DNA of 64,000 nucleotides, taken from assembly GCA_902557645.1 (NCBI GenBank), contig CACEAP010000002.1, positions 62,001 to 126,000 of the forward strand, written 5' to 3'. The translations under genes were made by a program, and so were the position numbers. The stretch is from an uncultured SAR86 cluster bacterium. Lineage in GTDB: Bacteria > Pseudomonadota > Gammaproteobacteria > Magnimaribacterales > D2472. Position 1 is the stretch's first letter. Each line of letters opens with the position of its first letter. Shown here one piece after another: positions 1-64,000 of this stretch. The notes under the pieces were generated by a model. It was not told the DNA's origin. It saw only the letters and a list, made by a program, of their open reading frames with translations, and ran no database searches.

Positions 1-1
1 G

Positions 2-502
2 CAAGGCGGCTGTGTTGGAGGTGCTTTAGACTTAATAACAGCTTGTGATATCCGATTAGCTTCTAAAGAAGCTTTCTTTTGCATACAAGAAATTAATATA
101 GGTATGGCAGCAGATGTAGGTACATTACAAAGATTGCCTAGAATTATTCCAGATTCAAAAATGCGAGAAATGGCTTATACCGGTAGAAAAATGCTTGCCG
201 ATGAAGCAAAAGAATCCGGATTAGTAAGCAATGTATATGAATCTCAAGAAGATATGCTTAAAGCAGCTAATGAGCTAGCTGAAGATATTGCAACTAAATC
301 ACCTGTTGCAATTTATGGTCTTAAAGCGTTAATGAACTATTCAAGGGATCATTCTATCGATGATAGTTTAGACTTTAATGCTCTATGGAGTGGAGCTATG
401 TTAAGTCAAAAGGATATGGCTGAAGCTATGACTGCCCAAATGGAAAAACGAGATGCCGCTTTTAATAAAATGGTAGACGTTAAGAAATTTAACGAAAAGT
501 AG
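2..502 (+). CDS. Enoyl-CoA hydratase/isomerase family, dienoyl-CoA isomerase-like (5' truncated)
   Basis: The reading frame is open from base 2, so the N-terminal half lies outside the window; 166 residues are visible. It begins in the crotonase oxyanion-hole region (QGGCVGGALDLITACDIRLA) and continues with IGMAADVGTLQRLP and SGLVS, the pattern of delta(3,5)-delta(2,4)-dienoyl-CoA isomerases. The Asp of MAADVG matches the position of the isomerase catalytic Asp. The family shifts double bonds of polyunsaturated acyl-CoA during beta-oxidation. The gene is convergent with yaaA and the two stop codons abut with no spacer. Family assignment is firm; the exact substrate is inferred. Confidence 0.85.
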   Translation, partial: QGGCVGGALDLITACDIRLASKEAFFCIQEINIGMAADVGTLQRLPRIIPDSKMREMAYTGRKMLADEAKESGLVSNVYESQEDMLKAANELAEDIATKSPVAIYGLKALMNYSRDHSIDDSLDFNALWSGAMLSQKDMAEAMTAQMEKRDAAFNKMVDVKKFNEK

Positions 503-1258
503 TTAAGATTTTCTTAAGAAAACTGGATTATCCGCAGTTGATTCAGCCTTAGAATATTTATAACCATCTAAATCAAAATTTATTAGGTCTTTTGTTTTTT
601 TAACCCTATTTTGGATAATCCATCTTGCCATCAACCCTCTGGCTTTCTTTGCATAAAAACTAATAATTTTATATTGACCATTTTTATAATCTTTAAATAC
701 TGGGGAAATAACTTCTGCATCATTTTCTATGTCGCCAAGTGCTTTAAAGTACTCTACAGAAGCTAAATTTATAATTACTTTAGAATCTTTCAGAATTCCA
801 TCTCTAATATTATTGCCCCAAAATTCATACAAATTACTAGTATTGCTAACTTTTAACTTAGTGCCCATCTCAAGCCGATATGGATTAATAACATCTAATG
901 GTTTTAAGGATCCATAAAGACCAGACAAAATACGCAAATGTTTTTGAGCAAAATTCATATCCCCTTTAGTAAAATCTTCAGCATTCAAGCCTTGATAAAC
1001 GTCACCCTTAAAAACTAAAAGTGCAGGCTTTGAGGTATTACTTTCTTTTTTGGATGCTTTCCAGTTTTGATATCTATCAAAATTAAGCGTAGCTAATTTA
1101 TCACTTAACCCCATTAAAGATGCTATATCTTTTGGTTCTTTTGTTTTTAAAGTTTTTATTAACTTACTTGATTGATTCAAAAATTGAGGCACTGTATATT
1201 TCTCATTTGCTGGAATTGAGTAATCTAGTGTTTTTGCAGGTGAAAGAACTATAATCAT
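503..1258 (-). CDS. yaaA: Peroxide stress protein YaaA (UPF0246/DUF328)
   Basis: A 251-residue protein starting MIIVLSPAKTLDY, the signature N-terminus of the YaaA family, and full length for it (E. coli YaaA is about 258). YaaA is a cytoplasmic DNA-binding protein that lowers free iron and limits oxidative DNA damage. The conserved core FKGDVYQGL and the internal LSGLYGSLKPLD are present. It is divergent from the TRAP operon with only 36 bases between start codons, so promoters of the two units must overlap or lie inside genes. Confidence 0.93.
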   Translation of the reverse strand: MIIVLSPAKTLDYSIPANEKYTVPQFLNQSSKLIKTLKTKEPKDIASLMGLSDKLATLNFDRYQNWKASKKESNTSKPALLVFKGDVYQGLNAEDFTKGDMNFAQKHLRILSGLYGSLKPLDVINPYRLEMGTKLKVSNTSNLYEFWGNNIRDGILKDSKVIINLASVEYFKALGDIENDAEVISPVFKDYKNGQYKIISFYAKKARGLMARWIIQNRVKKTKDLINFDLDGYKYSKAESTADNPVFLRKS

Positions 1259-1294
1259 GTAAACAATTCTAACGAAATCTTGAAGAGACTTCTA

Positions 1295-1768
1295 ATGAAA
1301 ATTATAGAAAAGTATATAAATCTAATAGGTAAATGTATTTCTTACCTAATTCCAGTGATAACTATGCTTATGGTTGTAATAATTGTAAGCCGTTATTTTT
1401 TTGGAACAGGAAGAACTGACTTACAAGAGTTGGTTATGTATTTTCATTCACTTATCTTTCTAGGCTGTGCTGGATACGTCTTTAATCAAGATGAGCATGT
1501 TCGAGTAGATATATTTTATCGTGATGCTGCAGATAAATATAAAGATATTGTAAATCTAGTATGTGGAATAATTTTCTTATTGCCAGTATGTGTAATAATT
1601 ACCATCTATAGTTTTGATCTGATAAATATGTCTTGGGACATTAAAGAGACCTCAACTGAACCTGGCGGGCTTAAATATGTATATATTCAGAAAACGTTTA
1701 TATATCTGTTTCCGTTAACCCTTATAGGCGCTTTTTTATATAAAGCTTCCCGCATCTTATGGAAATAA
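1295..1768 (+). CDS. TRAP transporter small permease DctQ
   Basis: About 157 residues with four hydrophobic segments and the DctQ-family features: VSRYFFGTGRTDLQELVMYFH in helix 2 followed by GYVFNQDEHVRVDIFY. Small membrane subunit of a tripartite ATP-independent periplasmic transporter driven by an ion gradient. I chose ATG 1295 because a purine-rich GAAGAGA lies just upstream; an in-frame TTG at 1280 would add five residues. The gene overlaps the large permease by 10 bases, indicating translational coupling. No periplasmic binding protein gene adjoins; the only DctP in the window is at 7801-8889 on the other strand. Confidence 0.88.
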   Translation: MKIIEKYINLIGKCISYLIPVITMLMVVIIVSRYFFGTGRTDLQELVMYFHSLIFLGCAGYVFNQDEHVRVDIFYRDAADKYKDIVNLVCGIIFLLPVCVIITIYSFDLINMSWDIKETSTEPGGLKYVYIQKTFIYLFPLTLIGAFLYKASRILWK

Positions 1769-3096
1769 TTCCTTTATTATTATTGGTGCTTATCTGCTGC
1801 ACTTTATTGCTAGGCTATCCCGTTGCAATGACTCTTGCAGGGGTTTCGATCCTTTTTGCATTGGTCTGTATACCTGTTGGAATATTTGATCCAAATATAT
1901 TTAAAAGTATTCCTCTTAGGATTTTCGGCATTATGAATAATGTTACCTTGCTTGCCGTGCCATTATTTATTTTTATGGGCACCATTCTAGAAAGGTCCGG
2001 TATAGCTGCAAGAATGTTAAAGAATATGGCATCAGCTTTTAAAAATATAAAAGGTGGCTTAAGTATTTCAATTATTGTGGTTGGGGCTCTTCTTGCAGCA
2101 AGTACAGGAATAGTTGGTGCAACAGTTGTAACTATGGGGCTTATGTCACTGCCAGTATTAATTCAGCAAGGTTATAAAAAAGATTTTTCTTCAGGTTTAA
2201 TTGCAGCTACAGGAACTTTAGGACAAATAATTCCACCCTCGATTGCATTGGTTCTTCTAGGAGATGTAATGTCCAATGCCTATCAAAGGGCTCAGAACAA
2301 TATGGGAATCTTTTCACAAAAAACTGTGACTGTGGGAGATCTTTTTGTTGGAGCAATTGTTCCAGGATTGCTTATCTGTGGTTCTTATTTGATCTATACC
2401 ATTTATCAAAATAGCAAAAACTCAAATATACAGTTCCTTCCTAACTCTGAACTACCAAAAAGTGTTGAAATAGTAAAAACACTGGCCCTTCCTTTGATAC
2501 TTATCTTTTTGGTACTTGGTTCTATTATTGCTGGAATAGCTACCCCCACTGAAGCTGCCGCGATTGGAGCCACAGGCGCAATGATTATTGCTCTAATAAA
2601 TGGAAAGCTCACCTTAAGTTTCTTAAAAGAAACTAGCGAAAAAACTGCAATTGTCTCTACAATGATTTTTACTATTTTAATAGGTGCTTCAATTTTCTCT
2701 TTAATTTTTAGAGGTGTGGGTGGAGATGATTTGATAGAGCTTATATTTAGTTCTATTCCTGGTGGTCCTTATACAGCTCTAATATTTGTTCTCGTCCTAG
2801 TCTTCTTGCTTGGCTTTATTTTAGACTTTATTGAAATTTGCTACGTAATTGTTCCTCTTGTAGCCCCGCCATTATTAATGATGGGTTTTGATCCAGTATG
2901 GCTTGCAATACTTTTAGCTATAAACTTACAAACATCTTTTTTGACTCCACCTTTTGGATTTTCTTTGTTTTATCTTAGAGGAGTTGCGGATACTAGCATT
3001 AAGACCCTTGAAATATATAAAGGCGTTATACCATTTATTCTCATTCAACTATTTATACTTATAATGGTTTTAATATTTCCAATTATTGTCTTATGA
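1759..3096 (+). CDS. TRAP transporter large permease DctM
   Basis: A 445-residue, strongly hydrophobic protein with about 12 predicted membrane segments. It has the DctM signatures: PLFIFMGTILERSGIA near residue 75, the GxxASTGIVGATVVTMG stretch, and TPTEAAAIGA near residue 265. It forms the translocation channel with DctQ for an organic acid or similar anion. It overlaps dctQ by 10 bases and the following PNGase F-like gene by 4 bases (ATGA), so the three form one transcription unit. The substrate cannot be read from the sequence. Confidence 0.92.
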   Translation: MEIIPLLLLVLICCTLLLGYPVAMTLAGVSILFALVCIPVGIFDPNIFKSIPLRIFGIMNNVTLLAVPLFIFMGTILERSGIAARMLKNMASAFKNIKGGLSISIIVVGALLAASTGIVGATVVTMGLMSLPVLIQQGYKKDFSSGLIAATGTLGQIIPPSIALVLLGDVMSNAYQRAQNNMGIFSQKTVTVGDLFVGAIVPGLLICGSYLIYTIYQNSKNSNIQFLPNSELPKSVEIVKTLALPLILIFLVLGSIIAGIATPTEAAAIGATGAMIIALINGKLTLSFLKETSEKTAIVSTMIFTILIGASIFSLIFRGVGGDDLIELIFSSIPGGPYTALIFVLVLVFLLGFILDFIEICYVIVPLVAPPLLMMGFDPVWLAILLAINLQTSFLTPPFGFSLFYLRGVADTSIKTLEIYKGVIPFILIQLFILIMVLIFPIIVL

Positions 3097-4244
3097 AAAA
3101 TTTAGGTCTTCTTATTATCTGCATACTAATCACTGCATGTGGTAAAGATGTAATTAATGAAAAATCTTCATTCAATATTTTTGAAAAACAAAGCATAAAA
3201 TTTAAAGCCTCCTCTGAAGATACTGATAATCAAATTATTACATTAGGCTCTGGAAGATTAGTTTTAAAGAAAGTTATATTACCCTTAGAAAATGATTACC
3301 TTAATGCTAATGCAAAGATAACACTTGTTTCAACTGGTGATCCTTGGGATAAATCAGGATCTTTTTTTATGATCCCTGCTCAATCAGATTACTTAATGCA
3401 AGACTTAGCAAATGATAATGCTGAATTTCCTGGCATAAAAAAATTTGCAAATCAGAAAAAAGCATTCTATCCGCCTTTAGAACTTTTAAGATTCATAACA
3501 CCTTTTGGAGTTGGTTATTTTAATACTCAAGAATGTTGTGAAAAATTAAAGCCTGTTTATATTGCAAGATGGGAGGATGACATAAGTTGGAATGAAGATA
3601 TATCTCATTTATTACCTGTACTAAAAGGTGAAATCTTATTTGGAGTTTTTATAGATACTTGGTCTGACAAAGGTTGGGAAATAGAGGTATCTATAGAATT
3701 TTCTGAGCCCGGTTATTATAAAAAACCTAAAAGTCAGAACATTGTTTCATTGATTAACACAACGCCATTTGCACCTGGGCAAAATGGTTATGATCAATTT
3801 GATGCAAAGCCTTTAACAGCCTCATTTGAATTGGAAGAAGATGCTGACGAGGTAATGCTTTACTATCTTACGACTGGTCATGGAGGGCATGGGACTGGAG
3901 ATGAATTTGTTAAAAAAACCAATGTCATAAGTTTGAACAATCAAGTTATTAAAGAATTTATTCCATGGAGAGATGATTGCGCGTCATTTAGGAGATTCAA
4001 TCCAAGCTCTGGTGTTTGGACGGAAACTACTAAATGGAAAGGCGAAGAAATAGAGGAGCGAATCGCATCTTCAGATTATTCTAGGTCTGGCTGGTGTCCT
4101 GGAAGTAAAGTCACTCCTAAAAAGATTAGTTTAGGCAAGCTCGCTAAAGGAAGGCATGAGGTAACTGTTTATATTCCAAATGCACAAATAACTACTGAGA
4201 CAGAATTCAACTTTTGGAATGTTGCAGCTTATATAGTGTATTGA
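3093..4244 (+). CDS. PNGase F-like lipoprotein (peptide-N-glycosidase F family)
   Basis: A 383-residue protein with a lipoprotein signal (lipobox ITAC, Cys16), so probably membrane-anchored and facing the periplasm or cell surface. The N-terminal domain holds TGDPWDKSGS (residues 81-90), resembling the catalytic Asp region of PNGase F. The C-terminal domain has HGGHGTGDEF, PWRDDCASFRRFNP and SSDYSRSGWCPG, all typical of PNGase F-type proteins. Characterised members cut the amide bond of Asn-linked glycans. The start overlaps the DctM stop by ATGA, so the enzyme is co-expressed with a TRAP permease. Glycan-derived substrate use is inference. Confidence 0.8.
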   Translation: MKNLGLLIICILITACGKDVINEKSSFNIFEKQSIKFKASSEDTDNQIITLGSGRLVLKKVILPLENDYLNANAKITLVSTGDPWDKSGSFFMIPAQSDYLMQDLANDNAEFPGIKKFANQKKAFYPPLELLRFITPFGVGYFNTQECCEKLKPVYIARWEDDISWNEDISHLLPVLKGEILFGVFIDTWSDKGWEIEVSIEFSEPGYYKKPKSQNIVSLINTTPFAPGQNGYDQFDAKPLTASFELEEDADEVMLYYLTTGHGGHGTGDEFVKKTNVISLNNQVIKEFIPWRDDCASFRRFNPSSGVWTETTKWKGEEIEERIASSDYSRSGWCPGSKVTPKKISLGKLAKGRHEVTVYIPNAQITTETEFNFWNVAAYIVY

Positions 4245-4275
4245 GCTCCAAAAATAGCTACAAATTAATCTAAAC

Positions 4276-4656
4276 TTAATATAAATCTAAAGGGTTTGAT
4301 CCGAATCTATTTTCTCCTTCATCTCCTTTCTTACAATACCAATACAACAGAGGAAGTATGCCAATAATTGTAAATATAATTAAGTACCACCATCCTGATT
4401 TATTTGTATCGTGAAGCCTTCTTACAACCAAAGCTAAGGATGCTATTGTCAAAAATAACGAAAATATCACTATCAATAGTAGTACTATTATTGCAACTAT
4501 TGATCCTGATAGGCCTAAAAAGAGTGTAAGAATGTTTGTAAAAATACTTGTCAAAGCGACAAAGAGAGTAGCCCACCAATATTCAGACCTAGAGCTTCTT
4601 CCATTAAAATCTTTCCATCTCGCAAAAAAACTACTAACAGCTTGTGAGAAATTCAT
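4276..4656 (-). CDS. DUF805 family membrane protein
   Basis: 126 residues with the DUF805 layout: N-terminal FARWKDFNGRSSRSEYWW, three hydrophobic segments, the VVRRLHDTNKSGWW motif after the second, and a polar C-terminal tail containing GENRFGSNP. Function of the family is unknown; it is a small inner-membrane protein common in proteobacteria. A paralogue with the same motifs is at 45328-45756. The gene is convergent with the PNGase F-like gene. Confidence 0.85.
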   Translation of the reverse strand: MNFSQAVSSFFARWKDFNGRSSRSEYWWATLFVALTSIFTNILTLFLGLSGSIVAIIVLLLIVIFSLFLTIASLALVVRRLHDTNKSGWWYLIIFTIIGILPLLYWYCKKGDEGENRFGSNPLDLY

Positions 4657-4878
4657 TGTTTCCTTAAGTTATGTGAATGTAGATTGAATACTAACAGTAA
4701 TATGTGTTTTTTTAAACTACATTAGGTAACTCATGTTATCTAATAAATAACTTTTTCCTTTCTTTTTCTCTTATGTATAAAACAAACGAATGAAAGTAAT
4801 ATTGATACAAATAAAATATAGTCGGTGTTTATATATTCTTTTTATAAATGACAAGCCTTAATTTGATACTATTTATGA
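4657..4878. other. Intergenic region, 222 bases, divergent promoters expected
   Basis: AT-rich spacer between the divergent DUF805 gene and a secreted protein gene. It should hold both promoters, but I could not assign a convincing -35/-10 pair with proper spacing, and I see no RNA gene or repeat. Confidence 0.4.
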
Positions 4879-5367
4879 ATGAAAAATAAACTATTAGCTC
4901 TTCTTTTTACTTTTATAATTTCTAATCCAGTGCTCGCTGCTGCAATCACCGAGGAAGAAGTAGTCAATTCAATTAATAAATTCTTCAATGGCCTTAATAT
5001 AAAAAACTATAAAGATGATTCATTGGATGCTCTTGTCACCGATGATTTTATAATCTTTGAACTTGCTAATAGCTATACATTAGATGAGTTTAAAGACTTT
5101 ATAGAGTCGGCTGGTTTTTTAGATTGGGTATCAACAGACTGGAATTTAACAGACTTTACGATATCTATTGATAATAACTCAGCGCACGCAAGTTATCTGA
5201 ATACTGGAGTATTTGTATATGCAGATCCAGAAAACAAAGATCAATTGCTCAAAGAAGATATAAAATGGTTGGAGAGTGTCTATCTTGTAAAAGATAATGG
5301 GAAACTTAAATTAAAGTTCTTACAATCTGATGATATTAAAAGAACTATTAAACCTTTTACTAACTAA
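4879..5367 (+). CDS. Secreted SnoaL/NTF2-like protein
   Basis: 162 residues with an N-terminal signal peptide (LLALLFTFIISNPVLAAA, cut near residue 21), so exported. The mature part has an alpha-helical start (EEEVVNSINKFF), an internal LVTDDFIIFE strand, and alternating strands near the end. This pattern fits the SnoaL-like/DUF4440 cone-shaped fold; no catalytic assignment is possible. The ATG lacks a clear Shine-Dalgarno. It is convergent with the MetF-like gene and overlaps its 3' end by 8 bases. Confidence 0.65.
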   Translation: MKNKLLALLFTFIISNPVLAAAITEEEVVNSINKFFNGLNIKNYKDDSLDALVTDDFIIFELANSYTLDEFKDFIESAGFLDWVSTDWNLTDFTISIDNNSAHASYLNTGVFVYADPENKDQLLKEDIKWLESVYLVKDNGKLKLKFLQSDDIKRTIKPFTN

Positions 5368-6217
5368 CTTCTTTAATAAAGTCAGCTGTTTGTTTAATAC
5401 CTCCGATTGGGAAGAAGTGAACCTGCTCAATATTTAATTCAGGATCTTGTTTCTTGTGTTCTGCCAAGCCTTTTAATATTTCAGTGGGTTTATAAGGTAA
5501 CAAGAGTTTGGTGATATCTTTAGCTCTTTTTGTAAGTACCTTCATTGAAGGACCTATTCCACATTCAATAGAAAATTTAAGAAGGGTTTGGAGTTTTGCA
5601 GGTCCTGCAATGCCTATATGAATAGGTATATCGATGCCATTATTCTTAATATTAGTTGCCCATTTAGACACAGCATCAGCATCAAAACAAAATTGAGTCG
5701 CGATTGCCATTTGGGCATCAGTTCTCTTAGAAAATTCTTGTTTCCACGATAAAGCATTCGAAACATTTTTACTTCCACCATCAGGATCAATATCTTTGCT
5801 ACCTTCTGGATGGCCTGCAACATGCAATCTTTTAAAACCTGCTTGATCAAATAATCCTGTTTCAATTAGTTGCATAGAAGAATCAAACTCACCCAATACA
5901 TCAGAAGATCCTCCTGCTAGCAAAAGCGCTTGATCTACATTAGCTTCATTTTTATACATAGATATCCATTCAGCTAACATAGCTTTATTCTTAATAATTC
6001 TAGCTGGGATATGCGGCATTACGCTGAAACCTTCTTCATTAATCCTCTTTGCAGTAGCTACCATTGTTTTAATGTCTTCTTTTTCTGAAAGATGTGCAAT
6101 GTAAACCCTAGTGCCACTTGGAAGTATTTCAGCAAAACTTTCAACTTTTGCGGCTGAATTAGGAACAACTTCTATTGAAAAACCTTCGATAAAATTTTTA
6201 ACCAAAGTATCGGTCAT
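5360..6217 (-). CDS. Methylenetetrahydrofolate reductase-family protein (MetF-like)
   Basis: 285 residues, about the size of bacterial MetF. It keeps a TIM-barrel FAD-domain pattern: SIEVVP at the N-terminus, PHIPAR, LLLAGG(SSD) in place of the usual LRGD segment, the FCFDADAV segment matching MetF QFxFD, and IHIGIAGP. These support a 5,10-methylene-THF reductase-type flavoenzyme, but it is divergent from E. coli MetF and may be a paralogue with a different one-carbon role. It follows lipA by 4 bases and ends the uvrD-dctP-lipB-lipA run; lipoate supports the glycine cleavage system, which makes methylene-THF. Confidence 0.75.
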   Translation of the reverse strand: MTDTLVKNFIEGFSIEVVPNSAAKVESFAEILPSGTRVYIAHLSEKEDIKTMVATAKRINEEGFSVMPHIPARIIKNKAMLAEWISMYKNEANVDQALLLAGGSSDVLGEFDSSMQLIETGLFDQAGFKRLHVAGHPEGSKDIDPDGGSKNVSNALSWKQEFSKRTDAQMAIATQFCFDADAVSKWATNIKNNGIDIPIHIGIAGPAKLQTLLKFSIECGIGPSMKVLTKRAKDITKLLLPYKPTEILKGLAEHKKQDPELNIEQVHFFPIGGIKQTADFIKEVS

Positions 6218-6221
6218 TTTA

Positions 6222-7196
6222 TTAAACTGCCTTACCTAAGCCGGCGTTATTCTTATCTAATACTCTTTCAGCTCTATAACTAGATCTTACCATTGGGCCA
6301 GAAACGACTTCTAGAAAACCTTTTTCTATCCCAATTTCTCTATAGCGATCGAATTCTTCCGGCGTTACCCACCTTTCAACAGGAAGATGATTTAATGTTG
6401 GTCTTAAATACTGACCAAGGGTTAGAATATCTACATTGTTTTCAATAAGATCATCCATTGTTTTTTCTATTTCATCATCTGTCTCACCTAAGCCAAGTAT
6501 TAAACTAGTTTTTGTTAAAACAGAGGGATTGATTTTTTTTGATTCAGCTAAAACATTTAGTGTTTGTTGATAGCCTGCTCTGATATCTCTTACTGGATGC
6601 GTCAAGCGCTCAACTGTTTCCATATTTTGGGCAAATACTTCTATTCCAGAATTAACAATAGTTTCAATTGATGAGAATATGCCTTTAAAATCTGGTGTTA
6701 AAGCCTCGACAGCTGTATTTGGATTCCTTGCCTTAATTGCCTTAACTGTATCAGCATAATGCTTGGCTCCACCATCTTCTAGATCATCTCTATTAACTGA
6801 GGTAAGAACTACATATTTTAAATCCATTACCGAGACTGCTTTGGCAGTGTTTTGAGGTTCATCATGATCAAGCCAACCTTTTGGATTGCCAGTATCTACC
6901 GAACAAAATTTACATGCCCTAGTGCATACTGAGCCCATTAACATAAATGTAGCTGTTCCATTTGACCAGCATTCTGAAATATTCGGGCACATACTTTCTT
7001 CGCAAACAGTATTCAGACGCTTCTCTACAACTTGTTCTTTAACTTTATTATATCGAGGATCGAATGTAGCTTTAACTCTTATCCAGTCTGGTTTTCTTGT
7101 ATTTGGAATATGCGAGAACTCATTAGCTTTCTGGCCATTCTTAACAGCCTTAATACCATCTCGATTTACAATTTTTACTGTTGGAATAAGTTCCAT
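6222..7196 (-). CDS. lipA: Lipoyl synthase LipA
   Basis: 324-residue radical SAM enzyme that inserts two sulfurs into octanoyl chains on lipoate-dependent proteins. Both iron-sulfur motifs are intact: the auxiliary cluster CX4CX5C at Cys65, Cys70 and Cys76, and the radical SAM CX3CX2C at Cys91, Cys95 and Cys98 (CTRACKFC). The GGAKHYADT and LGQYLRPT motifs are as in E. coli LipA (321 residues). It lies 2 bases after lipB, so the two-step octanoate-to-lipoate pathway is co-expressed. Confidence 0.98.
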
Positions 7197-7198
7197 GA

Positions 7199-7801
7199 TT
7201 ACAATTTTTTACCTAGCATCTCTATTGCTAATGATTCAACACTTTTGATGTCTATGATATCAATAAAATCTTTCATTTGCGTCACTTTTAAACCCTCATA
7301 GCCACATGGATTTATTTGATTAAAGGGCTCTGTATCCATATCCACATTCAAGCTTATCCCATGATAAGTTTTTCCTCGAGATATTCTAAGGCCTATAGAA
7401 GCAATTTTCTTTTCATCTACATAGACACCCGGAGCACCACCAATAATGTTAGTTTCAATATCATAATGTTTTAATAGGTCTTGAATAAAATTCTCTAAAT
7501 TCTTAACTAAAGCTTTTGGCCCCCATCCTAGTCTTTTTATATCTAATAGAAAATATAAAACTAGCTGGCCTGGACCATGATAAGTAACTTCTCCTCCTCT
7601 ATCGCTTTGAATAATAGGTATTTCTTTAGCATCGAGAATATGCTCCTTGCTGGCAGCAGTCCCAAGGGTAAATACTGATGAGTGTTGGAGCAGCCAAACT
7701 TGATCTTCAAAACCTTCCTGCGCTATGTGGCTTTTCATAGCAGCAAAAGAGTCTTCATAGTCAACTAAACCAAGCGACTTAAAAGTTATATTATTTCCCA
7801 C
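7199..7801 (-). CDS. lipB: Octanoyltransferase LipB
   Basis: 200 residues with the LipB hallmarks [14 protein letters not shown] (residues 68-81), the substrate-binding Lys132 region KKIASIGLR, and the active-site Cys166 in [12 protein letters not shown]. It transfers octanoyl from acyl carrier protein to lipoyl domains. The start is GTG at 7801, which shares one base with the TAG stop of the upstream dctP (TAGTG), indicating translational coupling. Immediately downstream is lipA. Confidence 0.97.
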
Positions 7802-8889
7802 TAATTGTTTCGAGCCTCAATAAAAGCATCCTCAGAAATTGCATGGTAAGCAGAGACTTCTTCATGAAAATCTTTATACGATTGATAGACTTTATTTATA
7901 GTTGGATCATTAGCAGCATTTTCTTCAAGGATCTGATTAGCGATAATCTTGAATTCTTCAATTACATCCTCAGGTAATTTTCTTAAATCTACTCCATAGA
8001 TATCTATCAATTCTCTTAAGGCTCTGTTGTTTCTTGCAGTATATTCATCCAAAGTATCTTGATTAACTGCTTTTGCTGCTGTCTCGATAATAACTTGTAA
8101 GTGTTTTGGAAGAGATTCCCAAGCATCCTTGTTGATTATTAGCTCTAACATTGAGCCTGGCTCATGCCAGCCAGGATAATAATAATATTTTGCAGCTTGC
8201 TGGAAGCCAAAAGTTAAATCATTGTATGGACCAACCCATTCAGTTGCATCAATTACTCCGGTTTGTAGAGCAGTAAAAAGTTCGCCTGCAGGAAGCGTAA
8301 CTGGAATACCTCCAGCTCTTTTAAAGACTTCGCCACCAACTCCTGGTATGCGCATCTTTAATCCCTTAATATCATCTAATGAATTAATCTCTTTATTAAA
8401 CCAGCCAAACATTTGTGTTCCTGTATTGCCACCTGGCATAGGATAAAGATTAAATGGTTCGTAAATTTCTCTCCATATTTCGAGGCCGCCGCCTCTATAA
8501 ACCCACGCATTTATTTCATCAGAGGTAAATCCAAACGGGACACCTGAGAAAAATTGAGCTGCTGGAACCTTTCCCTTCCAAAAATAACTGCCGCTATGAC
8601 CCATTTGATGAGAGCCGCTTGAAACTGCATCAAAAACACCGAATGCAGGAACCTGTTCACCAGCTCCATAAACAGTTATTTTCATTTGGCCGTTGCTCAT
8701 TTCTTCAACTAATTGCGCTATTTTTTCAGGCGCCATGCCTAAGCCTGGATAATTTTTTGGCCATGCAGTAACTAAACGCCAATTATATGTCTGACTATAA
8801 ATAGAATCTTCTTCATTGTTCTGCACTATTTCATTTGAACAAGAAGATATAAAGAAGATGCCAAAAATAAATAGGTATTTATATTTCAT
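7801..8889 (-). CDS. TRAP transporter substrate-binding protein DctP, TakP-like lipoprotein
   Basis: 362 residues. The N-terminus ends in a lipobox (FISSC, Cys17), so it is predicted as a lipid-anchored binding protein rather than free periplasmic. The mature sequence has TakP-subfamily signatures: LVTAWPKNYPGLG, VYGAGEQVPAFGVFDAVS, MGHSGSYFWKGK, LKMRIPGVGGEVFKRAGG, IDATEWVGPYND and YYYYPGWHEPG. Characterised TakP binds 2-oxo acids. It sits between uvrD and lipB with 1-base overlaps on both sides and away from any permease gene; partnership with the dctQM pair at 1295-3096 is possible but unproven. Confidence 0.92.
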   Translation of the reverse strand: MKYKYLFIFGIFFISSCSNEIVQNNEEDSIYSQTYNWRLVTAWPKNYPGLGMAPEKIAQLVEEMSNGQMKITVYGAGEQVPAFGVFDAVSSGSHQMGHSGSYFWKGKVPAAQFFSGVPFGFTSDEINAWVYRGGGLEIWREIYEPFNLYPMPGGNTGTQMFGWFNKEINSLDDIKGLKMRIPGVGGEVFKRAGGIPVTLPAGELFTALQTGVIDATEWVGPYNDLTFGFQQAAKYYYYPGWHEPGSMLELIINKDAWESLPKHLQVIIETAAKAVNQDTLDEYTARNNRALRELIDIYGVDLRKLPEDVIEEFKIIANQILEENAANDPTINKVYQSYKDFHEEVSAYHAISEDAFIEARNN

Positions 8890-11072
8890 TATATTTTCTC
8901 AAGTTTAGCAAAAGATAAAACCAACCATTTAGTTCCAGAGCCATCAAAATTTATTTGAACTCTTGCAGCCTCACCTGTCCCTTCATAATTAAGCACTATG
9001 CCCTCTCCAAAAGAAGGGTGCAAGACCTTTTGGCCTAATGCATAACCAATTTCATCCTCAACTTTATATTTTGTTTCTTTTGCAGATGCAAAATCTCGCC
9101 TAGTGTAAGCAGTTGTTGTTTGAGCTCGTGGCCTTATTTCATCCATAAAATTTGTAGGTATCTCTTTTATAAACCTTGAAGGAGGATTAAATGTATCTGC
9201 GCCATGTAATCTTCTTGACTCCGCATAAGTAATATAAAGCTTTTGCATTGCTCTTGTTATTCCCACATAGCAAAGTCGCCTCTCCTCTTCTAATTGTGAA
9301 ATGCTGTCCATTGACCTTCCATGCGGAAAGAGGCTCTCTTCTAGACCAGTCATAATTACTAATTTAAACTCTAAGCCTTTAGCTGAATGCAGTGTCATTA
9401 ATTGAGCAGCATCATCATGCTCACTTGCCTGCCTGTCTCCAGAATCTAATGAAATCATATCAAGATAATCTTCTGCTATTTCAATATTTTTCTTTGAATC
9501 AGCAACACTTTGTTCAAAGTTTTTAGTTGCAGATATTAATTCTTCTAAGTTTTCTGTTCGGGTTTTTCCTTTCTCACCAGGCTCTTTGCCATGATAAGCA
9601 TAGAGTCCAGAGGTCTGAATAATATATTCCATCAATTCAGATAGCGTATTTGTTTCAGCTATCTCACGACAAGTGTTTATAAGTTCAAGATAAGATCTAA
9701 GACCGCTGCCGCCTCTGCCAGAAATAACTCCTTCATCTAAAAGTTTTGCTGAAGATTTAATGTATGAAATATTAAATTTCTTTGCAGCGCTTCTAATTTT
9801 ATTTAATGTCTTCTCACCAACACCTCGAGTTGGATTTGAAATTGATCTCTCAAAAGCTGGATTATCAGAATGATTAAAGATAATTTTAAGATAGCTAATA
9901 GCATTTTTAATTTCTAATCTTTCATAAAATCTTTGCCCGCCATAAATTCTGTATGGAATTGAGGATCTCAGCAGAGCTTCTTCTAGTGCTCGAGATTGTG
10001 CATTAGATCGGTATAAAACAGCAGCATCTTCATATAGCTCGCCTTTGTTCATCCATTCTTTTAAAATATCTGCTGTAAAGCGAGCTTCGTCTTGTTCGTT
10101 ATAAGCCTGATATAAAACAATATTTTCGCCTTCAAGTTGCTCAGTCCAAAGATTTTTGCCTAATCTATCATTATTGTTCTCTATAAGTGCATTAGCTGCT
10201 GAGAGGATCACGTTAGTAGATCTATAGTTTTGCTCCAACCTAATAGTTTCTGAGCCTTTAAAAGTTTTGGTAAAAGTAGCAACGTTTTCAACTTTTGCGC
10301 CTCTCCAACCATAAATTGATTGATCATCATCACCAACAGCAGTTATAGATGCATCTTTTGAGGATATTTCTAATAACCATTTATATTGAATTGAGTTAGT
10401 ATCTTGAAACTCATCTATCAGAACCGTTTTAAATCTTGTATGAAAATAAGATCTTACAACTCCATTTTTTTTAATTACCTCATAAGATTTTAATAATAAT
10501 TCACCAAAATCTAGTAAGTTATCTTGAATACAAACTTCTTCATATTGCTTATATATATTTTTTATTGTCTCTTTAAAAAAATCTCCGTTATCTTTGACTT
10601 TAGATGACCTTAAACCATCATCTTTCCATGCATTAATTTGCCATTGGCTCTGCCTTGAAGGCCAAGCAGCCTCATCTAAATTGAGCTCTTTTGAAATACG
10701 CTTAATTATTCTTAACTGATCATCAGAATCCAAAATGGTAAAACCACTAGCTAAATCTGCTTCTTTATTAAAACGTTTAAGCAATCTATGTGATAGACCA
10801 TGAAAAGTTCCACACCACAAATCTATAGCAGGGGATTGAAGCAATTCTTCAATTCTTGATCGCATTTCTGAAGCAGCTTTATTAGTAAAAGTAACTGCCA
10901 TGATTGAAGATGGACTCTTCCTTAAAGCTTCAACCTGCCAAGCTACTTTATGAACCAGTACCCTTGTTTTTCCTGAACCAGCACCAGCTAATACCATAAG
11001 ATGTTGTTTTTCAGATGTTACAGCCTGTCGTTGCTCATCGTTCAGATTGTCTAGTATGTAAGATACATCCAT
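8889..11072 (-). CDS. uvrD: DNA helicase II UvrD
   Basis: 727 residues, matching E. coli UvrD (720). It starts MDVSYILDNLNDEQRQAV, and Walker A is AGAGSGKT (residues 29-36). Other motifs: LIDEFQDTN (motif II), DDDQSIYGWRGA (III), QNYRST (IV), LMTLHSAKGLEF (V) and YVGITRAM (VI). A C-terminal UvrD-type tail (KVLHPSFGEGIVLNYEG) is present. It acts in nucleotide excision and mismatch repair. It is the first gene of the run uvrD-dctP-lipB-lipA-metF-like and is divergent from the RpiR regulator, with 42 bases between starts. Confidence 0.97.
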   Translation of the reverse strand: MDVSYILDNLNDEQRQAVTSEKQHLMVLAGAGSGKTRVLVHKVAWQVEALRKSPSSIMAVTFTNKAASEMRSRIEELLQSPAIDLWCGTFHGLSHRLLKRFNKEADLASGFTILDSDDQLRIIKRISKELNLDEAAWPSRQSQWQINAWKDDGLRSSKVKDNGDFFKETIKNIYKQYEEVCIQDNLLDFGELLLKSYEVIKKNGVVRSYFHTRFKTVLIDEFQDTNSIQYKWLLEISSKDASITAVGDDDQSIYGWRGAKVENVATFTKTFKGSETIRLEQNYRSTNVILSAANALIENNNDRLGKNLWTEQLEGENIVLYQAYNEQDEARFTADILKEWMNKGELYEDAAVLYRSNAQSRALEEALLRSSIPYRIYGGQRFYERLEIKNAISYLKIIFNHSDNPAFERSISNPTRGVGEKTLNKIRSAAKKFNISYIKSSAKLLDEGVISGRGGSGLRSYLELINTCREIAETNTLSELMEYIIQTSGLYAYHGKEPGEKGKTRTENLEELISATKNFEQSVADSKKNIEIAEDYLDMISLDSGDRQASEHDDAAQLMTLHSAKGLEFKLVIMTGLEESLFPHGRSMDSISQLEEERRLCYVGITRAMQKLYITYAESRRLHGADTFNPPSRFIKEIPTNFMDEIRPRAQTTTAYTRRDFASAKETKYKVEDEIGYALGQKVLHPSFGEGIVLNYEGTGEAARVQINFDGSGTKWLVLSFAKLEKI

Positions 11073-11114
11073 TTAGGTATTCATTTTTTTGCTTAGGAAG
11101 GATATTCTAACCCT

Positions 11115-11960
11115 ATGCCAACAAAATTATTGCGTCAGATCAAAAATACTCTCCCTGAATTAAGGAAATCGGAGAAGATTGTTGCTGAATATATACTAAA
11201 TGATCCTAAATCTGTAATAACTCTTAAAACTGCCGAAGCTTCATCATTAATGGGTATAAGCGAACCTACGCTAATTAGATTTTGCAAAGCAATGGGATTT
11301 TCAGGTTATCAAGAAATGAAAATCAATCTATCACAGCAACTTGCTGCTGATGATTATTTTGAGATATATGAAATCTACCCTGATGATTCTATTCACGATT
11401 TATGTGAAAAAGTTTTTGATACTGCTGTTAGTGAAATTCTAAATGTTAGATCACAAATTGATCAATCAATATTAGAGCAAGCAATCCAGACTCTAGCAAA
11501 AGCAAGACGAGTAGAGTTTTATGCATTTGGGGGTTCAGCTCCAGTGGCCATGGATGGGCAACATAAATTCTTTAGATTAAAAATACCATCTTCATGTATT
11601 TCGGATCCTCATATTCAATTTATGTCAGCTAACTCTTTAAATAAAGAAGATGTCGTGGTTGCTATTTCACAATCTGGAACTACTTCAGCTCTTGTAGATA
11701 GTGTTAAAACCGTAAGAGAGTCAGGTGTAAAAGTAATTGGCATCATGCCTGGTAATACTCCATTGGCAAATATATGTGATTTATCCTTAACGATTAATGT
11801 TGGAAGCAATGATAGATTAACCATGCCGCTTACTTCAAGATTAGCTTATACGGCTGTTATTGATGTTTTAACTATGGGGGTTGCCCAATTAAGACCAGAG
11901 GCTCAAGATCATCTCTATAATATAGCTGATAGTCAAAGATCTTTAAAAATTGATAATTGA
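11115..11960 (+). CDS. RpiR/HexR-family transcriptional regulator
   Basis: 281 residues in two domains. Residues 1-77 form the RpiR winged HTH (LRKSEKIVAEYILNDP, TAEASSLMGISEPTLIRFCKAMGF). Residues 120-280 form a SIS sugar-phosphate binding domain (VEFYAFGGSAPVAMD, VVVAISQSGTTSALVDSVKTV). The closest familiar type is HexR, which controls central sugar metabolism through KDPG; that identity is inference. It is followed after 9 bases by a nitronate monooxygenase gene and may share a transcript with it. Confidence 0.9.
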   Translation: MPTKLLRQIKNTLPELRKSEKIVAEYILNDPKSVITLKTAEASSLMGISEPTLIRFCKAMGFSGYQEMKINLSQQLAADDYFEIYEIYPDDSIHDLCEKVFDTAVSEILNVRSQIDQSILEQAIQTLAKARRVEFYAFGGSAPVAMDGQHKFFRLKIPSSCISDPHIQFMSANSLNKEDVVVAISQSGTTSALVDSVKTVRESGVKVIGIMPGNTPLANICDLSLTINVGSNDRLTMPLTSRLAYTAVIDVLTMGVAQLRPEAQDHLYNIADSQRSLKIDN

Positions 11961-11969
11961 GGAAGCATA

Positions 11970-12899
11970 ATGAATAGAGTCTTAAAACATCTAGGATCAA
12001 AATACCCGATTGTTCAAGCTCCAATGGGATGGATTGCACGTAGTCAACTTGCTTCAGCTGTATCAAATGCAGGAGGTTTTGGAATTATTGAGACTTCCTC
12101 TGGTGAGGTTGAGAATTGTAAAGAAGAAATTAAAAAAATGGCTGAGCTTACTGATAAGCCTTTTGGAATAAATTTACCTTTATTGTTTCTAAGAGATGAC
12201 AGTATGGTCAATTTTATTGTTGAGCATGGTATTAAATTTGTAACAACCTCAGCTGGTGATCCTGCAAAATATATTGGTATCCTTAAGGATGCTGGCATCA
12301 CTGTTTATCATGCTGTTCCAAATGTAGCAGGTGCTATGAAAGCTATTGCAGCTGGTGTGGATGGCTTGGTGGTTGAGGGCACTGAAGGCGGAGGCTTTAA
12401 AGGTGCTGAAGAAATTGGACTTCTTGTTTTAATCCAAGCAATAAGAAGGCAATCAGATATACCTATTATTGCTGCTGGAGGAATTGTTGATGGTAAAGGC
12501 ATGGCAGCAGTTTTCGCAGCTGGAGCTGAGGGTATTCAAATGGGTACAAGATTTGTTTCAAGTAAAGAAAGTCCTGTTCATGATAATTTTAAAAATAAAA
12601 TTATTGATTCTGATGAAGTAGGAACATGGATTTTAAATAAGAAATCAAAACCTTGCATAAGAGCTTTAAAATCAGAAATGACAAGCAAAATTCATGAAGA
12701 TGGAATCATGGATATGACGGCTTTGGCTAATATTAAGGAGCTTTATTTTGGAGGAGATATGGAAGCAGCTCCAGCATTATCGGGTCAATCAGTAGGTCTT
12801 ATTGATGCTGTCAAATCAGTAGATACTATAATTAAGGAAACGATTAATGAGTTTAATGAAACATGCTTAAAGCTTTCTAAGGAGAAATTTGATGAGTAA
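11970..12899 (+). CDS. Nitronate monooxygenase / FabK-like FMN oxidoreductase
   Basis: 309-residue TIM-barrel flavoprotein. It shows PIVQAPMGWIA at the N-terminus, the FMN-phosphate motifs VEGTEGGGFKG, IIAAGGIVDGKG and GAEGIQMGTRFV. The family includes 2-nitropropane dioxygenase (nitronate to carbonyl plus nitrite) and FabK enoyl-ACP reductase, which cannot be separated here. It is the middle gene of a unit with the RpiR regulator (9-base gap) and the MazG-like gene (8-base overlap). A distinct paralogue is at 15005-15976. Confidence 0.85.
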   Translation: MNRVLKHLGSKYPIVQAPMGWIARSQLASAVSNAGGFGIIETSSGEVENCKEEIKKMAELTDKPFGINLPLLFLRDDSMVNFIVEHGIKFVTTSAGDPAKYIGILKDAGITVYHAVPNVAGAMKAIAAGVDGLVVEGTEGGGFKGAEEIGLLVLIQAIRRQSDIPIIAAGGIVDGKGMAAVFAAGAEGIQMGTRFVSSKESPVHDNFKNKIIDSDEVGTWILNKKSKPCIRALKSEMTSKIHEDGIMDMTALANIKELYFGGDMEAAPALSGQSVGLIDAVKSVDTIIKETINEFNETCLKLSKEKFDE

Positions 12900-13308
12900 A
12901 GAAACAAGAGATTTTTTTAAAACCTATACTGACTTTGTAACTAAGGTTACTAGTGACCCAAGTTTAGATTTAGATTCACTTAAAGAACGTTTTGATGAAA
13001 TAGAGGCAGACTCTCCAATTAAAACTCCAAGATTACTGACTGCTGCACTTGGTCTTGGAAGTGAAACTGGTGAGTTTGTAGAAATTGTTAAAAAGATGTT
13101 TTTACAAGGCAAGCCAGCCTCAGAAGATAATATCTTTCATATGAAACGAGAACTAGGTGACATTATGTGGTACTGGGCTACGGCTTGTGTTTCTCTTGGA
13201 TTAGATCCATATGAGGTAATTAGTGAGAACCAGAAAAAATTAGAAGCAAGATATGGCGAAAAGTTTGAAGTTGATCGAAGTGAAATAAGAAAAGACGGTG
13301 ATTTATAA
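12892..13308 (+). CDS. MazG-like nucleotide pyrophosphohydrolase
   Basis: 138 residues from ATG 12892, which overlaps the preceding stop by 8 bases; the in-frame TTG at 12889 adds one residue. The all-alpha MazG-type metal site is visible: GSETGEFVEIVKK (EXXE-type helix) and MKRELGDIMWYWA (EXXD helix). These enzymes hydrolyse non-canonical or stress-related NTPs to NMP and pyrophosphate. Family is clear, substrate unknown. Confidence 0.85.
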   Translation: MSKETRDFFKTYTDFVTKVTSDPSLDLDSLKERFDEIEADSPIKTPRLLTAALGLGSETGEFVEIVKKMFLQGKPASEDNIFHMKRELGDIMWYWATACVSLGLDPYEVISENQKKLEARYGEKFEVDRSEIRKDGDL

Positions 13309-13315
13309 ACCTTTG

Positions 13316-13465
13316 ATGGAAGATAAGAAAAAAAAACCAAAAGAAGATGTTCCATCAGCAGTTGATGACTGTGCTGATGTAACTTCAAAACATGATCGAT
13401 TTAAAAAGGATTCAGATAAGCCTAGGTTCCCGCCAATAGATTACGAGAAACCCCCACATTTTTAA
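13316..13465 (+). CDS. Small charged hypothetical protein (49 aa)
   Basis: A 49-residue ORF starting ATG 13316, 7 bases after the MazG-like stop, on the same strand. It begins MEDKKKKPKEDVPS and ends PPIDYEKPPHF. It is rich in Lys, Asp and Pro, with no hydrophobic segment, so probably cytosolic and disordered. Support comes from the operon position and complete filling of the spacer up to the convergent gene at 13467. I recognise no family. Confidence 0.45.
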   Translation: MEDKKKKPKEDVPSAVDDCADVTSKHDRFKKDSDKPRFPPIDYEKPPHF

Positions 13466-13466
13466 A

Positions 13467-13640
13467 CTAGACTATATGGTCTTTTCTTTCTTTTTTTGCT
13501 GTTCTGGTTATACCTTCTTTAGAGGTATATTCTCTAGTGATTCCTTTAGAACCAGCTTTGTCTTTATTTGACATGTTTAGCAAAACTACAATTGCCACTA
13601 AAGCTGCTATTACTATTATTGTTAATATTAAATTACTCAT
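13467..13640 (-). CDS. Small membrane protein (57 aa)
   Basis: 57 residues: MSNLILTIIVIAALVAIVVL is one N-terminal membrane helix, followed by a basic, repeat-like tail (ITREYTSKEGITRTAKKERK). Its ATG overlaps the stop of the upstream serine hydrolase gene (ATGA), so it is likely translationally coupled as the last gene of that unit. It ends 1 base from the convergent small ORF at 13316-13465. Helix at the N-terminus and basic tail suggest a cytoplasmic tail. No family recognised. Confidence 0.6.
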   Translation of the reverse strand: MSNLILTIIVIAALVAIVVLLNMSNKDKAGSKGITREYTSKEGITRTAKKERKDHIV

Positions 13641-14986
13641 TCTATAGCCTCTGTTATCCTGTAAAAAAACTCATTTGGTGAAAAAGAGGTGCCTATAAAT
13701 GCACCTACGCCTCTAGGGGTGGTTGATACCCAATTTGAAAAGGACAGATTATTTGCAACTAGTTTCATTTTCCTTTCACTAGAAATATTCAAGACTGGTT
13801 CATACAAACTTGATCTAACAACTACAATATTTCTATTAAAATCAATCATAATATATTGGCCATCATACCCAATTGTTGAAGTAATCCAATCTGCATTTGG
13901 ACAATTATTATTTTCATCTAATGGGCTTGCGCATAGATTCCAAAATTGAAGTCCGTAACTATTTAGACCTGCAATTGAACTTACATAAGACCCATAACTT
14001 AGAACATCATTTTCCCAGACTCCTCCTAGTAGCAGCATATGGCCAAATTTTGCATAATCTCTTGCTGTTGAATCAAGACAACAATAGGCTAGATAATTAC
14101 CATTAGATTGGCCTTCGTCCACATAGTCTTTCCACCAAATTGCATTTATGCCTATTTTTGAAAATAACTGATAATCTGCATATGTTTGAAGATCTTGTCC
14201 TGTTGCTCTAAAAAGAATCTCTCCAAGTACCTGGGTGTCGCAGTTTGAGTATTTAAAATCTCCCCTGTTATAAATTATAGTATCTGAGTACCAGGGTTGT
14301 ATGATGCCGCTTTCTGCAAGCTCTCTATGAATACATTTTGTTAACTGATCATCTGAAAAAACTAAATCTCCGCCTGAAGATGAATCTGAAGTATTATTAC
14401 AATTATCTAATTCACCCAAATCGTCATCAAAGCACATAGGATAAAGTCCAGACCTCATATCTAAAATATTTTTTATAGTTATTGATGATCTTTCATCATT
14501 TGCCCATTCTTGAATAAAAAGGGATGCTGAGTCATTTATAGATGAAATAAGATTATTTTCTACAGCAATACCAATTAAAAAACTAACAAATGATTTTGCA
14601 GATGACCAAGAGGTAACATAACTATCTGAAGTTTTGTTACCAAATAATTCCTCTAATCGAGATGAATCTAGGCTCGTTATATTGCTTAGAGTAGTTTTTT
14701 CTCCAGGTAAAATACCCCTGTATCGCTCATAAACTAATTTACCGTCTTTAATCACAACAGCTGCCTGTGTATAAGCTCCATCCTGAAATGCATAATCAAA
14801 AGCTTGATCAAGTTTTGAGCTAGACATACCAACACTTTCAGGAGTAACCACATCCCATACTAATGGATGAGAAGGAAATTGATTTGGTTCTTCTTGTTGA
14901 TCAGGGGTAGACGAACTTCCACCTCCTCCACATGAAGCTAAAAAAAATATTACAACTAGATAAAAAAAATTTTTATAAGCTTTCAT
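13637..14986 (-). CDS. Serine hydrolase, beta-lactamase class C family lipoprotein
   Basis: 449 residues with a lipoprotein signal (FFLASC, Cys19) followed by a Gly/Ser linker. The serine nucleophile motif SxxK is SSAK with Ser128 and Lys131. The second motif YxN is the YSN of FKYSNCDTQVLGEIL. The DMRSGLYP segment is typical of class C esterases and D-Ala-D-Ala peptidases. Extra Cys residues (e.g. CFDDDLGELDNC) suggest disulfides, consistent with export. It is probably an esterase or peptidase on the membrane surface; resistance function is not implied. Confidence 0.85.
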   Translation of the reverse strand: MKAYKNFFYLVVIFFLASCGGGGSSSTPDQQEEPNQFPSHPLVWDVVTPESVGMSSSKLDQAFDYAFQDGAYTQAAVVIKDGKLVYERYRGILPGEKTTLSNITSLDSSRLEELFGNKTSDSYVTSWSSAKSFVSFLIGIAVENNLISSINDSASLFIQEWANDERSSITIKNILDMRSGLYPMCFDDDLGELDNCNNTSDSSSGGDLVFSDDQLTKCIHRELAESGIIQPWYSDTIIYNRGDFKYSNCDTQVLGEILFRATGQDLQTYADYQLFSKIGINAIWWKDYVDEGQSNGNYLAYCCLDSTARDYAKFGHMLLLGGVWENDVLSYGSYVSSIAGLNSYGLQFWNLCASPLDENNNCPNADWITSTIGYDGQYIMIDFNRNIVVVRSSLYEPVLNISSERKMKLVANNLSFSNWVSTTPRGVGAFIGTSFSPNEFFYRITEAIE

Positions 14987-15004
14987 CCTTTAAATCAACA
15001 TTAC

Positions 15005-15976
15005 TTATGAAGATTTCCTAATGAATTCTTGAGTAGCTTCTTCATATTCTGATTGAATTCTATCAACTAACTCTTGGACGGGTGGTGAATCTATTATCCC
15101 GCCTATGCCTTGACCAGATCCCCATATATCTTTCCATGCTTTTGCATCAGTATTTCCACCTGAGCCAAAATTCATTGAGCTTTTGTCTGCCTCAGGAAGA
15201 TTGTTAGAATCTAAACCGGCTTTATCTATAGAAGGTTTTAGATAGTTTCCATGAACACCAGTAAATAAAGAAGAGTAAACAATATCATTTGCTGCGCTTT
15301 CTTCTAACATTTTTTTATAACCAGGATCAGCATTGGCTTCTTCTGTTGCAATAAATCTAGTACCCATATAAGCAAGATCTGCTCCTAGGGCTAATGATGA
15401 TGCAACTGAATAACCATCACCAATAGATCCTGAAAGAATTATAGTTCCATCAAACCATTCTTTAACTTCTCTAACTAAAGCAAATGGAGATAAGGCTCCC
15501 GCATGACCGCCAGCGCCAGCACAAACTAAAATTAAACCATCAACACCTTGCTCAGCTGCTTTTTTTGCATGCCTAACATTAATTACATCATGAAATACTA
15601 AACCTCCATAACTATGAGCAGCATCTACTAGCTCAGCTGGAGGTCTTAATGAAGTAATGATTATCGGCGCTTCTTGTTTTACGCAAGTTTCCATATCAGC
15701 CATAAGCCTGTCATTTGATGCATGACATATTTGATTTACAGCAAAAGGCGCAACCTTTTTATCCGGATTAGCGGCCTGAAATTCAGCAAGTTCTGTCTTA
15801 ATTCTAATAATCCATTCCTCTAGAACATTTTGCGGTCTTGCATTAAGAGCGGGAAAAGACCCAACAATGCCAGCTTTGCATTGAGCAATAACAAGCTCAG
15901 GTCCTGAGACTAGAAATAATGGTGATCCTATTACAGGAATGGATAAGTTTTCTTCTAATATTTTTGGTAATGCCAT
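15005..15976 (-). CDS. Nitronate monooxygenase-type FMN oxidoreductase
   Basis: 323 residues. It shows SIPVIGSPLFLVSGPELVIAQCKAG, FAVNQICHASNDRL, VCAGAGGHAG (a His-containing FMN-site loop of nitronate monooxygenases), LSGSIGDGYSVASSLALGADLAYMGTRFIAT and GQGIGGI. It oxidises nitronates in characterised members. It is more typical of the class I type than the paralogue at 11970-12899. It lies between the serine hydrolase and malonyl-CoA decarboxylase genes on the same strand. Confidence 0.88.
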   Translation of the reverse strand: MALPKILEENLSIPVIGSPLFLVSGPELVIAQCKAGIVGSFPALNARPQNVLEEWIIRIKTELAEFQAANPDKKVAPFAVNQICHASNDRLMADMETCVKQEAPIIITSLRPPAELVDAAHSYGGLVFHDVINVRHAKKAAEQGVDGLILVCAGAGGHAGALSPFALVREVKEWFDGTIILSGSIGDGYSVASSLALGADLAYMGTRFIATEEANADPGYKKMLEESAANDIVYSSLFTGVHGNYLKPSIDKAGLDSNNLPEADKSSMNFGSGGNTDAKAWKDIWGSGQGIGGIIDSPPVQELVDRIQSEYEEATQEFIRKSS

Positions 15977-16021
15977 ATTTAAATAAGAGTTATTTATTAA
16001 CAGCGCTATTCTAACTCAATC

Positions 16022-17275
16022 TTATGTATGAATTTGTAATTTTTTCTTTAAAGATTTTATCTCATCAGATTGTTGAACAATTTTAGTTTTAAAGAACAAT
16101 TCATGATTCTTTTCCAATAATTCTAGATTGTACAAATAATTAACCATCATCCCTTTTGATTGTAGGATGCCTTTTTTTGATAAATCTGCATTCAAATTAA
16201 TCTTTTCTAAAATAGCTCCATTACCCAAATGAAATCTAGCAACTGGATCATTGGGTAGCTTGTCTTCACGCTCTGATACAGTTAAATATAAAAGTGCTTC
16301 TGCCGTTAAGCTATCATCATCAATATTCTGATCTTTGACTTTACTTTCAAGCCACCTAACAAAACCTGGAACTGGAGATAAAGTAACAAACTTTTCTATA
16401 GTATCGACTTCTTGTTTTAATTTGTGGGCGACTTGTTTAATTAAAAAGTTTCCAAAAGAAATTCCAGAAAGACCATCCTGGCAATTTGAAATAGAGTAAA
16501 AAACTGCAGTATTGATATCTTTATAATTAACAATTTCTCTGTCAATTTTAATTACTTCATTGATTGATTCGGGCGTATTAGTACAAAGTGCAACCTCAAC
16601 AAAGATTAGTGGCTCATCCGGTATTAAAGGATGAAAAAAGGCAAAACATCTTCTATCATCAGGAGCTAATCTAGCACGCAAATCATCCCATGAATTTATC
16701 TCATGAACAGCCTCATATTCAATAATCTTTTCAAGTATATTTGCAGGTGTAGACCAGTCTATTTTTTCTAGAACTAAAAATGAAGGATTAAACCAACCTT
16801 TAAAAAGACTCAATAAACTAGAATTAAAAAAAGCAATTTCAGGGTTGTCTCTTACTAAAACTCTAATTCTTTCTCTAAGACGAACTAGCTTTACAGTGCC
16901 ATCTTGGGTTGTATTGAGCCTTCTAAAAAGCTCTACCCACAATGGCTCAGACGCTTTAGTTACTTTTTCTAAATTTGTTTGAGTTTTTTCTTTTGAATAA
17001 CCAACTGTAGCTTTTGATAATGCTCCAGGATCTATATCGTATTTAGTGGATAATTTTTGTAAAAAAGTTATTAAATCTTGATCATTTAAAGCCTCTATTA
17101 AATTAAGGAGGTGTTCCGCATAAACTAATGAGGATACTTCTCCACTTGTGGACATTACAGCCTCTAAAGCTTTATCTATATCCTTATGTAAGACACCGAA
17201 TTCCTCACCACCAAATAAACCCTTCTTGAGAGGGCTTCTCATAATTGAAGAAATTATGTTTTGAAAAAAACTCAT
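16022..17275 (-). CDS. Malonyl-CoA decarboxylase
   Basis: 417 residues, matching bacterial malonyl-CoA decarboxylases (MatA/MLYCD type) which convert malonyl-CoA to acetyl-CoA and CO2. An all-helical N-terminal region is followed by the acetyltransferase-like catalytic domain with RRCFAFFHPLIPDEPLIFVEVAL, AVFYSISNCQDGLSGISFGNFLIKQV and FVTLSPVPGFVRWLE, where the active-site Ser and His regions lie. It follows the SDR gene by 2 bases and is thus co-transcribed with it. Confidence 0.93.
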   Translation of the reverse strand: MSFFQNIISSIMRSPLKKGLFGGEEFGVLHKDIDKALEAVMSTSGEVSSLVYAEHLLNLIEALNDQDLITFLQKLSTKYDIDPGALSKATVGYSKEKTQTNLEKVTKASEPLWVELFRRLNTTQDGTVKLVRLRERIRVLVRDNPEIAFFNSSLLSLFKGWFNPSFLVLEKIDWSTPANILEKIIEYEAVHEINSWDDLRARLAPDDRRCFAFFHPLIPDEPLIFVEVALCTNTPESINEVIKIDREIVNYKDINTAVFYSISNCQDGLSGISFGNFLIKQVAHKLKQEVDTIEKFVTLSPVPGFVRWLESKVKDQNIDDDSLTAEALLYLTVSEREDKLPNDPVARFHLGNGAILEKINLNADLSKKGILQSKGMMVNYLYNLELLEKNHELFFKTKIVQQSDEIKSLKKKLQIHT

Positions 17276-17277
17276 TA

Positions 17278-18252
17278 TTATTTAAGCATATGTTCTGTTG
17301 TTTCCCATAATTTAGTAGCTTCATCGGTATCTATAGCCCAATCTGCTACACCAATATACCTTTTCATGGATTCATCAACCTCTTCTTTTAAAACGGCGAC
17401 ATCACAATTCTCGCAAAAAACACCACCAATGTCATCAAGCTTTGGGTTTGTTGCCGCCCACAAGGTTGTAGTTGCGCCTTGCTCTGGTGTTTTAAAGTTA
17501 GCTGCTGCCATATCTGACAATGATCCATCCTCTTTCATCCAGCCTAAAGCTACCATCTCCTCATTTTCTAAGTGTCTTTGAAGAGGTGTCATTATTCCAC
17601 CAGGATGCACGCTATAACCTCTCACACCCTTGTCTTTCATTAATCTGTCAAACTCTATAGCTATTAAAGAAGATGCTGTTTTTGATTGTCCATAAGCAAC
17701 CCATTTATCATATGGGGTATTTTCAAAATGAATATCATCCCACAATATGCCTGTAAGAGAATGAGCTGATGAAGAAAGACTTACAAAGCGAGACCCTTCA
17801 CTCTTCGCCATTAATTCCATAAGACCTTTTGTTAATACAAAATGACCAATTTGATTAACGCCAAATTGCCTTTCCCAGCCATTTCCAACTCTACCCTCAG
17901 GGCAAGCCATAACTCCAGCATTATTTATTAATAAATCTAAAGATAAGCCACCTTCAATGTAATTATTAACAAAATTTTGAACGCTGCTTACGTCTGCTAA
18001 ATCCATCTCAACAATATTCTCATTTGAAATAATGCCGTCCAATGCCTTTGAAGCAATATCTCGCCTTCTTGCTGGAACTACGACATTGGCACCACAATTC
18101 GTCAATGCCCTTGTTGTTTCAAGCCCAATGCCTGAATAACCTCCAGTAACAATTACATTTTTATTCTGTAATTCTATTCCTTCTAAAATTTGAGCAGGTT
18201 CTGATCTGGCTTTAAAATTAGATCCTACAGGTCTTTGGTTTTCTGAAATCAT
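17278..18252 (-). CDS. Short-chain dehydrogenase/reductase
   Basis: 324 residues of classical SDR type: NAD(P)-binding TGGYSGIGLE near residue 36, NNAGVMA, the catalytic Ser in SLSSSAHS and the YGQSK active-site Tyr/Lys. The Arg residues after strand 2 (PARRRD) favour NADP. It resembles the retinol dehydrogenase/WW-domain oxidoreductase-like branch. It lies between the penicillin acylase family gene and malonyl-CoA decarboxylase. Substrate unknown. Confidence 0.88.
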   Translation of the reverse strand: MISENQRPVGSNFKARSEPAQILEGIELQNKNVIVTGGYSGIGLETTRALTNCGANVVVPARRRDIASKALDGIISNENIVEMDLADVSSVQNFVNNYIEGGLSLDLLINNAGVMACPEGRVGNGWERQFGVNQIGHFVLTKGLMELMAKSEGSRFVSLSSSAHSLTGILWDDIHFENTPYDKWVAYGQSKTASSLIAIEFDRLMKDKGVRGYSVHPGGIMTPLQRHLENEEMVALGWMKEDGSLSDMAAANFKTPEQGATTTLWAATNPKLDDIGGVFCENCDVAVLKEEVDESMKRYIGVADWAIDTDEATKLWETTEHMLK

Positions 18253-18271
18253 TTTATTTCCCCTAGTTATT

Positions 18272-20371
18272 TTATTTAAATGGAATGGTTATTTTACTCT
18301 TAGTATTATTCTTAAGTTCTGTCTTATCAAAAAAAGTTGGTTTCATCTTTTCTTCAGCAAACATCTTGACTTGATCATCATAATGAGGGGATTTAGTATC
18401 TTGGGTCGCGCTTCCATATTGATGAATACTCTTACTTTCTTGTTTACCAGAAGAATCCCAAGATAATGCTACTACCAAGCCGTCGCCTGCAACAGCTTTC
18501 AAAGTGCCGTCATCTTGTAGTCTTCCATAGATGGCTCTTAAAGTATCTGGGCCTCCCTGAATAGGCAAAGCCAAGTCTCCTCTAACTAGGAAATTAACTT
18601 CTGACCACATTGGATCAATACGACCAAATGCGCTTTCTATTTTTTTAATGCAATCAAGGAATATACCTTCCGAATTAGGTGCTTCTATCCTATTCATAAA
18701 AGAGCGCCACTCTTCAGATAAAACACAGACTCCTAATGGCGCTGCTCTGTTATCATAATCTGTTTTTAAATCCCATCCTCTTAAAAGCTCTTGAGCGTCT
18801 AATAATTTTTTATCATTAAAATCCTCTTCTAGAACTTCATAGAGATATTTGATGGATCTTGATTCTCTTGAATAAGCATTATCAAATTTTGCAGCAAGCA
18901 AGTCACCTTCACTAAATTTCTTATCATTATCAAATATTTCTATAACCCTATAAGCTCTATTAGTCATTTTAGTTTCAATGCCAAGCGTCTTAGCATAGTC
19001 ACTTCTTTTTAGGTTATCTGTAATCGCTGAGGCTCTAAAAGGGTCCTGATTTGCGCTGGCAACCCAACCTGAGTTTGGATTAACCAATAGAGGTATCTCC
19101 TCAAAAGGGGTTATTTGATCCCAAATTAAAGAAGACTTGGTTCCATCTACTGGCAATGACCAATCATAATTTTTATTTCTAATAGGTCCGGCAGTATTAT
19201 GAAGTAACATAATATTATCCTCATTGTCTGCATAAACAGCGTTAAATGAGATTATTGCTCTCATCTTCATGGCATTTAACCACTCATCTTTAGTCTTGGC
19301 TTTATTCATTCTAAACCATTGATCAGCTTGTCTAATTTCATTCATGCCGGCAAACTTAAGTGCATAGGAGCCTGATTCAGTTTCAAGAACTAATCCATGT
19401 TTAGTAAATTTAGCTTCTCTAGTAAAGGTCCACCTAATGGGGCCAAATATCTTTACCGGTAATTTAATTTCTTTAGTCTTAAAATCTTCCCAATTCCCAT
19501 CTAAGAAATATTGATTCTCATTTTTTGGATTTAATTTAAGCTTAAATGAATCTGTTAGATCTGGTTGATTCACAGTCATTCCCCATCCTAAATTTTCATT
19601 AAAACCAACAAAAATAAAAGGAGCTCCTGGAAATAAACCACCCATCATATTCCAGCCCTCATCACTTGAAATATGAGCTTCATACCATGCAACAGGACCA
19701 TCTAAAGGCTGATGAGAGTTTATTATTAGACGTGTTTTGCCATCTGAAGTTTTATTTGAATTAAGCGCAAAGGCATTTGAACCTGCTACAAGATTTGCAA
19801 CTGCTAATGATTCGCCTCCTTTGTCTAATTCTGCAGACTCAACTTCTTTAGGCATGCTCATAAGCTCTTGGATAGCATTATCGATTTGTGCAAAGAAAAT
19901 ATTTTGTATTGCAAAGCTCGATACAAGATCTATTTTATTTACTGGATAATATTTTTTCGTCTCTCGATCTAAGTTTAATGATAGCCAGTAATTTAATCCT
20001 GCTACAAACCCATCGATAACATCTCTAACTTCTTTAGATAAATCCTCATCATATCTTTCTTCAACGAGCTCTCTTATGGCTAAAGCTTTAATAAGATAAT
20101 CTGCTATTGCGCCATCTCTGCCATTTTTTAAGCCTGATCCTGCTCTGGCCAAATCTATTGTTGATAAAATATTCTTTATATCATCTTCTGCCTGAGCATA
20201 AGCAAGACCAAAAGCCGCATCAGCATCTCGTTCACCATGAACATGAGGTACTCCATAAATATCTCTAGTAATTGTTGCGCTGTATTGAGGTGATCCTTCG
20301 TTTGCTGATAACGTTAGAAAGAATCCAAAAATAAAAATAATCGAAAAGATGTACTTAGAATTTTGCAGCAT
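18272..20371 (-). CDS. Penicillin acylase family Ntn-hydrolase (S45)
   Basis: 699 residues with a signal peptide (cut near residue 23, LTLSANEG), so periplasmic. The alpha-subunit motif YGVPHVHGERDADAAFGLAYAQAEDD is followed by a Gly197-Ser198-Asn199 autocleavage site (VAGSNAFAL), where Ser198 becomes the N-terminal nucleophile of the beta-subunit. GAPFIFVGFNENLGWGMTV is also typical. The precursor is expected to self-process. Family members cleave acylated amides including penicillin G, acyl-homoserine lactones or cyclic lipopeptides; the substrate here cannot be called. It starts a run with the SDR and malonyl-CoA decarboxylase. Confidence 0.9.
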   Translation of the reverse strand: MLQNSKYIFSIIFIFGFFLTLSANEGSPQYSATITRDIYGVPHVHGERDADAAFGLAYAQAEDDIKNILSTIDLARAGSGLKNGRDGAIADYLIKALAIRELVEERYDEDLSKEVRDVIDGFVAGLNYWLSLNLDRETKKYYPVNKIDLVSSFAIQNIFFAQIDNAIQELMSMPKEVESAELDKGGESLAVANLVAGSNAFALNSNKTSDGKTRLIINSHQPLDGPVAWYEAHISSDEGWNMMGGLFPGAPFIFVGFNENLGWGMTVNQPDLTDSFKLKLNPKNENQYFLDGNWEDFKTKEIKLPVKIFGPIRWTFTREAKFTKHGLVLETESGSYALKFAGMNEIRQADQWFRMNKAKTKDEWLNAMKMRAIISFNAVYADNEDNIMLLHNTAGPIRNKNYDWSLPVDGTKSSLIWDQITPFEEIPLLVNPNSGWVASANQDPFRASAITDNLKRSDYAKTLGIETKMTNRAYRVIEIFDNDKKFSEGDLLAAKFDNAYSRESRSIKYLYEVLEEDFNDKKLLDAQELLRGWDLKTDYDNRAAPLGVCVLSEEWRSFMNRIEAPNSEGIFLDCIKKIESAFGRIDPMWSEVNFLVRGDLALPIQGGPDTLRAIYGRLQDDGTLKAVAGDGLVVALSWDSSGKQESKSIHQYGSATQDTKSPHYDDQVKMFAEEKMKPTFFDKTELKNNTKSKITIPFK

Positions 20372-20410
20372 TATATTTTCCTTAAACTTGAGAAGTTTTA
20401 ATTATAAACC

Positions 20411-21058
20411 CTAAGATATATCAATGGGCAAAAGGTCATTAAGCTCTCTTAATGCATTGCTTGCATCGGTGACCTTGATAGTATGCATTCCAAGGGCTCT
20501 TGCCGGCTTCAAGTTAATCCCAAGATCATCTAAAAAAACTACCTCATTAGGTCTTACGTTGGCTTCCTCTAATGCAAGTTGATAAAAGTCAGGGTCTGGT
20601 TTTCTTACATTCTGCTCACTTGAAGCTATAACAAAATCAAATAAACTCATAACTTCATCATTCTTACCTGCAATGGAAACATTTTCATCACTAAGTTCCT
20701 CATTAGGTGAACTTATATTATTTGTTAGGCATGCTTGAATGAGTTGTCCTTTAATTTTTTTTAAAGCGCCTATCATCTCCGGTCTCAATTGGCCTTGAAG
20801 CAGGCTTATTACTTCTATACCAGGAATTGGATAGCCTAGTTTGCTGCTTTCAGCAAGAAATAAATCATTAAATTTTAAAATATCAATTTCATTCCTTTCA
20901 AGTTTTGCCCAAGCGTTATTGTCAGGATTTGTTGCATTTACTTGTCTTATAAAATCTTTCGCTAAATTATTTTCTTTCTCATAGATATTAAAAGAATCAA
21001 AAGGACTAGTAGTGATGACTCCACCAAAGTCCCAAAAAACTGCTTTTATGTCTTGCAT
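20411..21058 (-). CDS. HAD-superfamily phosphatase-like hydrolase (subfamily IA)
   Basis: 215 residues with the HAD motifs AVFWDFGGV (motif I), CLTNN (motif II), a Lys in RKPD, and VFLDDLGINLKPARALGM (motif IV). Motif I reads DFGG, as in YihX and the epoxide hydrolase N-terminal phosphatase branch, rather than the common DxDGT. It is likely a small-molecule phosphatase or dehalogenase-like enzyme. It follows the merR gene by 12 bases in the same direction, so it may be the third gene of the epimerase-merR operon. Confidence 0.87.
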   Translation of the reverse strand: MQDIKAVFWDFGGVITTSPFDSFNIYEKENNLAKDFIRQVNATNPDNNAWAKLERNEIDILKFNDLFLAESSKLGYPIPGIEVISLLQGQLRPEMIGALKKIKGQLIQACLTNNISSPNEELSDENVSIAGKNDEVMSLFDFVIASSEQNVRKPDPDFYQLALEEANVRPNEVVFLDDLGINLKPARALGMHTIKVTDASNALRELNDLLPIDIS

Positions 21059-21070
21059 CTTTTATTTAAT

Positions 21071-21421
21071 TTATAAACTATTTGCCAGCTCTATTTTGCT
21101 TTCTATCATCTTTAGACTTTGTTTACTTTCACTTAAGTCTGAAAGTATCTTGGTTCTGTGAAGCTCAAGAATTGATAAAATACGTTCGGTATTTTTTTCG
21201 GGATTCTTTAAAGCTAATTTACTTAGCTCTTTAATCTGATCCAAAGGCATTCCTGTTTTAGTTAAGCACTTGATGAAAATTAAAGCACTTAAATCTGTAT
21301 CTTTATATGTCCTATGTCCCTTTGCATCTTTTGGAATAATAAGCAATTCAATTTTTTCATAATAACGCAAAGTATGTTTTGAAAGCCCGACTTTGTTAGA
21401 AACTTCTGTAATATTGAACAT
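21071..21421 (-). CDS. MerR-family regulator, AdhR/NmlR-like
   Basis: 116 residues. It has a MerR HTH (FNITEVSNKVGLSKHTLRYYEKIELL), wing region GHRTYKDTDL and a dimerisation coiled coil to the end. The segment IFIKCLTKTGMPLDQIKEL carries one Cys at the place of the conserved Cys in AdhR-type aldehyde/quinone-responsive regulators. There is no C-terminal metal site. The gene begins 3 bases after the epimerase, and that operon has a 19-bp-spacer MerR promoter at 22475-22505, so autoregulation is likely. Inducer inferred as a reactive carbonyl. Confidence 0.85.
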   Translation of the reverse strand: MFNITEVSNKVGLSKHTLRYYEKIELLIIPKDAKGHRTYKDTDLSALIFIKCLTKTGMPLDQIKELSKLALKNPEKNTERILSILELHRTKILSDLSESKQSLKMIESKIELANSL

Positions 21422-21424
21422 AAT

Positions 21425-22435
21425 TTATTTTACTAGCCCCATAGAAACTAATTGCTCTGTTGCCTCAATTGCTGAGTCTTCTGCTGATATATATTCCCAG
21501 TCAAAAAGAGCTTTTGCCTTTGATTTATCAGTGTTAACTTCTTTACCTAGGCTGTTAACAACGCCGCCCAGCTCTTTAATAAATAAAGACATTATTCTGA
21601 CTAAAAGATTCGGCATCTCTCTTGTTGGTGCTTTTTTAAATCCTGCTGTATTAAGGACCCTACTCATTTCTACAAAGAACATCTCTTTATCGCTAACAAT
21701 AATTCTTTCATTATTTGTAGCTGCAGATTTCATTGAAAAAATATGCGCCTTAGCTACATCCCTAACATCAACGAAACCCATATGAGTTCTAGGACAGGCA
21801 GGTATCGAGCCACCGGCTAGTTTGACTAACAAATCATTTGAAGTACCAATATCACTAGTTAACATTGGTCCAGTTACAGCAACTGGGTTAATTACAGTGA
21901 AATCAAATTTTTCATCATCCGAAAGAGTATTTACATAATCCCATGCTGCTTTTTCTGCCAAAGTTTTACTCTTTGCATAAGGGGTAATGCCTGGGCCAGT
22001 ATTAGACCAATCATTCTCATCAAAAACTTTTTGTTCTTTATGACCATAAGCTACAGCTGCAACAGATGAGGTTAATACAACCTTTTTAACTTTATTTGTC
22101 TTGCAAGCTTTAAGCACTCTAAGCGTGCCTTCTACTGCAGGCTTTATTAAAACATTTTCATCACTTGGAACTTCTAAAATAAAAGGAGATGCAACGTGTA
22201 ATACATAGTCACACCCCTCAACTGCCTCATTCCATCCTTCATCTTTTAATAAATCTGCCATAACAATTTCAAGATTATTAGAATTTGATGAATTCTTTGA
22301 CATTGAATCAAGAATCTCTTGTTTCTTAGATTCAGATCTTACGGTGCTTTTAACTTCATATCCTTTATCAAGAAGTTGTTGAACGCAATGAAGCGCTATA
22401 AATCCTGAGCCACCTGTTACTAAAACCTTTTCCAT
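21425..22435 (-). CDS. NAD-dependent epimerase/dehydratase, dihydroflavonol 4-reductase-like
   Basis: 336 residues, extended SDR. It starts KVLVTGGSGFIALHCVQQLL (Rossmann GxxGxxA-type), then VLHVASPF, the catalytic Ser region VVLTSSVAAVAYG, Tyr/Lys in PYAKSKTLAEKAAW, and FTVINPVAVTGP. The family reduces aldehydes and ketones with NADPH (for example methylglyoxal reductases). It is first gene of an operon with an AdhR-like MerR regulator, which fits a reactive-carbonyl detoxification role; that role is inference. Confidence 0.88.
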   Translation of the reverse strand: MEKVLVTGGSGFIALHCVQQLLDKGYEVKSTVRSESKKQEILDSMSKNSSNSNNLEIVMADLLKDEGWNEAVEGCDYVLHVASPFILEVPSDENVLIKPAVEGTLRVLKACKTNKVKKVVLTSSVAAVAYGHKEQKVFDENDWSNTGPGITPYAKSKTLAEKAAWDYVNTLSDDEKFDFTVINPVAVTGPMLTSDIGTSNDLLVKLAGGSIPACPRTHMGFVDVRDVAKAHIFSMKSAATNNERIIVSDKEMFFVEMSRVLNTAGFKKAPTREMPNLLVRIMSLFIKELGGVVNSLGKEVNTDKSKAKALFDWEYISAEDSAIEATEQLVSMGLVK

Positions 22436-22474
22436 ATAAACATCTCCTTAAAATATTTGATATTAATTTTTAAA

Positions 22475-22505
22475 ATTATATTAATTAGAGTGAACTCTAA
22501 GTCAA
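22475..22505 (-). promoter_or_regulatory. MerR-type promoter for the epimerase-merR operon
   Basis: Read on the minus strand: -35 TTGACT (22505-22500), a 19-base spacer (22499-22481), and -10 TATAAT (22480-22475). The overlong spacer holds a dyad, TTAGAGTT/CACTCTAA, as expected for a promoter that a MerR-family activator untwists. The MerR gene is in the controlled operon. The same layout recurs at 32412-32442. Confidence 0.8.
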
Positions 22506-22557
22506 GCCTAATTATACGCAAAATATAAACTCTCGTAGCACTTTTTCTAGATTCTCG

Positions 22558-22563
22558 TATAAT
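22558..22563 (+). promoter_or_regulatory. Possible -10 box for typA
   Basis: A TATAAT lies 28 bases before the typA start. The -35 match (TAGCAC at 22536, 16-base spacing) is weak. It is divergent from the MerR-type promoter in the same intergenic region. Confidence 0.35.
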
Positions 22564-22591
22564 CGTCCCTTTTTAATAATTATCCCCTGTA

Positions 22592-24373
22592 ATGTCAGTA
22601 GAAAATCTTCGAAATATAGCAATTATTGCCCATGTGGATCACGGCAAAACTACTTTGGTCGATAAGTTGCTCCAACAATCTGGGACATTGGATAGAAAGA
22701 ATATGGATTCTGAGAGAATCATGGATTCAAATGACCAAGAAAAAGAAAGAGGCATTACTATTCTTGCAAAAAATACTTCAATTATTTGGGAAAATCATTT
22801 AATTAATATTGTTGATACCCCTGGTCATGCTGACTTTGGAGGAGAAGTAGAAAGAGCCCTATCGATGGTAGATTCAGTATTGCTTTTAGTGGATGCTGTT
22901 GATGGTCCTATGCCTCAAACTAGATTCGTAACCCAAAAGGCTTTTGAGAAAGGGCTTAAACCAATAGTTGTTATTAATAAAGTGGATAGGGATGATGCTA
23001 GGCCTCATTGGGTGCTAGATCAAGTATTTGATCTCTTTGATAGGCTTGGTGCAACAGATGAACAGTTAGACTTTCCAGTTATATATGCTTCTGCTATTCA
23101 AGGTATAGCTGGTTTAGAACCAGATCAAATGACTGCGGATATGAAGCCATTACTTCAAATGATTTTAGAAAAAGTTCCTGCTCCTAAAGTAAATATTGAT
23201 GGCCCTCTTCAATTACAAATAAGTGCTCTTGATAGTAATAGTTACGTGGGTGTTATTGGAATTGGGAGAATAAAAAGAGGAATTATTAAACCAAATGATC
23301 AAGTTGTTGTTATAGATAGGGAAGGTAAAACAAGAAAAGCAAAAATTCTTCAAGTCATGGGACATGAAGGTCTGGAAAGAGTTGAGGTTACAGAGGCGCA
23401 GGCTGGCGCAATTGTATGTATAACTGGAGTAGATAAATTAAATATCTCAGATACTTTATGTCATCCTGATGCTATTGAAGCCTTGCCGGCTCTTTCAGTA
23501 GATGAGCCAACGGTTCGAATGACATTTCAAGTAAATGATTCACCTTTTGCGGGGCTTGAAGGTAAATTTGTTACTTCAAGAAATATTAAAGAAAGGCTAG
23601 ATAAAGAGCTGATTTCTAATGTTGCACTTAGAGTCGAGCAAGGTGATAGCCCGGATAAATTTATCGTTTCTGGAAGAGGTGAGCTTCATCTGTCTGTGTT
23701 AATTGAAACTATGCGAAGAGAGGGTTTTGAGCTTGCAATAGCAAAACCACAGGTAATCCAAAAAGAAGTTGATGGTGAGATTCATGAGCCTTATGAAATG
23801 ATAGTTATTGATATAGAAGAGCAGCATCAAGGCGCTATCATGGAAGAGTTTGGTCCTAGAAAGGCTGAACTAAAAAATCTTGAGCCTGATGGTAAAGGTC
23901 GAGTAAAGCTTGAATTTATGGCCCCATCTAGGGGAATAATAGGTTTTAGATCGCAATTTCTTACCATCACAAGCGGAACCGGAATAATGACCAGTGTATT
24001 TGATCATTATGGTCCTGCTAAGGCTGGTGAGTTAGCTAAAAGAAATAATGGGGTTATGTATTCGATGATGGCTGGCAAAACATTGGCCTACTCATTATTT
24101 AATTTACAAAATCGAGGAAAGCTTTTTGTTGGTCATGCGCTGGATGTCTATGTAGGTCAAATTGTTGGCTTGCATTCAAGGAGTAATGATTTGCCTGTAA
24201 ATCCTACTAAAGCAAAACAATTAACTAATATACGTGCGGCTGGCACAGATGAGAACTTAATTTTAGTGCCACATATAAAACATACACTAGAACAAGCATT
24301 AGAATTTATTGAAGACGACGAACTCGTTGAAGTAACTCCAGCTTCTATTAGAATGCGGAAAAAGTCTATCTAA
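22592..24373 (+). CDS. typA: Ribosome-associated GTPase TypA/BipA
   Basis: 593 residues, near E. coli BipA (607). The G1 motif AHVDHGKTT (residues 13-21) is followed by ERGITI (switch I), DTPGHADFGGE (G3) and NKVDRDDARP (G4). The C-terminal BipA-specific domain is present (GRGELHLSVLIETMRREGFE, RGIIGFRSQF). It is a translational GTPase binding the ribosome, with roles in 50S assembly and stress growth. It is divergent from the epimerase-merR operon and its end overlaps the convergent small gene at 24366-24614. Confidence 0.97.
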   Translation: MSVENLRNIAIIAHVDHGKTTLVDKLLQQSGTLDRKNMDSERIMDSNDQEKERGITILAKNTSIIWENHLINIVDTPGHADFGGEVERALSMVDSVLLLVDAVDGPMPQTRFVTQKAFEKGLKPIVVINKVDRDDARPHWVLDQVFDLFDRLGATDEQLDFPVIYASAIQGIAGLEPDQMTADMKPLLQMILEKVPAPKVNIDGPLQLQISALDSNSYVGVIGIGRIKRGIIKPNDQVVVIDREGKTRKAKILQVMGHEGLERVEVTEAQAGAIVCITGVDKLNISDTLCHPDAIEALPALSVDEPTVRMTFQVNDSPFAGLEGKFVTSRNIKERLDKELISNVALRVEQGDSPDKFIVSGRGELHLSVLIETMRREGFELAIAKPQVIQKEVDGEIHEPYEMIVIDIEEQHQGAIMEEFGPRKAELKNLEPDGKGRVKLEFMAPSRGIIGFRSQFLTITSGTGIMTSVFDHYGPAKAGELAKRNNGVMYSMMAGKTLAYSLFNLQNRGKLFVGHALDVYVGQIVGLHSRSNDLPVNPTKAKQLTNIRAAGTDENLILVPHIKHTLEQALEFIEDDELVEVTPASIRMRKKSI

Positions 24374-24614
24374 GCTTTCTAAGCTTAAGATCCTTTCTTA
24401 AGGCAACACAGCAATTAATTAACCAGTATAAATTAGCAAATACGAAGACATAAAGCCCAACATATAGCTGTACTAAAATAGCTAAGAAGCTTCCAGTAGA
24501 CATGGCACCGTAACCAATTATTCGCTTATTTACTTTCTTTGAGATCATAAGCGGTGCAGCTAAAACTGTTCCAAAAAATACACTACCAATCTGTAAAATA
24601 GTCAAAGAATCCAC
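24366..24614 (-). CDS. Small membrane protein (82 aa)
   Basis: 82 residues with two hydrophobic segments (LTILQIGSVFFGTVLAAPLM and FLAILVQLYVGLYVFVFANLYWL) and a basic C-terminal tail (RKDLKLRKLR). The 3' end overlaps the typA stop by 8 bases, convergently. It has a proper start but no recognised domain. Alone in its transcription unit. Confidence 0.6.
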   Translation of the reverse strand: MDSLTILQIGSVFFGTVLAAPLMISKKVNKRIIGYGAMSTGSFLAILVQLYVGLYVFVFANLYWLINCCVALRKDLKLRKLR

Positions 24615-24745
24615 TTATCTTCCTAAAAAAAACAAGCCATTATCTGCTCTTTTTTTTAAAAGTAAATACTTTTTTTCACTATTTTTTCTGTCCCTTAAGA
24701 AGGTTAAATTTTGATTAAGATTTATATAAAGTTGATAATGATTTC

Positions 24746-25900
24746 ATGAAAGATTTTTCTTCTTATATAGGCATCATTGGTGGCGGAATTGCTGGCCTTA
24801 CAGCAGGATGTATTCTTAAATCTCATGGCATTAATACCATTATTTTTGAAAGATCAGAACATATAAGTGAGTATGGTGCTGGTATTTCTATTTCAGCAAA
24901 TGGTTTAAAAGTATTTGATGAAATAGGAATAACAAATATTCTAGCTGACTCTAGCTTTACTCCATCCGAAACAAACTTTCAGTATTTAGATTCAATACTC
25001 AAAAAGCTTGATATTAAATCTCTTATTACCTCAAGTAGAAAAGAAGTATTGCATGTATTATTTTCAGAGTATTCGAGACTTGGCGGTGAAATACTATATG
25101 CCCACGAGCATGTAAATATCGATATAAATTCTTGTAAAATAACTTTTTCAAATAATGCCAAATATAAAGTTAGTCACATACTTGCATGTGATGGCATTAG
25201 ATCAAAAGTACGAGACATGTATTTTCCAGCATCTGGCAAACCTCTTTATAGTGGTTATAGTGCCTGGCGAGGTATTGGCAGATCAGATTCAAAAACTATT
25301 CAATTTCATTTTGGCCCAGGAGCGCACATTGTTACTTACCCTATTAACAAAACCGGCAGATCAAGCTTTGTGGGTATTATTAAAAATAAAGAGGTATATG
25401 AAGACTCTTGGAAAGTAAAAGGTTCTAAAGAAGCCATGCTAAATGATTTCCAATCCTTTAATACAGATATTTTTAATATGATTGATTCAAGCGAAGATAT
25501 ATATAAATGGGGAATATTTATAAGACCGCCATTAAAATCCATGTATGTTCAGAATATAACTCTAATAGGAGATGCAGCTCATCCAATGGTCCCCTTTTTG
25601 GGTCAAGGTGCTTGTATGGCAATTGAAGATGCCTATACATTTGCAACTCTTGCAGCCACATTAGATTGTGATTTTAATAAAGTGCAGACTCTCTATCAAA
25701 AGATAAGATCAAAGCGCAATAATCATGTTCAAGCGACATCTATGCTGCAAGGAAAGCTGAATCACATTAAAAACCCTCTTGGTATATATATGAGGAATCT
25801 AATACTTAAATATACTCCTGTTGTTAATATGCGAACAAAGAAGATCTGGGGTTATGATGCTGTAAAGGAGGTTAAAAAAGCTTTAAGTAGATTATCCTAA
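24746..25900 (+). CDS. FAD-dependent aromatic-ring monooxygenase-like protein
   Basis: 384 residues of the PHBH/UbiH fold. It has GxGxxG in IGIIGGGIAGLTAGCIL (FAD-binding), the DG motif ILACDGIRSKVR near residue 150, and the GD motif ITLIGDAAHPMVPFLGQGACMAIEDA near residue 280. It resembles salicylate and 3-hydroxybenzoate hydroxylases and zeaxanthin epoxidase-type proteins. The substrate is not deducible. It is convergent with, and slightly overlapped by, a small membrane protein gene at 25872-26036. Confidence 0.88.
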   Translation: MKDFSSYIGIIGGGIAGLTAGCILKSHGINTIIFERSEHISEYGAGISISANGLKVFDEIGITNILADSSFTPSETNFQYLDSILKKLDIKSLITSSRKEVLHVLFSEYSRLGGEILYAHEHVNIDINSCKITFSNNAKYKVSHILACDGIRSKVRDMYFPASGKPLYSGYSAWRGIGRSDSKTIQFHFGPGAHIVTYPINKTGRSSFVGIIKNKEVYEDSWKVKGSKEAMLNDFQSFNTDIFNMIDSSEDIYKWGIFIRPPLKSMYVQNITLIGDAAHPMVPFLGQGACMAIEDAYTFATLAATLDCDFNKVQTLYQKIRSKRNNHVQATSMLQGKLNHIKNPLGIYMRNLILKYTPVVNMRTKKIWGYDAVKEVKKALSRLS

Positions 25901-26036
25901 TAAACCCAAGCAAATAAAATAAATACCCTATTGGAATAAGTGCAAATGGCTCTATTAAAAAGCCATCTGTATCTATGCCACTTCCAACAATTAGATAGCC
26001 TAAATGACAGCATACACCTATAAAAATTAAAGCCAT
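25872..26036 (-). CDS. Small membrane protein downstream of aquaporin (54 aa)
   Basis: A 54-residue ORF, starting MALIFIGVCCHLGYLIVGSG and ending FIRIIYLKLF. It has two hydrophobic stretches around a short acidic loop (GIDTDGF), so it is a predicted two-helix membrane protein. Its ATG (26036) comes 4 bases after the aquaporin stop on the same strand. It overlaps the convergent monooxygenase 3' end by 29 bases. No family recognised; it accounts for an otherwise empty 140-base gap. Confidence 0.5.
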   Translation of the reverse strand: MALIFIGVCCHLGYLIVGSGIDTDGFLIEPFALIPIGYLFYLLGFIRIIYLKLF

Positions 26037-26040
26037 CTGG

Positions 26041-26694
26041 TTATTCTTGAAGAAAATTCATAACCTTTAGAGAAATATATGCTCCTAATAATTGGGCGCA
26101 AATAAAAGGCAAAATATAATTAGGATCAATTCCTGTAAAAGTATTACTAAATCCTCTTGCAAGAGTTACGGCAGGATTTGCAAATGAAGTTGAAGAAGTA
26201 AACCAATATCCAGCAGAGATGTACAAACCAACCGCTGGTGCAATCGCAAGCATGCTAATTCTTCTTACCCCTAAAATAGTCATAATTAATCCAAATGTTG
26301 CTATTAATTCTGCTAAATATATATTTGTTCCGCCTCGAACATTTTCAGAAATTTGAATAGCCTCCAGTCCAAACATCACATTGGCCAATATAACTCCTAG
26401 CAATCCACCAAGGATCTGAAAACATATATAAGATAAAGACTCTTGCATAGAAATCTCGCCCTTGAAAAACATTACAAGAGTAACTGCTGGATTGAAATGA
26501 GCTCCAGATATAGTAATAAATATCAATATTAATGCTGTCAAGCCAGCTCCTGTTGCAATGGTGTTTGCTAAAAGAACATTAAGTTCATTGCTTGAAAGGT
26601 TTTCAGCCATTATGCCTGATCCCACTACAATCATTACAAGAAAACAGGTGCCAATAAATTCAGCAAGACTTTTTTTCAATATATCTTTATTCAT
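26041..26694 (-). CDS. MIP-family aquaporin/glycerol or metalloid channel
   Basis: 217 residues with six membrane helices and two re-entrant NPA boxes: HFNPAVT (residues 66-72) and SFANPAVTLAR (NPA at 173-175), with the selectivity-filter Arg180. The filter has not been resolved from sequence alone, so water, glycerol or arsenite-type solutes are all possible. It is toward the 3' end of the detoxification cluster and 12 bases after the GNAT gene. Family is certain, substrate is not. Confidence 0.92.
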   Translation of the reverse strand: MNKDILKKSLAEFIGTCFLVMIVVGSGIMAENLSSNELNVLLANTIATGAGLTALILIFITISGAHFNPAVTLVMFFKGEISMQESLSYICFQILGGLLGVILANVMFGLEAIQISENVRGGTNIYLAELIATFGLIMTILGVRRISMLAIAPAVGLYISAGYWFTSSTSFANPAVTLARGFSNTFTGIDPNYILPFICAQLLGAYISLKVMNFLQE

Positions 26695-26706
26695 AGGGTT
26701 AATGTT

Positions 26707-27204
26707 TTAATCTTTTTTTAAATATACAACACTATTATATGAGAATTCATTTGTGCCACATTCTGTAAAGCCCAATTTTCTATGAAATTTTAATGATGGT
26801 TCATTAAGAGGCCTGGTATTCACTTCACAAACAACAGGTAAACCAAGTTCATTGGCTTTATTAAATACCTGCTCATAAATCTTCTTACCTATGCCTTGAT
26901 GCCTGTATGTATCTTTTATTGCTATTCTATCTATATATAAAAATTTACTAATGCTCTCACTAAAAAATTTATAGTTTAATGAACCATAAGCTGATTTATC
27001 CCTAAAACATACTATATAGCCTATAACTTCATCATCTATTTTAGCTATTAAGTTATAGCTACTCATGTGAAGAAGTTTTTGAAATTCTGAAATATTAGCT
27101 ATTGATCCAACCTCTGGTACGTTCGCTTGATTGAGATTATAAATACTATCTAAATCTGCTTTACTCAGATCCTCTGCAAATAAAGCAATAGTAAAATCTT
27201 TCAT
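26707..27204 (-). CDS. GNAT-family N-acetyltransferase
   Basis: 165 residues with the GNAT acetyl-CoA motif RHQGIGKKIYEQVFNKA (Q/RxxGxG/A) preceded by IDRIAIKDTY, and a conserved C-terminal NEPSLKFHRKLGFTECG. Small GNATs of this type acetylate amino groups of small molecules or protein N-termini. Lies between DUF1330 and aquaporin genes with gaps of 6 and 12 bases, so part of that run. Confidence 0.87.
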   Translation of the reverse strand: MKDFTIALFAEDLSKADLDSIYNLNQANVPEVGSIANISEFQKLLHMSSYNLIAKIDDEVIGYIVCFRDKSAYGSLNYKFFSESISKFLYIDRIAIKDTYRHQGIGKKIYEQVFNKANELGLPVVCEVNTRPLNEPSLKFHRKLGFTECGTNEFSYNSVVYLKKD

Positions 27205-27210
27205 CTGCTA

Positions 27211-27615
27211 TTACTTTTTAGTTTCGATATTTAATTGGCCTTTTAGTCCTGCTGCTCTGTGTTTGGCACTCTCTTGGTAGTCAGGATCTAGGATCATATC
27301 AAGCATTGCTTTTTTATTAGGGTAGCGTGCAATTGCAACCATATCCCAAAGCTCCTCAACTTCTCCAAGCATTAAGCGACTTACTTCTCCTACAAAAATC
27401 GTCTCAGCTCCAACTTTACTAAGATGATCTACTACTTCTGTTGCATAAATTCTATAAGCCTCTGCGCCTGAAAGATTAGTCTCCCTGCCATCTTCATATT
27501 CTGCTTTATCTTTAAATTTCAATAAATTTACCATCTCTATAGGAGACTCTGTATCACCCTCAAGAAAGCCTTGCATTTGTTGCTCATTTGGCTCTATTGC
27601 ATTTTTTACTTCCAT
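27211..27615 (-). CDS. DUF1330 family protein
   Basis: 134 residues from ATG 27615, chosen because a GGAG lies 8 bases upstream and this start follows the GST-like stop by 2 bases; an upstream ATG at 27639 would add eight residues and overlap the previous gene. It keeps the dimeric alpha/beta-barrel DUF1330 pattern: MVNLLKFKDKAEY near the N-terminus and RYPNKKAMLDMILDPDYQESAKHRAAGL near the end. Function is unknown. A shorter DUF1330 gene at 36448-36765 also accompanies a haloalkane dehalogenase. Confidence 0.8.
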   Translation of the reverse strand: MEVKNAIEPNEQQMQGFLEGDTESPIEMVNLLKFKDKAEYEDGRETNLSGAEAYRIYATEVVDHLSKVGAETIFVGEVSRLMLGEVEELWDMVAIARYPNKKAMLDMILDPDYQESAKHRAAGLKGQLNIETKK

Positions 27616-27617
27616 AA

Positions 27618-28658
27618 TTACTCCAGTATTATTTCGCACCCAGTGCCGTTGAGAAATGTCTTGACTCTGGTTTTGTTATTTTCACTTAAGGTATTAAATT
27701 CTGCTTTAATCCACTTTAAACATTTAGCCTGATAAGGAAATGCTTTTTGTTTCCAAACAGATCCATCAATTTCAGTCTCCCATGTTTCATCGCCTTCCAT
27801 AATTGCATTTGCATTTGCTAGTAATGCTGGGACATACATTTTGCCAAACTCTTTCATAATTTCTTTTAGAGTTGAAGGACTATCTTCAAGGGAGGTCCAG
27901 CTGCTATTAACAACATCATGACCTGATAAATCAGCCATCACATCAACCCAAGCAACAAGCCTTCTTGAGGTTGCGTATGCAATTTCTCTAGATGTTGGAT
28001 CAAAACCAATCAACTGGGTTAACTGACCATAAATAGCAAAATCTGCAGAAGAAGGTTTATCGCCAAAAAGGAATTGGCTTTTTGATAAATGATCATCCAT
28101 TAGTTTTACAAATCTTCGATAACTGGTATCGATTAGGTCAGCTGTTGTTGCATTTGAGCCAACTACCCATAATCTTCCTATTTGTCTTTCAGCAATACCT
28201 TTTTTAAATTCCTGTAATAAGTCTTCAGGGGCATTTATTGCAAAATCTACTAATGGAAGAATGGTTCCAGCATTATCAGCATCTTCTTCAAAGTGCCACC
28301 TGTAGTGGAACATATATTTAGTTACCCACTCATCTCCAAAATCTTCTAATAAGTAATTTATAAAAGAAAGAGCAGGGTCTTCAGGTAATAATTTTCGGGC
28401 CGGATACTCTTTTTCTAATCTTCTGATAATTGGAGTAGAGTCAGTGGTTGGTTGTAATTCACCACTTTCATCTCTTAAAAGAATAGTTGGAAGTAGGACA
28501 GGCTTTGGCGGCTCTATATTTAATTTATGTAATCTTCCAACAACATTACCCATAAAAGCTTCATAAGCAATATGCTTATATCTAAAAACAGAAATCATCT
28601 TCTGCGTATATGGTGATGGAGTAGCTCCAAAGATTTGTATCTTTTCGACATCCTTCAA
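27618..28658 (-). CDS. Glutathione S-transferase-like protein, long form
   Basis: 346 residues, much longer than usual GSTs (about 200-230). The N-terminal thioredoxin-like domain starts IQIFGATPSPYTQKMISVFRYK and has the TPIIRRLEKEYP segment in the glutathione-gamma-Glu region. The C-terminal helical domain has FLFGDKPSSADFAIYGQLTQ, the N-capping motif of GSTs. The additional 100 or so C-terminal residues have no domain I recognise. It lies 2 bases after the GST at 28661 in the dehalogenase-GST run. Confidence 0.82.
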   Translation of the reverse strand: MKDVEKIQIFGATPSPYTQKMISVFRYKHIAYEAFMGNVVGRLHKLNIEPPKPVLLPTILLRDESGELQPTTDSTPIIRRLEKEYPARKLLPEDPALSFINYLLEDFGDEWVTKYMFHYRWHFEEDADNAGTILPLVDFAINAPEDLLQEFKKGIAERQIGRLWVVGSNATTADLIDTSYRRFVKLMDDHLSKSQFLFGDKPSSADFAIYGQLTQLIGFDPTSREIAYATSRRLVAWVDVMADLSGHDVVNSSWTSLEDSPSTLKEIMKEFGKMYVPALLANANAIMEGDETWETEIDGSVWKQKAFPYQAKCLKWIKAEFNTLSENNKTRVKTFLNGTGCEIILE

Positions 28659-28660
28659 AA

Positions 28661-29275
28661 CTATTGTCCTAAAGTTATGGCTTTTTGAAATGCTGGTCTA
28701 GCTTCGATTTTAGCCACATAATTTTTTATATGTTCCATTTCATCTGCAACGCACCCTAATCTGTTTGCCATGAAACATGAATGTCCCAGCATTAGATCAG
28801 CGGCTGAAAAATCACCGATTAAATAATCTTTATCAGCAAGATTTTCATTTACTGGAGCTAATGATTTGGTTATTAAGTTTTGAGCTTGTTTTAAAACATT
28901 TTCATCTCTTCTGTCAGGCGGTAATAAGATTGTTTGCACTACTACTTGATTCATGGGAGGCATCACCATACCTTCACAATAATGGAACCATTGTAAATAA
29001 TATGGAAACATCGGCGAATCTGAACTAGGTTTTAAGCCGCCATCTTTATGTCTCTCTAGGATGTATTGAATAATTGCGCCTGACTCAAAAATAGAAATAT
29101 CGCCGTCTTCTAGAACTGGCACTCTGCCAAGGGCATGTCTTGATCTATGCTCAGGGGATTTCAAGCCCTCTTTAGTAAATGGCATGATATTAACTTCATA
29201 TTCTAAGCCTAACTCCTCGAGTAGCCAGATAACTCGACCAGCTCTAGTGCCAGCAACAAAATGAACTTTTAACAT
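28661..29275 (-). CDS. Glutathione S-transferase
   Basis: 204 residues, normal GST size. It starts LKVHFVAGTRAGRVIWLLEELGLEYEVNIMPF, followed by [26 protein letters not shown] (cis-Pro and Glu-Ser glutathione-binding motif) and the C-terminal YLIGDFSAADLMLGHS. It conjugates or reduces electrophiles using glutathione. It is in the run haloalkane dehalogenase-GST-GST-GST-DUF1330-GNAT-aquaporin. Confidence 0.92.
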   Translation of the reverse strand: MLKVHFVAGTRAGRVIWLLEELGLEYEVNIMPFTKEGLKSPEHRSRHALGRVPVLEDGDISIFESGAIIQYILERHKDGGLKPSSDSPMFPYYLQWFHYCEGMVMPPMNQVVVQTILLPPDRRDENVLKQAQNLITKSLAPVNENLADKDYLIGDFSAADLMLGHSCFMANRLGCVADEMEHIKNYVAKIEARPAFQKAITLGQ

Positions 29276-29287
29276 ATCTCTTCCCTC

Positions 29288-29971
29288 CTATTTTTGAAGA
29301 TTTTTTTGAGCCCTTTCTATAAATTCTTTGGTTTTTGCTTCATCGCCTAAAACTTTATCTATTTTTATAGGAACTTTTATTCCCTCTAGCATTCCAGGTT
29401 TCTTATACATAGCATCATTCCATCTTGCTAAGTGTTCTAAGCCATCAGCAGAGATTCCAGACCATTTGTGGGTTCTCGTCCAACACCAATTTGCAATATC
29501 AGCAATTGAATATTCATCAGCCAGCCACTCGCTTTGCGCTAAGCGTGTATCTAATACTTCAAAAAGTCTTCTGCCTTCATTTTGGTAACGATCAATTGCA
29601 GGCTGAATCTTTTCAGGAAAGTAGCGAAAAAATACATTTGCTTGGCCCATCATTGGTCCTATATTGCCCATCTGAAACATAAGCCACTGAATAACGTCAG
29701 ACCGGCCTTTGCCTTGTGATGGCATCAGCATTCCAGTTTTATCAGCTAAATAAATCATAATTGCGCCAGATTCAAATATTGATAAATCATCATTATCTCT
29801 ATCAACAATGGCTGGAATTCTCCCATTTGCACTTATAGCTAGAAATTCTGGAGTATGCTGCTCTCCTTCTGACAAATTAATTAAATGCGCTTTATAGTCA
29901 AGGCCCATAGCCTCAAGAGTACAAGAAACTTTATGTCCGTTAGGGGTAGGTGCTGTATATAAATCTATCAT
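29288..29971 (-). CDS. Glutathione S-transferase, YfcG/Ure2p-like
   Basis: 227 residues. It begins [29 protein letters not shown], which is the disulfide-bond oxidoreductase YfcG/YghU type N-terminus with TPNG in place of the catalytic Ser/Tyr, then [28 protein letters not shown] and [18 protein letters not shown]. YfcG-like enzymes reduce disulfides and peroxides with glutathione. It follows the haloalkane dehalogenase by 4 bases. Confidence 0.92.
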
Positions 29972-29975
29972 CTTA

Positions 29976-31034
29976 TTATTTTATAAAATCTATTAACAAA
30001 TTTGAAAGTTCTTTTGCCCTGGTCCATTGAAAAAAATGCCCGCCTCCAATATGGGGTGCACTTTTAGCATTAGGACACATTGCAAGAACATCGGCTTCTA
30101 TTCCATTTGTAACTGGATCATCACCAGCAAAAACACTTAAAAATGGCTTACTCCATGTGAAGAAAAATTCTCTAGCTTTCTTTTGTTCATCTGTTGATTT
30201 ATCTGGTGTCATTGGTACCTGGCTAGGCATAGCCCTTGTACCCATCATATAACTAGGATCTGGGAATGGAGCATCATAAGCTTTTGCTAAATTTGATTTA
30301 AATGGAAAATATTTTTTTAGCCCCAAGCGAACAAATAAATAATAAGAAAGTTTTTTGAAAGTAGACATTTTTTCCATACTTTGCGACATCATAAATCCAT
30401 GAGGCAAATCAGCGTTATCCCAACAAAACTTTTGCCAATACATAAATTTTAATCCTGGATGAGACCTCCCCTTATCCATCTGTCTTATTTCGCGCATCAT
30501 ACTAAATGGAGTTAGTTTTATTTTGCTGCTTCTAAATTCCTTTATTTGATTTAGAACTTCTTGTGGCATCTCAGGATTATATGGAAGCCCAGTATTGCCA
30601 ACAGCAACTTTAACAAATCTGTCAGGCTCATTTGCAACCACTCTTAAACCAATAAGTCCGCCCCAGTCTTGTCCAAAAAAAGTCACATTTTTAAAATTGT
30701 TAGCTATAAGCCACTTCGTCATCCAATCAACCTGATTTTCATAGCTATAGTCTTGTCTGCTAGCGGGCTTGTCAGATTTACCATAACCGGGCAGGTCCGG
30801 AGCAATAACTCTTATACCAGCATTTACTAAAAAAGGTAGCATTCTGATGTAAAGGTAACTCCATACTGGTTGGCCATGCATAGCTAATAAAATTGGACCA
30901 TCCTTAGGACCTTCATCGATATGATGAATTCTCAGCTCTGAACCATCGGTAGTTGCAATGTTTGTATAAACAGGCTTAAAAGGATAATCCTTTAATCTTT
31001 CAAATTGTGAATCTGGTGTTCTTAATATTTTCAT
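29976..31034 (-). CDS. Haloalkane dehalogenase-type alpha/beta hydrolase (subfamily I-like)
   Basis: 352 residues. The oxyanion segment is [14 protein letters not shown] (HGxP with Trp, as in DhlA), the nucleophile is Asp123 in GQDWGG with the adjacent halide-binding Trp124, the acid lies in AGDDPVTNG and the catalytic His in GGGHFFQW. An Asp nucleophile followed by Trp is the halohydrolase signature, but the hydrolase is about 40 residues longer than DhlA with an expanded cap region (residues 190-250). It is first of the GST cluster. Dehalogenase activity is likely by motif but epoxide hydrolase-like reactions cannot be excluded. Confidence 0.83.
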
Positions 31035-31142
31035 ATAAAAATTAATTTTATTGTCATATGGTTTTCCATAATATTAATAAGTAGGCCTTTTGTTGCTTTC
31101 TTAATTATCTTTTATCTTATCAATAAATCTAATCATTTAGCT

Positions 31143-31148
31143 TATAAT
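31143..31148 (+). promoter_or_regulatory. Possible -10 box for the 31188 gene
   Basis: TATAAT 40 bases before the start, in the 153-base gap between divergent genes; no good -35 at 16-18 spacing. An AGGGGGAAT ribosome site precedes the ATG at 31188. Confidence 0.35.
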
Positions 31149-31187
31149 AATTCTAATGGTGTTGCGACATCATTAGGGGGAATAAAA

Positions 31188-32405
31188 ATGTCAAAAGCTT
31201 CAGGTCACTGCGATCCAAAATTTTCAGCTATATCAGATATTTTTTCTACAGCAATTGAGTCTAACTTTGAAACCGGAGCTGCTGTAGCAATAGAATATAA
31301 AGGTGAAATGGTTGTTGATATGTATGGCGGCCATAAAGATGCTCAAAGAACTAAGTCTTGGGACAAAGATACAATGGTTAATGTCTTCTCTGTCACTAAA
31401 GGTGTAACAGCTACTTGTATTGCTAGGCTTATTGATCAGGGCAAACTTGATGTTGATAAAAAAGTTACTGATTACTGGCCCGAATATGGCTGTAACGGCA
31501 AAGAGGATACAAAAGTTAGTGATTTTTTATGTCACAGATCTAATAATTTCGGTTTTCAAGACGGTATGCCAAATGGCAGCTGGCAAGATTGGGATTTATT
31601 TACAAAAATCTTAGAACAACAGCAGCCTTTTAAAGAGCCAGGCAGCTCACAAGGTTACCATGCATTAACTATGGGTTGGCTTGTAGGTGAAATTATTAAA
31701 AGAGTTGATGGAAGAGATACTGGGACCTATTTCCAAGAAGAAATTGCTGATCCTCTTAATATAGATTTTAAAATCGGACTTCAAGAAGAGGATTTTGCTA
31801 GATGTGCAGATATGTTGATGCTTGATACTTCTGATGGCAAGTCTCCTCTTGAGATGATCAAATATGTTCCAAACATTTTTCTTTCAAAGCCGCTTCGTAA
31901 TATGAAGGAATCAATAAAAGGTGGGGATTTTAAAATAGCCTTCCAATCCAGAGATGGTGATGATAAAAATTATGTTAATGAGGCTGATTGGCGTAAAGCA
32001 CAAATACCATCAGCAAACGGCCACGGCACTGCCAGAGGTCTTGCTAAGTTATATGGAATTTTGAGCACTGGTTGTGAAAGAGAAGGTTATAGAATCATGA
32101 AACCTGAAACTTTAGATTATGCTACTAAAGTATATTCAGCCGGACCAGACTCAGTCCTTTTTGGAACAAATATTACTTTTGGTTTGGGGTATGAGTTAGG
32201 TAAAGAAATGACCTTGATTGGTAACTTATCTCCAAGATTTCAAAATTCTATGTTTGGCCATGCAGGCGTTGGAGGTGCTGTTGCATTTGGAGATGCCAGT
32301 AAAGAGATAGGCTTTGCATTTATATGTAATGAAATGCATCCATATAAAAGTCTTTATAAGTCTGCAAATGATCTAACAAAAGCTTTATATGACTATTTAG
32401 GTTAA
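31188..32405 (+). CDS. Serine hydrolase, beta-lactamase/EstB family
   Basis: 405 residues without a signal peptide, so cytosolic. The nucleophile motif is SVTK (Ser68, Lys71) in VFSVTKGVTATCIARLIDQGKLDVD. The usual second motif YxN appears as YHALTMGWLVGEI, where the third position is not Asn. A Gly-rich third motif GHAGVGGAVAFGD matches the HxG of EstB-like esterases. It is divergent from the detoxification cluster. Likely carboxylesterase; substrate unknown. Confidence 0.88.
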   Translation: MSKASGHCDPKFSAISDIFSTAIESNFETGAAVAIEYKGEMVVDMYGGHKDAQRTKSWDKDTMVNVFSVTKGVTATCIARLIDQGKLDVDKKVTDYWPEYGCNGKEDTKVSDFLCHRSNNFGFQDGMPNGSWQDWDLFTKILEQQQPFKEPGSSQGYHALTMGWLVGEIIKRVDGRDTGTYFQEEIADPLNIDFKIGLQEEDFARCADMLMLDTSDGKSPLEMIKYVPNIFLSKPLRNMKESIKGGDFKIAFQSRDGDDKNYVNEADWRKAQIPSANGHGTARGLAKLYGILSTGCEREGYRIMKPETLDYATKVYSAGPDSVLFGTNITFGLGYELGKEMTLIGNLSPRFQNSMFGHAGVGGAVAFGDASKEIGFAFICNEMHPYKSLYKSANDLTKALYDYLG

Positions 32406-32411
32406 TAAACT

Positions 32412-32442
32412 TTGACTTAGACTAAGGTCTAATAGCTATAAT
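32412..32442 (+). promoter_or_regulatory. MerR-type promoter for the membrane protein/MAPEG pair
   Basis: -35 TTGACT (32412-32417), 19-base spacer (32418-32436), -10 TATAAT (32437-32442). The spacer holds the dyad TTAGAC/GTCTAA. It shares TTGACTTAGA, six variable bases, TCTAAT, three variable bases and TATAAT with the promoter at 22475-22505, so the same MerR-family protein may act at both. Confidence 0.75.
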
Positions 32443-32482
32443 GTGTTTTTATAGGGAAATTCAAAAAATCTAGGAGTGCTGT

Positions 32483-32971
32483 ATGCCAGAAATGTCGCCT
32501 TTTGGTTGGTTCCATACAATCATGGGAATTGTTGCTTTGCTTAGTGGAGGTTATTCAATAATAAAATACAAGATTATAGAATCTAAAAATACCTCAGCAA
32601 AAATTTTTCTTTCAACAACAGTTATAACTGCTGTCTCAGCACTAATGATATATAAGCAAGGCGGATTTGGGATTGCTCATTTATTAGCTGTAATTACCTT
32701 ATTGGCTGTAGTTGTTGGAATTATTAATGAAAAAAGGTTGATATTTGGTTGGCTCTGTCCTTATTTCCAAGCATTAAGCTTTTCATCATTGTTTCTGTTT
32801 CATATGATTCCTGCCATAACAGATTTTCTTAGAAGATTGCCTGTGAATGATCCTTTTGCAAAAAGTTTTGAAGATCCACTAATTTTAAAATTTTATTTAG
32901 CCTTTTTTATAATTTATTTCATTGGAATTATTTCCCAAATGCGTTGGATAAAAAATAATCAAGTTTACTAG
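32483..32971 (+). CDS. Membrane protein, unknown function (162 aa)
   Basis: 162 residues with about five hydrophobic segments, a Gly-rich first helix (FHTIMGIVALLSGGYSIIKY), and a mostly polar loop NDPFAKSFEDP before the last helix. It follows the MerR-type promoter at 32412-32442 and is followed after 9 bases by a MAPEG gene, so the pair is likely one stress-inducible operon. I do not recognise a named family with confidence. Confidence 0.7.
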   Translation: MPEMSPFGWFHTIMGIVALLSGGYSIIKYKIIESKNTSAKIFLSTTVITAVSALMIYKQGGFGIAHLLAVITLLAVVVGIINEKRLIFGWLCPYFQALSFSSLFLFHMIPAITDFLRRLPVNDPFAKSFEDPLILKFYLAFFIIYFIGIISQMRWIKNNQVY

Positions 32972-32980
32972 GAGTAATAA

Positions 32981-33400
32981 ATGTTAGAAATATATGAATC
33001 AGCTCTTATAGGCCTTTGGCTTACTTTAAGTACGATAATAATCCAGGCTTTTGTTCTTGTTAGAGTTCATAGGCGTCAAAAAGGCTATAAAGTTGGGGTG
33101 ATAGATCCATCACTTGGCCAGGAATCATTATTCTTTAGGGCTTATAGAACTTTTTGGAATTCTATTGAGAATATCATTCCTTTATTTGGCATGGCAGTGC
33201 TGGCAATGATGGCAGGCTATGATCCGCGTAAGTTATCTATAATAGTTTGGATTTATGCTATCACTAGAATCATTCATATGATCCTGTACTATCAAATAGC
33301 TACAGATAAAAACCCAAGTATAAGAAGTTTGTTCTGGGCAACAGGCTTGTTTGCTAATGTTTATTTAATGGTGGATCTTGGGATCTTTTTATTATCCTAA
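32981..33400 (+). CDS. MAPEG-family membrane protein
   Basis: 139 residues and four predicted helices with the MAPEG pattern: VRVHRRQKGYKVG after helix 1, then FRAYRTFWNSIENIIPLFGMAVLA, which contains the conserved RA(H/Y)xNxxEN-type motif. Bacterial MAPEG proteins are glutathione-linked transferases/peroxidases of hydrophobic electrophiles or eicosanoid-like substrates. It is second in the operon under the MerR-type promoter, which agrees with a detoxification role. It overlaps the convergent gene by 4 bases. Confidence 0.85.
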   Translation: MLEIYESALIGLWLTLSTIIIQAFVLVRVHRRQKGYKVGVIDPSLGQESLFFRAYRTFWNSIENIIPLFGMAVLAMMAGYDPRKLSIIVWIYAITRIIHMILYYQIATDKNPSIRSLFWATGLFANVYLMVDLGIFLLS

Positions 33401-34134
33401 CTTAGTTTAATTGAGTCGCCTGCTTGATGGTGGATTTTTATTTCTGATTCAATCTTTGTTTTATTTAATGGCTTAGTAAGAAGAAACTTGCTTATTAAGC
33501 CCGTTGTTTTCTCTGGGTTTGATCCAGTAATGAATAAATTCTTGGCTCCTAAAAGATTACATGCTTCTAATGTTCTTTTTGAATCCATTCCAAGCCGCAG
33601 AAAACCAAATAGTTTAACCTCTTCAGCTGTAAGAATTACAGTATCAGCCTTTATATTGTTTGCTTTCAAAAAGCTTGATCTTGCTATATGTCCTTCATGA
33701 AAAATTTTGTTACCTAAATTGTCTTCTACAAGCAGCGCAAAAGTAAACGGATGATATGGGAAGCCAGTTTTGATAGGCTTAATGTGCATAGAGCAAATCT
33801 CAATACCTTCTACTCCTAGAATGTAAATTGAGTTTTTTACTCCAGCTTTAACAAGCATTTTTCTAATTAATTTAGAGGTATAAATCTCTACATCTTTTGA
33901 AAAGGACTTGATAGATTCGATATGTAAATGATCTTCAAAAGGGGCTGTAATTATAATGGCTTTAATATCTTTATATTCGTCATCAGTTAGTGTGCTTATT
34001 TCCGCTTTTCTTCTTTGAATAAATATAGAGCCATCTGGCTGAAGTTGCTTACTGAGCCAAGGATCTATTAGTATGCCCTTGCCTTCATTTTCAACAAGCC
34101 AAGTCTGATAATTATCAACTTTCAATAATTTCAT
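33397..34134 (-). CDS. Metallo-beta-lactamase-fold hydrolase-like protein (degenerate)
   Basis: 245 residues with the start of a UlaG/YtnP-like MBL fold: LLKVDNYQTWLVENEGKGILIDPWLS. The usual HxHxDH metal motif reads APFEDHLH, retaining only part of the ligands, and the later Asp/His ligands are not clear (HEGHIARSS may hold one His). It may bind a single metal or be non-catalytic. It stands alone between the MAPEG gene and the acyltransferase. Function unknown. Confidence 0.65.
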   Translation of the reverse strand: MKLLKVDNYQTWLVENEGKGILIDPWLSKQLQPDGSIFIQRRKAEISTLTDDEYKDIKAIIITAPFEDHLHIESIKSFSKDVEIYTSKLIRKMLVKAGVKNSIYILGVEGIEICSMHIKPIKTGFPYHPFTFALLVEDNLGNKIFHEGHIARSSFLKANNIKADTVILTAEEVKLFGFLRLGMDSKRTLEACNLLGAKNLFITGSNPEKTTGLISKFLLTKPLNKTKIESEIKIHHQAGDSIKLS

Positions 34135-34240
34135 AATTATTACGAATTATAGTCAAAAAGATTCATTTAGCTTATAGATATGATATTTTTCTGCTTTAAA
34201 GTTAAACTAATTAAATAAATTTTGCATTAGGGAGCATAAT

Positions 34241-34843
34241 TTGAATTACAAAAAAACCAAGCTAAGTATTTCTGTACCAAAACAATTTATTGCGCAAAGA
34301 AATAGATTCTTTTCATTTGTAGGAACTTCCATATTATGGATTACTGGCTGGAAGGTTAAAGGCGCAATACCAGATATGAAGAAACTATTAGTTATTATTG
34401 CTCCTCATACATCTAACTGGGATTTTGTGTATGGAATGTCTCTAGTTTTAAGTCTAAAAATCAAAATATATTGGCTTGGTAAACATACTATCTTTAAAAA
34501 AGGTTTTAGAAGGCTGTTAAAGAATTTAGGCGGCATACCTGTGAATAGACAAGATTCTAAAAATATTATCAGCGACGTTATTGATATTTCGAAGCGAGAA
34601 GGTGGAATTCTTATTGGCCTTTCGCCAGAAGGCACTAGAAAGAAAGCTGAAAAATGGAAGTCAGGATTTTTAAGAATGGCACAATCTATGGACTGCCCCA
34701 TTCTTCTTGCAACGATTGACTATCCATCTAAAGAAATTAGCTTTAGAGAACTGTTTTATCCAACTGGGGATAATCAAAGAGATATAGAGCACTTAAAAAA
34801 ATATTACAAAGATTTTATAGGCAAGATTCCAGAATATTTCTAA
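34241..34843 (+). CDS. 1-acyl-sn-glycerol-3-phosphate acyltransferase-like protein (PlsC family)
   Basis: 200 residues with the acyltransferase HX4D motif HTSNWD (His56, Asp61), the LGKHTIFKKGF segment, GGIPVNR and SPEGTRKK. It transfers acyl chains to lysophosphatidate or a related acceptor in the membrane. The start is TTG at 34241, chosen because an AGGGAG lies 6 bases upstream and no later ATG would keep the N-terminus; downstream Mets are inside the conserved domain. Monocistronic by position. Confidence 0.85.
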   Translation: MNYKKTKLSISVPKQFIAQRNRFFSFVGTSILWITGWKVKGAIPDMKKLLVIIAPHTSNWDFVYGMSLVLSLKIKIYWLGKHTIFKKGFRRLLKNLGGIPVNRQDSKNIISDVIDISKREGGILIGLSPEGTRKKAEKWKSGFLRMAQSMDCPILLATIDYPSKEISFRELFYPTGDNQRDIEHLKKYYKDFIGKIPEYF

Positions 34844-34845
34844 TA

Positions 34846-35298
34846 TTATTTTGGTATGCCCGATCTAAGAGCTATATCGTGAATAGTATCTCCTTCTACT
34901 GAAAATTTTGCTTGATCAAATGAAGGAGCGGACATTCTGCCCATTGCATTATTTGAAAATCCATATTGCTCTTTAGGTATGCCTATAAAATTCTTATCCA
35001 TTTTATTATTAGCATTAATATCTAAAAATGCTGCTATAGCATACTCGCCATCTGGTACTTCTGCTCTTATTTCAAAGACGTCTTTTAGCTCAGTTTCTAC
35101 TACTGCCCCGCGACATGAATCCTCTTCAGATTCATTTTCAACTGAGTTCTCAAAACCTGCAGCACTATTACAAATAGTTAAAAAAAGTACTCCTGATTTT
35201 TCTTGATTTGAGATATTAATTGTCAATTTTGCAGCTGTAAGCTGTTGCGGCATAAAAAAACAGATGCAGAAGATTGCGCCAGTTATTACTATTCTCAT
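34846..35298 (-). CDS. DUF2141 family secreted protein
   Basis: 150 residues with a signal peptide (ending near QLTAAKL, residue 23). The mature part, with LFLTICNSAAGFEN, VPDGEYAIAAFLDINANNKMDKNFIGIPKEQYGFSNNAMG, is the DUF2141 pattern: a beta-sandwich with the DxNxNxxxDxNxxGxPxE(x)YGFSN signature. Periplasmic, function unknown. It overlaps the VOC gene upstream by 4 bases (ATGA). Confidence 0.88.
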   Translation of the reverse strand: MRIVITGAIFCICFFMPQQLTAAKLTINISNQEKSGVLFLTICNSAAGFENSVENESEEDSCRGAVVETELKDVFEIRAEVPDGEYAIAAFLDINANNKMDKNFIGIPKEQYGFSNNAMGRMSAPSFDQAKFSVEGDTIHDIALRSGIPK

Positions 35299-35699
35299 CT
35301 TGGTATCCTATACATAGCACATATTTTATTTCCAGATGGATCGTTTAGATATGCTAAATATAGTTGAACTCCGCCGCCCTCCCTAATACCAGGTGGATCA
35401 CATAACTCAGGATTTATGCCTCCAGCTTTAATGCCAGCCGCATACCATTCATCAATCATTTCGGTACTTGAAGCATTAAAACCTATGGTTGTTCCATTCC
35501 CATGAGTTGCTGCCTGATTATTAATAGGCTCTTTAAGCAGAAAACTATTCTTGTTATTAACAAAATAGATATAACTTTTTTTACCATCCGTATCGAGAGT
35601 TAATTTTCCTAACCTAGTTCCAAGAACAGGCATTATCTTGTCATAAAATTCTCGTGACTCCTCAATATCAATTGCTCCAAGCATTACGTGACTAAACAT
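35295..35699 (-). CDS. VOC (glyoxalase/bleomycin-resistance fold) protein
   Basis: 134 residues with one complete VOC module pair: FSHVMLGAIDIEESREFYDKIMPVLGTRLG and the C-terminal LYLAYLNDPSGNKICAMYRI. The metal ligands could be His4 and a Glu-like residue near the end; only partial. The usual role is glyoxalase-like or dioxygenase-like catalysis or ligand binding. Translationally coupled to the DUF2141 gene. Confidence 0.85.
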   Translation of the reverse strand: MFSHVMLGAIDIEESREFYDKIMPVLGTRLGKLTLDTDGKKSYIYFVNNKNSFLLKEPINNQAATHGNGTTIGFNASSTEMIDEWYAAGIKAGGINPELCDPPGIREGGGVQLYLAYLNDPSGNKICAMYRIPR

Positions 35700-35734
35700 T
35701 CTTTCTCCTTTATTTAATTATCCTATTATGTGTT

Positions 35735-36367
35735 TTAGTGCTTACAAAATAAAGCTACATTCTTCATAGGTATTTCAAGTTGCCAATTATTTTGATCTGC
35801 TATTATCTCCAAAGTCCGTTCAGCATAAAAAACAACATGAGTTGGATCTCTTCTGTAATACCAATTGTTAAATAGGCTATCTTCTGTTAAAAAAGTTGTC
35901 ATAACTCCCAGCCATCCTCCAGGCATTAAAAGAGAGTCTAGTGTCTTAAATTCTTTTCTTGGATTGAAAAAATGCTCAGCTGTCTCTGTACAAGTGATAA
36001 AGTTGTATTTTTTTTTGAAAATATCTTTATTTGGATAAAAGAATGGGTCATAGAGATCAATGCTAAAACCATCAGCTTTAAGCATCTCAGCTAAAGCAGG
36101 CCCGTGACCACAGCCAAAATCAAGACCTTTATCATAAATTTTGAGTTTAGCTTTTAAGGGTTTGGATAATTTAGCTAAAAATTCTAAGTAGCCTGGTTCG
36201 CCTATTTCATTTTGATGTTCTAGATATCTATCTTTTTCATGTGATTCATCTAAGTAATGGGACTGATCTAAAAATTTGGCTAAGCAATGAGAACACTTCC
36301 AATAAGTTTTTTTATCAGTTGTATAAAAAATATCAGTTTTCTTACTTTTGCATACGATACACTTCAT
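35735..36367 (-). CDS. Class I SAM methyltransferase with N-terminal zinc ribbon
   Basis: 210 residues. The first 28 residues have a zinc ribbon (Cys3, Cys6, Cys25, Cys28). The methyltransferase motif I LDFGCGHGPALAEML is near residue 81, followed by ITCTETAEHFFNP (post I/II motif) and LKLLDSLLMPGGWLGVMT-type segment. It resembles DUF methyltransferases that act on small molecules or in tRNA/lipid modification. Substrate unknown. A 12-base palindrome lies just upstream at 36418. Confidence 0.85.
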   Translation of the reverse strand: MKCIVCKSKKTDIFYTTDKKTYWKCSHCLAKFLDQSHYLDESHEKDRYLEHQNEIGEPGYLEFLAKLSKPLKAKLKIYDKGLDFGCGHGPALAEMLKADGFSIDLYDPFFYPNKDIFKKKYNFITCTETAEHFFNPRKEFKTLDSLLMPGGWLGVMTTFLTEDSLFNNWYYRRDPTHVVFYAERTLEIIADQNNWQLEIPMKNVALFCKH

Positions 36368-36417
36368 ACTATTTTGCTTTTGCGCTCAACATGAGATTGC
36401 GTCTATTGGCATAAAGT

Positions 36418-36429
36418 TATCAGCTGATA
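36418..36429. promoter_or_regulatory. 12-base perfect palindrome upstream of the methyltransferase gene
   Basis: TATCAGCTGATA lies in the 80-base gap before the methyltransferase start, just downstream (minus strand) of a TTGACT. It could be an operator; a -10 at good spacing is not evident, so the promoter call is weak. Confidence 0.3.
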
Positions 36430-36447
36430 GTCAATTGCCTTGCTGCT

Positions 36448-36765
36448 TTATTTACGAGGCGGCATACCATGAACCATGGTAATGGATTTGGTATCTGCGC
36501 CAGCTCGTCTGTGTTCAGATAAAGCTTGATACTCTGGATCATTAAACCATGCTTCTGCTGCTGCTTCTGAAGGGAATTGAAAAATGATCATCCTGCCTGC
36601 TCTTGGTTCTGAGCCTTCTAGATGTTTAGTGCTATCATCAAAGGTAATAAAAGAGCCGCCATGTTTTTTGAGAATAGGAAAAAATCCTTTTTCATAGGTC
36701 CTATATTCAGAGGGATCTTCATTGGTAACAAGATTTGCAATCATATAAACGGGTACATCTGACAT
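36448..36765 (-). CDS. DUF1330 family protein
   Basis: 105 residues of the dimeric alpha/beta-barrel family: PVYMIANLVTNEDPSEYRTYEKGFFPILKKHGG, EGSEPRAGRMIIFQFPSEAAAEAWFNDPEYQALSEHRRAGA. Function of the family is unknown. It follows the haloalkane dehalogenase by 16 bases on the same strand; the DUF1330 gene at 27211-27615 is in a run with the other dehalogenase. Confidence 0.88.
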   Translation of the reverse strand: MSDVPVYMIANLVTNEDPSEYRTYEKGFFPILKKHGGSFITFDDSTKHLEGSEPRAGRMIIFQFPSEAAAEAWFNDPEYQALSEHRRAGADTKSITMVHGMPPRK

Positions 36766-36781
36766 AATTTCTCCTTTATTT

Positions 36782-37660
36782 TTATATTTTATTAATCCAT
36801 TGTGCCACAGCTTGGCTTATTTCAATTGGCGAGTCTTCTTGAATAAAGTGAAGTCCTTTGACTGTTATTTCTTGTTGATTTGGCCAACTTCTGCAAAATT
36901 CTCTTTGGCGTCCTGTAAGAATGGAGCCAGGTTCTGCATTTATAAACAATTTAGGTATATTGCTGCTTCTCATAAAAGCCCCATACTCATTTACTAAGTT
37001 AACAATGTCCTCTGGTTCACCCTCTATGGGTATCTGCCTGGGCCAATTTAATAGCGGTTGTCTGTCATCTTGTTCTATATGGGGAGCTCGGTAAGCATTC
37101 ATTTCTTCATCAGTAAGTTTACGCATTACTGAAGCCGGAAGGACTGCTTCAATAAACATATTACGATTAAGAATAAGATCCTCGCCTTTTTCAGAACGAA
37201 ATCCTTTAAAAATCCCTGCCGCTTCAGCATGCCAATCATCCCAGCTCATTGGTTTAACTATTGCTTCCATATATGCAACTCCTTTTACCTCAGCTGCATG
37301 TCGCATTGCCCACATAAAACCTATGCTACTTCCCCAGTCATGGATAACCAAAGTGACATTTTTATCTGCCTCAATTGTTTTAAGTAATCCTTCTACATAT
37401 GCATATGCAACCTCTAGGGTATATCTTTCTGGACCATCGCTAGCAGGCAGCTTTTCAGAATCACCTTGCCCAATCAAATCTGGAGCAATAACTCTGCCTA
37501 ACGTGCTTAACTCAGGAATTATATTTCTCCATAAAAAAGACGATGTAGGGTTGCCGTGCAGCAGAACTATTGGGTCTCCATTACCTTCCTCTACATAAGC
37601 TATTTGTTTACCATTTACCTTAGTAAACTTTTTTTCATATTTCATATTTCCGCTGATCAT
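36782..37660 (-). CDS. Haloalkane dehalogenase, DhaA/LinB subfamily II-like
   Basis: 292 residues, the normal size for this group. Motifs: HGNPTSSFLWRNIIP (oxyanion/halide Asn38), DLIGQGDSEKL, the nucleophile Asp108 with halide-binding Trp109 in IHDWGSSIGF, and His in KGLHFIQEDSP (about residue 272). It hydrolyses carbon-halogen bonds to alcohol and halide; subfamily II pairs Asn and Trp as halide ligands. The start at 37660 is backed by GAGGAAG upstream; a Met six residues in would match relatives as well. Upstream of a DUF1330 gene. Confidence 0.93.
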   Translation of the reverse strand: MISGNMKYEKKFTKVNGKQIAYVEEGNGDPIVLLHGNPTSSFLWRNIIPELSTLGRVIAPDLIGQGDSEKLPASDGPERYTLEVAYAYVEGLLKTIEADKNVTLVIHDWGSSIGFMWAMRHAAEVKGVAYMEAIVKPMSWDDWHAEAAGIFKGFRSEKGEDLILNRNMFIEAVLPASVMRKLTDEEMNAYRAPHIEQDDRQPLLNWPRQIPIEGEPEDIVNLVNEYGAFMRSSNIPKLFINAEPGSILTGRQREFCRSWPNQQEITVKGLHFIQEDSPIEISQAVAQWINKI

Positions 37661-37679
37661 AATTTGCTTCCTCTAAATA

Positions 37680-38228
37680 TTATAAAGACCTGATCTTTTT
37701 AATAAAGTTTGCTTCTAAGGTATTTTTAGAAATGCATATTCTTTGTGGCAAAGCTCCCTCTGCAGGATTTGCTACCCAAATAACTGCAGGTTCATTTGTA
37801 TCAAAATTCCAAGTTGTTCCACTTTCTAGAGAGGTAAAAGTAAAGTCTGTATTTATTTTGATATTAGATGTGGCTGAGTTAACTTCCTTTAACTCTATAT
37901 AAACTTTTGCTGTTAAAGAGGATTCAAAAATTCTGTGAATGTAATCTACATAAATCTCATCATTCATCATTCCGCAATCTATATATTTTGATACCTCAGG
38001 CAATACTAACTCAGCAACAATTAGGCCATTTTGCTCTTTAACAATTTTATTAGTATTGTTTTGAGTTAGTAAAATAAGTTCAGGCCAAATTGTATTAAAA
38101 TTCTTATCAAGGGTAACAGTATTTTCTTTAATAGGCCCTTCTAGTGGCGGGTAATACTTGTTTTGTTCCAACTCATTACATGCTGATAAACAAATAAGTA
38201 AAAGCATCCATTTGTGTCTATATATCAT
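37680..38228 (-). CDS. Hypothetical lipoprotein (182 aa)
   Basis: 182 residues with a lipobox (LSAC, Cys16). The mature part YPPLEGPIKENTVTLDKNFNTIWPELI and later IDCGMMNDEIYVDYIHRIFESSLTAKVYIELKE has alternating strand/helix pattern reminiscent of the NlpC-like/BamC-type fold with a ligand-binding beta sheet, but I make no firm family call. Starts 9 bases after the DUF952 stop on the same strand. Confidence 0.65.
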   Translation of the reverse strand: MIYRHKWMLLLICLSACNELEQNKYYPPLEGPIKENTVTLDKNFNTIWPELILLTQNNTNKIVKEQNGLIVAELVLPEVSKYIDCGMMNDEIYVDYIHRIFESSLTAKVYIELKEVNSATSNIKINTDFTFTSLESGTTWNFDTNEPAVIWVANPAEGALPQRICISKNTLEANFIKKIRSL

Positions 38229-38237
38229 AAGTGGTTA

Positions 38238-38606
38238 CTAAGCTTCAGCTTCTAATAAGATATTATTGGATACTGCAAAAGCGGTCCTTTTTAATAACCA
38301 AGTTTTTTCAACGTGCCTTGTTTCCAATACCCCATAATAATGGGGGAATTTGCCAGAGCGTTTTTCTGAATCAGGCACTTCGTATATTAAGTTATCTTTT
38401 AAAGATTTAGATAATATTCTTAATAACATCACCTCTTGATCGTTTGAAAAATATAGAGCTAGCGTTGCTGAGAGTTGTTTTGCAGTTGATAAATGAATGA
38501 AGCCATCTTTCTTGTCAAGCTCGGTAACTATTCTATTTGTTGTTTTAGCTTCTTTCCATTCACTAAGTGAGAGGATTTTATAAATATATTTAATTCTTGA
38601 GTCCAT
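38238..38606 (-). CDS. DUF952 family protein
   Basis: 122 residues with the DUF952 pattern: IYKILSLSEWKEA, DGFIHLSTAKQLSATLALYF, VPDSEKRSGKFPHYYG and VEKTWLL. Family function is unknown. Its 5' end overlaps the esterase 3' end by 17 bases, and it is in the same direction, so it is co-transcribed with esterase and the following lipoprotein. Confidence 0.88.
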   Translation of the reverse strand: MDSRIKYIYKILSLSEWKEAKTTNRIVTELDKKDGFIHLSTAKQLSATLALYFSNDQEVMLLRILSKSLKDNLIYEVPDSEKRSGKFPHYYGVLETRHVEKTWLLKRTAFAVSNNILLEAEA

Positions 38607-39576
38607 TTAAATCAAATTGTTTAAGAAAGCTCCATATGGTCTGAGAAGTATCAAAGCTTCCAGATCCATCTTTATCGCCCTCATCCCATTCATGTCCTTG
38701 ATTAAACATTATCCAGTAATTTATCTCTGTATTATTAGAACAATTGGTCCATTTTTTTAGAGCACCGATAACCTCTTGATCATTATCATAAACAGGCTCT
38801 TCAGAAAAAGTACTGCACTGATTGTAGTCCTGCCAATATGAAATAACGCCAGCCGTGTTGCCATTATCTTCAAGCGGTCTGTAGTAATCTGCTCCAGTGA
38901 TAAAAATAACATCATCTTGTTGCCCATGAATGTGGGCTAGTGGTGTTGGATGAATTGGACTACAAGTATCGTAAGTAGAATTCCCCATCAGTCCTGCAAC
39001 TGGAGCTATAGCTGCTACCTTAGCACTTAAATTACATGCCAAATGATAAGTCATAAATCCTCCATTTGAGAAGCCTGATACATAAACTTCATTTAACTGA
39101 ACATTGTAGTTATCACCAGTCCAATCAATAATACTTTCAATAAAGGCTACGTCGTCAATTCCACCTTCTTCATGATTCCACCCTGTCGTTCCTTTATCTT
39201 CATAAATAGCCCCCTGAGGATATATCAATATGAAGGTATCATCGTCTGCATGCTCCTTAAAACCAGAATATTGCATATTATATTCAGCATAATCACCGCC
39301 ACCATGCAAACTAAATAGTATAGGAACCGGGGTTATATATTCAGAATAAGTGCTTGGTACATATATATAGAACTCTCTAGTTATGCCACCTATTGTGAAA
39401 GAGCAATACTGTGTATTCTCTATTGAAGAATAATCTGAACATGAAGGAACAGATGAATTTGGAGTAGGGTCAGGATCAGGCTGATCTGGTTCTGATGTGC
39501 TGCCGCCTCCGCCACCACCGCATGAAGAAATAATAAATAAGGCTAATAAATAGCTAAGATAATAATAATTTTTCAT
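38590..39576 (-). CDS. Feruloyl esterase/PHB depolymerase-like lipoprotein (LpqC/Fae family)
   Basis: 328 residues with a lipobox (ISSC, Cys19) and a Gly-rich then Pro/Asp/Glu-rich linker up to about residue 44. The catalytic domain has LFSLHGGGDYAEYN (oxyanion), the nucleophile GFSNGGFMTYHLAC and TPLAHIHGQQDDVI, and GHEWDE for the catalytic His. The fold is that of the esterase D/PHB depolymerase type that attacks polymers. Surface anchored. Substrate (feruloyl, acetyl-xylan or polyhydroxyalkanoate) not deducible. Confidence 0.85.
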   Translation of the reverse strand: MKNYYYLSYLLALFIISSCGGGGGGSTSEPDQPDPDPTPNSSVPSCSDYSSIENTQYCSFTIGGITREFYIYVPSTYSEYITPVPILFSLHGGGDYAEYNMQYSGFKEHADDDTFILIYPQGAIYEDKGTTGWNHEEGGIDDVAFIESIIDWTGDNYNVQLNEVYVSGFSNGGFMTYHLACNLSAKVAAIAPVAGLMGNSTYDTCSPIHPTPLAHIHGQQDDVIFITGADYYRPLEDNGNTAGVISYWQDYNQCSTFSEEPVYDNDQEVIGALKKWTNCSNNTEINYWIMFNQGHEWDEGDKDGSGSFDTSQTIWSFLKQFDLNGLKN

Positions 39577-39736
39577 TTTCTAAAAAGGTCCTTATCAGCA
39601 GTTAGCCTGCTTGTTCCGAGTATATAAAAATAAATTAAAGAAAGTATTTTACTGTAAAAAAAATAAATAATTTCTATTATTGTGTTTTTTTATTTAGTAT
39701 AAATACTCTATAAATAAATTTTCTAAGGAGATATCT
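39577..39736. other. AT-rich intergenic region, 160 bases
   Basis: Divergent spacer between the esterase and a secreted protein. A Shine-Dalgarno (AAGGAG) precedes the ATG at 39737. Promoter elements in the long A/T tracts cannot be fixed with confidence. Confidence 0.35.
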
Positions 39737-40174
39737 ATGAGATTTCTATTATTAATGCTTTTTTCTATTACTGCCTTTGCTGATGACCATGCTTCATCTA
39801 CAGATTTCTCAAATTGTGAAGGAAAATTTGTAAATTATTATGTTGCAAAACTAACCCCAACTGGAAGTGTTGAAGGTATGGTGGAGGCAACAAAAATGCA
39901 TCAAAAATTTTATGATGATAGGGGCGCAAAAGTAAAAGTTTATCCAGCATTGCAATATATGAGAAATGAAGATGGTGGAACAAAAGAAGATCTACATAGG
40001 ACTTCAACAATGGTTATCTGGGAAAGCATACAAGCATGGAATAAATGGCGTGATGACTTTAATGCGCTTTCAGATGCTGAGAGAGAAGCTCAACAAATAG
40101 ACTATGATGCTTTTGTTGCAAAATATAATGAGAACACTGAGGTTGTCGGCCAAAGAAGATGGTGCATGCTCTAA
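39737..40174 (+). CDS. Secreted protein, dimeric alpha/beta-barrel-like (145 aa)
   Basis: 145 residues with a signal peptide (LLMLFSITAFA, cut near residue 15), so exported. The mature part has FVNYYVAKLTPTGSVEGMVEATKMHQKFYDDRG, MVIWESIQAWNKWRDDF and a terminal Cys, resembling ABM/dimeric alpha-beta barrel repeats. I cannot name the family with certainty. It has a good AAGGAG ribosome site and is convergent with the cupin gene, 5 bases away. Confidence 0.65.
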   Translation: MRFLLLMLFSITAFADDHASSTDFSNCEGKFVNYYVAKLTPTGSVEGMVEATKMHQKFYDDRGAKVKVYPALQYMRNEDGGTKEDLHRTSTMVIWESIQAWNKWRDDFNALSDAEREAQQIDYDAFVAKYNENTEVVGQRRWCML

Positions 40175-40179
40175 TTATT

Positions 40180-40539
40180 TTATATCCATTGATCATTGAG
40201 TGCGGTTAAGTCGCTTTCAATATCTCCAGTATTAGCAACACCTTTTGGTTCAACTAGCATAATCTTTGCCTCTTCTTTGGCGTAAGGTCTATGTTTCTTA
40301 CCTTTAGGTACAACAATCATTTCTCCTGCATCTAGTTTCACAGTTTCATCTTCAAATTCAATATTAATTGTGCCTTCTATAACTATGAATACTTCATCGG
40401 TATCACTATGTTGATGCCATATGAAATCATCTTTTATTTTTGCTAGCTTGAATTGATAATCATTCATTTCAGCAATTACTTTGGGTGACCATAAATCATT
40501 AAACTTTTTATATTTCGATTGCAGATTTATTTTTTTCAT
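40180..40539 (-). CDS. Cupin-domain protein
   Basis: 119 residues, one cupin barrel: FIWHQHSDTDEVFIVIEGTINIEFEDETVKLDAGEMIVVPKGKKHRP. The ligands HxHx(4)Exx and later His are present, so it binds a metal. It may be a dioxygenase or isomerase, or a binding protein. It overlaps the VOC gene by 4 bases (ATGA). Confidence 0.88.
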   Translation of the reverse strand: MKKINLQSKYKKFNDLWSPKVIAEMNDYQFKLAKIKDDFIWHQHSDTDEVFIVIEGTINIEFEDETVKLDAGEMIVVPKGKKHRPYAKEEAKIMLVEPKGVANTGDIESDLTALNDQWI

Positions 40540-41378
40540 TTACCAAGGTGCTCAATTAATAAAGTGGGTACATTGTGCGTATGCGACTTGATAGTTGCTA
40601 CAAGTGTATTTTCTTTTATGCCTTTTTGGACAGGGGTGATATTTACTCCCTCTTTAATGAGCCTTTGATATGCATCTTCAATATTCCTAACTTCCCAAGC
40701 TAGGCCCCATAATTTATCATTTGCCGGTTCTTCATCCTTGCTTTCTATGACTTCTATAGTTGTTTTATTAAGCCTAAAAAATAACATTCTTTTTTTCCAA
40801 TGTTCTATAAACTTATCTAAAGCTAATCTTATTTTAAAAACATCCTGATATACATTAATAAAGCCATCTGCATCATTGGTATTAATGACAACATGGTCTA
40901 ACTTATTTATAGATGAAGCCTGATACTTTGAAATAGGAAGCTCTCCTTCAGTGTGTTGAATAATAAAAGAAAATAATCCTCTGGTGAGCTCAGGAGGCAA
41001 GAAGAGATTTTGCCATCTTCTAATTGCCTGATTACCTAAATTACTACCCTCCCCATCAGATATATCTCCAACTAGGTATCCAGCTGAGCCTATTGAAGCA
41101 TGAGCTTCTTTAAGATTATTTGTTCCTAAAACTATTCCAGTAAGGCCTTCACCATCCTGATCGATGGCATTATCTACTAATGCTGCGCCAAGCCCATCAC
41201 CATTACTGGCTAATAATTCAAAGTAAGTATTCTCAAAGTTAAAAATTGAGTTAATTGTTCCTAATTCTTTATGTTCACCTCGCCATACAGGAGGCATTCC
41301 AAATATCTTTGAGTAGTTTTTTTCTGCCTCATCTAGGTCTTTAACAGCAATAATTAAATGATCTAATGAGTTAATCAT
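40536..41378 (-). CDS. VOC-family protein with two modules
   Basis: 280 residues with two VOC repeats: SLDHLIIAVKDLDEAEKNYSKIFG... and KLDHVVINTNDADGFINVYQDVF at about residue 160. The first module has His6 and a Glu as possible metal ligands. Resembles glyoxalase-like domain proteins (Glyoxalase_3 type). Overlaps the cupin gene by 4 bases and the esterase by 8, so the three are one unit. Confidence 0.8.
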   Translation of the reverse strand: MINSLDHLIIAVKDLDEAEKNYSKIFGMPPVWRGEHKELGTINSIFNFENTYFELLASNGDGLGAALVDNAIDQDGEGLTGIVLGTNNLKEAHASIGSAGYLVGDISDGEGSNLGNQAIRRWQNLFLPPELTRGLFSFIIQHTEGELPISKYQASSINKLDHVVINTNDADGFINVYQDVFKIRLALDKFIEHWKKRMLFFRLNKTTIEVIESKDEEPANDKLWGLAWEVRNIEDAYQRLIKEGVNITPVQKGIKENTLVATIKSHTHNVPTLLIEHLGK

Positions 41379-42204
41379 TATAAGTATTTCTTAAAAATTC
41401 AGATATTTCCATCTGAATAACTTTATCTTGATCATCAGAAAAAGAATAGTGGCCGCCGTTTTTAATAGTTAACAATTGATGTTTGTCTTTTAATATTTTG
41501 TCTAATCGAATTGCTTGGTCATATGGAACCCAAGAATCTTTAGTTCCGTGAATAGTTAACACTCTTGGTGGATTTGAGCCTACTAAATAAATAGGCGATA
41601 GTTTTTTTGACATATTTTCTAGATCTAATTTTTCTGGAAGCCATGTTTTAATATAATTCGAGGCCGAAAAGAATTTATTTTCATCAAGAAAATTTGAATT
41701 TTCTTCTAAATCTGTAATGCCAAAAAGATTTATAACTGCTTTTGGTAATATTGATGCTTTGCAAGAATTATCAAGATTATAATTATTAGAAAAGCCTACC
41801 ATTAAAGCAAGATGCCCTCCTGCACTTGCTCCAGCCACAACAACATCATTAACAGACAAATTTCTTAAAGTTGCATCATCAACAATCTTTTTATACGCGC
41901 ATATTACATCATCTACTGCCTTGGGGGCTGTCTCCTCTCCGGTTCTGTAACCTATCATGTAAACATTTAAATCTTCATGCTCTATAAAATGATTATGAAA
42001 TCTTTTAATCCATCTCTCTGAGCGTTTATCTCCAAAAAGCCAGCCGCCTCCATGAATCCATATTAGAACTTTATCTGATGAGCCTTTATAAAAATCAATT
42101 CTTTGTTTTTCATAACTTCCATATGAGATTTCAATTGGGTATAAGCTTTCGTCTGAAAATGCTACAAGAGGTAATAGCAGTATAAGTCCAAAGAAGTTTT
42201 TCAT
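41371..42204 (-). CDS. Alpha/beta hydrolase, HSL/BD-FAE-like esterase (secreted)
   Basis: 277 residues with an N-terminal signal peptide (ILLLPLVAFS). IWIHGGGWLFGDKRS is the oxyanion HGGG motif of the hormone-sensitive lipase-type, VVAGASAGGHLALMVG holds the Ser nucleophile (GxSxG), and GTKDSWVPYDQ and GGHYSF carry the Asp and His. It is a carboxylesterase of small esters or a feruloyl/acetyl esterase. It starts the esterase-VOC-cupin unit. Confidence 0.87.
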   Translation of the reverse strand: MKNFFGLILLLPLVAFSDESLYPIEISYGSYEKQRIDFYKGSSDKVLIWIHGGGWLFGDKRSERWIKRFHNHFIEHEDLNVYMIGYRTGEETAPKAVDDVICAYKKIVDDATLRNLSVNDVVVAGASAGGHLALMVGFSNNYNLDNSCKASILPKAVINLFGITDLEENSNFLDENKFFSASNYIKTWLPEKLDLENMSKKLSPIYLVGSNPPRVLTIHGTKDSWVPYDQAIRLDKILKDKHQLLTIKNGGHYSFSDDQDKVIQMEISEFLRNTYND

Positions 42205-42277
42205 AAAAGTATTTTATGGCAGGATTCTAAGTTACCAAAGCTTCAACAATAGCTTTTCACTATTGCATAATAAATAA

Positions 42278-42421
42278 CTAATAGAATTTATAAATTTTTA
42301 ACTTTCTACTTTGAGCAACAAGTGCACTCGCAGCAACTACAACAATCACACATTCTAATAGTATAAACCATATAATCTTGAAATTATCTACAATGTAACC
42401 TTTACTTCTCATATAGAACAT
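42278..42421 (-). CDS. Possible small membrane protein (44-47 aa)
   Basis: An ORF in the 254-base gap 42205-42458. From ATG 42421 it has 47 residues, or 44 from ATG 42412. It reads IIWFILLECVIVVVAASALV as one strong membrane helix with a basic C-terminus (RKLKIYKFY). No convincing Shine-Dalgarno is seen at either start, so the call rests on the hydrophobic pattern and the fact that the rest of the gap shows no other feature. Confidence 0.35.
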   Translation of the reverse strand: MFYMRSKGYIVDNFKIIWFILLECVIVVVAASALVAQSRKLKIYKFY

Positions 42422-42458
42422 GATAAGTTTGCGTTACATTTAACAAAGGAGTTTTAAA

Positions 42459-42845
42459 ATGGAAGGAATAGCACTTTTAATACCAATAATAGCTGTCTGC
42501 ATACCAATAGCAGCATTTATCTTTGTTTATTATTCAGATAAAGATAAAAATAGAACTGTTCTAGAAATATCTAAAAATTTAGATGATCCATCAAAAGTTG
42601 ATGAATTGATGGCTGTTTTGGGTGCAAAAAAGCAAGAGCCGCTGGATTATAGAAGAAATGGCGTTGTAACAATGTTTACAGGATTGGGCTTATTCTTGTT
42701 TGGAGTATTTTTTCTTGGATCTATTCTAAAAGGAGCAGGAGCACTGGTTGGAGCTATTGGTATCGGCATGCTTATTGCCGGCTATCTATACCCAAATACT
42801 AGCGGTGAAATCAATCAAGCAGTAGATGCATTTGAAAAAAAATAA
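42459..42845 (+). CDS. DUF6249-type membrane protein (128 aa)
   Basis: 128 residues with an N-terminal helix (GIALLIPIIAVCIPIAAFIFVYY), a central cytosolic loop (SDKDKNRTVLEISKNL), then two Gly-rich helices (VTMFTGLGLFLFGVFFLG, GALVGAIGIGMLIAGYL). The loop with KNRTVLEISKNL resembles DUF6249 proteins. It has a good AAAGGAG site and is first gene of a three-gene operon with another membrane protein and an XRE regulator. Confidence 0.65.
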   Translation: MEGIALLIPIIAVCIPIAAFIFVYYSDKDKNRTVLEISKNLDDPSKVDELMAVLGAKKQEPLDYRRNGVVTMFTGLGLFLFGVFFLGSILKGAGALVGAIGIGMLIAGYLYPNTSGEINQAVDAFEKK

Positions 42846-42854
42846 GGCAGTTTT

Positions 42855-43097
42855 ATGAAAAAATATATAAAAGTACATTCAAATATAGTTGGAGTTGCAA
42901 TTGGCTTTTTAAGCTTCTATATCTTTTCGTATTGGACAAATATATCTTGGATGATTAGTTTTATGGTTGCCTTTGCTTTTGGCTATCTTGTAAGCAAAGC
43001 GGATTTCTTCGCAGGCAAAATATCTCAAGATGATATTGATGAGATTGAGGCAAGAAAAATTTCTGACACAATAAATAATTTTGAGGAAAATGGGTAA
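42855..43097 (+). CDS. Small membrane protein (80 aa)
   Basis: 80 residues with two membrane helices (VGVAIGFLSFYIFSYW and SWMISFMVAFAFGYLVS) and a charged C-terminal tail (ISQDDIDEIEARK). Lies 9 bases after the DUF6249-type gene and overlaps the regulator by 8 bases from its ATG 43090, so the three genes are coupled. Such membrane protein/HTH pairs can act as membrane-linked regulators; this is inference. Confidence 0.65.
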   Translation: MKKYIKVHSNIVGVAIGFLSFYIFSYWTNISWMISFMVAFAFGYLVSKADFFAGKISQDDIDEIEARKISDTINNFEENG

Positions 43098-43302
43098 GCA
43101 TCATCGGAATCTCTTAAATAATTTAGAAGATCTTAGGAAGAGGGCTGGTTTGACTCAACAAGAATTATCTGAAAGTGCTGAGGTATCAAGAAAAAGCATC
43201 AATGCAATTGAGAATGGTATATATGTTCCTTCTACTGTCCTTGCTTTAAAAATTTCTAAAACTTTGAGTTGTTCAGTTGAAGACTTATTTAAGCTGCCCT
43301 AG
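43090..43302 (+). CDS. XRE-family small HTH regulator (YozG/Cro-like)
   Basis: 70 residues from ATG 43090 (a TTG at 43081 would add three). Residues about 10-65 form a classic HTH: LEDLRKRAGLTQQELSESAEVSRKSINAIENGIYVPSTVLALKISKTLSCSVEDLF. It resembles small regulators such as YgzD that accompany two-helix membrane protein genes. It probably regulates its own operon. Confidence 0.88.
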   Translation: MGKHHRNLLNNLEDLRKRAGLTQQELSESAEVSRKSINAIENGIYVPSTVLALKISKTLSCSVEDLFKLP

Positions 43303-43315
43303 GTAATTAATTTCT

Positions 43316-43642
43316 TTAGTATTGCCCTCTATAAATATTCACGACAGTGACCCCTATAACAATCAAAAATAAACCGCTAATTGTCTGCCAGTTGAGTGTT
43401 TGTTTATAAATAATAGCGCTTAGCAATGCTACTGAAAAAACGCCCAGCCCAGCCCAGGATGCATAGATAATTGCAAGTGGTAGTTTTTGAGATAGTAGTG
43501 CTAAAAGATAGAAAGATGACCCATAAGAAATTAGTAAAATAGTAGTCGGCAATAATTTTGAAAAATTTTGTGATGCGGGCAAAAGCATTGTTCCAAGAAC
43601 TTCACATGCAATAGCAGCAAAAAGCATTATGTATATATTCAT
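43316..43642 (-). CDS. SMR-family small multidrug/guanidinium exporter
   Basis: 108 residues, four helices. The conserved Glu14 is in the first helix (AIACEVLGTMLL) and the LPLAIIYASWAGLGVF signature in helix 3, as in EmrE/SugE. It works as an antiparallel dimer that exports cations in exchange for protons. It is convergent with the XRE gene with a 13-base gap. Confidence 0.92.
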   Translation of the reverse strand: MNIYIMLFAAIACEVLGTMLLPASQNFSKLLPTTILLISYGSSFYLLALLSQKLPLAIIYASWAGLGVFSVALLSAIIYKQTLNWQTISGLFLIVIGVTVVNIYRGQY

Positions 43643-43676
43643 GTTACTTGCTCATAATTGCTTCCAAAGATAATAA

Positions 43677-44087
43677 TTATGCTTCTTTATTTGGATTCCA
43701 TATCACCAAGTTTTTACTTTTGAGTCTATTTACAACTAGCTTATATCTTGATTGTTCTTCCTTCCATTCCTTTAACCATTTCTCACCATCTCTTTCTGCA
43801 TCAACAAAGATTGCATTAGTGAATGCTAAAGGTAATAGTATTGAAACGTGAATAACTATACTTGCAACTGTGTTGTAGTTAAAGAATCCTAAATAATTTG
43901 CTGCCAAGAATCCAAAAAATACGCTCCATATAGTGAACAAAACTAACATAAAGTAAGTTTGCAGACTAGGATCGGGTATATACTTTAGCGGGTTATATCT
44001 CACGTCCATTACTCTTCTCCACCCGCTAACGAGTCCCATTACAGTTCTTCTGAACAGGCTTGGTTTTTTCATATTTGGTTCAATCAT
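43677..44087 (-). CDS. Two-helix membrane protein, unknown function (136 aa)
   Basis: 136 residues with a basic N-terminus (KKPSLFRRTVMGLVSGWRRVMDVRYNPL), two central helices (FMLVLFTIWSVFFGFLAANYLGF; ASIVIHVSILLPLAFTNAIF) and a charged C-terminal region (ERDGEKWLKEWKEEQSR). It starts by an ATGA overlap with the small gene at 44084-44185. No named family recognised. Confidence 0.65.
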   Translation of the reverse strand: MIEPNMKKPSLFRRTVMGLVSGWRRVMDVRYNPLKYIPDPSLQTYFMLVLFTIWSVFFGFLAANYLGFFNYNTVASIVIHVSILLPLAFTNAIFVDAERDGEKWLKEWKEEQSRYKLVVNRLKSKNLVIWNPNKEA

Positions 44088-44185
44088 CTCTTTTTCCTGT
44101 TAAATCTAATAAATTCTTTAATGACATGCATACCAACTGATAGCCATGTCACAATAACTAAACTCCAAAATAAAATCTCAATCAT
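44084..44185 (-). CDS. Small membrane protein (33 aa)
   Basis: 33 residues starting MIEILFWSLVIVTWLSVGMH followed by a basic tail (FIRFNRKKR). It is one predicted helix, with the stop overlapping the next start (ATGA). It accounts for a 97-base gap upstream of the 43677-44087 gene, and the coupling suggests real expression. Confidence 0.5.
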   Translation of the reverse strand: MIEILFWSLVIVTWLSVGMHVIKEFIRFNRKKR

Positions 44186-44264
44186 TTGAACTCTCGATCT
44201 TGATATATGAAAGATTATAATTAACTTTCTAAAAGATAAAATAAAAATTTAACTTTTAACTATA

Positions 44265-44552
44265 TTAAGTTATCAGCTTAGGTATTATTCCTAGTTGAGC
44301 AAGAATCCCAAAGATAATTAATAATATAATACTAGAGATTATTTTAAGATTCTTCTCTTGAATCCATTCAAATGATTTCTCTATAAATATTCTTATCCAT
44401 TCATCAACTTCACCCATCCATTTAATAGCTTTTCTTGTCCATGTGTCAGTCATGTCAATTAATAACAAAGACAATGCAGCAATGATAAGCCACACAAAGC
44501 CATTAAGAGTCATGTCTATAATCCAACCGACTGCTATCCAGTTTATTTCCAT
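44265..44552 (-). CDS. Membrane protein, unknown function (95 aa)
   Basis: 95 residues. Three hydrophobic stretches around WVLNG-type loops: AVGWIIDMTLNGFVWLIIAALSLLLI, a tryptophan-rich middle (WTRKAIKWMGEVDEWIRIFIEKSFEWIQ) and IISSIILLIIFGILAQLGII at the C-terminus. No family recognised. It is one of several small membrane proteins between 42278 and 45756. Confidence 0.6.
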   Translation of the reverse strand: MEINWIAVGWIIDMTLNGFVWLIIAALSLLLIDMTDTWTRKAIKWMGEVDEWIRIFIEKSFEWIQEKNLKIISSIILLIIFGILAQLGIIPKLIT

Positions 44553-44706
44553 TATTGGATTATGGCATAAGTTAAGTAATGATCTTCCCCTTTTAAAAAG
44601 GAATGTATCCGATCTTTATATTGAATACTATTGGGAATTAGTCCAAATTCACCTAGTTGATTAAGCTGTCTTTTTTTATTAATCTTTATAACTTAATATA
44701 TTACTT

Positions 44707-45288
44707 ATGAATACACCCAAAATAGTTAAATCATCTGCAGCAGATTTAGAGCCAGTGAAGGCAGTCCTTACGTTAGGCTTTTCGTCTGATGCTTTATTAA
44801 GATGGGTCTTCCCTGATCCATCTTCTTACCTTAAATGCTTCGATGTTTGGATGGAAGAGTTTTCAAAAATAGCTTTTGAAAATAACATTGTTTACTCAGA
44901 AGAAAATCTATTCGGCTCATCTCTTTGGCATCCTCCTGGAGTTGAGTTTGATAATTCAGTTCTGGAATCAACATTTGAATATATTCCTGAAGATCGAGTA
45001 GAGGTTGTTATTAAATTTTTTGAAGAATTTGAAAAATACCATCCAGATGATGCTTGGTATCTACCATTTATTGCTGTTGACCCCTCACAACAAAGAAAAG
45101 GTATAGGGTCTTTTTTATTAAAAGAAGCCCTTAAAATGATCGATGAGAAAGGTGATAGAGCATATCTAGAGGCATCCAATGAAACAAATAAAGCTTTGTA
45201 TGAAAGACATGGTTTTGTAGAAATTGGAAGGGTGCAATTTGAGGATTCTCCACCAGCATTTCCGATGATAAGAGAGTCAAGTAAGTAA
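44707..45288 (+). CDS. GNAT-family acetyltransferase
   Basis: 193 residues with the acetyl-CoA motif VDPSQQRKGIGSFLLKEALKMID and C-terminal YLEASNETNKALYERHGFVEIG. N-terminal half (KAVLTLGFSSDALLRWVFPDPSSY) matches a GNAT subgroup close to Pat-like enzymes. Target unknown. Monocistronic by position. Confidence 0.88.
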   Translation: MNTPKIVKSSAADLEPVKAVLTLGFSSDALLRWVFPDPSSYLKCFDVWMEEFSKIAFENNIVYSEENLFGSSLWHPPGVEFDNSVLESTFEYIPEDRVEVVIKFFEEFEKYHPDDAWYLPFIAVDPSQQRKGIGSFLLKEALKMIDEKGDRAYLEASNETNKALYERHGFVEIGRVQFEDSPPAFPMIRESSK

Positions 45289-45327
45289 TTATTCTCCCTT
45301 ATTCCTCATTACTTCATCCTTACTTTT

Positions 45328-45756
45328 TTATAAAAGAGGATTCCTGCCCCATTTATTTTCATCTTCCTTTGATGGTTGCATTAATAAAATGAAAATTACA
45401 AACATCCCAATAATAGTGAAATAAGATAATTGCCACCATCCTGAGATGCCTCTGTCTTGTAGTCTTCTGGAGGTTACAGATATAGAAGGAAATAAAATAA
45501 TTGCATTAAATATTAAGGTTAATGGTCCAACAGGATTTCGTACACTTTGCCATTCTTTATCTTTAAACTCCATTCCGTATGAAAATATAGTTGGAAAACC
45601 TTCAATGGATGCATAAAGAATTGCTTCGATAAAACTAATCAAAAAACCTGCAATAAATAATGCTAAGCAAAAATACCAGAACTCACTTCTACATGCCCTT
45701 CCACTGAAATTATTCCAATTATTAAAAACTGATACGCATGCATCTTTTATGCTCAT
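45328..45756 (-). CDS. DUF805 family membrane protein
   Basis: 142 residues with the DUF805 pattern FNNWNNFSGRACRSEFWYF, three hydrophobic segments, TSRRLQDRGISGWWQL after helix 2 and a polar end ENKWGRNPLL. Family function unknown. Paralogue at 4276-4656. It is the last gene before the end of the glmS cassette array (core copy 45869-45886). Confidence 0.85.
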   Translation of the reverse strand: MSIKDACVSVFNNWNNFSGRACRSEFWYFCLALFIAGFLISFIEAILYASIEGFPTIFSYGMEFKDKEWQSVRNPVGPLTLIFNAIILFPSISVTSRRLQDRGISGWWQLSYFTIIGMFVIFILLMQPSKEDENKWGRNPLL

Positions 45757-45868
45757 AATTTTTTTAATTATTTATTGTGAAATCAAATTATATACTTTAG
45801 AAAAACACATATAGGTTTTTTAAGGTGCTAATGTATATAAGATTTGTATATTTCTTTATCGGTAGAAA
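45757..45868. other. AT-rich boundary downstream of the cassette array
   Basis: 112 bases between the DUF805 gene and the last core copy. I see no gene. If the array grew at glmS, this is the old chromosomal sequence that once followed glmS. Confidence 0.4.
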
Positions 45869-45886
45869 CTATTCCACTGTGACGGA
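45869..45886 (-). repeat. glmS-tail core copy 1 (array end)
   Basis: On the minus strand TCC GTC ACA GTG GAA TAG, coding Ser-Val-Thr-Val-Glu-stop, same frame as the end of glmS. It uses different codons at five of six positions (Ser, first Val, Thr, Glu differ; stop TAG is the same as in glmS and the fourth codon GTG is shared). It is the far boundary of the array. Confidence 0.85.
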
Positions 45887-45911
45887 TTGTTTTCGTCGTG
45901 TCGTGATCATG

Positions 45912-46610
45912 TTAACGCTCGTAACCCATTGCATCGAACTCGATCCTGCAGTTCTTATATATTTGGTCCTTTACTTTCTGCGACAACAGCTCGGATGCAG
46001 GCCTTCTGTTAGTTCGGAATTTGTGTTTGGTTTGTGGATAGTGCGCGACAATATCAAATTCAAGCCTGTCGCCGAGGGTCGTGAGGTCTTCCTGCATATT
46101 GTCAAAATTGACAATGAAATCGACAATAGGTTTTTCTCCGTCTGAATAGATTGGGTAACTGACGTAATACTTCTTCTTCAGAACACGCTCAAGCTCCTTG
46201 TCAAAACTCCAGTTCTTTTTTCCGCGCGCATGATAATAGATATGTGATACAACCTTTTCGTACGGATGCCTTTCGATCGAAAAAGTGAAGTAATCATCGT
46301 AAGTTTTTTTGCCGACGTACTCGCGAATCGCAACAGCCGGCATATGATTGAAAAACTTGCCACGGCGTCTGGCGCGTAAAAATTTCATCTTGCGTGCCTT
46401 TATCATATCGCGATATCGCTGCTCTCCAAGACCGCCGTAGTTCTGAGGTAACGTGCCGCCCATGTCCAGCCTGACGAGTTCGTCTTCAAACGATATTGGA
46501 GTGATGATGTCATCGGGACCACAGACTTGGCTCAGACTAACCTCCATGCTTGTGCCCGAGGTTTTACGGGTCTTTACGAAAATAAACTTCTTTGCATGGC
46601 TAACGATCAT
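45912..46610 (-). CDS. Sulfotransferase, sulfotransferase-family-2-like
   Basis: 232 residues with the PAPS 5'-phosphosulfate loop FVKTRKTSGTSMEVSL (residues about 11-26), which is the P-loop-like KTxKTxGTS motif of family 2 and HNK-type sulfotransferases, and IERHPYEKVVSHIYYHARG as the 3'-phosphate motif (xRHPxxxVxS). It transfers sulfate to a carbohydrate or other acceptor. It overlaps the upstream sulfotransferase by 11 bases. GC-rich and foreign in composition. Confidence 0.8.
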   Translation of the reverse strand: MIVSHAKKFIFVKTRKTSGTSMEVSLSQVCGPDDIITPISFEDELVRLDMGGTLPQNYGGLGEQRYRDMIKARKMKFLRARRRGKFFNHMPAVAIREYVGKKTYDDYFTFSIERHPYEKVVSHIYYHARGKKNWSFDKELERVLKKKYYVSYPIYSDGEKPIVDFIVNFDNMQEDLTTLGDRLEFDIVAHYPQTKHKFRTNRRPASELLSQKVKDQIYKNCRIEFDAMGYER

Positions 46611-47403
46611 TGGTTGCTCTGCTGATTCGACTAAGTCCTTTCTTGCGCCGATAGATAGCTATTTTTCTCGAAGCATCAATGGATTGCGAAATTCTCTGCC
46701 AAAAACGTTTTTTCTCCGGATACCGACTGTTAGATTTATCCGGTAAAACGCCGTCCAGAACAACTTCCCAATCCGGCGATGATTCGTATCCACAGCCGAT
46801 CAGATCTGGTGTCATTGTGCCGTGGATTGCCTGCTGTTGAACGATGCGACCGAGATGTTTTCGCCAGACACCGACACTGGTCGGTCCAATAGGACGGACG
46901 CCACGCATTGCAACCTTTGACTTTTCAGACACTTGCGCGTGTTCATGGTACTCAGAAAATTTGTGTTGTTTCTCAAGCCATGGAAATTTTGCAGTGATTT
47001 GGCTTTGTGTGGCGTCAGGGTTATTTACGAAATCCTCGTACCGGATATTGAGAAAACGATCGTGGCCGAACAATGGGCGTGCACAGGCATGCAATTCACG
47101 CCAAAGCCTAATGTTCGAGTAGTACATATCCTCGCTCTTACCGTGCCGGCTAACGATGACATCACGCGGATCGCGCGTTACGTAAATGACATAGAGATTA
47201 GGATCGTCGATGACTCCTGGCATGTACAACGTATCTTTGGGTCGTTTCGTGATAACCACATCATTGTTTTTTGCGGTTACGAGGTGAAAGCGAATCTCAT
47301 GATCATAATGCTTGTTTGTCCGAAAACAGGTGACCATCGCCTCGTGCAAGAGAGTGGTACCGGATCGCGGCGAGCAGGCAACAATGTGAATGTGCTTAAA
47401 CAT
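46600..47403 (-). CDS. Sulfotransferase (PAPS-dependent)
   Basis: 267 residues. IVACSPRSGTTLLHEAM is the PAPS 5'-phosphosulfate binding loop (residues 7-23) and YVTRDPRDVIVSRHG is the 3'-phosphate motif (RDPRDVIVS). The C-terminal region is basic. It resembles bacterial and cyanophage-type sulfotransferases that modify surface glycans. It is the first gene of cassette A, 71 bases from core 2, and overlaps the second gene by 11 bases, so the two are coupled. Confidence 0.82.
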   Translation of the reverse strand: MFKHIHIVACSPRSGTTLLHEAMVTCFRTNKHYDHEIRFHLVTAKNNDVVITKRPKDTLYMPGVIDDPNLYVIYVTRDPRDVIVSRHGKSEDMYYSNIRLWRELHACARPLFGHDRFLNIRYEDFVNNPDATQSQITAKFPWLEKQHKFSEYHEHAQVSEKSKVAMRGVRPIGPTSVGVWRKHLGRIVQQQAIHGTMTPDLIGCGYESSPDWEVVLDGVLPDKSNSRYPEKKRFWQRISQSIDASRKIAIYRRKKGLSRISRATNDR

Positions 47404-47474
47404 ACGTCAACTCCCTAGTGCGCCGTCGAGGGCCGAATACTTCTTTTGTAAATAATCGGAGATATAAGTTTGTT

Positions 47475-47492
47475 CTACTCGACAGTAACTGA
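47475..47492 (-). repeat. glmS-tail core copy 2
   Basis: On the minus strand TCA GTT ACT GTC GAG TAG, coding Ser-Val-Thr-Val-Glu-stop. It differs from the glmS end by synonymous codons at the first Val, Thr and second Val. It separates cassettes B and A. Confidence 0.9.
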
Positions 47493-48015
47493 CTATTTTT
47501 AAACAGTGATTTAATTCTAACACTATTTATTCTTTTGATTTTTCAGCATCATAAAAAATTACATCATGCCCTTTTTTTTCAAGGCATTTCTCAAGACCAG
47601 AATATTCTCTAAACTCCTTTGTTGCATTTGTAACAAAAATTGTTGAACCTCCTAAGACACCTCCCACAGTTCCTGCTGCAACATAAATAGGCGCAAAAAC
47701 TCCACTTGCAGTGGCAATTGTATAAAGTCCGCCTAATGCTAAATAAGATCCAAAACCAATACCAACTTTTGAAGATCTATTTGCTCTATTGTTAGATGTT
47801 TTTATACATTCATCTAACTCATTCTCAAAAGCATATAGATCTGTATCAGATGACCTTTTTACATGTACAGGCGTATTGACTAACTGTAAGTACTCTTCAG
47901 CATCAGGTTTTACATTGATAGTATTGGAAACGCATGAGGATAAAACAAATAGTAATAGAAAAAAAAATAAACCCTTAGTTTGCATAGTTTTCTACTTCTA
48001 AATCACTGTTTAAAA
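47493..48015 (-). mobile_element. Cassette B: one lipoprotein gene, 17-bp terminal inverted repeats
   Basis: 523 bases between core copies 2 and 3. The ends carry a perfect 17-bp inverted repeat: TTTTAAACAGTGATTTA at 47497-47513 and its complement at 47999-48015, touching the core on the glmS side. The single gene (47527-47985) fills nearly all of it. Base composition is like the host. Confidence 0.85.
47527..47985 (-). CDS. Lipoprotein with glycine-rich hydrophobic segment (152 aa)
   Basis: 152 residues. The signal sequence (LFFFLLLFVLSSC) gives a lipobox at Cys18. The mature protein has a charged region with one Cys (ENELDECIKTSNN), a Gly/Ala-rich hydrophobic stretch (GIGFGSYLALGGLYTIATASGVFAPIYVAAGTVGGVLGGS) and a polar tail with a second Cys (LEKCLEKKGHDVIFYD). 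It looks like a Gly-zipper lipoprotein, with no named family. The only gene of cassette B. Confidence 0.7.
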   Translation of the reverse strand: MQTKGLFFFLLLFVLSSCVSNTINVKPDAEEYLQLVNTPVHVKRSSDTDLYAFENELDECIKTSNNRANRSSKVGIGFGSYLALGGLYTIATASGVFAPIYVAAGTVGGVLGGSTIFVTNATKEFREYSGLEKCLEKKGHDVIFYDAEKSKE

Positions 48016-48033
48016 TTACTCCACCGTCACTGA
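48016..48033 (-). repeat. glmS-tail core copy 3
   Basis: On the minus strand TCA GTG ACG GTG GAG TAA, coding Ser-Val-Thr-Val-Glu-stop. Only the first Val codon and the stop differ from glmS. It separates cassettes C and B. The flanks CACTGTT (48004) and AACAGTG (48043) form an inverted repeat across it. Confidence 0.92.
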
Positions 48034-48207
48034 GTGTTTTGGAACAGTGCATTAGTCCTCTTTGTATTCCTGTTCGAGAATTCCTTTGTCCTGGAGTTTT
48101 TTCGAAAGTTTTTCCACTGGAACCAATGCTATGACCCACATTGCAACGAGGAGTCCTATTACTATTATCCATTCCATAATTTTTCCTTGTTAAAGCACTG
48201 TTCGAAA
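48034..48207 (-). mobile_element. Cassette C: 174-base cassette with one 41-residue gene
   Basis: The smallest cassette, between core copies 3 and 4. Terminal inverted repeats: GGAACAGTGC at 48041-48050 and GCACTGTTC at 48195-48203. The gene (48052-48177) leaves only 18 and 30 bases to the cores. Confidence 0.8.
48052..48177 (-). CDS. Small membrane protein in cassette C (41 aa)
   Basis: 41 residues: MEWIIVIGLLVAMWVIALV is one membrane helix, followed by a charged tail (VEKLSKKLQDKGILEQEYKED). It is too short for most gene finders; I found it by reading the frame between the two core copies. Its position entirely inside a cassette, orientation like all other cassette genes and tight spacing (18 and 30 bases to the cores) support it. 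Function unknown. Confidence 0.65.
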   Translation of the reverse strand: MEWIIVIGLLVAMWVIALVPVEKLSKKLQDKGILEQEYKED

Positions 48208-48225
48208 TTACTCCACCGTAACGGA
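48208..48225 (-). repeat. glmS-tail core copy 4
   Basis: On the minus strand TCC GTT ACG GTG GAG TAA, coding Ser-Val-Thr-Val-Glu-stop. Its flanks extend a palindrome, TTACTCC/GGAGTAA, around the core on the plus strand. It separates cassettes D and C. Confidence 0.9.
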
Positions 48226-48310
48226 GTAAGTGAACCTCAACTTTTAATCTCCACTATTTCTGCGATGTTTTAATATATATTTATTCAGCATAATAAACCC
48301 GCCTAAAAAG

Positions 48311-48829
48311 TCATAAAATATCTATAACTTCGCCTGTATCCCTGTATATTGCTCTTACTTTTTTCCCTTCGTTTTGCATTTTTTTTATTTGTAATTCTTG
48401 GCTAATATAATTATGGTCTGGGGTATCTCCATTAAGAACATCGCTCCAATAATTACTATTATAAACTTGTATCTTCCACGGTCGACGAACAGGAGGAGTC
48501 CACTTATTTCTCTTTCGAGAGTTACTTGAATCAGAGCTACTTGAATCAGAGCTGCTTGAATCAGGGCTACTTGAATCAAAACTAAGATCTGATCCTGCTT
48601 CCGTTAACCCTCCTAGGATTTTTAAAAAAGGCCAAATTCCTAAATAGTAAAGAAAAAGAAAGCTATACTTCATTGGCCACCAAATAGTGATCATAAAGAA
48701 CCAATAAACTATTTTTGTAAAGATGCTATCTTTAGCGACCTGTTTAAAGTCATCTATCTTTTGCTTAATTTCATTAATCTTGTTAGTAATAAGATCAATA
48801 TTTTTTTTGATATTTTTAAAAAACTCCAT
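48311..48829 (-). CDS. Membrane protein with Ser/Asp repeats (172 aa)
   Basis: 172 residues. An N-terminal amphipathic/coiled region (FFKNIKKNIDLITNKINEIKQKIDDFKQ) is followed by about two hydrophobic segments (FTKIVYWFFMITIWWPMKYSFLFLYYLGIWPFLKIL), then a low-complexity Ser/Asp stretch encoded by tandem 15-base repeats (48523-48581), and a C-terminal domain (WKIQVYNSNYWSDVLNGDTPDHN). AGGAGGAGAAT before the ATG is a strong ribosome site. No family recognised. Only gene of cassette D. Confidence 0.7.
   Translation of the reverse strand: MEFFKNIKKNIDLITNKINEIKQKIDDFKQVAKDSIFTKIVYWFFMITIWWPMKYSFLFLYYLGIWPFLKILGGLTEAGSDLSFDSSSPDSSSSDSSSSDSSNSRKRNKWTPPVRRPWKIQVYNSNYWSDVLNGDTPDHNYISQELQIKKMQNEGKKVRAIYRDTGEVIDIL
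48523..48581 (-). repeat. 15-base tandem repeat in the cassette D gene
   Basis: About four copies of a 15-base unit (plus strand ACTTGAATCAGAGCT with single substitutions). They code the SSSDS units of the Ser/Asp linker. In-frame length means copy number can vary without frameshift. Confidence 0.85.
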
Positions 48830-49001
48830 ATTCTCCTCCTTTAGGGTTTTAATGCTAAACCTTCTATAGCCCCTTATAAATATACATTAGGAGTCACATT
48901 AAGTCATGCCAACCCCTTATGGCTTCCGCTAACACGAAAAAATAGGTGAAATTTTTAAGGTAATTTTTACCGGGAGTTCTTTTTATTAATTTATGAAACA
49001 A

Positions 49002-49014
49002 CCGCAGAATGCGG
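49002..49014 (-). terminator. Weak hairpin that could end cassette E transcripts
   Basis: A CCGCA/TGCGG hairpin with a 3-base loop followed on the minus strand by TTGTTTC. It is short, lies just inside cassette D, and the T run is poor, so termination is uncertain. Confidence 0.25.
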
Positions 49015-49039
49015 GATTAAAACGAAAGTTGACGTTGGC

Positions 49040-49057
49040 TTACTCCACCGTCATTGA
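49040..49057 (-). repeat. glmS-tail core copy 5
   Basis: On the minus strand TCA ATG ACG GTG GAG TAA: Ser-Met-Thr-Val-Glu-stop, the only copy with a non-synonymous change (Val to Met). It separates cassettes E and D. Confidence 0.9.
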
Positions 49058-49525
49058 GTGTTTTCGTTTGCAGAATAAATTTCTTATAAAAAGTAATATA
49101 TTTTTTATCCATTTAATTTATTTCTGTTTTTGGGCAAACATAATATTAAAGTGATGATAAATGAAATTATGGAAATTGGCATAGTAAATGCTAAGACATA
49201 CATGGTTGTCTCAACCAATTCTGTTGCCGTTCCATCAATCACATCAACAAATCTCCATGCCCAACTCCTATAGTGAAGACAGAATGCAAACCCCCAAGCA
49301 CCGCACAAAATACCTATAGCATTTGAATCCTTGATAGTTAGATATCCTGCAGTTATTAGTAAGGCAACTGCGATAAGGTCAGGCAAATATCCAGCAATAG
49401 TTTGTCCGAACTTTATCGTAAATAAAGTCTCAAGTGTAAAGTGAACAAGGGCAATAAAAATAGTGAAGATAGAAAATTTATAAAGAAATGCTTTCATGTC
49501 CTATGGATTAATTCGGCAAACGAAA
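49058..49525 (-). mobile_element. Cassette E: one four-helix membrane protein gene, next to glmS
   Basis: 468 bases between core copy 5 and the glmS end. Left end TTTTCGTTTGCAGAATAAAT (49061-49080) and right end ATTAATTCGGCAAACGAAA (49507-49525) are inverted repeats with 17 of 19 matches. The gene is 28 bases from the glmS stop. If the array grows at glmS this is the latest arrival. Confidence 0.85.
49105..49497 (-). CDS. Four-helix membrane protein (130 aa)
   Basis: 130 residues, predicted four helices (FSIFTIFIALVHFTLETLF, LIAVALLITAGYLTI, ILCGAWGFAFCLHYRSWAWRF and a C-terminal LAFTMPISIISFIITLILCL) with a short basic tail. The WGFAFCLHYRSWAW segment is unusual, but no named family is recognised. 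It is the only gene of cassette E and lies 28 bases after the glmS stop in the same direction, so it can be read from the glmU-glmS transcript. Confidence 0.7.
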   Translation of the reverse strand: MKAFLYKFSIFTIFIALVHFTLETLFTIKFGQTIAGYLPDLIAVALLITAGYLTIKDSNAIGILCGAWGFAFCLHYRSWAWRFVDVIDGTATELVETTMYVLAFTMPISIISFIITLILCLPKNRNKLNG

Positions 49526-49543
49526 CTACTCCACCGTTACTGA
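49526..49543 (-). repeat. glmS 3'-end core (presumed insertion site)
   Basis: The last six codons of glmS, TCA GTA ACG GTG GAG TAG (Ser-Val-Thr-Val-Glu-stop). Five related copies follow downstream at 49040, 48208, 48016, 47475 and 45869, all in the same orientation and all in the same coding frame. Confidence 0.93.
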
Positions 49544-51352
49544 CTTAGCTAGATTTCTGGGTTGGTCAATATCAGTGCCTCTAAGCAAGGCTACTTCGTA
49601 GGAAAGGATTTGAAGAGGAATGGTGTAAACAATTGGTGTTAACAAGAAGTCACATTGTGGCATGGTTATTAAAGCGCCTTCATTTACATCTATGCTGACA
49701 GATGGGTCGGCAAATACATATAAAGTCCCGCCTCTAGCTTTTACTTCTTCAAGGTTAGATACAAGTTTTTCTGCAATCTCGCTTTCTGGGGCTAAAGCTA
49801 CTACTGGCATATCTTCATCAATTAGCGCTAAAGGACCATGCTTAAGTTCCCCAGCTGGATATGCCTCAGCATGAATGTAAGAAATCTCTTTTAATTTAAG
49901 TGCGCCCTCTTTGGCAATGGGATAAAAAATACCACGCCCTAAAAACAATGCATTATCTTTACTAGCTAAATTTGGTGAAATTTTAAGAATCTCATCTTTT
50001 AGCTCTAAAGTCTTAGTTATTACATCAGGCAATGATCTGAGCCCTTTTACAATTCGGCCACGAAGTCTGGGATTAAGATCTCGGCTTTTGGCTAGCGCAA
50101 GGGTTAGTAACATTAAACCGGCAAGTTGTGTAGTAAAAGCTTTGGTAGAGGCAACTCCTATCTCGGGACCAGCATTAGTAAAAAGCGCAAAATCTGATTC
50201 TCTAGCTAGAGCGCTAGTTGGCACATTACAAATAGTTACTGAGCCTAAATAATCTTTTTCATTGGCATATCTTAAAGCGGCTAATGTATCAGCAGTCTCA
50301 CCTGATTGGGAGATGGTTATTAATAGAGAATTCTTATCAACGTGAGGATTTTTATATCTATACTCGCTTGCATAATCGATTTGGCACGGCAGTTCAGCAA
50401 TTGCAGAGAGCCAATTAGCAGTCACCCTGCCAGCATGTAAACTAGTGCCACAGGCCACTATTTGAATACGTTTTACTTTTGCAAAGAGCTCAGTAGAACC
50501 AAGGCCAAAAATATTATCTAAAACATCATCACTAGTTACTCTGCCATCAACAGTGTTAAGCACCGCTTGAGGTTGCTCGTATATCTCTTTTTCCATAAAG
50601 TGCTTATAGTCGCCTTTGGATGTTGCTTGATTTGAAATGTCTATGTTAGTTATGTCCCGTGTTACTGTATTTTGGTCTTTGTCTCGTATCTCATATGCCT
50701 CAGCAGATATTTCAGCAACATCGCCATCTTCAAGAAAAATAAATTCATTAGTTAACTGGCCAATAGCAAGAGGATCAGAGGCAGCAAAAATTTCATCTGT
50801 ACCTAAACCAATTAATAATGGCGACTTATTCCTGGCAACAACTAACTTTTGATCATCAGCCAAATCAATGGCAGCAATTGCATAGGCGCCTTCTAATTTA
50901 GCTTTTGCTAAAAACATTGCATCTAACATTGAACTACCTTGGTTAAGATATAAGTCTAATAAATGTGCAATGAGCTCAGAGTCTGTTTGCGATGAAAATT
51001 CGTAACCATCTTCAATTAAAGACTCTCTTAGTTCAACATAATTTTCAATTATGCCATTATGGACAATGTAAACCTTGTCTTGAGATTTATGAGGATGCGC
51101 ATTAGACTCTGATGGCTCGCCATGAGTAGCCCATCTAGTATGTGCTATACCTAATTTACTTTTAGGTTTTTCGGCAATCATCTTATCTTCAAGCAATTGT
51201 ACTTTGCCAAGCGTTCGTAAGTGCGCAATAGAATCGTGTTGGTGAAGAGCTATGCCAGCTGAGTCATAGCCACGATATTCCATTTTATGAAGGCCTTGAA
51301 CTAAAAGTTTGCCAACATTTCTAGTAGAAGCTGCGGCTATAATCCCACACAT
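49526..51352 (-). CDS. glmS: Glutamine-fructose-6-phosphate aminotransferase (isomerizing) GlmS
   Basis: 608 residues, as in E. coli (609). Cys2 is the glutaminase nucleophile (MCGII). The glutaminase domain has HTRWATHGEPSESNAHPH, the two SIS domains have CGTSLHAG and SQSGETADTLAALRYA, and the C-terminus is LRGTDIDQPRNLAKSVTVE. It makes glucosamine-6-phosphate for cell wall and LPS. It overlaps the glmU stop by 1 base. The end codons form the core of the cassette array; the region is also the classical attTn7 neighbourhood. Confidence 0.98.
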   Translation of the reverse strand: MCGIIAAASTRNVGKLLVQGLHKMEYRGYDSAGIALHQHDSIAHLRTLGKVQLLEDKMIAEKPKSKLGIAHTRWATHGEPSESNAHPHKSQDKVYIVHNGIIENYVELRESLIEDGYEFSSQTDSELIAHLLDLYLNQGSSMLDAMFLAKAKLEGAYAIAAIDLADDQKLVVARNKSPLLIGLGTDEIFAASDPLAIGQLTNEFIFLEDGDVAEISAEAYEIRDKDQNTVTRDITNIDISNQATSKGDYKHFMEKEIYEQPQAVLNTVDGRVTSDDVLDNIFGLGSTELFAKVKRIQIVACGTSLHAGRVTANWLSAIAELPCQIDYASEYRYKNPHVDKNSLLITISQSGETADTLAALRYANEKDYLGSVTICNVPTSALARESDFALFTNAGPEIGVASTKAFTTQLAGLMLLTLALAKSRDLNPRLRGRIVKGLRSLPDVITKTLELKDEILKISPNLASKDNALFLGRGIFYPIAKEGALKLKEISYIHAEAYPAGELKHGPLALIDEDMPVVALAPESEIAEKLVSNLEEVKARGGTLYVFADPSVSIDVNEGALITMPQCDFLLTPIVYTIPLQILSYEVALLRGTDIDQPRNLAKSVTVE

Positions 51353-52707
51353 TATTTTTTATCCTTAGAATAGCCTTCTTTAATTACCTGCTTGCCCCTG
51401 CCAACAGCTAACGCATTATCAGGAACGTCTTTAGTTATTACTGAGCCAGCTCCAACATATGCATTCTTGCCGATCTCAACTGGAGCAACCAATGATGAGT
51501 TGGTGCCAATAAAACTATCCTCACCAACAGAGGTCTTATGTTTATTTTTACCATCATAATTACAAGTAATGGTGCCGGCACCAATGTTGGTATTATCCCC
51601 AATCTCTGCATCTCCTAAATAGGTAAAATGATTAGCTTTGGCGCCTTTGCCAAGAATAGTCTTTTTTGTTTCGACAAAATTGCCGACTTTAGCTGCATCT
51701 TCAATAACGCTGCCTTCTCTAAGACGCGCATAAGGCCCAATATTACAGTTAGCTCCAACTTGTGCATTGCATAGATGCGAGAAAGGTTCAATTCTGGTGT
51801 TATCACCAATGACAACATTCTTTAGATAATTATTAGCACCAATTGAAACATTGTTTCCTAGCTCTATTTTGCCTTCAAGAATAACATTCACATCTAGTTC
51901 ACAATCACTGCCTGCAGTGACATCTCCCCTCACATCGGTTCTAGCCTTATCAGCTAAAGTAATTCCTTGTTCTAACAAATCTTCTGCATTCATGTCTCTT
52001 AAAATAGTCTCCAAAGCCTCTAGTTCTTTTTTGCTATTAGCGCCTCTAACTTCATCATTATTAGCTTTAATAGGTTTTATTTTAATACCTTTTGCCGAAA
52101 TAATCTTTACTAAGTCAGTTAGGTAGAATTCTTTAGCTGCATTTTCATTAGTTATTTCTTGCAAACCAGCTATTAATAACTCTTGATCAATGCATAAGAT
52201 GCCGGTAAATATTTCCTTTATAGCTCTCTGAGTATTAGTTGCATCCTTTTCTTCGACAATAGCCAGAGCTGTATTTGCATTATCGGTTATTACTCTGCCA
52301 TAACCATGAGGCTCATCAAGTTCGGTTGTTAAAATACTAAAGCCCTGGTCAGCTTCGGCAATTAAAGTATTAAGGGACTCTGAGGAAACCAAGGGCACAT
52401 CGCCATAGAGAACTAGCACTTTTTCGCCTGCTGTTGTTTTACTTAGAGCGCTTTTTACTGCATCAGCTGTTCCGAGCTGCTCTTCTTGGATGACTGTATT
52501 GGCATTGTTGGAAATCGAGTTTAAGTGTTTTAAGACGCTTTCTTTTTGATGACCAAGGACAACTGTAGCTTTTGAATTTAATTTTTCAACTTTATTTAAA
52601 ACTCTCTGCAGCATAGACATGCCGCCAATGGTTTGTAAGACCTTAGCTCTATTAGATTTCATTCTGGAACCGGCTCCAGCTGCAAGAATAATAGTATGTA
52701 TATTCAC
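51352..52707 (-). CDS. glmU: Bifunctional UDP-N-acetylglucosamine pyrophosphorylase / glucosamine-1-phosphate N-acetyltransferase GlmU
   Basis: 451 residues (E. coli 456). N-terminal uridyltransferase domain begins with IILAAGAGSRMKS, then QLGTADAVKSAL and LYGDVPLV. C-terminal left-handed beta-helix has hexapeptide repeats (IGPYARLREGSVIEDAAKVGNFVETKKTILG, GAGTITCNYDGKNKHKT, AYVGAGSVITKDVPDNALAVGRGKQ). It makes UDP-GlcNAc; glmS directly follows with a 1-base overlap, so two consecutive steps of the pathway are coupled. Confidence 0.98.
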   Translation of the reverse strand: MNIHTIILAAGAGSRMKSNRAKVLQTIGGMSMLQRVLNKVEKLNSKATVVLGHQKESVLKHLNSISNNANTVIQEEQLGTADAVKSALSKTTAGEKVLVLYGDVPLVSSESLNTLIAEADQGFSILTTELDEPHGYGRVITDNANTALAIVEEKDATNTQRAIKEIFTGILCIDQELLIAGLQEITNENAAKEFYLTDLVKIISAKGIKIKPIKANNDEVRGANSKKELEALETILRDMNAEDLLEQGITLADKARTDVRGDVTAGSDCELDVNVILEGKIELGNNVSIGANNYLKNVVIGDNTRIEPFSHLCNAQVGANCNIGPYARLREGSVIEDAAKVGNFVETKKTILGKGAKANHFTYLGDAEIGDNTNIGAGTITCNYDGKNKHKTSVGEDSFIGTNSSLVAPVEIGKNAYVGAGSVITKDVPDNALAVGRGKQVIKEGYSKDKK

Positions 52708-52732
52708 AATTTTTTAAAGTTAAAGACTAACC

Positions 52733-53146
52733 TTAAATGTTTTTGCGAAGTTTTTGAATAGTTTTAAGTCTAGCGACTGCTTCAGCAAGCTGGGCTGCGG
52801 CTTTTGTATAGTCAATAGTTGACTGCTGATCGGCTAAAGTCTGCTCTGCTGCTTCTTTTGCTTTAAGGGCTTCTGACTCATCCAAGGAGTCAGCTCTTTC
52901 AGCAGTATCAGACAGGATGGTAACCATGTCCGGCTGTACTTCAACAAAACCACCTGAGCAAAAAAAGGTTTCTTCTTGATCGCCATTTTGTACCCTGACT
53001 GGTCCTGGAGCTAATCCGGTTAATAGTGGAGTATGGCCTGGGGCAATACCAAGCTCGCCTAGTGATCCAGTAGCAAAAACCATAGAAGCTTCGCCTGAAT
53101 AAATTTCCTCACTTGAGGACACTATGTTGATCTTAATATTGCTCAT
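52733..53146 (-). CDS. atpC: ATP synthase epsilon subunit AtpC
   Basis: 137 residues (E. coli 139). It begins with the beta-sandwich IKINIVSSSEEIYSGEASMVFATGSLGELGIAPGHTPLL, typical of the epsilon subunit, and ends in the helical hairpin with SEALKAKEAAEQTLADQQ and LAEAVARLKTIQKLRK. It inhibits and couples F1 rotation. Four bases after atpD. Confidence 0.97.
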   Translation of the reverse strand: MSNIKINIVSSSEEIYSGEASMVFATGSLGELGIAPGHTPLLTGLAPGPVRVQNGDQEETFFCSGGFVEVQPDMVTILSDTAERADSLDESEALKAKEAAEQTLADQQSTIDYTKAAAQLAEAVARLKTIQKLRKNI

Positions 53147-53150
53147 AAAA

Positions 53151-55422
<2,272 letters not shown>

Positions 55423-55433
55423 CGTTTAAATAA

Positions 55434-56978
55434 TTAAAATGTTTGTGTTTTCTTAAAAGATTCAACTAATTCAGTAAATTGTTTTTCAATATCATCATCC
55501 CAATCACCGGTATCATTAATTTGCTTTTCTAGGTCGCCTTTTTCTGCTGTTAAATAATCATGTAACGCCTTTTCAAAGTCTAATATTTTTTCAACTTCAA
55601 CATCAGCCAAATAACCCCTATCAGCTGCGAATAAACTTAAGGCTTGTTGGGCAACTGACATTGGAGCAAATTGTTTTTGCTTTAATAACTCTGTAAAAGC
55701 TTTTCCGTTTGCTAGTTGTTGTTTGGTTGCATCATCAAGATCGGAAGCAAACTGTGAAAAAGCAGCAAGTTCACGATATTGGGCAAGCGCTGTTCTAACT
55801 CCTCCAGCTAATTTCTTCATAATTTTTGTTTGGGCTGAGCCTCCAACCCTGGACACAGATAAACCTGCATTAATAGCAGGACGAATGCCTGAATTAAATA
55901 ATTCTGTTTCTAAATATATTTGACCATCTGTGATTGAAATTACATTTGTAGGCACAAAAGCGGATACGTCACCTGCTTGTGTTTCAATAATAGGCAGTGC
56001 TGTTAAAGATCCAGTTTTGCCTTTTACCTTTCCACCTGTTGCTTGTTCTACATAATCTGCACTTACTCTAGCAGCTCTTTCAAGCAGTCTTGAATGGAGA
56101 TAAAAAACGTCGCCTGGATATGCTTCTCTTCCCGGAGGGCGTTTTAATAAAAGCGATACCTGTCTATATGCAACAGCCTGTTTGGACAAATCATCATAAA
56201 CAATAAGGGCGTCTTCACCCTTATCTCTGAAATATTCTCCCATTGAGCATCCTGCATAAGCTGATAAATATTGCATTGGCGCTGGATCAGACGCAGAGGC
56301 TGAAACTACTGTTGTATGTTCCATAGCTCCATACTCTTCAAGCTTTTTAACAACATTAGCAACCGTGGATTGCTTTTGACCTATCGCAACATAAATACAT
56401 TTAACCCCTGTGCCTTTTTGGTTAATAATTGCATCAATAGCAACTGCGGTTTTGCCAGTTTGTCTATCGCCAATAATCAGCTCCCTTTGACCTCTTCCGA
56501 TTGGCACCATCGCATCAATAGCTTTTAGACCAATTTGAACTGGCTGATCAACTGATTGCCGAGCAATAACACCTGGGGCAACAACTTCAACGGGTGCAGT
56601 TGCCTCTGCCTTAATTTCACCCTTACCATCAATAGGCGCTCCAAGTGTGTTTACTACTCTTCCCAGCAGAGCCTCTCCAACTGGGACTTCAAGGATTTTT
56701 CCTGTACATACAGCTTTTTGACCCTCAATAAGCTCAAGGTAATCACCTAGAACAACTGCTCCAACCGAATCTTGCTCTAAATTAAGCGCTAGCCCTAGAG
56801 TTCCATTTTCAAATTCTATTAATTCTCCATACATAACATCGCCCATGCCATGTATTCGCACAATGCCGTCAGAGATGCTTACAATAATTCCTTCATTCTT
56901 TCTTTCTGCAGATAAATCCAAGCCTGCTATTTTGTCTTTTAGTACGCTTGAGATTTCTGATGGATTTAATTGGCTCAT
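55434..56978 (-). CDS. atpA: ATP synthase alpha subunit AtpA
   Basis: 514 residues (E. coli 513). Walker [16 protein letters not shown] near residue 170, the SVAR-type signature [17 protein letters not shown] and typical N-terminus [18 protein letters not shown]. Non-catalytic nucleotide-binding subunit of F1. Confidence 0.98.
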
Positions 56979-56987
56979 ATTTTCACC

Positions 56988-57524
56988 TTAAAAATTTAAT
57001 TGATTTACTAGTTTTTTTACTCTGCCTTTTATGGAAAGATCTAGAGTTTCATCACCAACCTTTAAGAACATGCCTCCCATTATTGTCGCATCCTCTTTAA
57101 AGTTTATGTTTGCACTTGCACCATGCAAGTCTTGAAGTTTTTTAATAATAATATTCTTAGATTCATCACTGGGATTTGATACAACTACAACCTCTATCGA
57201 ACTCTGGTCTTTATGCTCTTGAAGTAATTGTTGATATATTTCAGATATAGCTTGAAGGAGATTTAATCTGCCATTTTCTGCCAATACGTCTATAAGACGC
57301 TTTGCTAAGGCCGTCAGCTCTGAATCAAAAATATTTATTAGCTTTGAAGCTGTTTCTTTTTTTGAAAGCTCAGGATTCTCAATAATTTTTTCTATTTGCT
57401 CTGTTTGAATTGCTGCACCTAAAAGACTTAATTCACTTGCAACAGAGTCTACCTCGTTGGCCTCTAGGGCTGCAGAAAATATGGCTTTTGCATATGGTCT
57501 AGCTAATGAGGTAAGTTCAATCAT
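56988..57524 (-). CDS. atpH: ATP synthase delta subunit AtpH
   Basis: 178 residues (E. coli 177). N-terminus ELTSLARPYAKAIFSAALEAN and C-terminal GGMFLKVGDETLDLSIKGRVKKL (the OSCP signature) fit the F1 delta/OSCP family. It connects F1 to the b-subunit stalk. Three bases after atpF. Confidence 0.96.
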   Translation of the reverse strand: MIELTSLARPYAKAIFSAALEANEVDSVASELSLLGAAIQTEQIEKIIENPELSKKETASKLINIFDSELTALAKRLIDVLAENGRLNLLQAISEIYQQLLQEHKDQSSIEVVVVSNPSDESKNIIIKKLQDLHGASANINFKEDATIMGGMFLKVGDETLDLSIKGRVKKLVNQLNF

Positions 57525-57527
57525 TCT

Positions 57528-57998
57528 TTATAGTTCCGCTGCTGCTTTTTTAAGAAGTTCGTCGTGCTTCTCAGATGAGATTTCTTGATCCAGAATTTTT
57601 TGTGTTGTATCAATAATGATCTCAGACATTTTAGATTTGAGCTCTTCTTTTGCTTTGTTTGTCTCGTTCTCTATTGTTTTGGCTGCTGCTGCTAGTATTT
57701 TTTCAGCCTCGTCTTGAGCTTTTGATTTAGCATCGCCCACTATTTGAGAGGATCTTTGATTGGCTTTGTCAATTAGCTCGGCAGCCTCAGCCTTAGCTTT
57801 ATCAAGCTCTTGATTAAATGCTAATTGAGCCTCCTCTAATGAATCATCTGCTTTTTTTGCTGCCTCTAGTCCATCAGAAATCTTTTTTTCTCTTTCTTGC
57901 ATAACTGCTAAAATTGGTGGATATATATACCTCCAACAAATAGCAACAAAAACGATCATAACAATCGCTTGAGCAAGTAAGGTTGCGTTTATATTCAT
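57528..57998 (-). CDS. atpF: ATP synthase b subunit AtpF
   Basis: 156 residues, as in E. coli. N-terminal membrane helix (ATLLAQAIVMIVFVAICWRYIYPPILAVMQER), then a long charged Ala/Lys/Glu-rich coiled coil (QLAFNQELDKAKAEAAELIDKA...). It is the peripheral stalk dimer. 12 bases after atpE. Confidence 0.96.
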   Translation of the reverse strand: MNINATLLAQAIVMIVFVAICWRYIYPPILAVMQEREKKISDGLEAAKKADDSLEEAQLAFNQELDKAKAEAAELIDKANQRSSQIVGDAKSKAQDEAEKILAAAAKTIENETNKAKEELKSKMSEIIIDTTQKILDQEISSEKHDELLKKAAAEL

Positions 57999-58010
57999 AC
58001 TTAGGTCTTA

Positions 58011-58247
<237 letters not shown>

Positions 58248-58259
58248 TTAAGTTGAGGA

Positions 58260-59512
<1,253 letters not shown>

Positions 59513-59544
59513 AAGATTCGTATTTTTTTTATGTATTGGCGGGA

Positions 59545-59573
59545 ATTATAAAAAGATAACGCTTGAAGAACAA
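59545..59573 (-). promoter_or_regulatory. Sigma70 promoter of the atp operon
   Basis: On the minus strand: -35 TTGTTC (59573-59568), 17-base spacer, -10 TATAAT (59550-59545). It lies in the 79-base gap between parB and atpI, with the -10 about 30 bases before the atpI start. The -35 overlaps a short CTTG/CAAG inverted repeat. Confidence 0.6.
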
Positions 59574-59591
59574 GCTATTTAGATCTTTAAA

Positions 59592-60422
59592 TTAGACTAA
59601 TTTACTAATAATATTTTCTAGCTCTTCTGGTGTTGAATAATGTATTGTTACTTTGCCGCTTTTTTTGTTTTTAGCTTCTATCTCTATCTTGTGACCAAAC
59701 CCTTCTGACATATCTTGTTCTATGTTTAAAACATCTTTTGGTTTTATTTTTGGCGAATTTTTAGTGGTTTTTTTTGCAGTTAGTTTTTGAGCCTCTCTAA
59801 CTGTAAAACCCGAATCAACAATTTGTTTAGCAAGGTTAGCTGCTTTGCTTGGATCAAGCGAAACTAGCAACTTAGCATGGCCTTTTTCTAAAGCGCCTTG
59901 GGACAAGAGCTCTAAAACAGATTGTGGTAGTGTTAAAAGTCTTAATGAGTTGGCAATTGTGCTTCTAGCTTTTCCGGTTGCGCTTGCTACAGCTTCTTGG
60001 GTTAATCCAAATTCGCGCTTTAGCCTATCGTATCCGCGCGCCTCTTCAACAGAATTCAAATCTTCTCTTTGTAAGTTTTCAATTAATGCTGCCTCAAGTG
60101 CGTTTTGGTCTTCTTTTTGATCAATTAAACAAGGAATAGACTGAAGCCCAGCTATTTTTGAGGCTCTAAGCCTTCTCTCTCCAGCAATAACCTCAAAAGT
60201 GTTAAGCCCAACCTCTCTAACCAAAATGGGTGATAAAACTCCATGTTTTTTTATAGAGCTAGCAAGTTCAGATATTTTTTCATTGTTAAAGTCTTGTCTT
60301 GGTTGGAACCTTCCAGGGGTGATGTCTGATACTGGTATTTCTTTTACCGACCTTAAAGCTTCGCCTTTTGTTTCTCCCAATAAAGCCTCCAAACCTCTAT
60401 TTAAAGCTTTTTTATCTGGCAC
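59592..60422 (-). CDS. parB: Chromosome partitioning protein ParB
   Basis: 276 residues from GTG 60422, chosen because AGGAGG lies 7 bases upstream and it gives MPDKKALNRGLEALLG, the usual ParB N-terminus; the longer reading frame runs back into parA. The CTPase motif GERRLRASKIAGL and box II ALIENLQREDLN are present, followed by the HTH (LTQEAVASATGKARSTIANSLRLL) that binds parS. It overlaps parA by 11 bases. Confidence 0.96.
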   Translation of the reverse strand: MPDKKALNRGLEALLGETKGEALRSVKEIPVSDITPGRFQPRQDFNNEKISELASSIKKHGVLSPILVREVGLNTFEVIAGERRLRASKIAGLQSIPCLIDQKEDQNALEAALIENLQREDLNSVEEARGYDRLKREFGLTQEAVASATGKARSTIANSLRLLTLPQSVLELLSQGALEKGHAKLLVSLDPSKAANLAKQIVDSGFTVREAQKLTAKKTTKNSPKIKPKDVLNIEQDMSEGFGHKIEIEAKNKKSGKVTIHYSTPEELENIISKLV

Positions 60423-61176
60423 TCTCAACCCTCCTAATAACCTCACCTGCAAGAGCAAGGTAAGCTTTTGCTCCGTAAGAGTTTGGCATGTATTGCAGGG
60501 CGGCAACCCCATGACTTGGCGCCTCAGCAAGTTTCACGTTTCTTGGAATTATTGTATTAAATAAAATGCTTGGAAAATGCTCTTCCAACTCCTCTGAAAC
60601 CTCTTTAGCTAGATTATTTCTCATATCAACCATAGTTCTTATGATACCCAAAACCCTGTTAGATGAAAGGTTTTTGCCGGCGAGGGACTCTATGGTGCTC
60701 ATTAACCCAGATATCCCTTCTAGAGAATAATATTCACACTGAAGAGGTATAAGGGTGCCTGATGCCGCCAAAAGTGCCTCTACTGTAAGTTGATTAAGTG
60801 TTGGGGGTGTGTCGATAATTGTATAGTCAAACTCTTCGGTAATGTTTGTAATTATTTTGGTTAAAAATTGTTGCTGGTTTTTGTTTCTAATACCCACCTC
60901 TAAAGCTAATAGATCGGGGCCGCCTGGGAGTATTTTGTAGCCACTTGAGCTTTTATAAATACTGTTGTTAATGGACACATTATCAAAGAATATTTCATAT
61001 AGGGTATTTGGTGAGTCTTCGGTGATTCCAGCAGCGGTGGTTGCGTTGCCTTGTGGGTCTAAGTCTATTAGCAAAACTCTTCTTTTTGTGGCGGAAAGGC
61101 TTGCCGCTAAATTTACCGCTGTTGTGGTTTTTCCTACGCCGCCTTTTTGGTTGGCTATGGCAATTATTTTATTCAA
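60412..61176 (-). CDS. parA: Chromosome partitioning ATPase ParA (Soj)
   Basis: 254 residues. Deviant Walker A KGGVGKTTTAVNLA at residues 11-24, DLDPQGNATTAAG (A') and YTIIDTPPTLNQL (B). It drives origin segregation with ParB. It overlaps rsmG by 8 bases and parB by 11, so the three are translationally coupled. Confidence 0.97.
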   Translation of the reverse strand: MNKIIAIANQKGGVGKTTTAVNLAASLSATKRRVLLIDLDPQGNATTAAGITEDSPNTLYEIFFDNVSINNSIYKSSSGYKILPGGPDLLALEVGIRNKNQQQFLTKIITNITEEFDYTIIDTPPTLNQLTVEALLAASGTLIPLQCEYYSLEGISGLMSTIESLAGKNLSSNRVLGIIRTMVDMRNNLAKEVSEELEEHFPSILFNTIIPRNVKLAEAPSHGVAALQYMPNSYGAKAYLALAGEVIRRVESAR

Positions 61177-61771
61177 CTTTTTTATTACTAATTAAAAGAA
61201 TATGTCTTTCTTTATTTTTGTTATCTAGTTTGATTATTTCATATTTGTGTTGATTTTTGTTTATAGTTTTTAGTTCTTCTAAAATTTTTTTCTCTTTTCC
61301 TTTTAATAAAACATATCTTCCGTTCGGCTTTAAAAGGTGGTCGCATGTTTTTATTATCTTGCTTGTGCTTGCGAAAGCGCGTGCTGTGATGATGTCAAAC
61401 TTACCTATTTGGGATTTGTTTGTTATATATTTTTCAACAACTTCAGTGTTTTTTAGTCCTAGCTGTTTAATTGTTTTTTTTATAAAGTATGTTTTTTTTC
61501 TATTTGACTCTGCGAGTGTCACTTTGATGTCGGGGCGTGTTATTGCTATAACCGTGCCTGGCAGGCCTGCCCCTGTACCAATATCTAAAAGGGTTTTTAT
61601 ATTTGTTAGGTATTTAAGGGTGGTGAGGCTTTCTTTGACATCTGTTTCATATATGTCTTCTGGGGAAGTTCTTACAAACAGGTTGTGTGTTTTATTGTAT
61701 TCAAACGCAAGGTTTATAAACTGTTTTATTTTATTTGCTTGGTCTTTTGTTGGTGTGTTTGTGTTAGGCAT
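61169..61771 (-). CDS. rsmG: 16S rRNA m7G527 methyltransferase RsmG (GidB)
   Basis: 200 residues (E. coli 207). SAM motif [17 protein letters not shown], conserved [11 protein letters not shown] and GRYVLLKGK, all in the family order. It methylates G527 of 16S rRNA. It overlaps mnmG by 8 bases. Codons here are extremely A-rich (Lys, Ile, Asn). Confidence 0.96.
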
Positions 61772-63626
61772 TAACCGCCTTGAGTTCGGTCTTTTTTATG
61801 TGTACTAATATTAGGTTTATGGCTGCTGGTGTTACGCCTTCAAGCCTTGAGGCTGCGCCAATGGTTGTAGGTTTTGCGTTTATAAGTTTTTCTTTAACCT
61901 CGTTGGAGAGGCCAGAAATGTTGTTGTAAATAATGTGTGTGGGGATTTTTTTGGTGTTTTGTTTTTTATTTTTTTCAATTTCTCTTTTTTGTTTTTCAAT
62001 ATAGCCGCTGTATTTTGTTTCAAGCATTGCCCTTTCAAGAAGGTGTGTTTCTTTTTTGGTTGTTTTGGAGATTTTTATTATGTTTTCTTTACAAACGTCT
62101 GTTCTTTTTAAGATTTTTAAAATACTGGTTTTTTCATGAAGTTTTATTTTTTCATTTTTAGAGTTTGTGAATGATTGTATTTTTATGTTTTTTATTTTTT
62201 TATCAAAAAAGTTTATGTATGTTTTTTCTTTAGCGCTAAACTCTTGTGCTCTTTTTTTATCAATTAAGCCAAAGGCGTGTGCTTTTTTTATTAATCTTTG
62301 CTCGGCGTTGTTTTGACTCAGCATTAGCCTATGTTCGGCTCTGCTGGTAAACATTCTATAGGGCTCTGTCACCCCTTGTGTTGTTAGGTCGTCTATTAAA
62401 ACCCCTATATAAGCCTCACTCCTTTCTAAGATTAAGTTTTTTTGCTTTTTTATTGCGCAAGCTGCGTTAGCTCCAGCTATTAAGCCTTGTGCTGCAGCCT
62501 CTTCATAGCCTGTTGTTCCATTAATTTGCCCTGCTAGATAAAAGTTGTTTAAAAATTTTGTTTCTAGTGTTGGTTTTAGTGATCTAGGGTCTATAAAATC
62601 GTATTCTACCGCGTAACCGTATTCGGTTATTTTAGATTTTTCCATGCCGGGAATAGAGCAAATAAACTCCTCTTGTGCTTCCTGAGGCAGGCTTGTTGAA
62701 ATGCCGTTTGGGTATACTAGGTCTTTATTAATACCTTCTGGTTCAATAAAAATTTGGTGGCTGTTTTTGTCACCGAATTTAAAAACTTTATCTTCAATAG
62801 AGGGGCAATATCTTGGGCCTATGCCTGAAATGTTACCAGAGTACATTGCTGATAAGTGTATGTTTTTTTTAATTATGTCGTGGGTTTTTTTGTTGGTTCT
62901 GGTGATAAAACATGAGACTTGTTGTAGGTGTTTTTCTTGTTGTCTTGATATAGCCATCCATGGTGTTGGTGTTTCCCCTTTTTGCTCCTCCATAACATCA
63001 AGATCCAAACTAGACATTTTTATTCTTGCTGGTGTGCCTGTTTTTAATCTACCCATCGGTAACTTTAGATCGTATAGTTTTTTAGATAAGGGTATAGCGG
63101 AAGCTTCTCCTGTTCGTCCGCCTATAATTTTTTCTTGCCCTGTATACATAACACCATTTAAAAAAGTTCCTGTGGTTAGTATTGTTTTTTTTCCTTTAAC
63201 TTCTGTTGTGTTATTTATAACTACGCCATAAACCTCTTTAGCGTCTGCTATTAAATCAGTTACTTCACCTTCTATAATATCTATATTGGTTTTTTTAATA
63301 ATTTCCTGGATTGCTTTTTTATAAAGCCCTCTATCGCATTGAACTCTTAGAGCTTGAACCGCATCACCCTTTCTGGTGTTTAAAGTTCTGTATTGAATAC
63401 CAGAAGCGTCTGTTGCTTGAGCCATCACACCACCCATAGCATCTATCTCTCTAACTAGGTGCGATTTACCTAGCCCGCCAATTGCTGGGTTGCAGGACAT
63501 TTGGCCAATTGTGGTTTTTGAAAAAGAAATTAAAACACAAGACAGTCCAGATCTGAAGGCTGCGTGTGCAGCCTCAACACCAGCATGTCCTCCACCAACC
63601 ACAACTATGTCATAACCTTTTTTCAT
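61764..63626 (-). CDS. mnmG: tRNA uridine-5-carboxymethylaminomethyl modification enzyme MnmG (GidA)
   Basis: 620 residues (E. coli 629). FAD-binding [18 protein letters not shown] at residues 7-24, [23 protein letters not shown], and [20 protein letters not shown]. It works with MnmE on the wobble uridine of several tRNAs. The C-terminal third (from about residue 470) has become very Lys-rich (e.g. [20 protein letters not shown]) while the last 60 residues, needed for tRNA binding, remain conserved. Confidence 0.97.
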
Positions 63627-63846
63627 AAACTTATTAAGAGTAACTTAAGTATTATTATACTTATAGTTATGTTTATTAGTATCTAGGTTTTCTGTGTATA
63701 AAGCTTTAAAAAGCCAAAAACTAAGCAAAAAAACCTGTATAAAAACCTGTTTAAAAAAACTTAACACATAACGAAAAAGATATTTAAAAACTGTTAACAA
63801 AAAACCATTATTCTTTTGATAACAACTTACCAACATTCAAATAACA
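63627..63846. other. AT-rich intergenic region with one DnaA-box match, possible oriC
   Basis: 220 bases between mnmG and mnmE. It contains a perfect DnaA-box consensus TTATACACA (minus strand, 63701-63693) and a short repeated AAAACCTGT at about 63729-63752, in a sequence of very high A+T. mnmG flanks oriC in E. coli. I saw only one clear box and no GATC sites, so this is a candidate only. Confidence 0.3.
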
Positions 63847-64000
63847 TTATTTACCAATACAAAAATCATTAAAAATATCACCCAAAAGCGAGTCCGCTGT
63901 TTTAACCCCAACCACCTCATCTAAATCAGCCCGAGCTAATCTTAAATCTTCTGCAGCAAGGTCCAAATCCTCACCCTTTTTTAGTTTTAACATAGAGCTC
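63847..64000 (-). CDS. mnmE: tRNA modification GTPase MnmE, C-terminal end (5' truncated)
   Basis: The last 50 residues are visible, from the window edge to TAA 63847. They read [25 protein letters not shown] then [13 protein letters not shown], the unmistakable MnmE C-terminus with the FCIGK motif, whose Cys is needed for the modification reaction. It partners MnmG on tRNA wobble uridines. Order mnmE-mnmG agrees with the typical gene order. Confidence 0.93.

Follow-up and report, generated by a model that had tools for sequence, protein, structure and literature searches.

Tandem cassettes with matched terminal arms at the 3' end of SAR86 glmS, a likely product of serine integrases acting in trans

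Bacteria of the SAR86 cluster are among the most abundant of the surface ocean and have small genomes. The window analysed here, a 64,000-nucleotide stretch of DNA from an uncultured SAR86 cluster bacterium (contig CACEAP010000002.1 of assembly GCA_902557645.1), carries next to its essential glmS gene a row of short cassettes, most of which end in inverted repeats. What could require the two ends of a cassette to match each other, and which kind of enzyme would bring such cassettes to this one gene? The arrays bear on how SAR86 gains genes.

The repeat at the cassette boundaries is the 3' terminus of the glmS coding sequence. This 17-base core (TCAGTAACGGTGGAGTA) covers the S-V-T-V-E codons and runs into the stop codon, at the end of the minus-strand gene. 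It is found at six places in the window, all in one orientation; besides glmS, the copies start at 49041, 48209, 48017, 47476 and 45870, the last of these (45870-45886) being more diverged. A search of the whole genome revealed no core copies beyond these six. We propose that the last codons of glmS are the chromosomal attachment site. The five intervals between cores are the cassettes E, D, C, B and A, in order from glmS.

49526-51352, minus strand: glmS, ORF with C-terminus DIDQPRNLAKSVTVE, final codons S-V-T-V-E-stop
49527-49543, minus strand: core 1, glmS 3' end, proposed attB/attL; crossover dinucleotide 49536-49537
49041-49057, minus strand: core 2; crossover dinucleotide 49050-49051
48209-48225, minus strand: core 3; crossover dinucleotide 48218-48219
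48017-48033, minus strand: core 4; crossover dinucleotide 48026-48027
47476-47492, minus strand: core 5; crossover dinucleotide 47485-47486
45870-45886, minus strand: core 6, distal end of the array; crossover dinucleotide 45879-45880

The original prediction held that four of the five cassettes have inverted-repeat ends. Such ends are indeed present in E, D, C and B and absent in A (45887-47475). The perfect 17-mer announced for cassette B is confirmed, with 47497-47513 (TTTTAAACAGTGATTTA) and 47999-48015 (TAAATCACTGTTTAAAA) being exact reverse complements. Nine consecutive bases are common to both ends of C, and the repeats of D (22 nt, 86%) and E (25 nt, 84%) are interrupted. The arms and cargo of the cassettes are as follows, with own-arm matches given in a fixed 20-bp register in which cassette A, its ends unmatched, scores 4/20.

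49507-49526, minus strand: cassette E, glmS-proximal arm GTTTCGTTTGCCGAATTAAT; 17/20 against its own distal arm
49105-49497, minus strand: cassette E cargo, 130-aa predicted protein without Pfam match
49061-49080, minus strand: cassette E, distal arm; 17/20, compensatory difference from the array L053 (see below)
49021-49040, minus strand: cassette D, glmS-proximal arm; 14/20
48311-48829, minus strand: cassette D cargo, 172-aa predicted protein
48229-48248, minus strand: cassette D, distal arm; 14/20
48189-48208, minus strand: cassette C, glmS-proximal arm; 15/20
48052-48177, minus strand: cassette C cargo, ORF for a 41-aa hydrophobic peptide
48037-48056, minus strand: cassette C, distal arm; 15/20
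47997-48016, minus strand: cassette B, glmS-proximal arm; 17/20, includes the perfect 17-mer
47527-47985, minus strand: cassette B cargo, 152-aa lipoprotein-like protein (lipoprotein as read from the sequence)
47496-47515, minus strand: cassette B, distal arm; 17/20
46600-47403, minus strand: cassette A cargo 1, sulfotransferase (Pfam Sulfotransfer_3/1)
45912-46610, minus strand: cassette A cargo 2, sulfotransferase family 2 (Pfam PF03567)

Among all 120 possible pairings of left and right arms in the window, the true one is the best. The prediction of a distinct arm sequence for every cassette holds only in part: the arms do differ in general, but the arms of B are related to those of C (14-15/20 in cross-matches).

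The DNA downstream of glmS was fetched from relatives, and the loci of the window's own family were picked without regard to cores. At least two cores are present in 70 of the 73 usable glmS loci of this family, with a maximum of eleven. The core pattern occurs in 153 of 203 genomes, covering all four families of the order, where a lone match may be glmS itself. Arrays from the other families were likewise fetched and delimited. The resulting 300 cassettes, from 111 loci, are arranged in tandem, head to tail, with a median length of 663 bp; one inverted core was seen in all scanned arrays. They fall into 214 families, 172 of which were seen once. A single ORF of at least 50 codons is present in 186 of the 300, and 414 of 482 ORFs are co-oriented with glmS. 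The cassettes come and go singly. In four cases two cassettes, X and Z, that adjoin each other in one genome are parted by a single cassette Y in another; one of these is the window itself, with E-D-C here and E-C in L053. In twenty array comparisons, one array has an additional cassette beside glmS. Nearly every species genome examined has a different cassette set at the same chromosomal spot. Four scans of viral contigs (for the integrase and for three site patterns) yielded no real match that could point to a viral source of the cassettes; a match in L156 proved to be due to chance, lying within a phage tape-measure-like gene.

The matching of ends observed in the window extends to these arrays. 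Comparing columns +17 to +36, which follow a core, with columns -4 to -23, which precede the next one, we found a mean within-cassette match of 11.79/20, against 7.57 for re-paired arms (sd 0.14, z about 30, 300 cassettes). The signal is unchanged after removal of duplicate arm pairs (11.63 versus 7.51). Arms facing each other across one core match at the background level (7.66/20), as do control windows outside the arms. Since arm types recur, an earlier pairing test by local alignment showed the matching less strongly than the fixed register does. A match of at least 13/20 is reached by 53% of the cassettes and by 8.5% of re-paired arms. Clearly matched arms are absent in roughly half of the cassettes, A included; these may be decayed, composite after loss of a core, or following another rule. 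The match is best nearest glmS and declines weakly outward (Spearman -0.17, P = 0.004), as expected if new cassettes enter at glmS and old ones decay.

The two ends also change together. Among pairs of homologous cassettes with diverged left arms (at most 12/20 in common), a cassette's own pairing wins over the cross pairing 144 times and loses 21 times, the pairs not being fully independent. Cassette E provides a direct example: its coding part is nearly identical in the window and in L053, and both ends have changed in a compensatory manner: one of the two cassettes has the arms TTTCGTTTGCCGAAT / ATTCTGCAAACGAAA, its counterpart TTCGG--TGACGAAT / ATTCGTCACTCGAAA. The covariation of ends that the original prediction called for is therefore present. 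The outcomes that would have overturned it, a lack of covariation or ends that match no better than shuffled sequence, did not occur, the true ends matching far better than shuffled or re-paired ones. These comparisons support the idea that excision as a circle would place one core between the two arms, with the pair conserved and its sequence variable.

Where within the core one cassette gives way to the next can be read from its bases. Across 345 internal cores, conservation reaches 88-99% at the first and second codon positions, while the third positions vary, their commonest base accounting for 41-59%. We measured the linkage of core bases to the upstream or downstream cassette, averaged over cassette families and bootstrapped over families. 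When two cores share the upstream cassette, columns -1, 2 and 5 agree at 0.72, 0.71 and 0.67 (random expectation 0.29, 0.35 and 0.28), compared with 0.26, 0.34 and 0.37 when they share the downstream cassette. Columns 8, 11 and 14 behave the other way round: 0.47, 0.54 and 0.75 at a shared downstream cassette (random 0.33, 0.35 and 0.52), and 0.31, 0.43 and 0.46 at a shared upstream cassette. Core columns up to 5 thus go with the upstream cassette and those from 8 onward with the downstream one. This switch between columns 5 and 8 places the strand exchange at columns 6-7, the near-invariant AC of the threonine codon. The 20-bp arms are symmetric about columns 6/7, so that by sequence the exchange point coincides with their dyad centre. 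The attachment sites of serine integrases are likewise built of inverted repeats around a central 2-bp crossover, and so narrow a crossover in the middle of such a site is their hallmark (PMC4111918).

One element carries a candidate for the enzyme. Within the glmS array of another SAR86 genome (locus L059, genome G084, SAR86 AH-326-D05) lies a 6.05-kb element with a core at both ends and arms matching at 16/20. It encodes a 551-aa large serine recombinase with Resolvase (PF00239), Recombinase (PF07508) and Zn-ribbon (PF13408, below cut-off) domains, the ORF ending about 26 bp from the distal core. Its other cargo comprises a G2P-type replication protein and several proteins of no assigned function. 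Relatives of the integrase in the PDB include those of SPbeta, TP901-1 and PhiC31, and it matches phage integrase families in PHROGs. Its best NCBIfam matches are CcrB, XisF and CcrA, all below cut-off (CcrB 80.8 bits versus 900, CcrA 60 versus 700), which gives it no family-level ccr identity. Among the matches listed from the phage and plasmid collections the integrases are distant, at about 30% identity or less.

Such enzymes are rare in the genomes that carry the cassettes. This integrase occurs at glmS in one of 203 genomes of the order, and a profile search detected PF00239 serine recombinases in 3 of 106 genomes of the family. The helper pool is therefore mostly unseen. Other SAR86 serine recombinases, in G079 and G088, are not flanked by the glmS core and were set aside. 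In the window's genome (assembly 87.5% complete) the profile search found no PF00239-type recombinase. Since most genomes, this one included, are without such a recombinase, the cassettes were probably mobilised in trans. The arms of an integrase-free 1.3-kb cassette in another genome (L039) agree with those of the L059 element at 17/20 and 20/20 positions, the pattern that mobilisation in trans would leave. Tyrosine recombinases (PF00589) typically number two per genome, with few exceptions, and are taken to be XerC and XerD. The profile survey of the genomes reported no PF00589 protein beside glmS and found no IntI-type integrase.

These data bear on two readings that would assign the cassettes to tyrosine recombinases. 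One is the stem-forming site evoked by the original prediction: the strand of an excised cassette would fold through its arms, and a tyrosine (IntI-like) or Xer recombinase would act on the folded single strand, as at integron attC. As single strands, the arm-core-arm joins do fold well (fold z -7.5 for B, -3.6 for C, -6.0 for D and -5.0 for E), in contrast to a mismatched junction of the B distal and A proximal arms (+0.6), and the array resembles an integron in its conserved structure with variable sequence and its arrayed, co-oriented cassettes. That part of the prediction stands, but it does not make the stem attC-like, since any inverted repeat folds. Selected base pairing should leave an excess of G·T among the mismatches of the folded strand. 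Of the mismatches in arm columns 21-33, G·T accounts for 20% on the top strand (expected 19%) and 22% on the bottom strand (expected 19%). A raw asymmetry of G·T versus A·C mismatches (102 to 143) was discarded, as it mostly disappears against column composition in the central arm. With G·T at the expected level, the matching arms are best interpreted as a pair of half-sites at which one protein dimer binds duplex DNA. An arm-core-arm arrangement with inverted-repeat arms is the usual form of a serine integrase attP on duplex DNA (PMC4111918). The constant part moreover sits on the loop side of the stem and the arms are variable, unlike attC. The other reading takes the glmS 3' end for the classical target of tyrosine-integrase islands, with the integrase lost from the arrays; insertion into the 3' end of an essential gene, with the end restored, is indeed common for tyrosine integrases. 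Both readings conflict with the sharp switch between columns 5 and 8, which confines the exchange to 2 bp between variable, unequal third-codon bases, whereas tyrosine enzymes require 6-8 identical bases at the crossover (PMC4111918). With two PF00589 proteins in most genomes and no additional tyrosine integrase reported at glmS, where one element encodes a serine recombinase instead, we reject a tyrosine recombinase as the main mover. We regard the folded-strand mechanism as quite improbable, and the island with a lost tyrosine integrase as very improbable.

Two further readings dispense with site-specific recombination between the arms. If the arms were terminal inverted repeats of transposons from different families, all targeting the glmS end, they would match within an element and differ between elements, as they do. 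However, the elements always end in a single core, in a constant register around one dyad centre, the arms covary in otherwise homologous cassettes, and the repeated core belongs to the recombination site instead of being a short target duplication. No transposase family is found among the commonest 25 of the 91 families detected in 110 representative cargo proteins. This reading appears highly improbable. It is scarcely credible that the arms are transcription terminators or protein-binding operators with no role in recombination: the ends do adjoin the ends of genes, and short palindromes near genes can terminate transcription, but the arms of a cassette, at its two ends, are separated by hundreds of bases and face unrelated arms, and the palindrome forms only in a circular cassette.

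We thus consider it likely, from the sequence comparisons above, that the array arose as small integrative cassettes were added in tandem at the glmS 3' end, a process catalysed in trans by large serine integrases. Each cassette would circulate as a circular intermediate carrying an attP of about 60 bp, made of the right arm (20 bp), the core and the left arm (20 bp). Since a single integrase dimer has to bind both half-sites, the arms would be inverted repeats; the core would mimic the glmS end, whose last codons would serve as attB. Exchange at the central AC would insert the circle, the half-core of the cassette restoring the final glmS codons. Repeated insertion at glmS would build the head-to-tail array, each junction being composed of a right arm and the unrelated left arm of the next cassette. 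The arm types may then be recognition barcodes of different integrases having glmS as their common target; a cassette without an integrase would be moved by any integrase that reads its arms, and homologous cassettes could switch barcode. The L059 integrase suggests the enzyme family that would recombine these sites. The model requires an integrase that accepts as attB a hybrid site, one half glmS and the other a foreign arm. The reach of the arms, 30 bp from the centre, is somewhat beyond the att sites usually described (up to 50 bp) and counts against it.

The nearest known kinds of system are serine-integrase att sites (PMC4111918), the SCC/ECC elements at rlmH (PMC6222049) and the tandem ssrA islands of Dehalococcoides (PMC3146451). 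The sites of the large serine integrases PhiC31, TP901-1 and SPbeta YokA share the inverted-repeat half-sites around a 2-bp crossover (PMC4111918), and the L059 recombinase shares their Resolvase, Recombinase and Zn-ribbon domains. Those integrases usually serve one phage and one site, in contrast to the hundreds of small SAR86 cassettes with one attB-like target, numerous arm types and, for the most part, no integrase in cis. In SCC/ECC, the serine recombinases CcrA, CcrB and CcrC act at the 3' region of the conserved rlmH gene; the att sites are direct repeats, the circular att site contains inverted repeats, and many elements have multiple attR (PMC6222049). The SAR86 arrays differ in their target (glmS), in their size (mostly 0.2-2.5 kb single-gene elements versus tens of kb), in having arms that differ between neighbours and in having one recombinase gene instead of ccrAB. 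The Dehalococcoides islands (DsiB) stand in tandem behind a single-copy gene, and a 20-bp repeat of the 3' end of that gene marks their boundaries; some carry a serine recombinase and others were apparently mobilised with their neighbours (PMC3146451). They are much larger, and the description consulted notes no matching, island-specific arms (PMC3146451).

With integron cassettes the SAR86 cassettes have in common the head-to-tail single genes, the diverse and mostly unknown cargo, the one primary site and the variable palindromic sites. They differ by the lack of any integron integrase or attC among the findings, by a serine-type exchange point, by a site split over both cassette ends and by entering a coding gene at its end. 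Tn7, at attTn7, likewise has the conserved glmS 3' end as its target. Tn7 inserts downstream through a DDE transposase with a 5-bp duplication, whereas the SAR86 cassettes duplicate and exchange part of glmS itself, the glmS end being repeated at every boundary. In its working the row parallels an integron, though the enzyme is apparently of another kind. We found no description of SAR86 glmS cassette arrays in the literature, of which our coverage was incomplete. We lean, without strong conviction, towards a broader view, in which the arrays would form a cassette platform of the whole SAR86 order, parallel to integrons yet independent of them and served mostly in trans by glmS-specific serine integrases; the arm barcode would set the mover, and changing both arms would switch the helper. 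If the mechanism holds, the arrays are a ready record of helper/satellite specificity, the hundreds of natural attP variants facing one attB-like target make serine-integrase recognition decodable, and gene flow in uncultured SAR86 becomes testable.

Outside the order, nearly every sampled gammaproteobacterial genome has at most one core copy, as glmS alone would give. A genome outside the order (G550, locus L116) has one cassette-like insert with a proper core at both ends. In another gammaproteobacterium (G224, locus L136) a longer stretch of glmS is duplicated around a 1.9-kb insert, which we set apart as a different case. The cassette cargo includes type I to III restriction-modification systems and other nucleases. 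Some cassettes, the L059 element included, encode a small HTH protein adjoining the glmS-proximal arm, and several of these proteins resemble the DNA-binding part of serine recombinases.

In the core, the repeat of the last glmS codons that bounds each cassette, the dyad centre separates the first and second positions of a codon, and its symmetry consequently pairs third codon positions with third codon positions (columns 2, 5, 8, 11 and 14). An integrase indifferent to the wobble bases in one half-site would be indifferent to those in the other half-site too.

One cassette of the window belongs to a family present in 11 arrays:
45887-47475, sulfotransferase cassette (two sulfotransferase genes)
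The distal end is constant in most copies from these 11 arrays, and the glmS-proximal boundary varies, differing in nearly every genome. The left end looks as if it had been repeatedly trimmed or rejoined.

Several cassettes (loci L069, L034, L043, L073, L039 and L059) encode a small HTH protein at their glmS-proximal end, in most of them at about 100-150 bp from the core. Several are similar to part of the Recombinase domain (PF07508). These proteins are possible candidates for arm-binding or directionality factors, the arms being the inverted repeats that flank the core. SAR86 also has two other serine recombinases, each about 520 aa long (L092 and L093, in genomes G079 and G088), which are sited elsewhere in the genome, with no glmS core near them.

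Restriction-modification and other nuclease genes are found in larger cassettes (L039, L138, L122, L124, L076, L125 and L137), which suggests that the glmS array is a hotspot of defence genes in SAR86. In a member of a different small-genome gammaproteobacterial family (L116, genome G550), glmS is followed by a single insert that resembles a cassette: it has the same core and carries a gene predicted to be nuclease-like. Another gammaproteobacterium (L136, genome G224) has an insert of 1.9 kb at this place, but the repeat of the glmS end on its flanks is longer, and it apparently represents a different element type.
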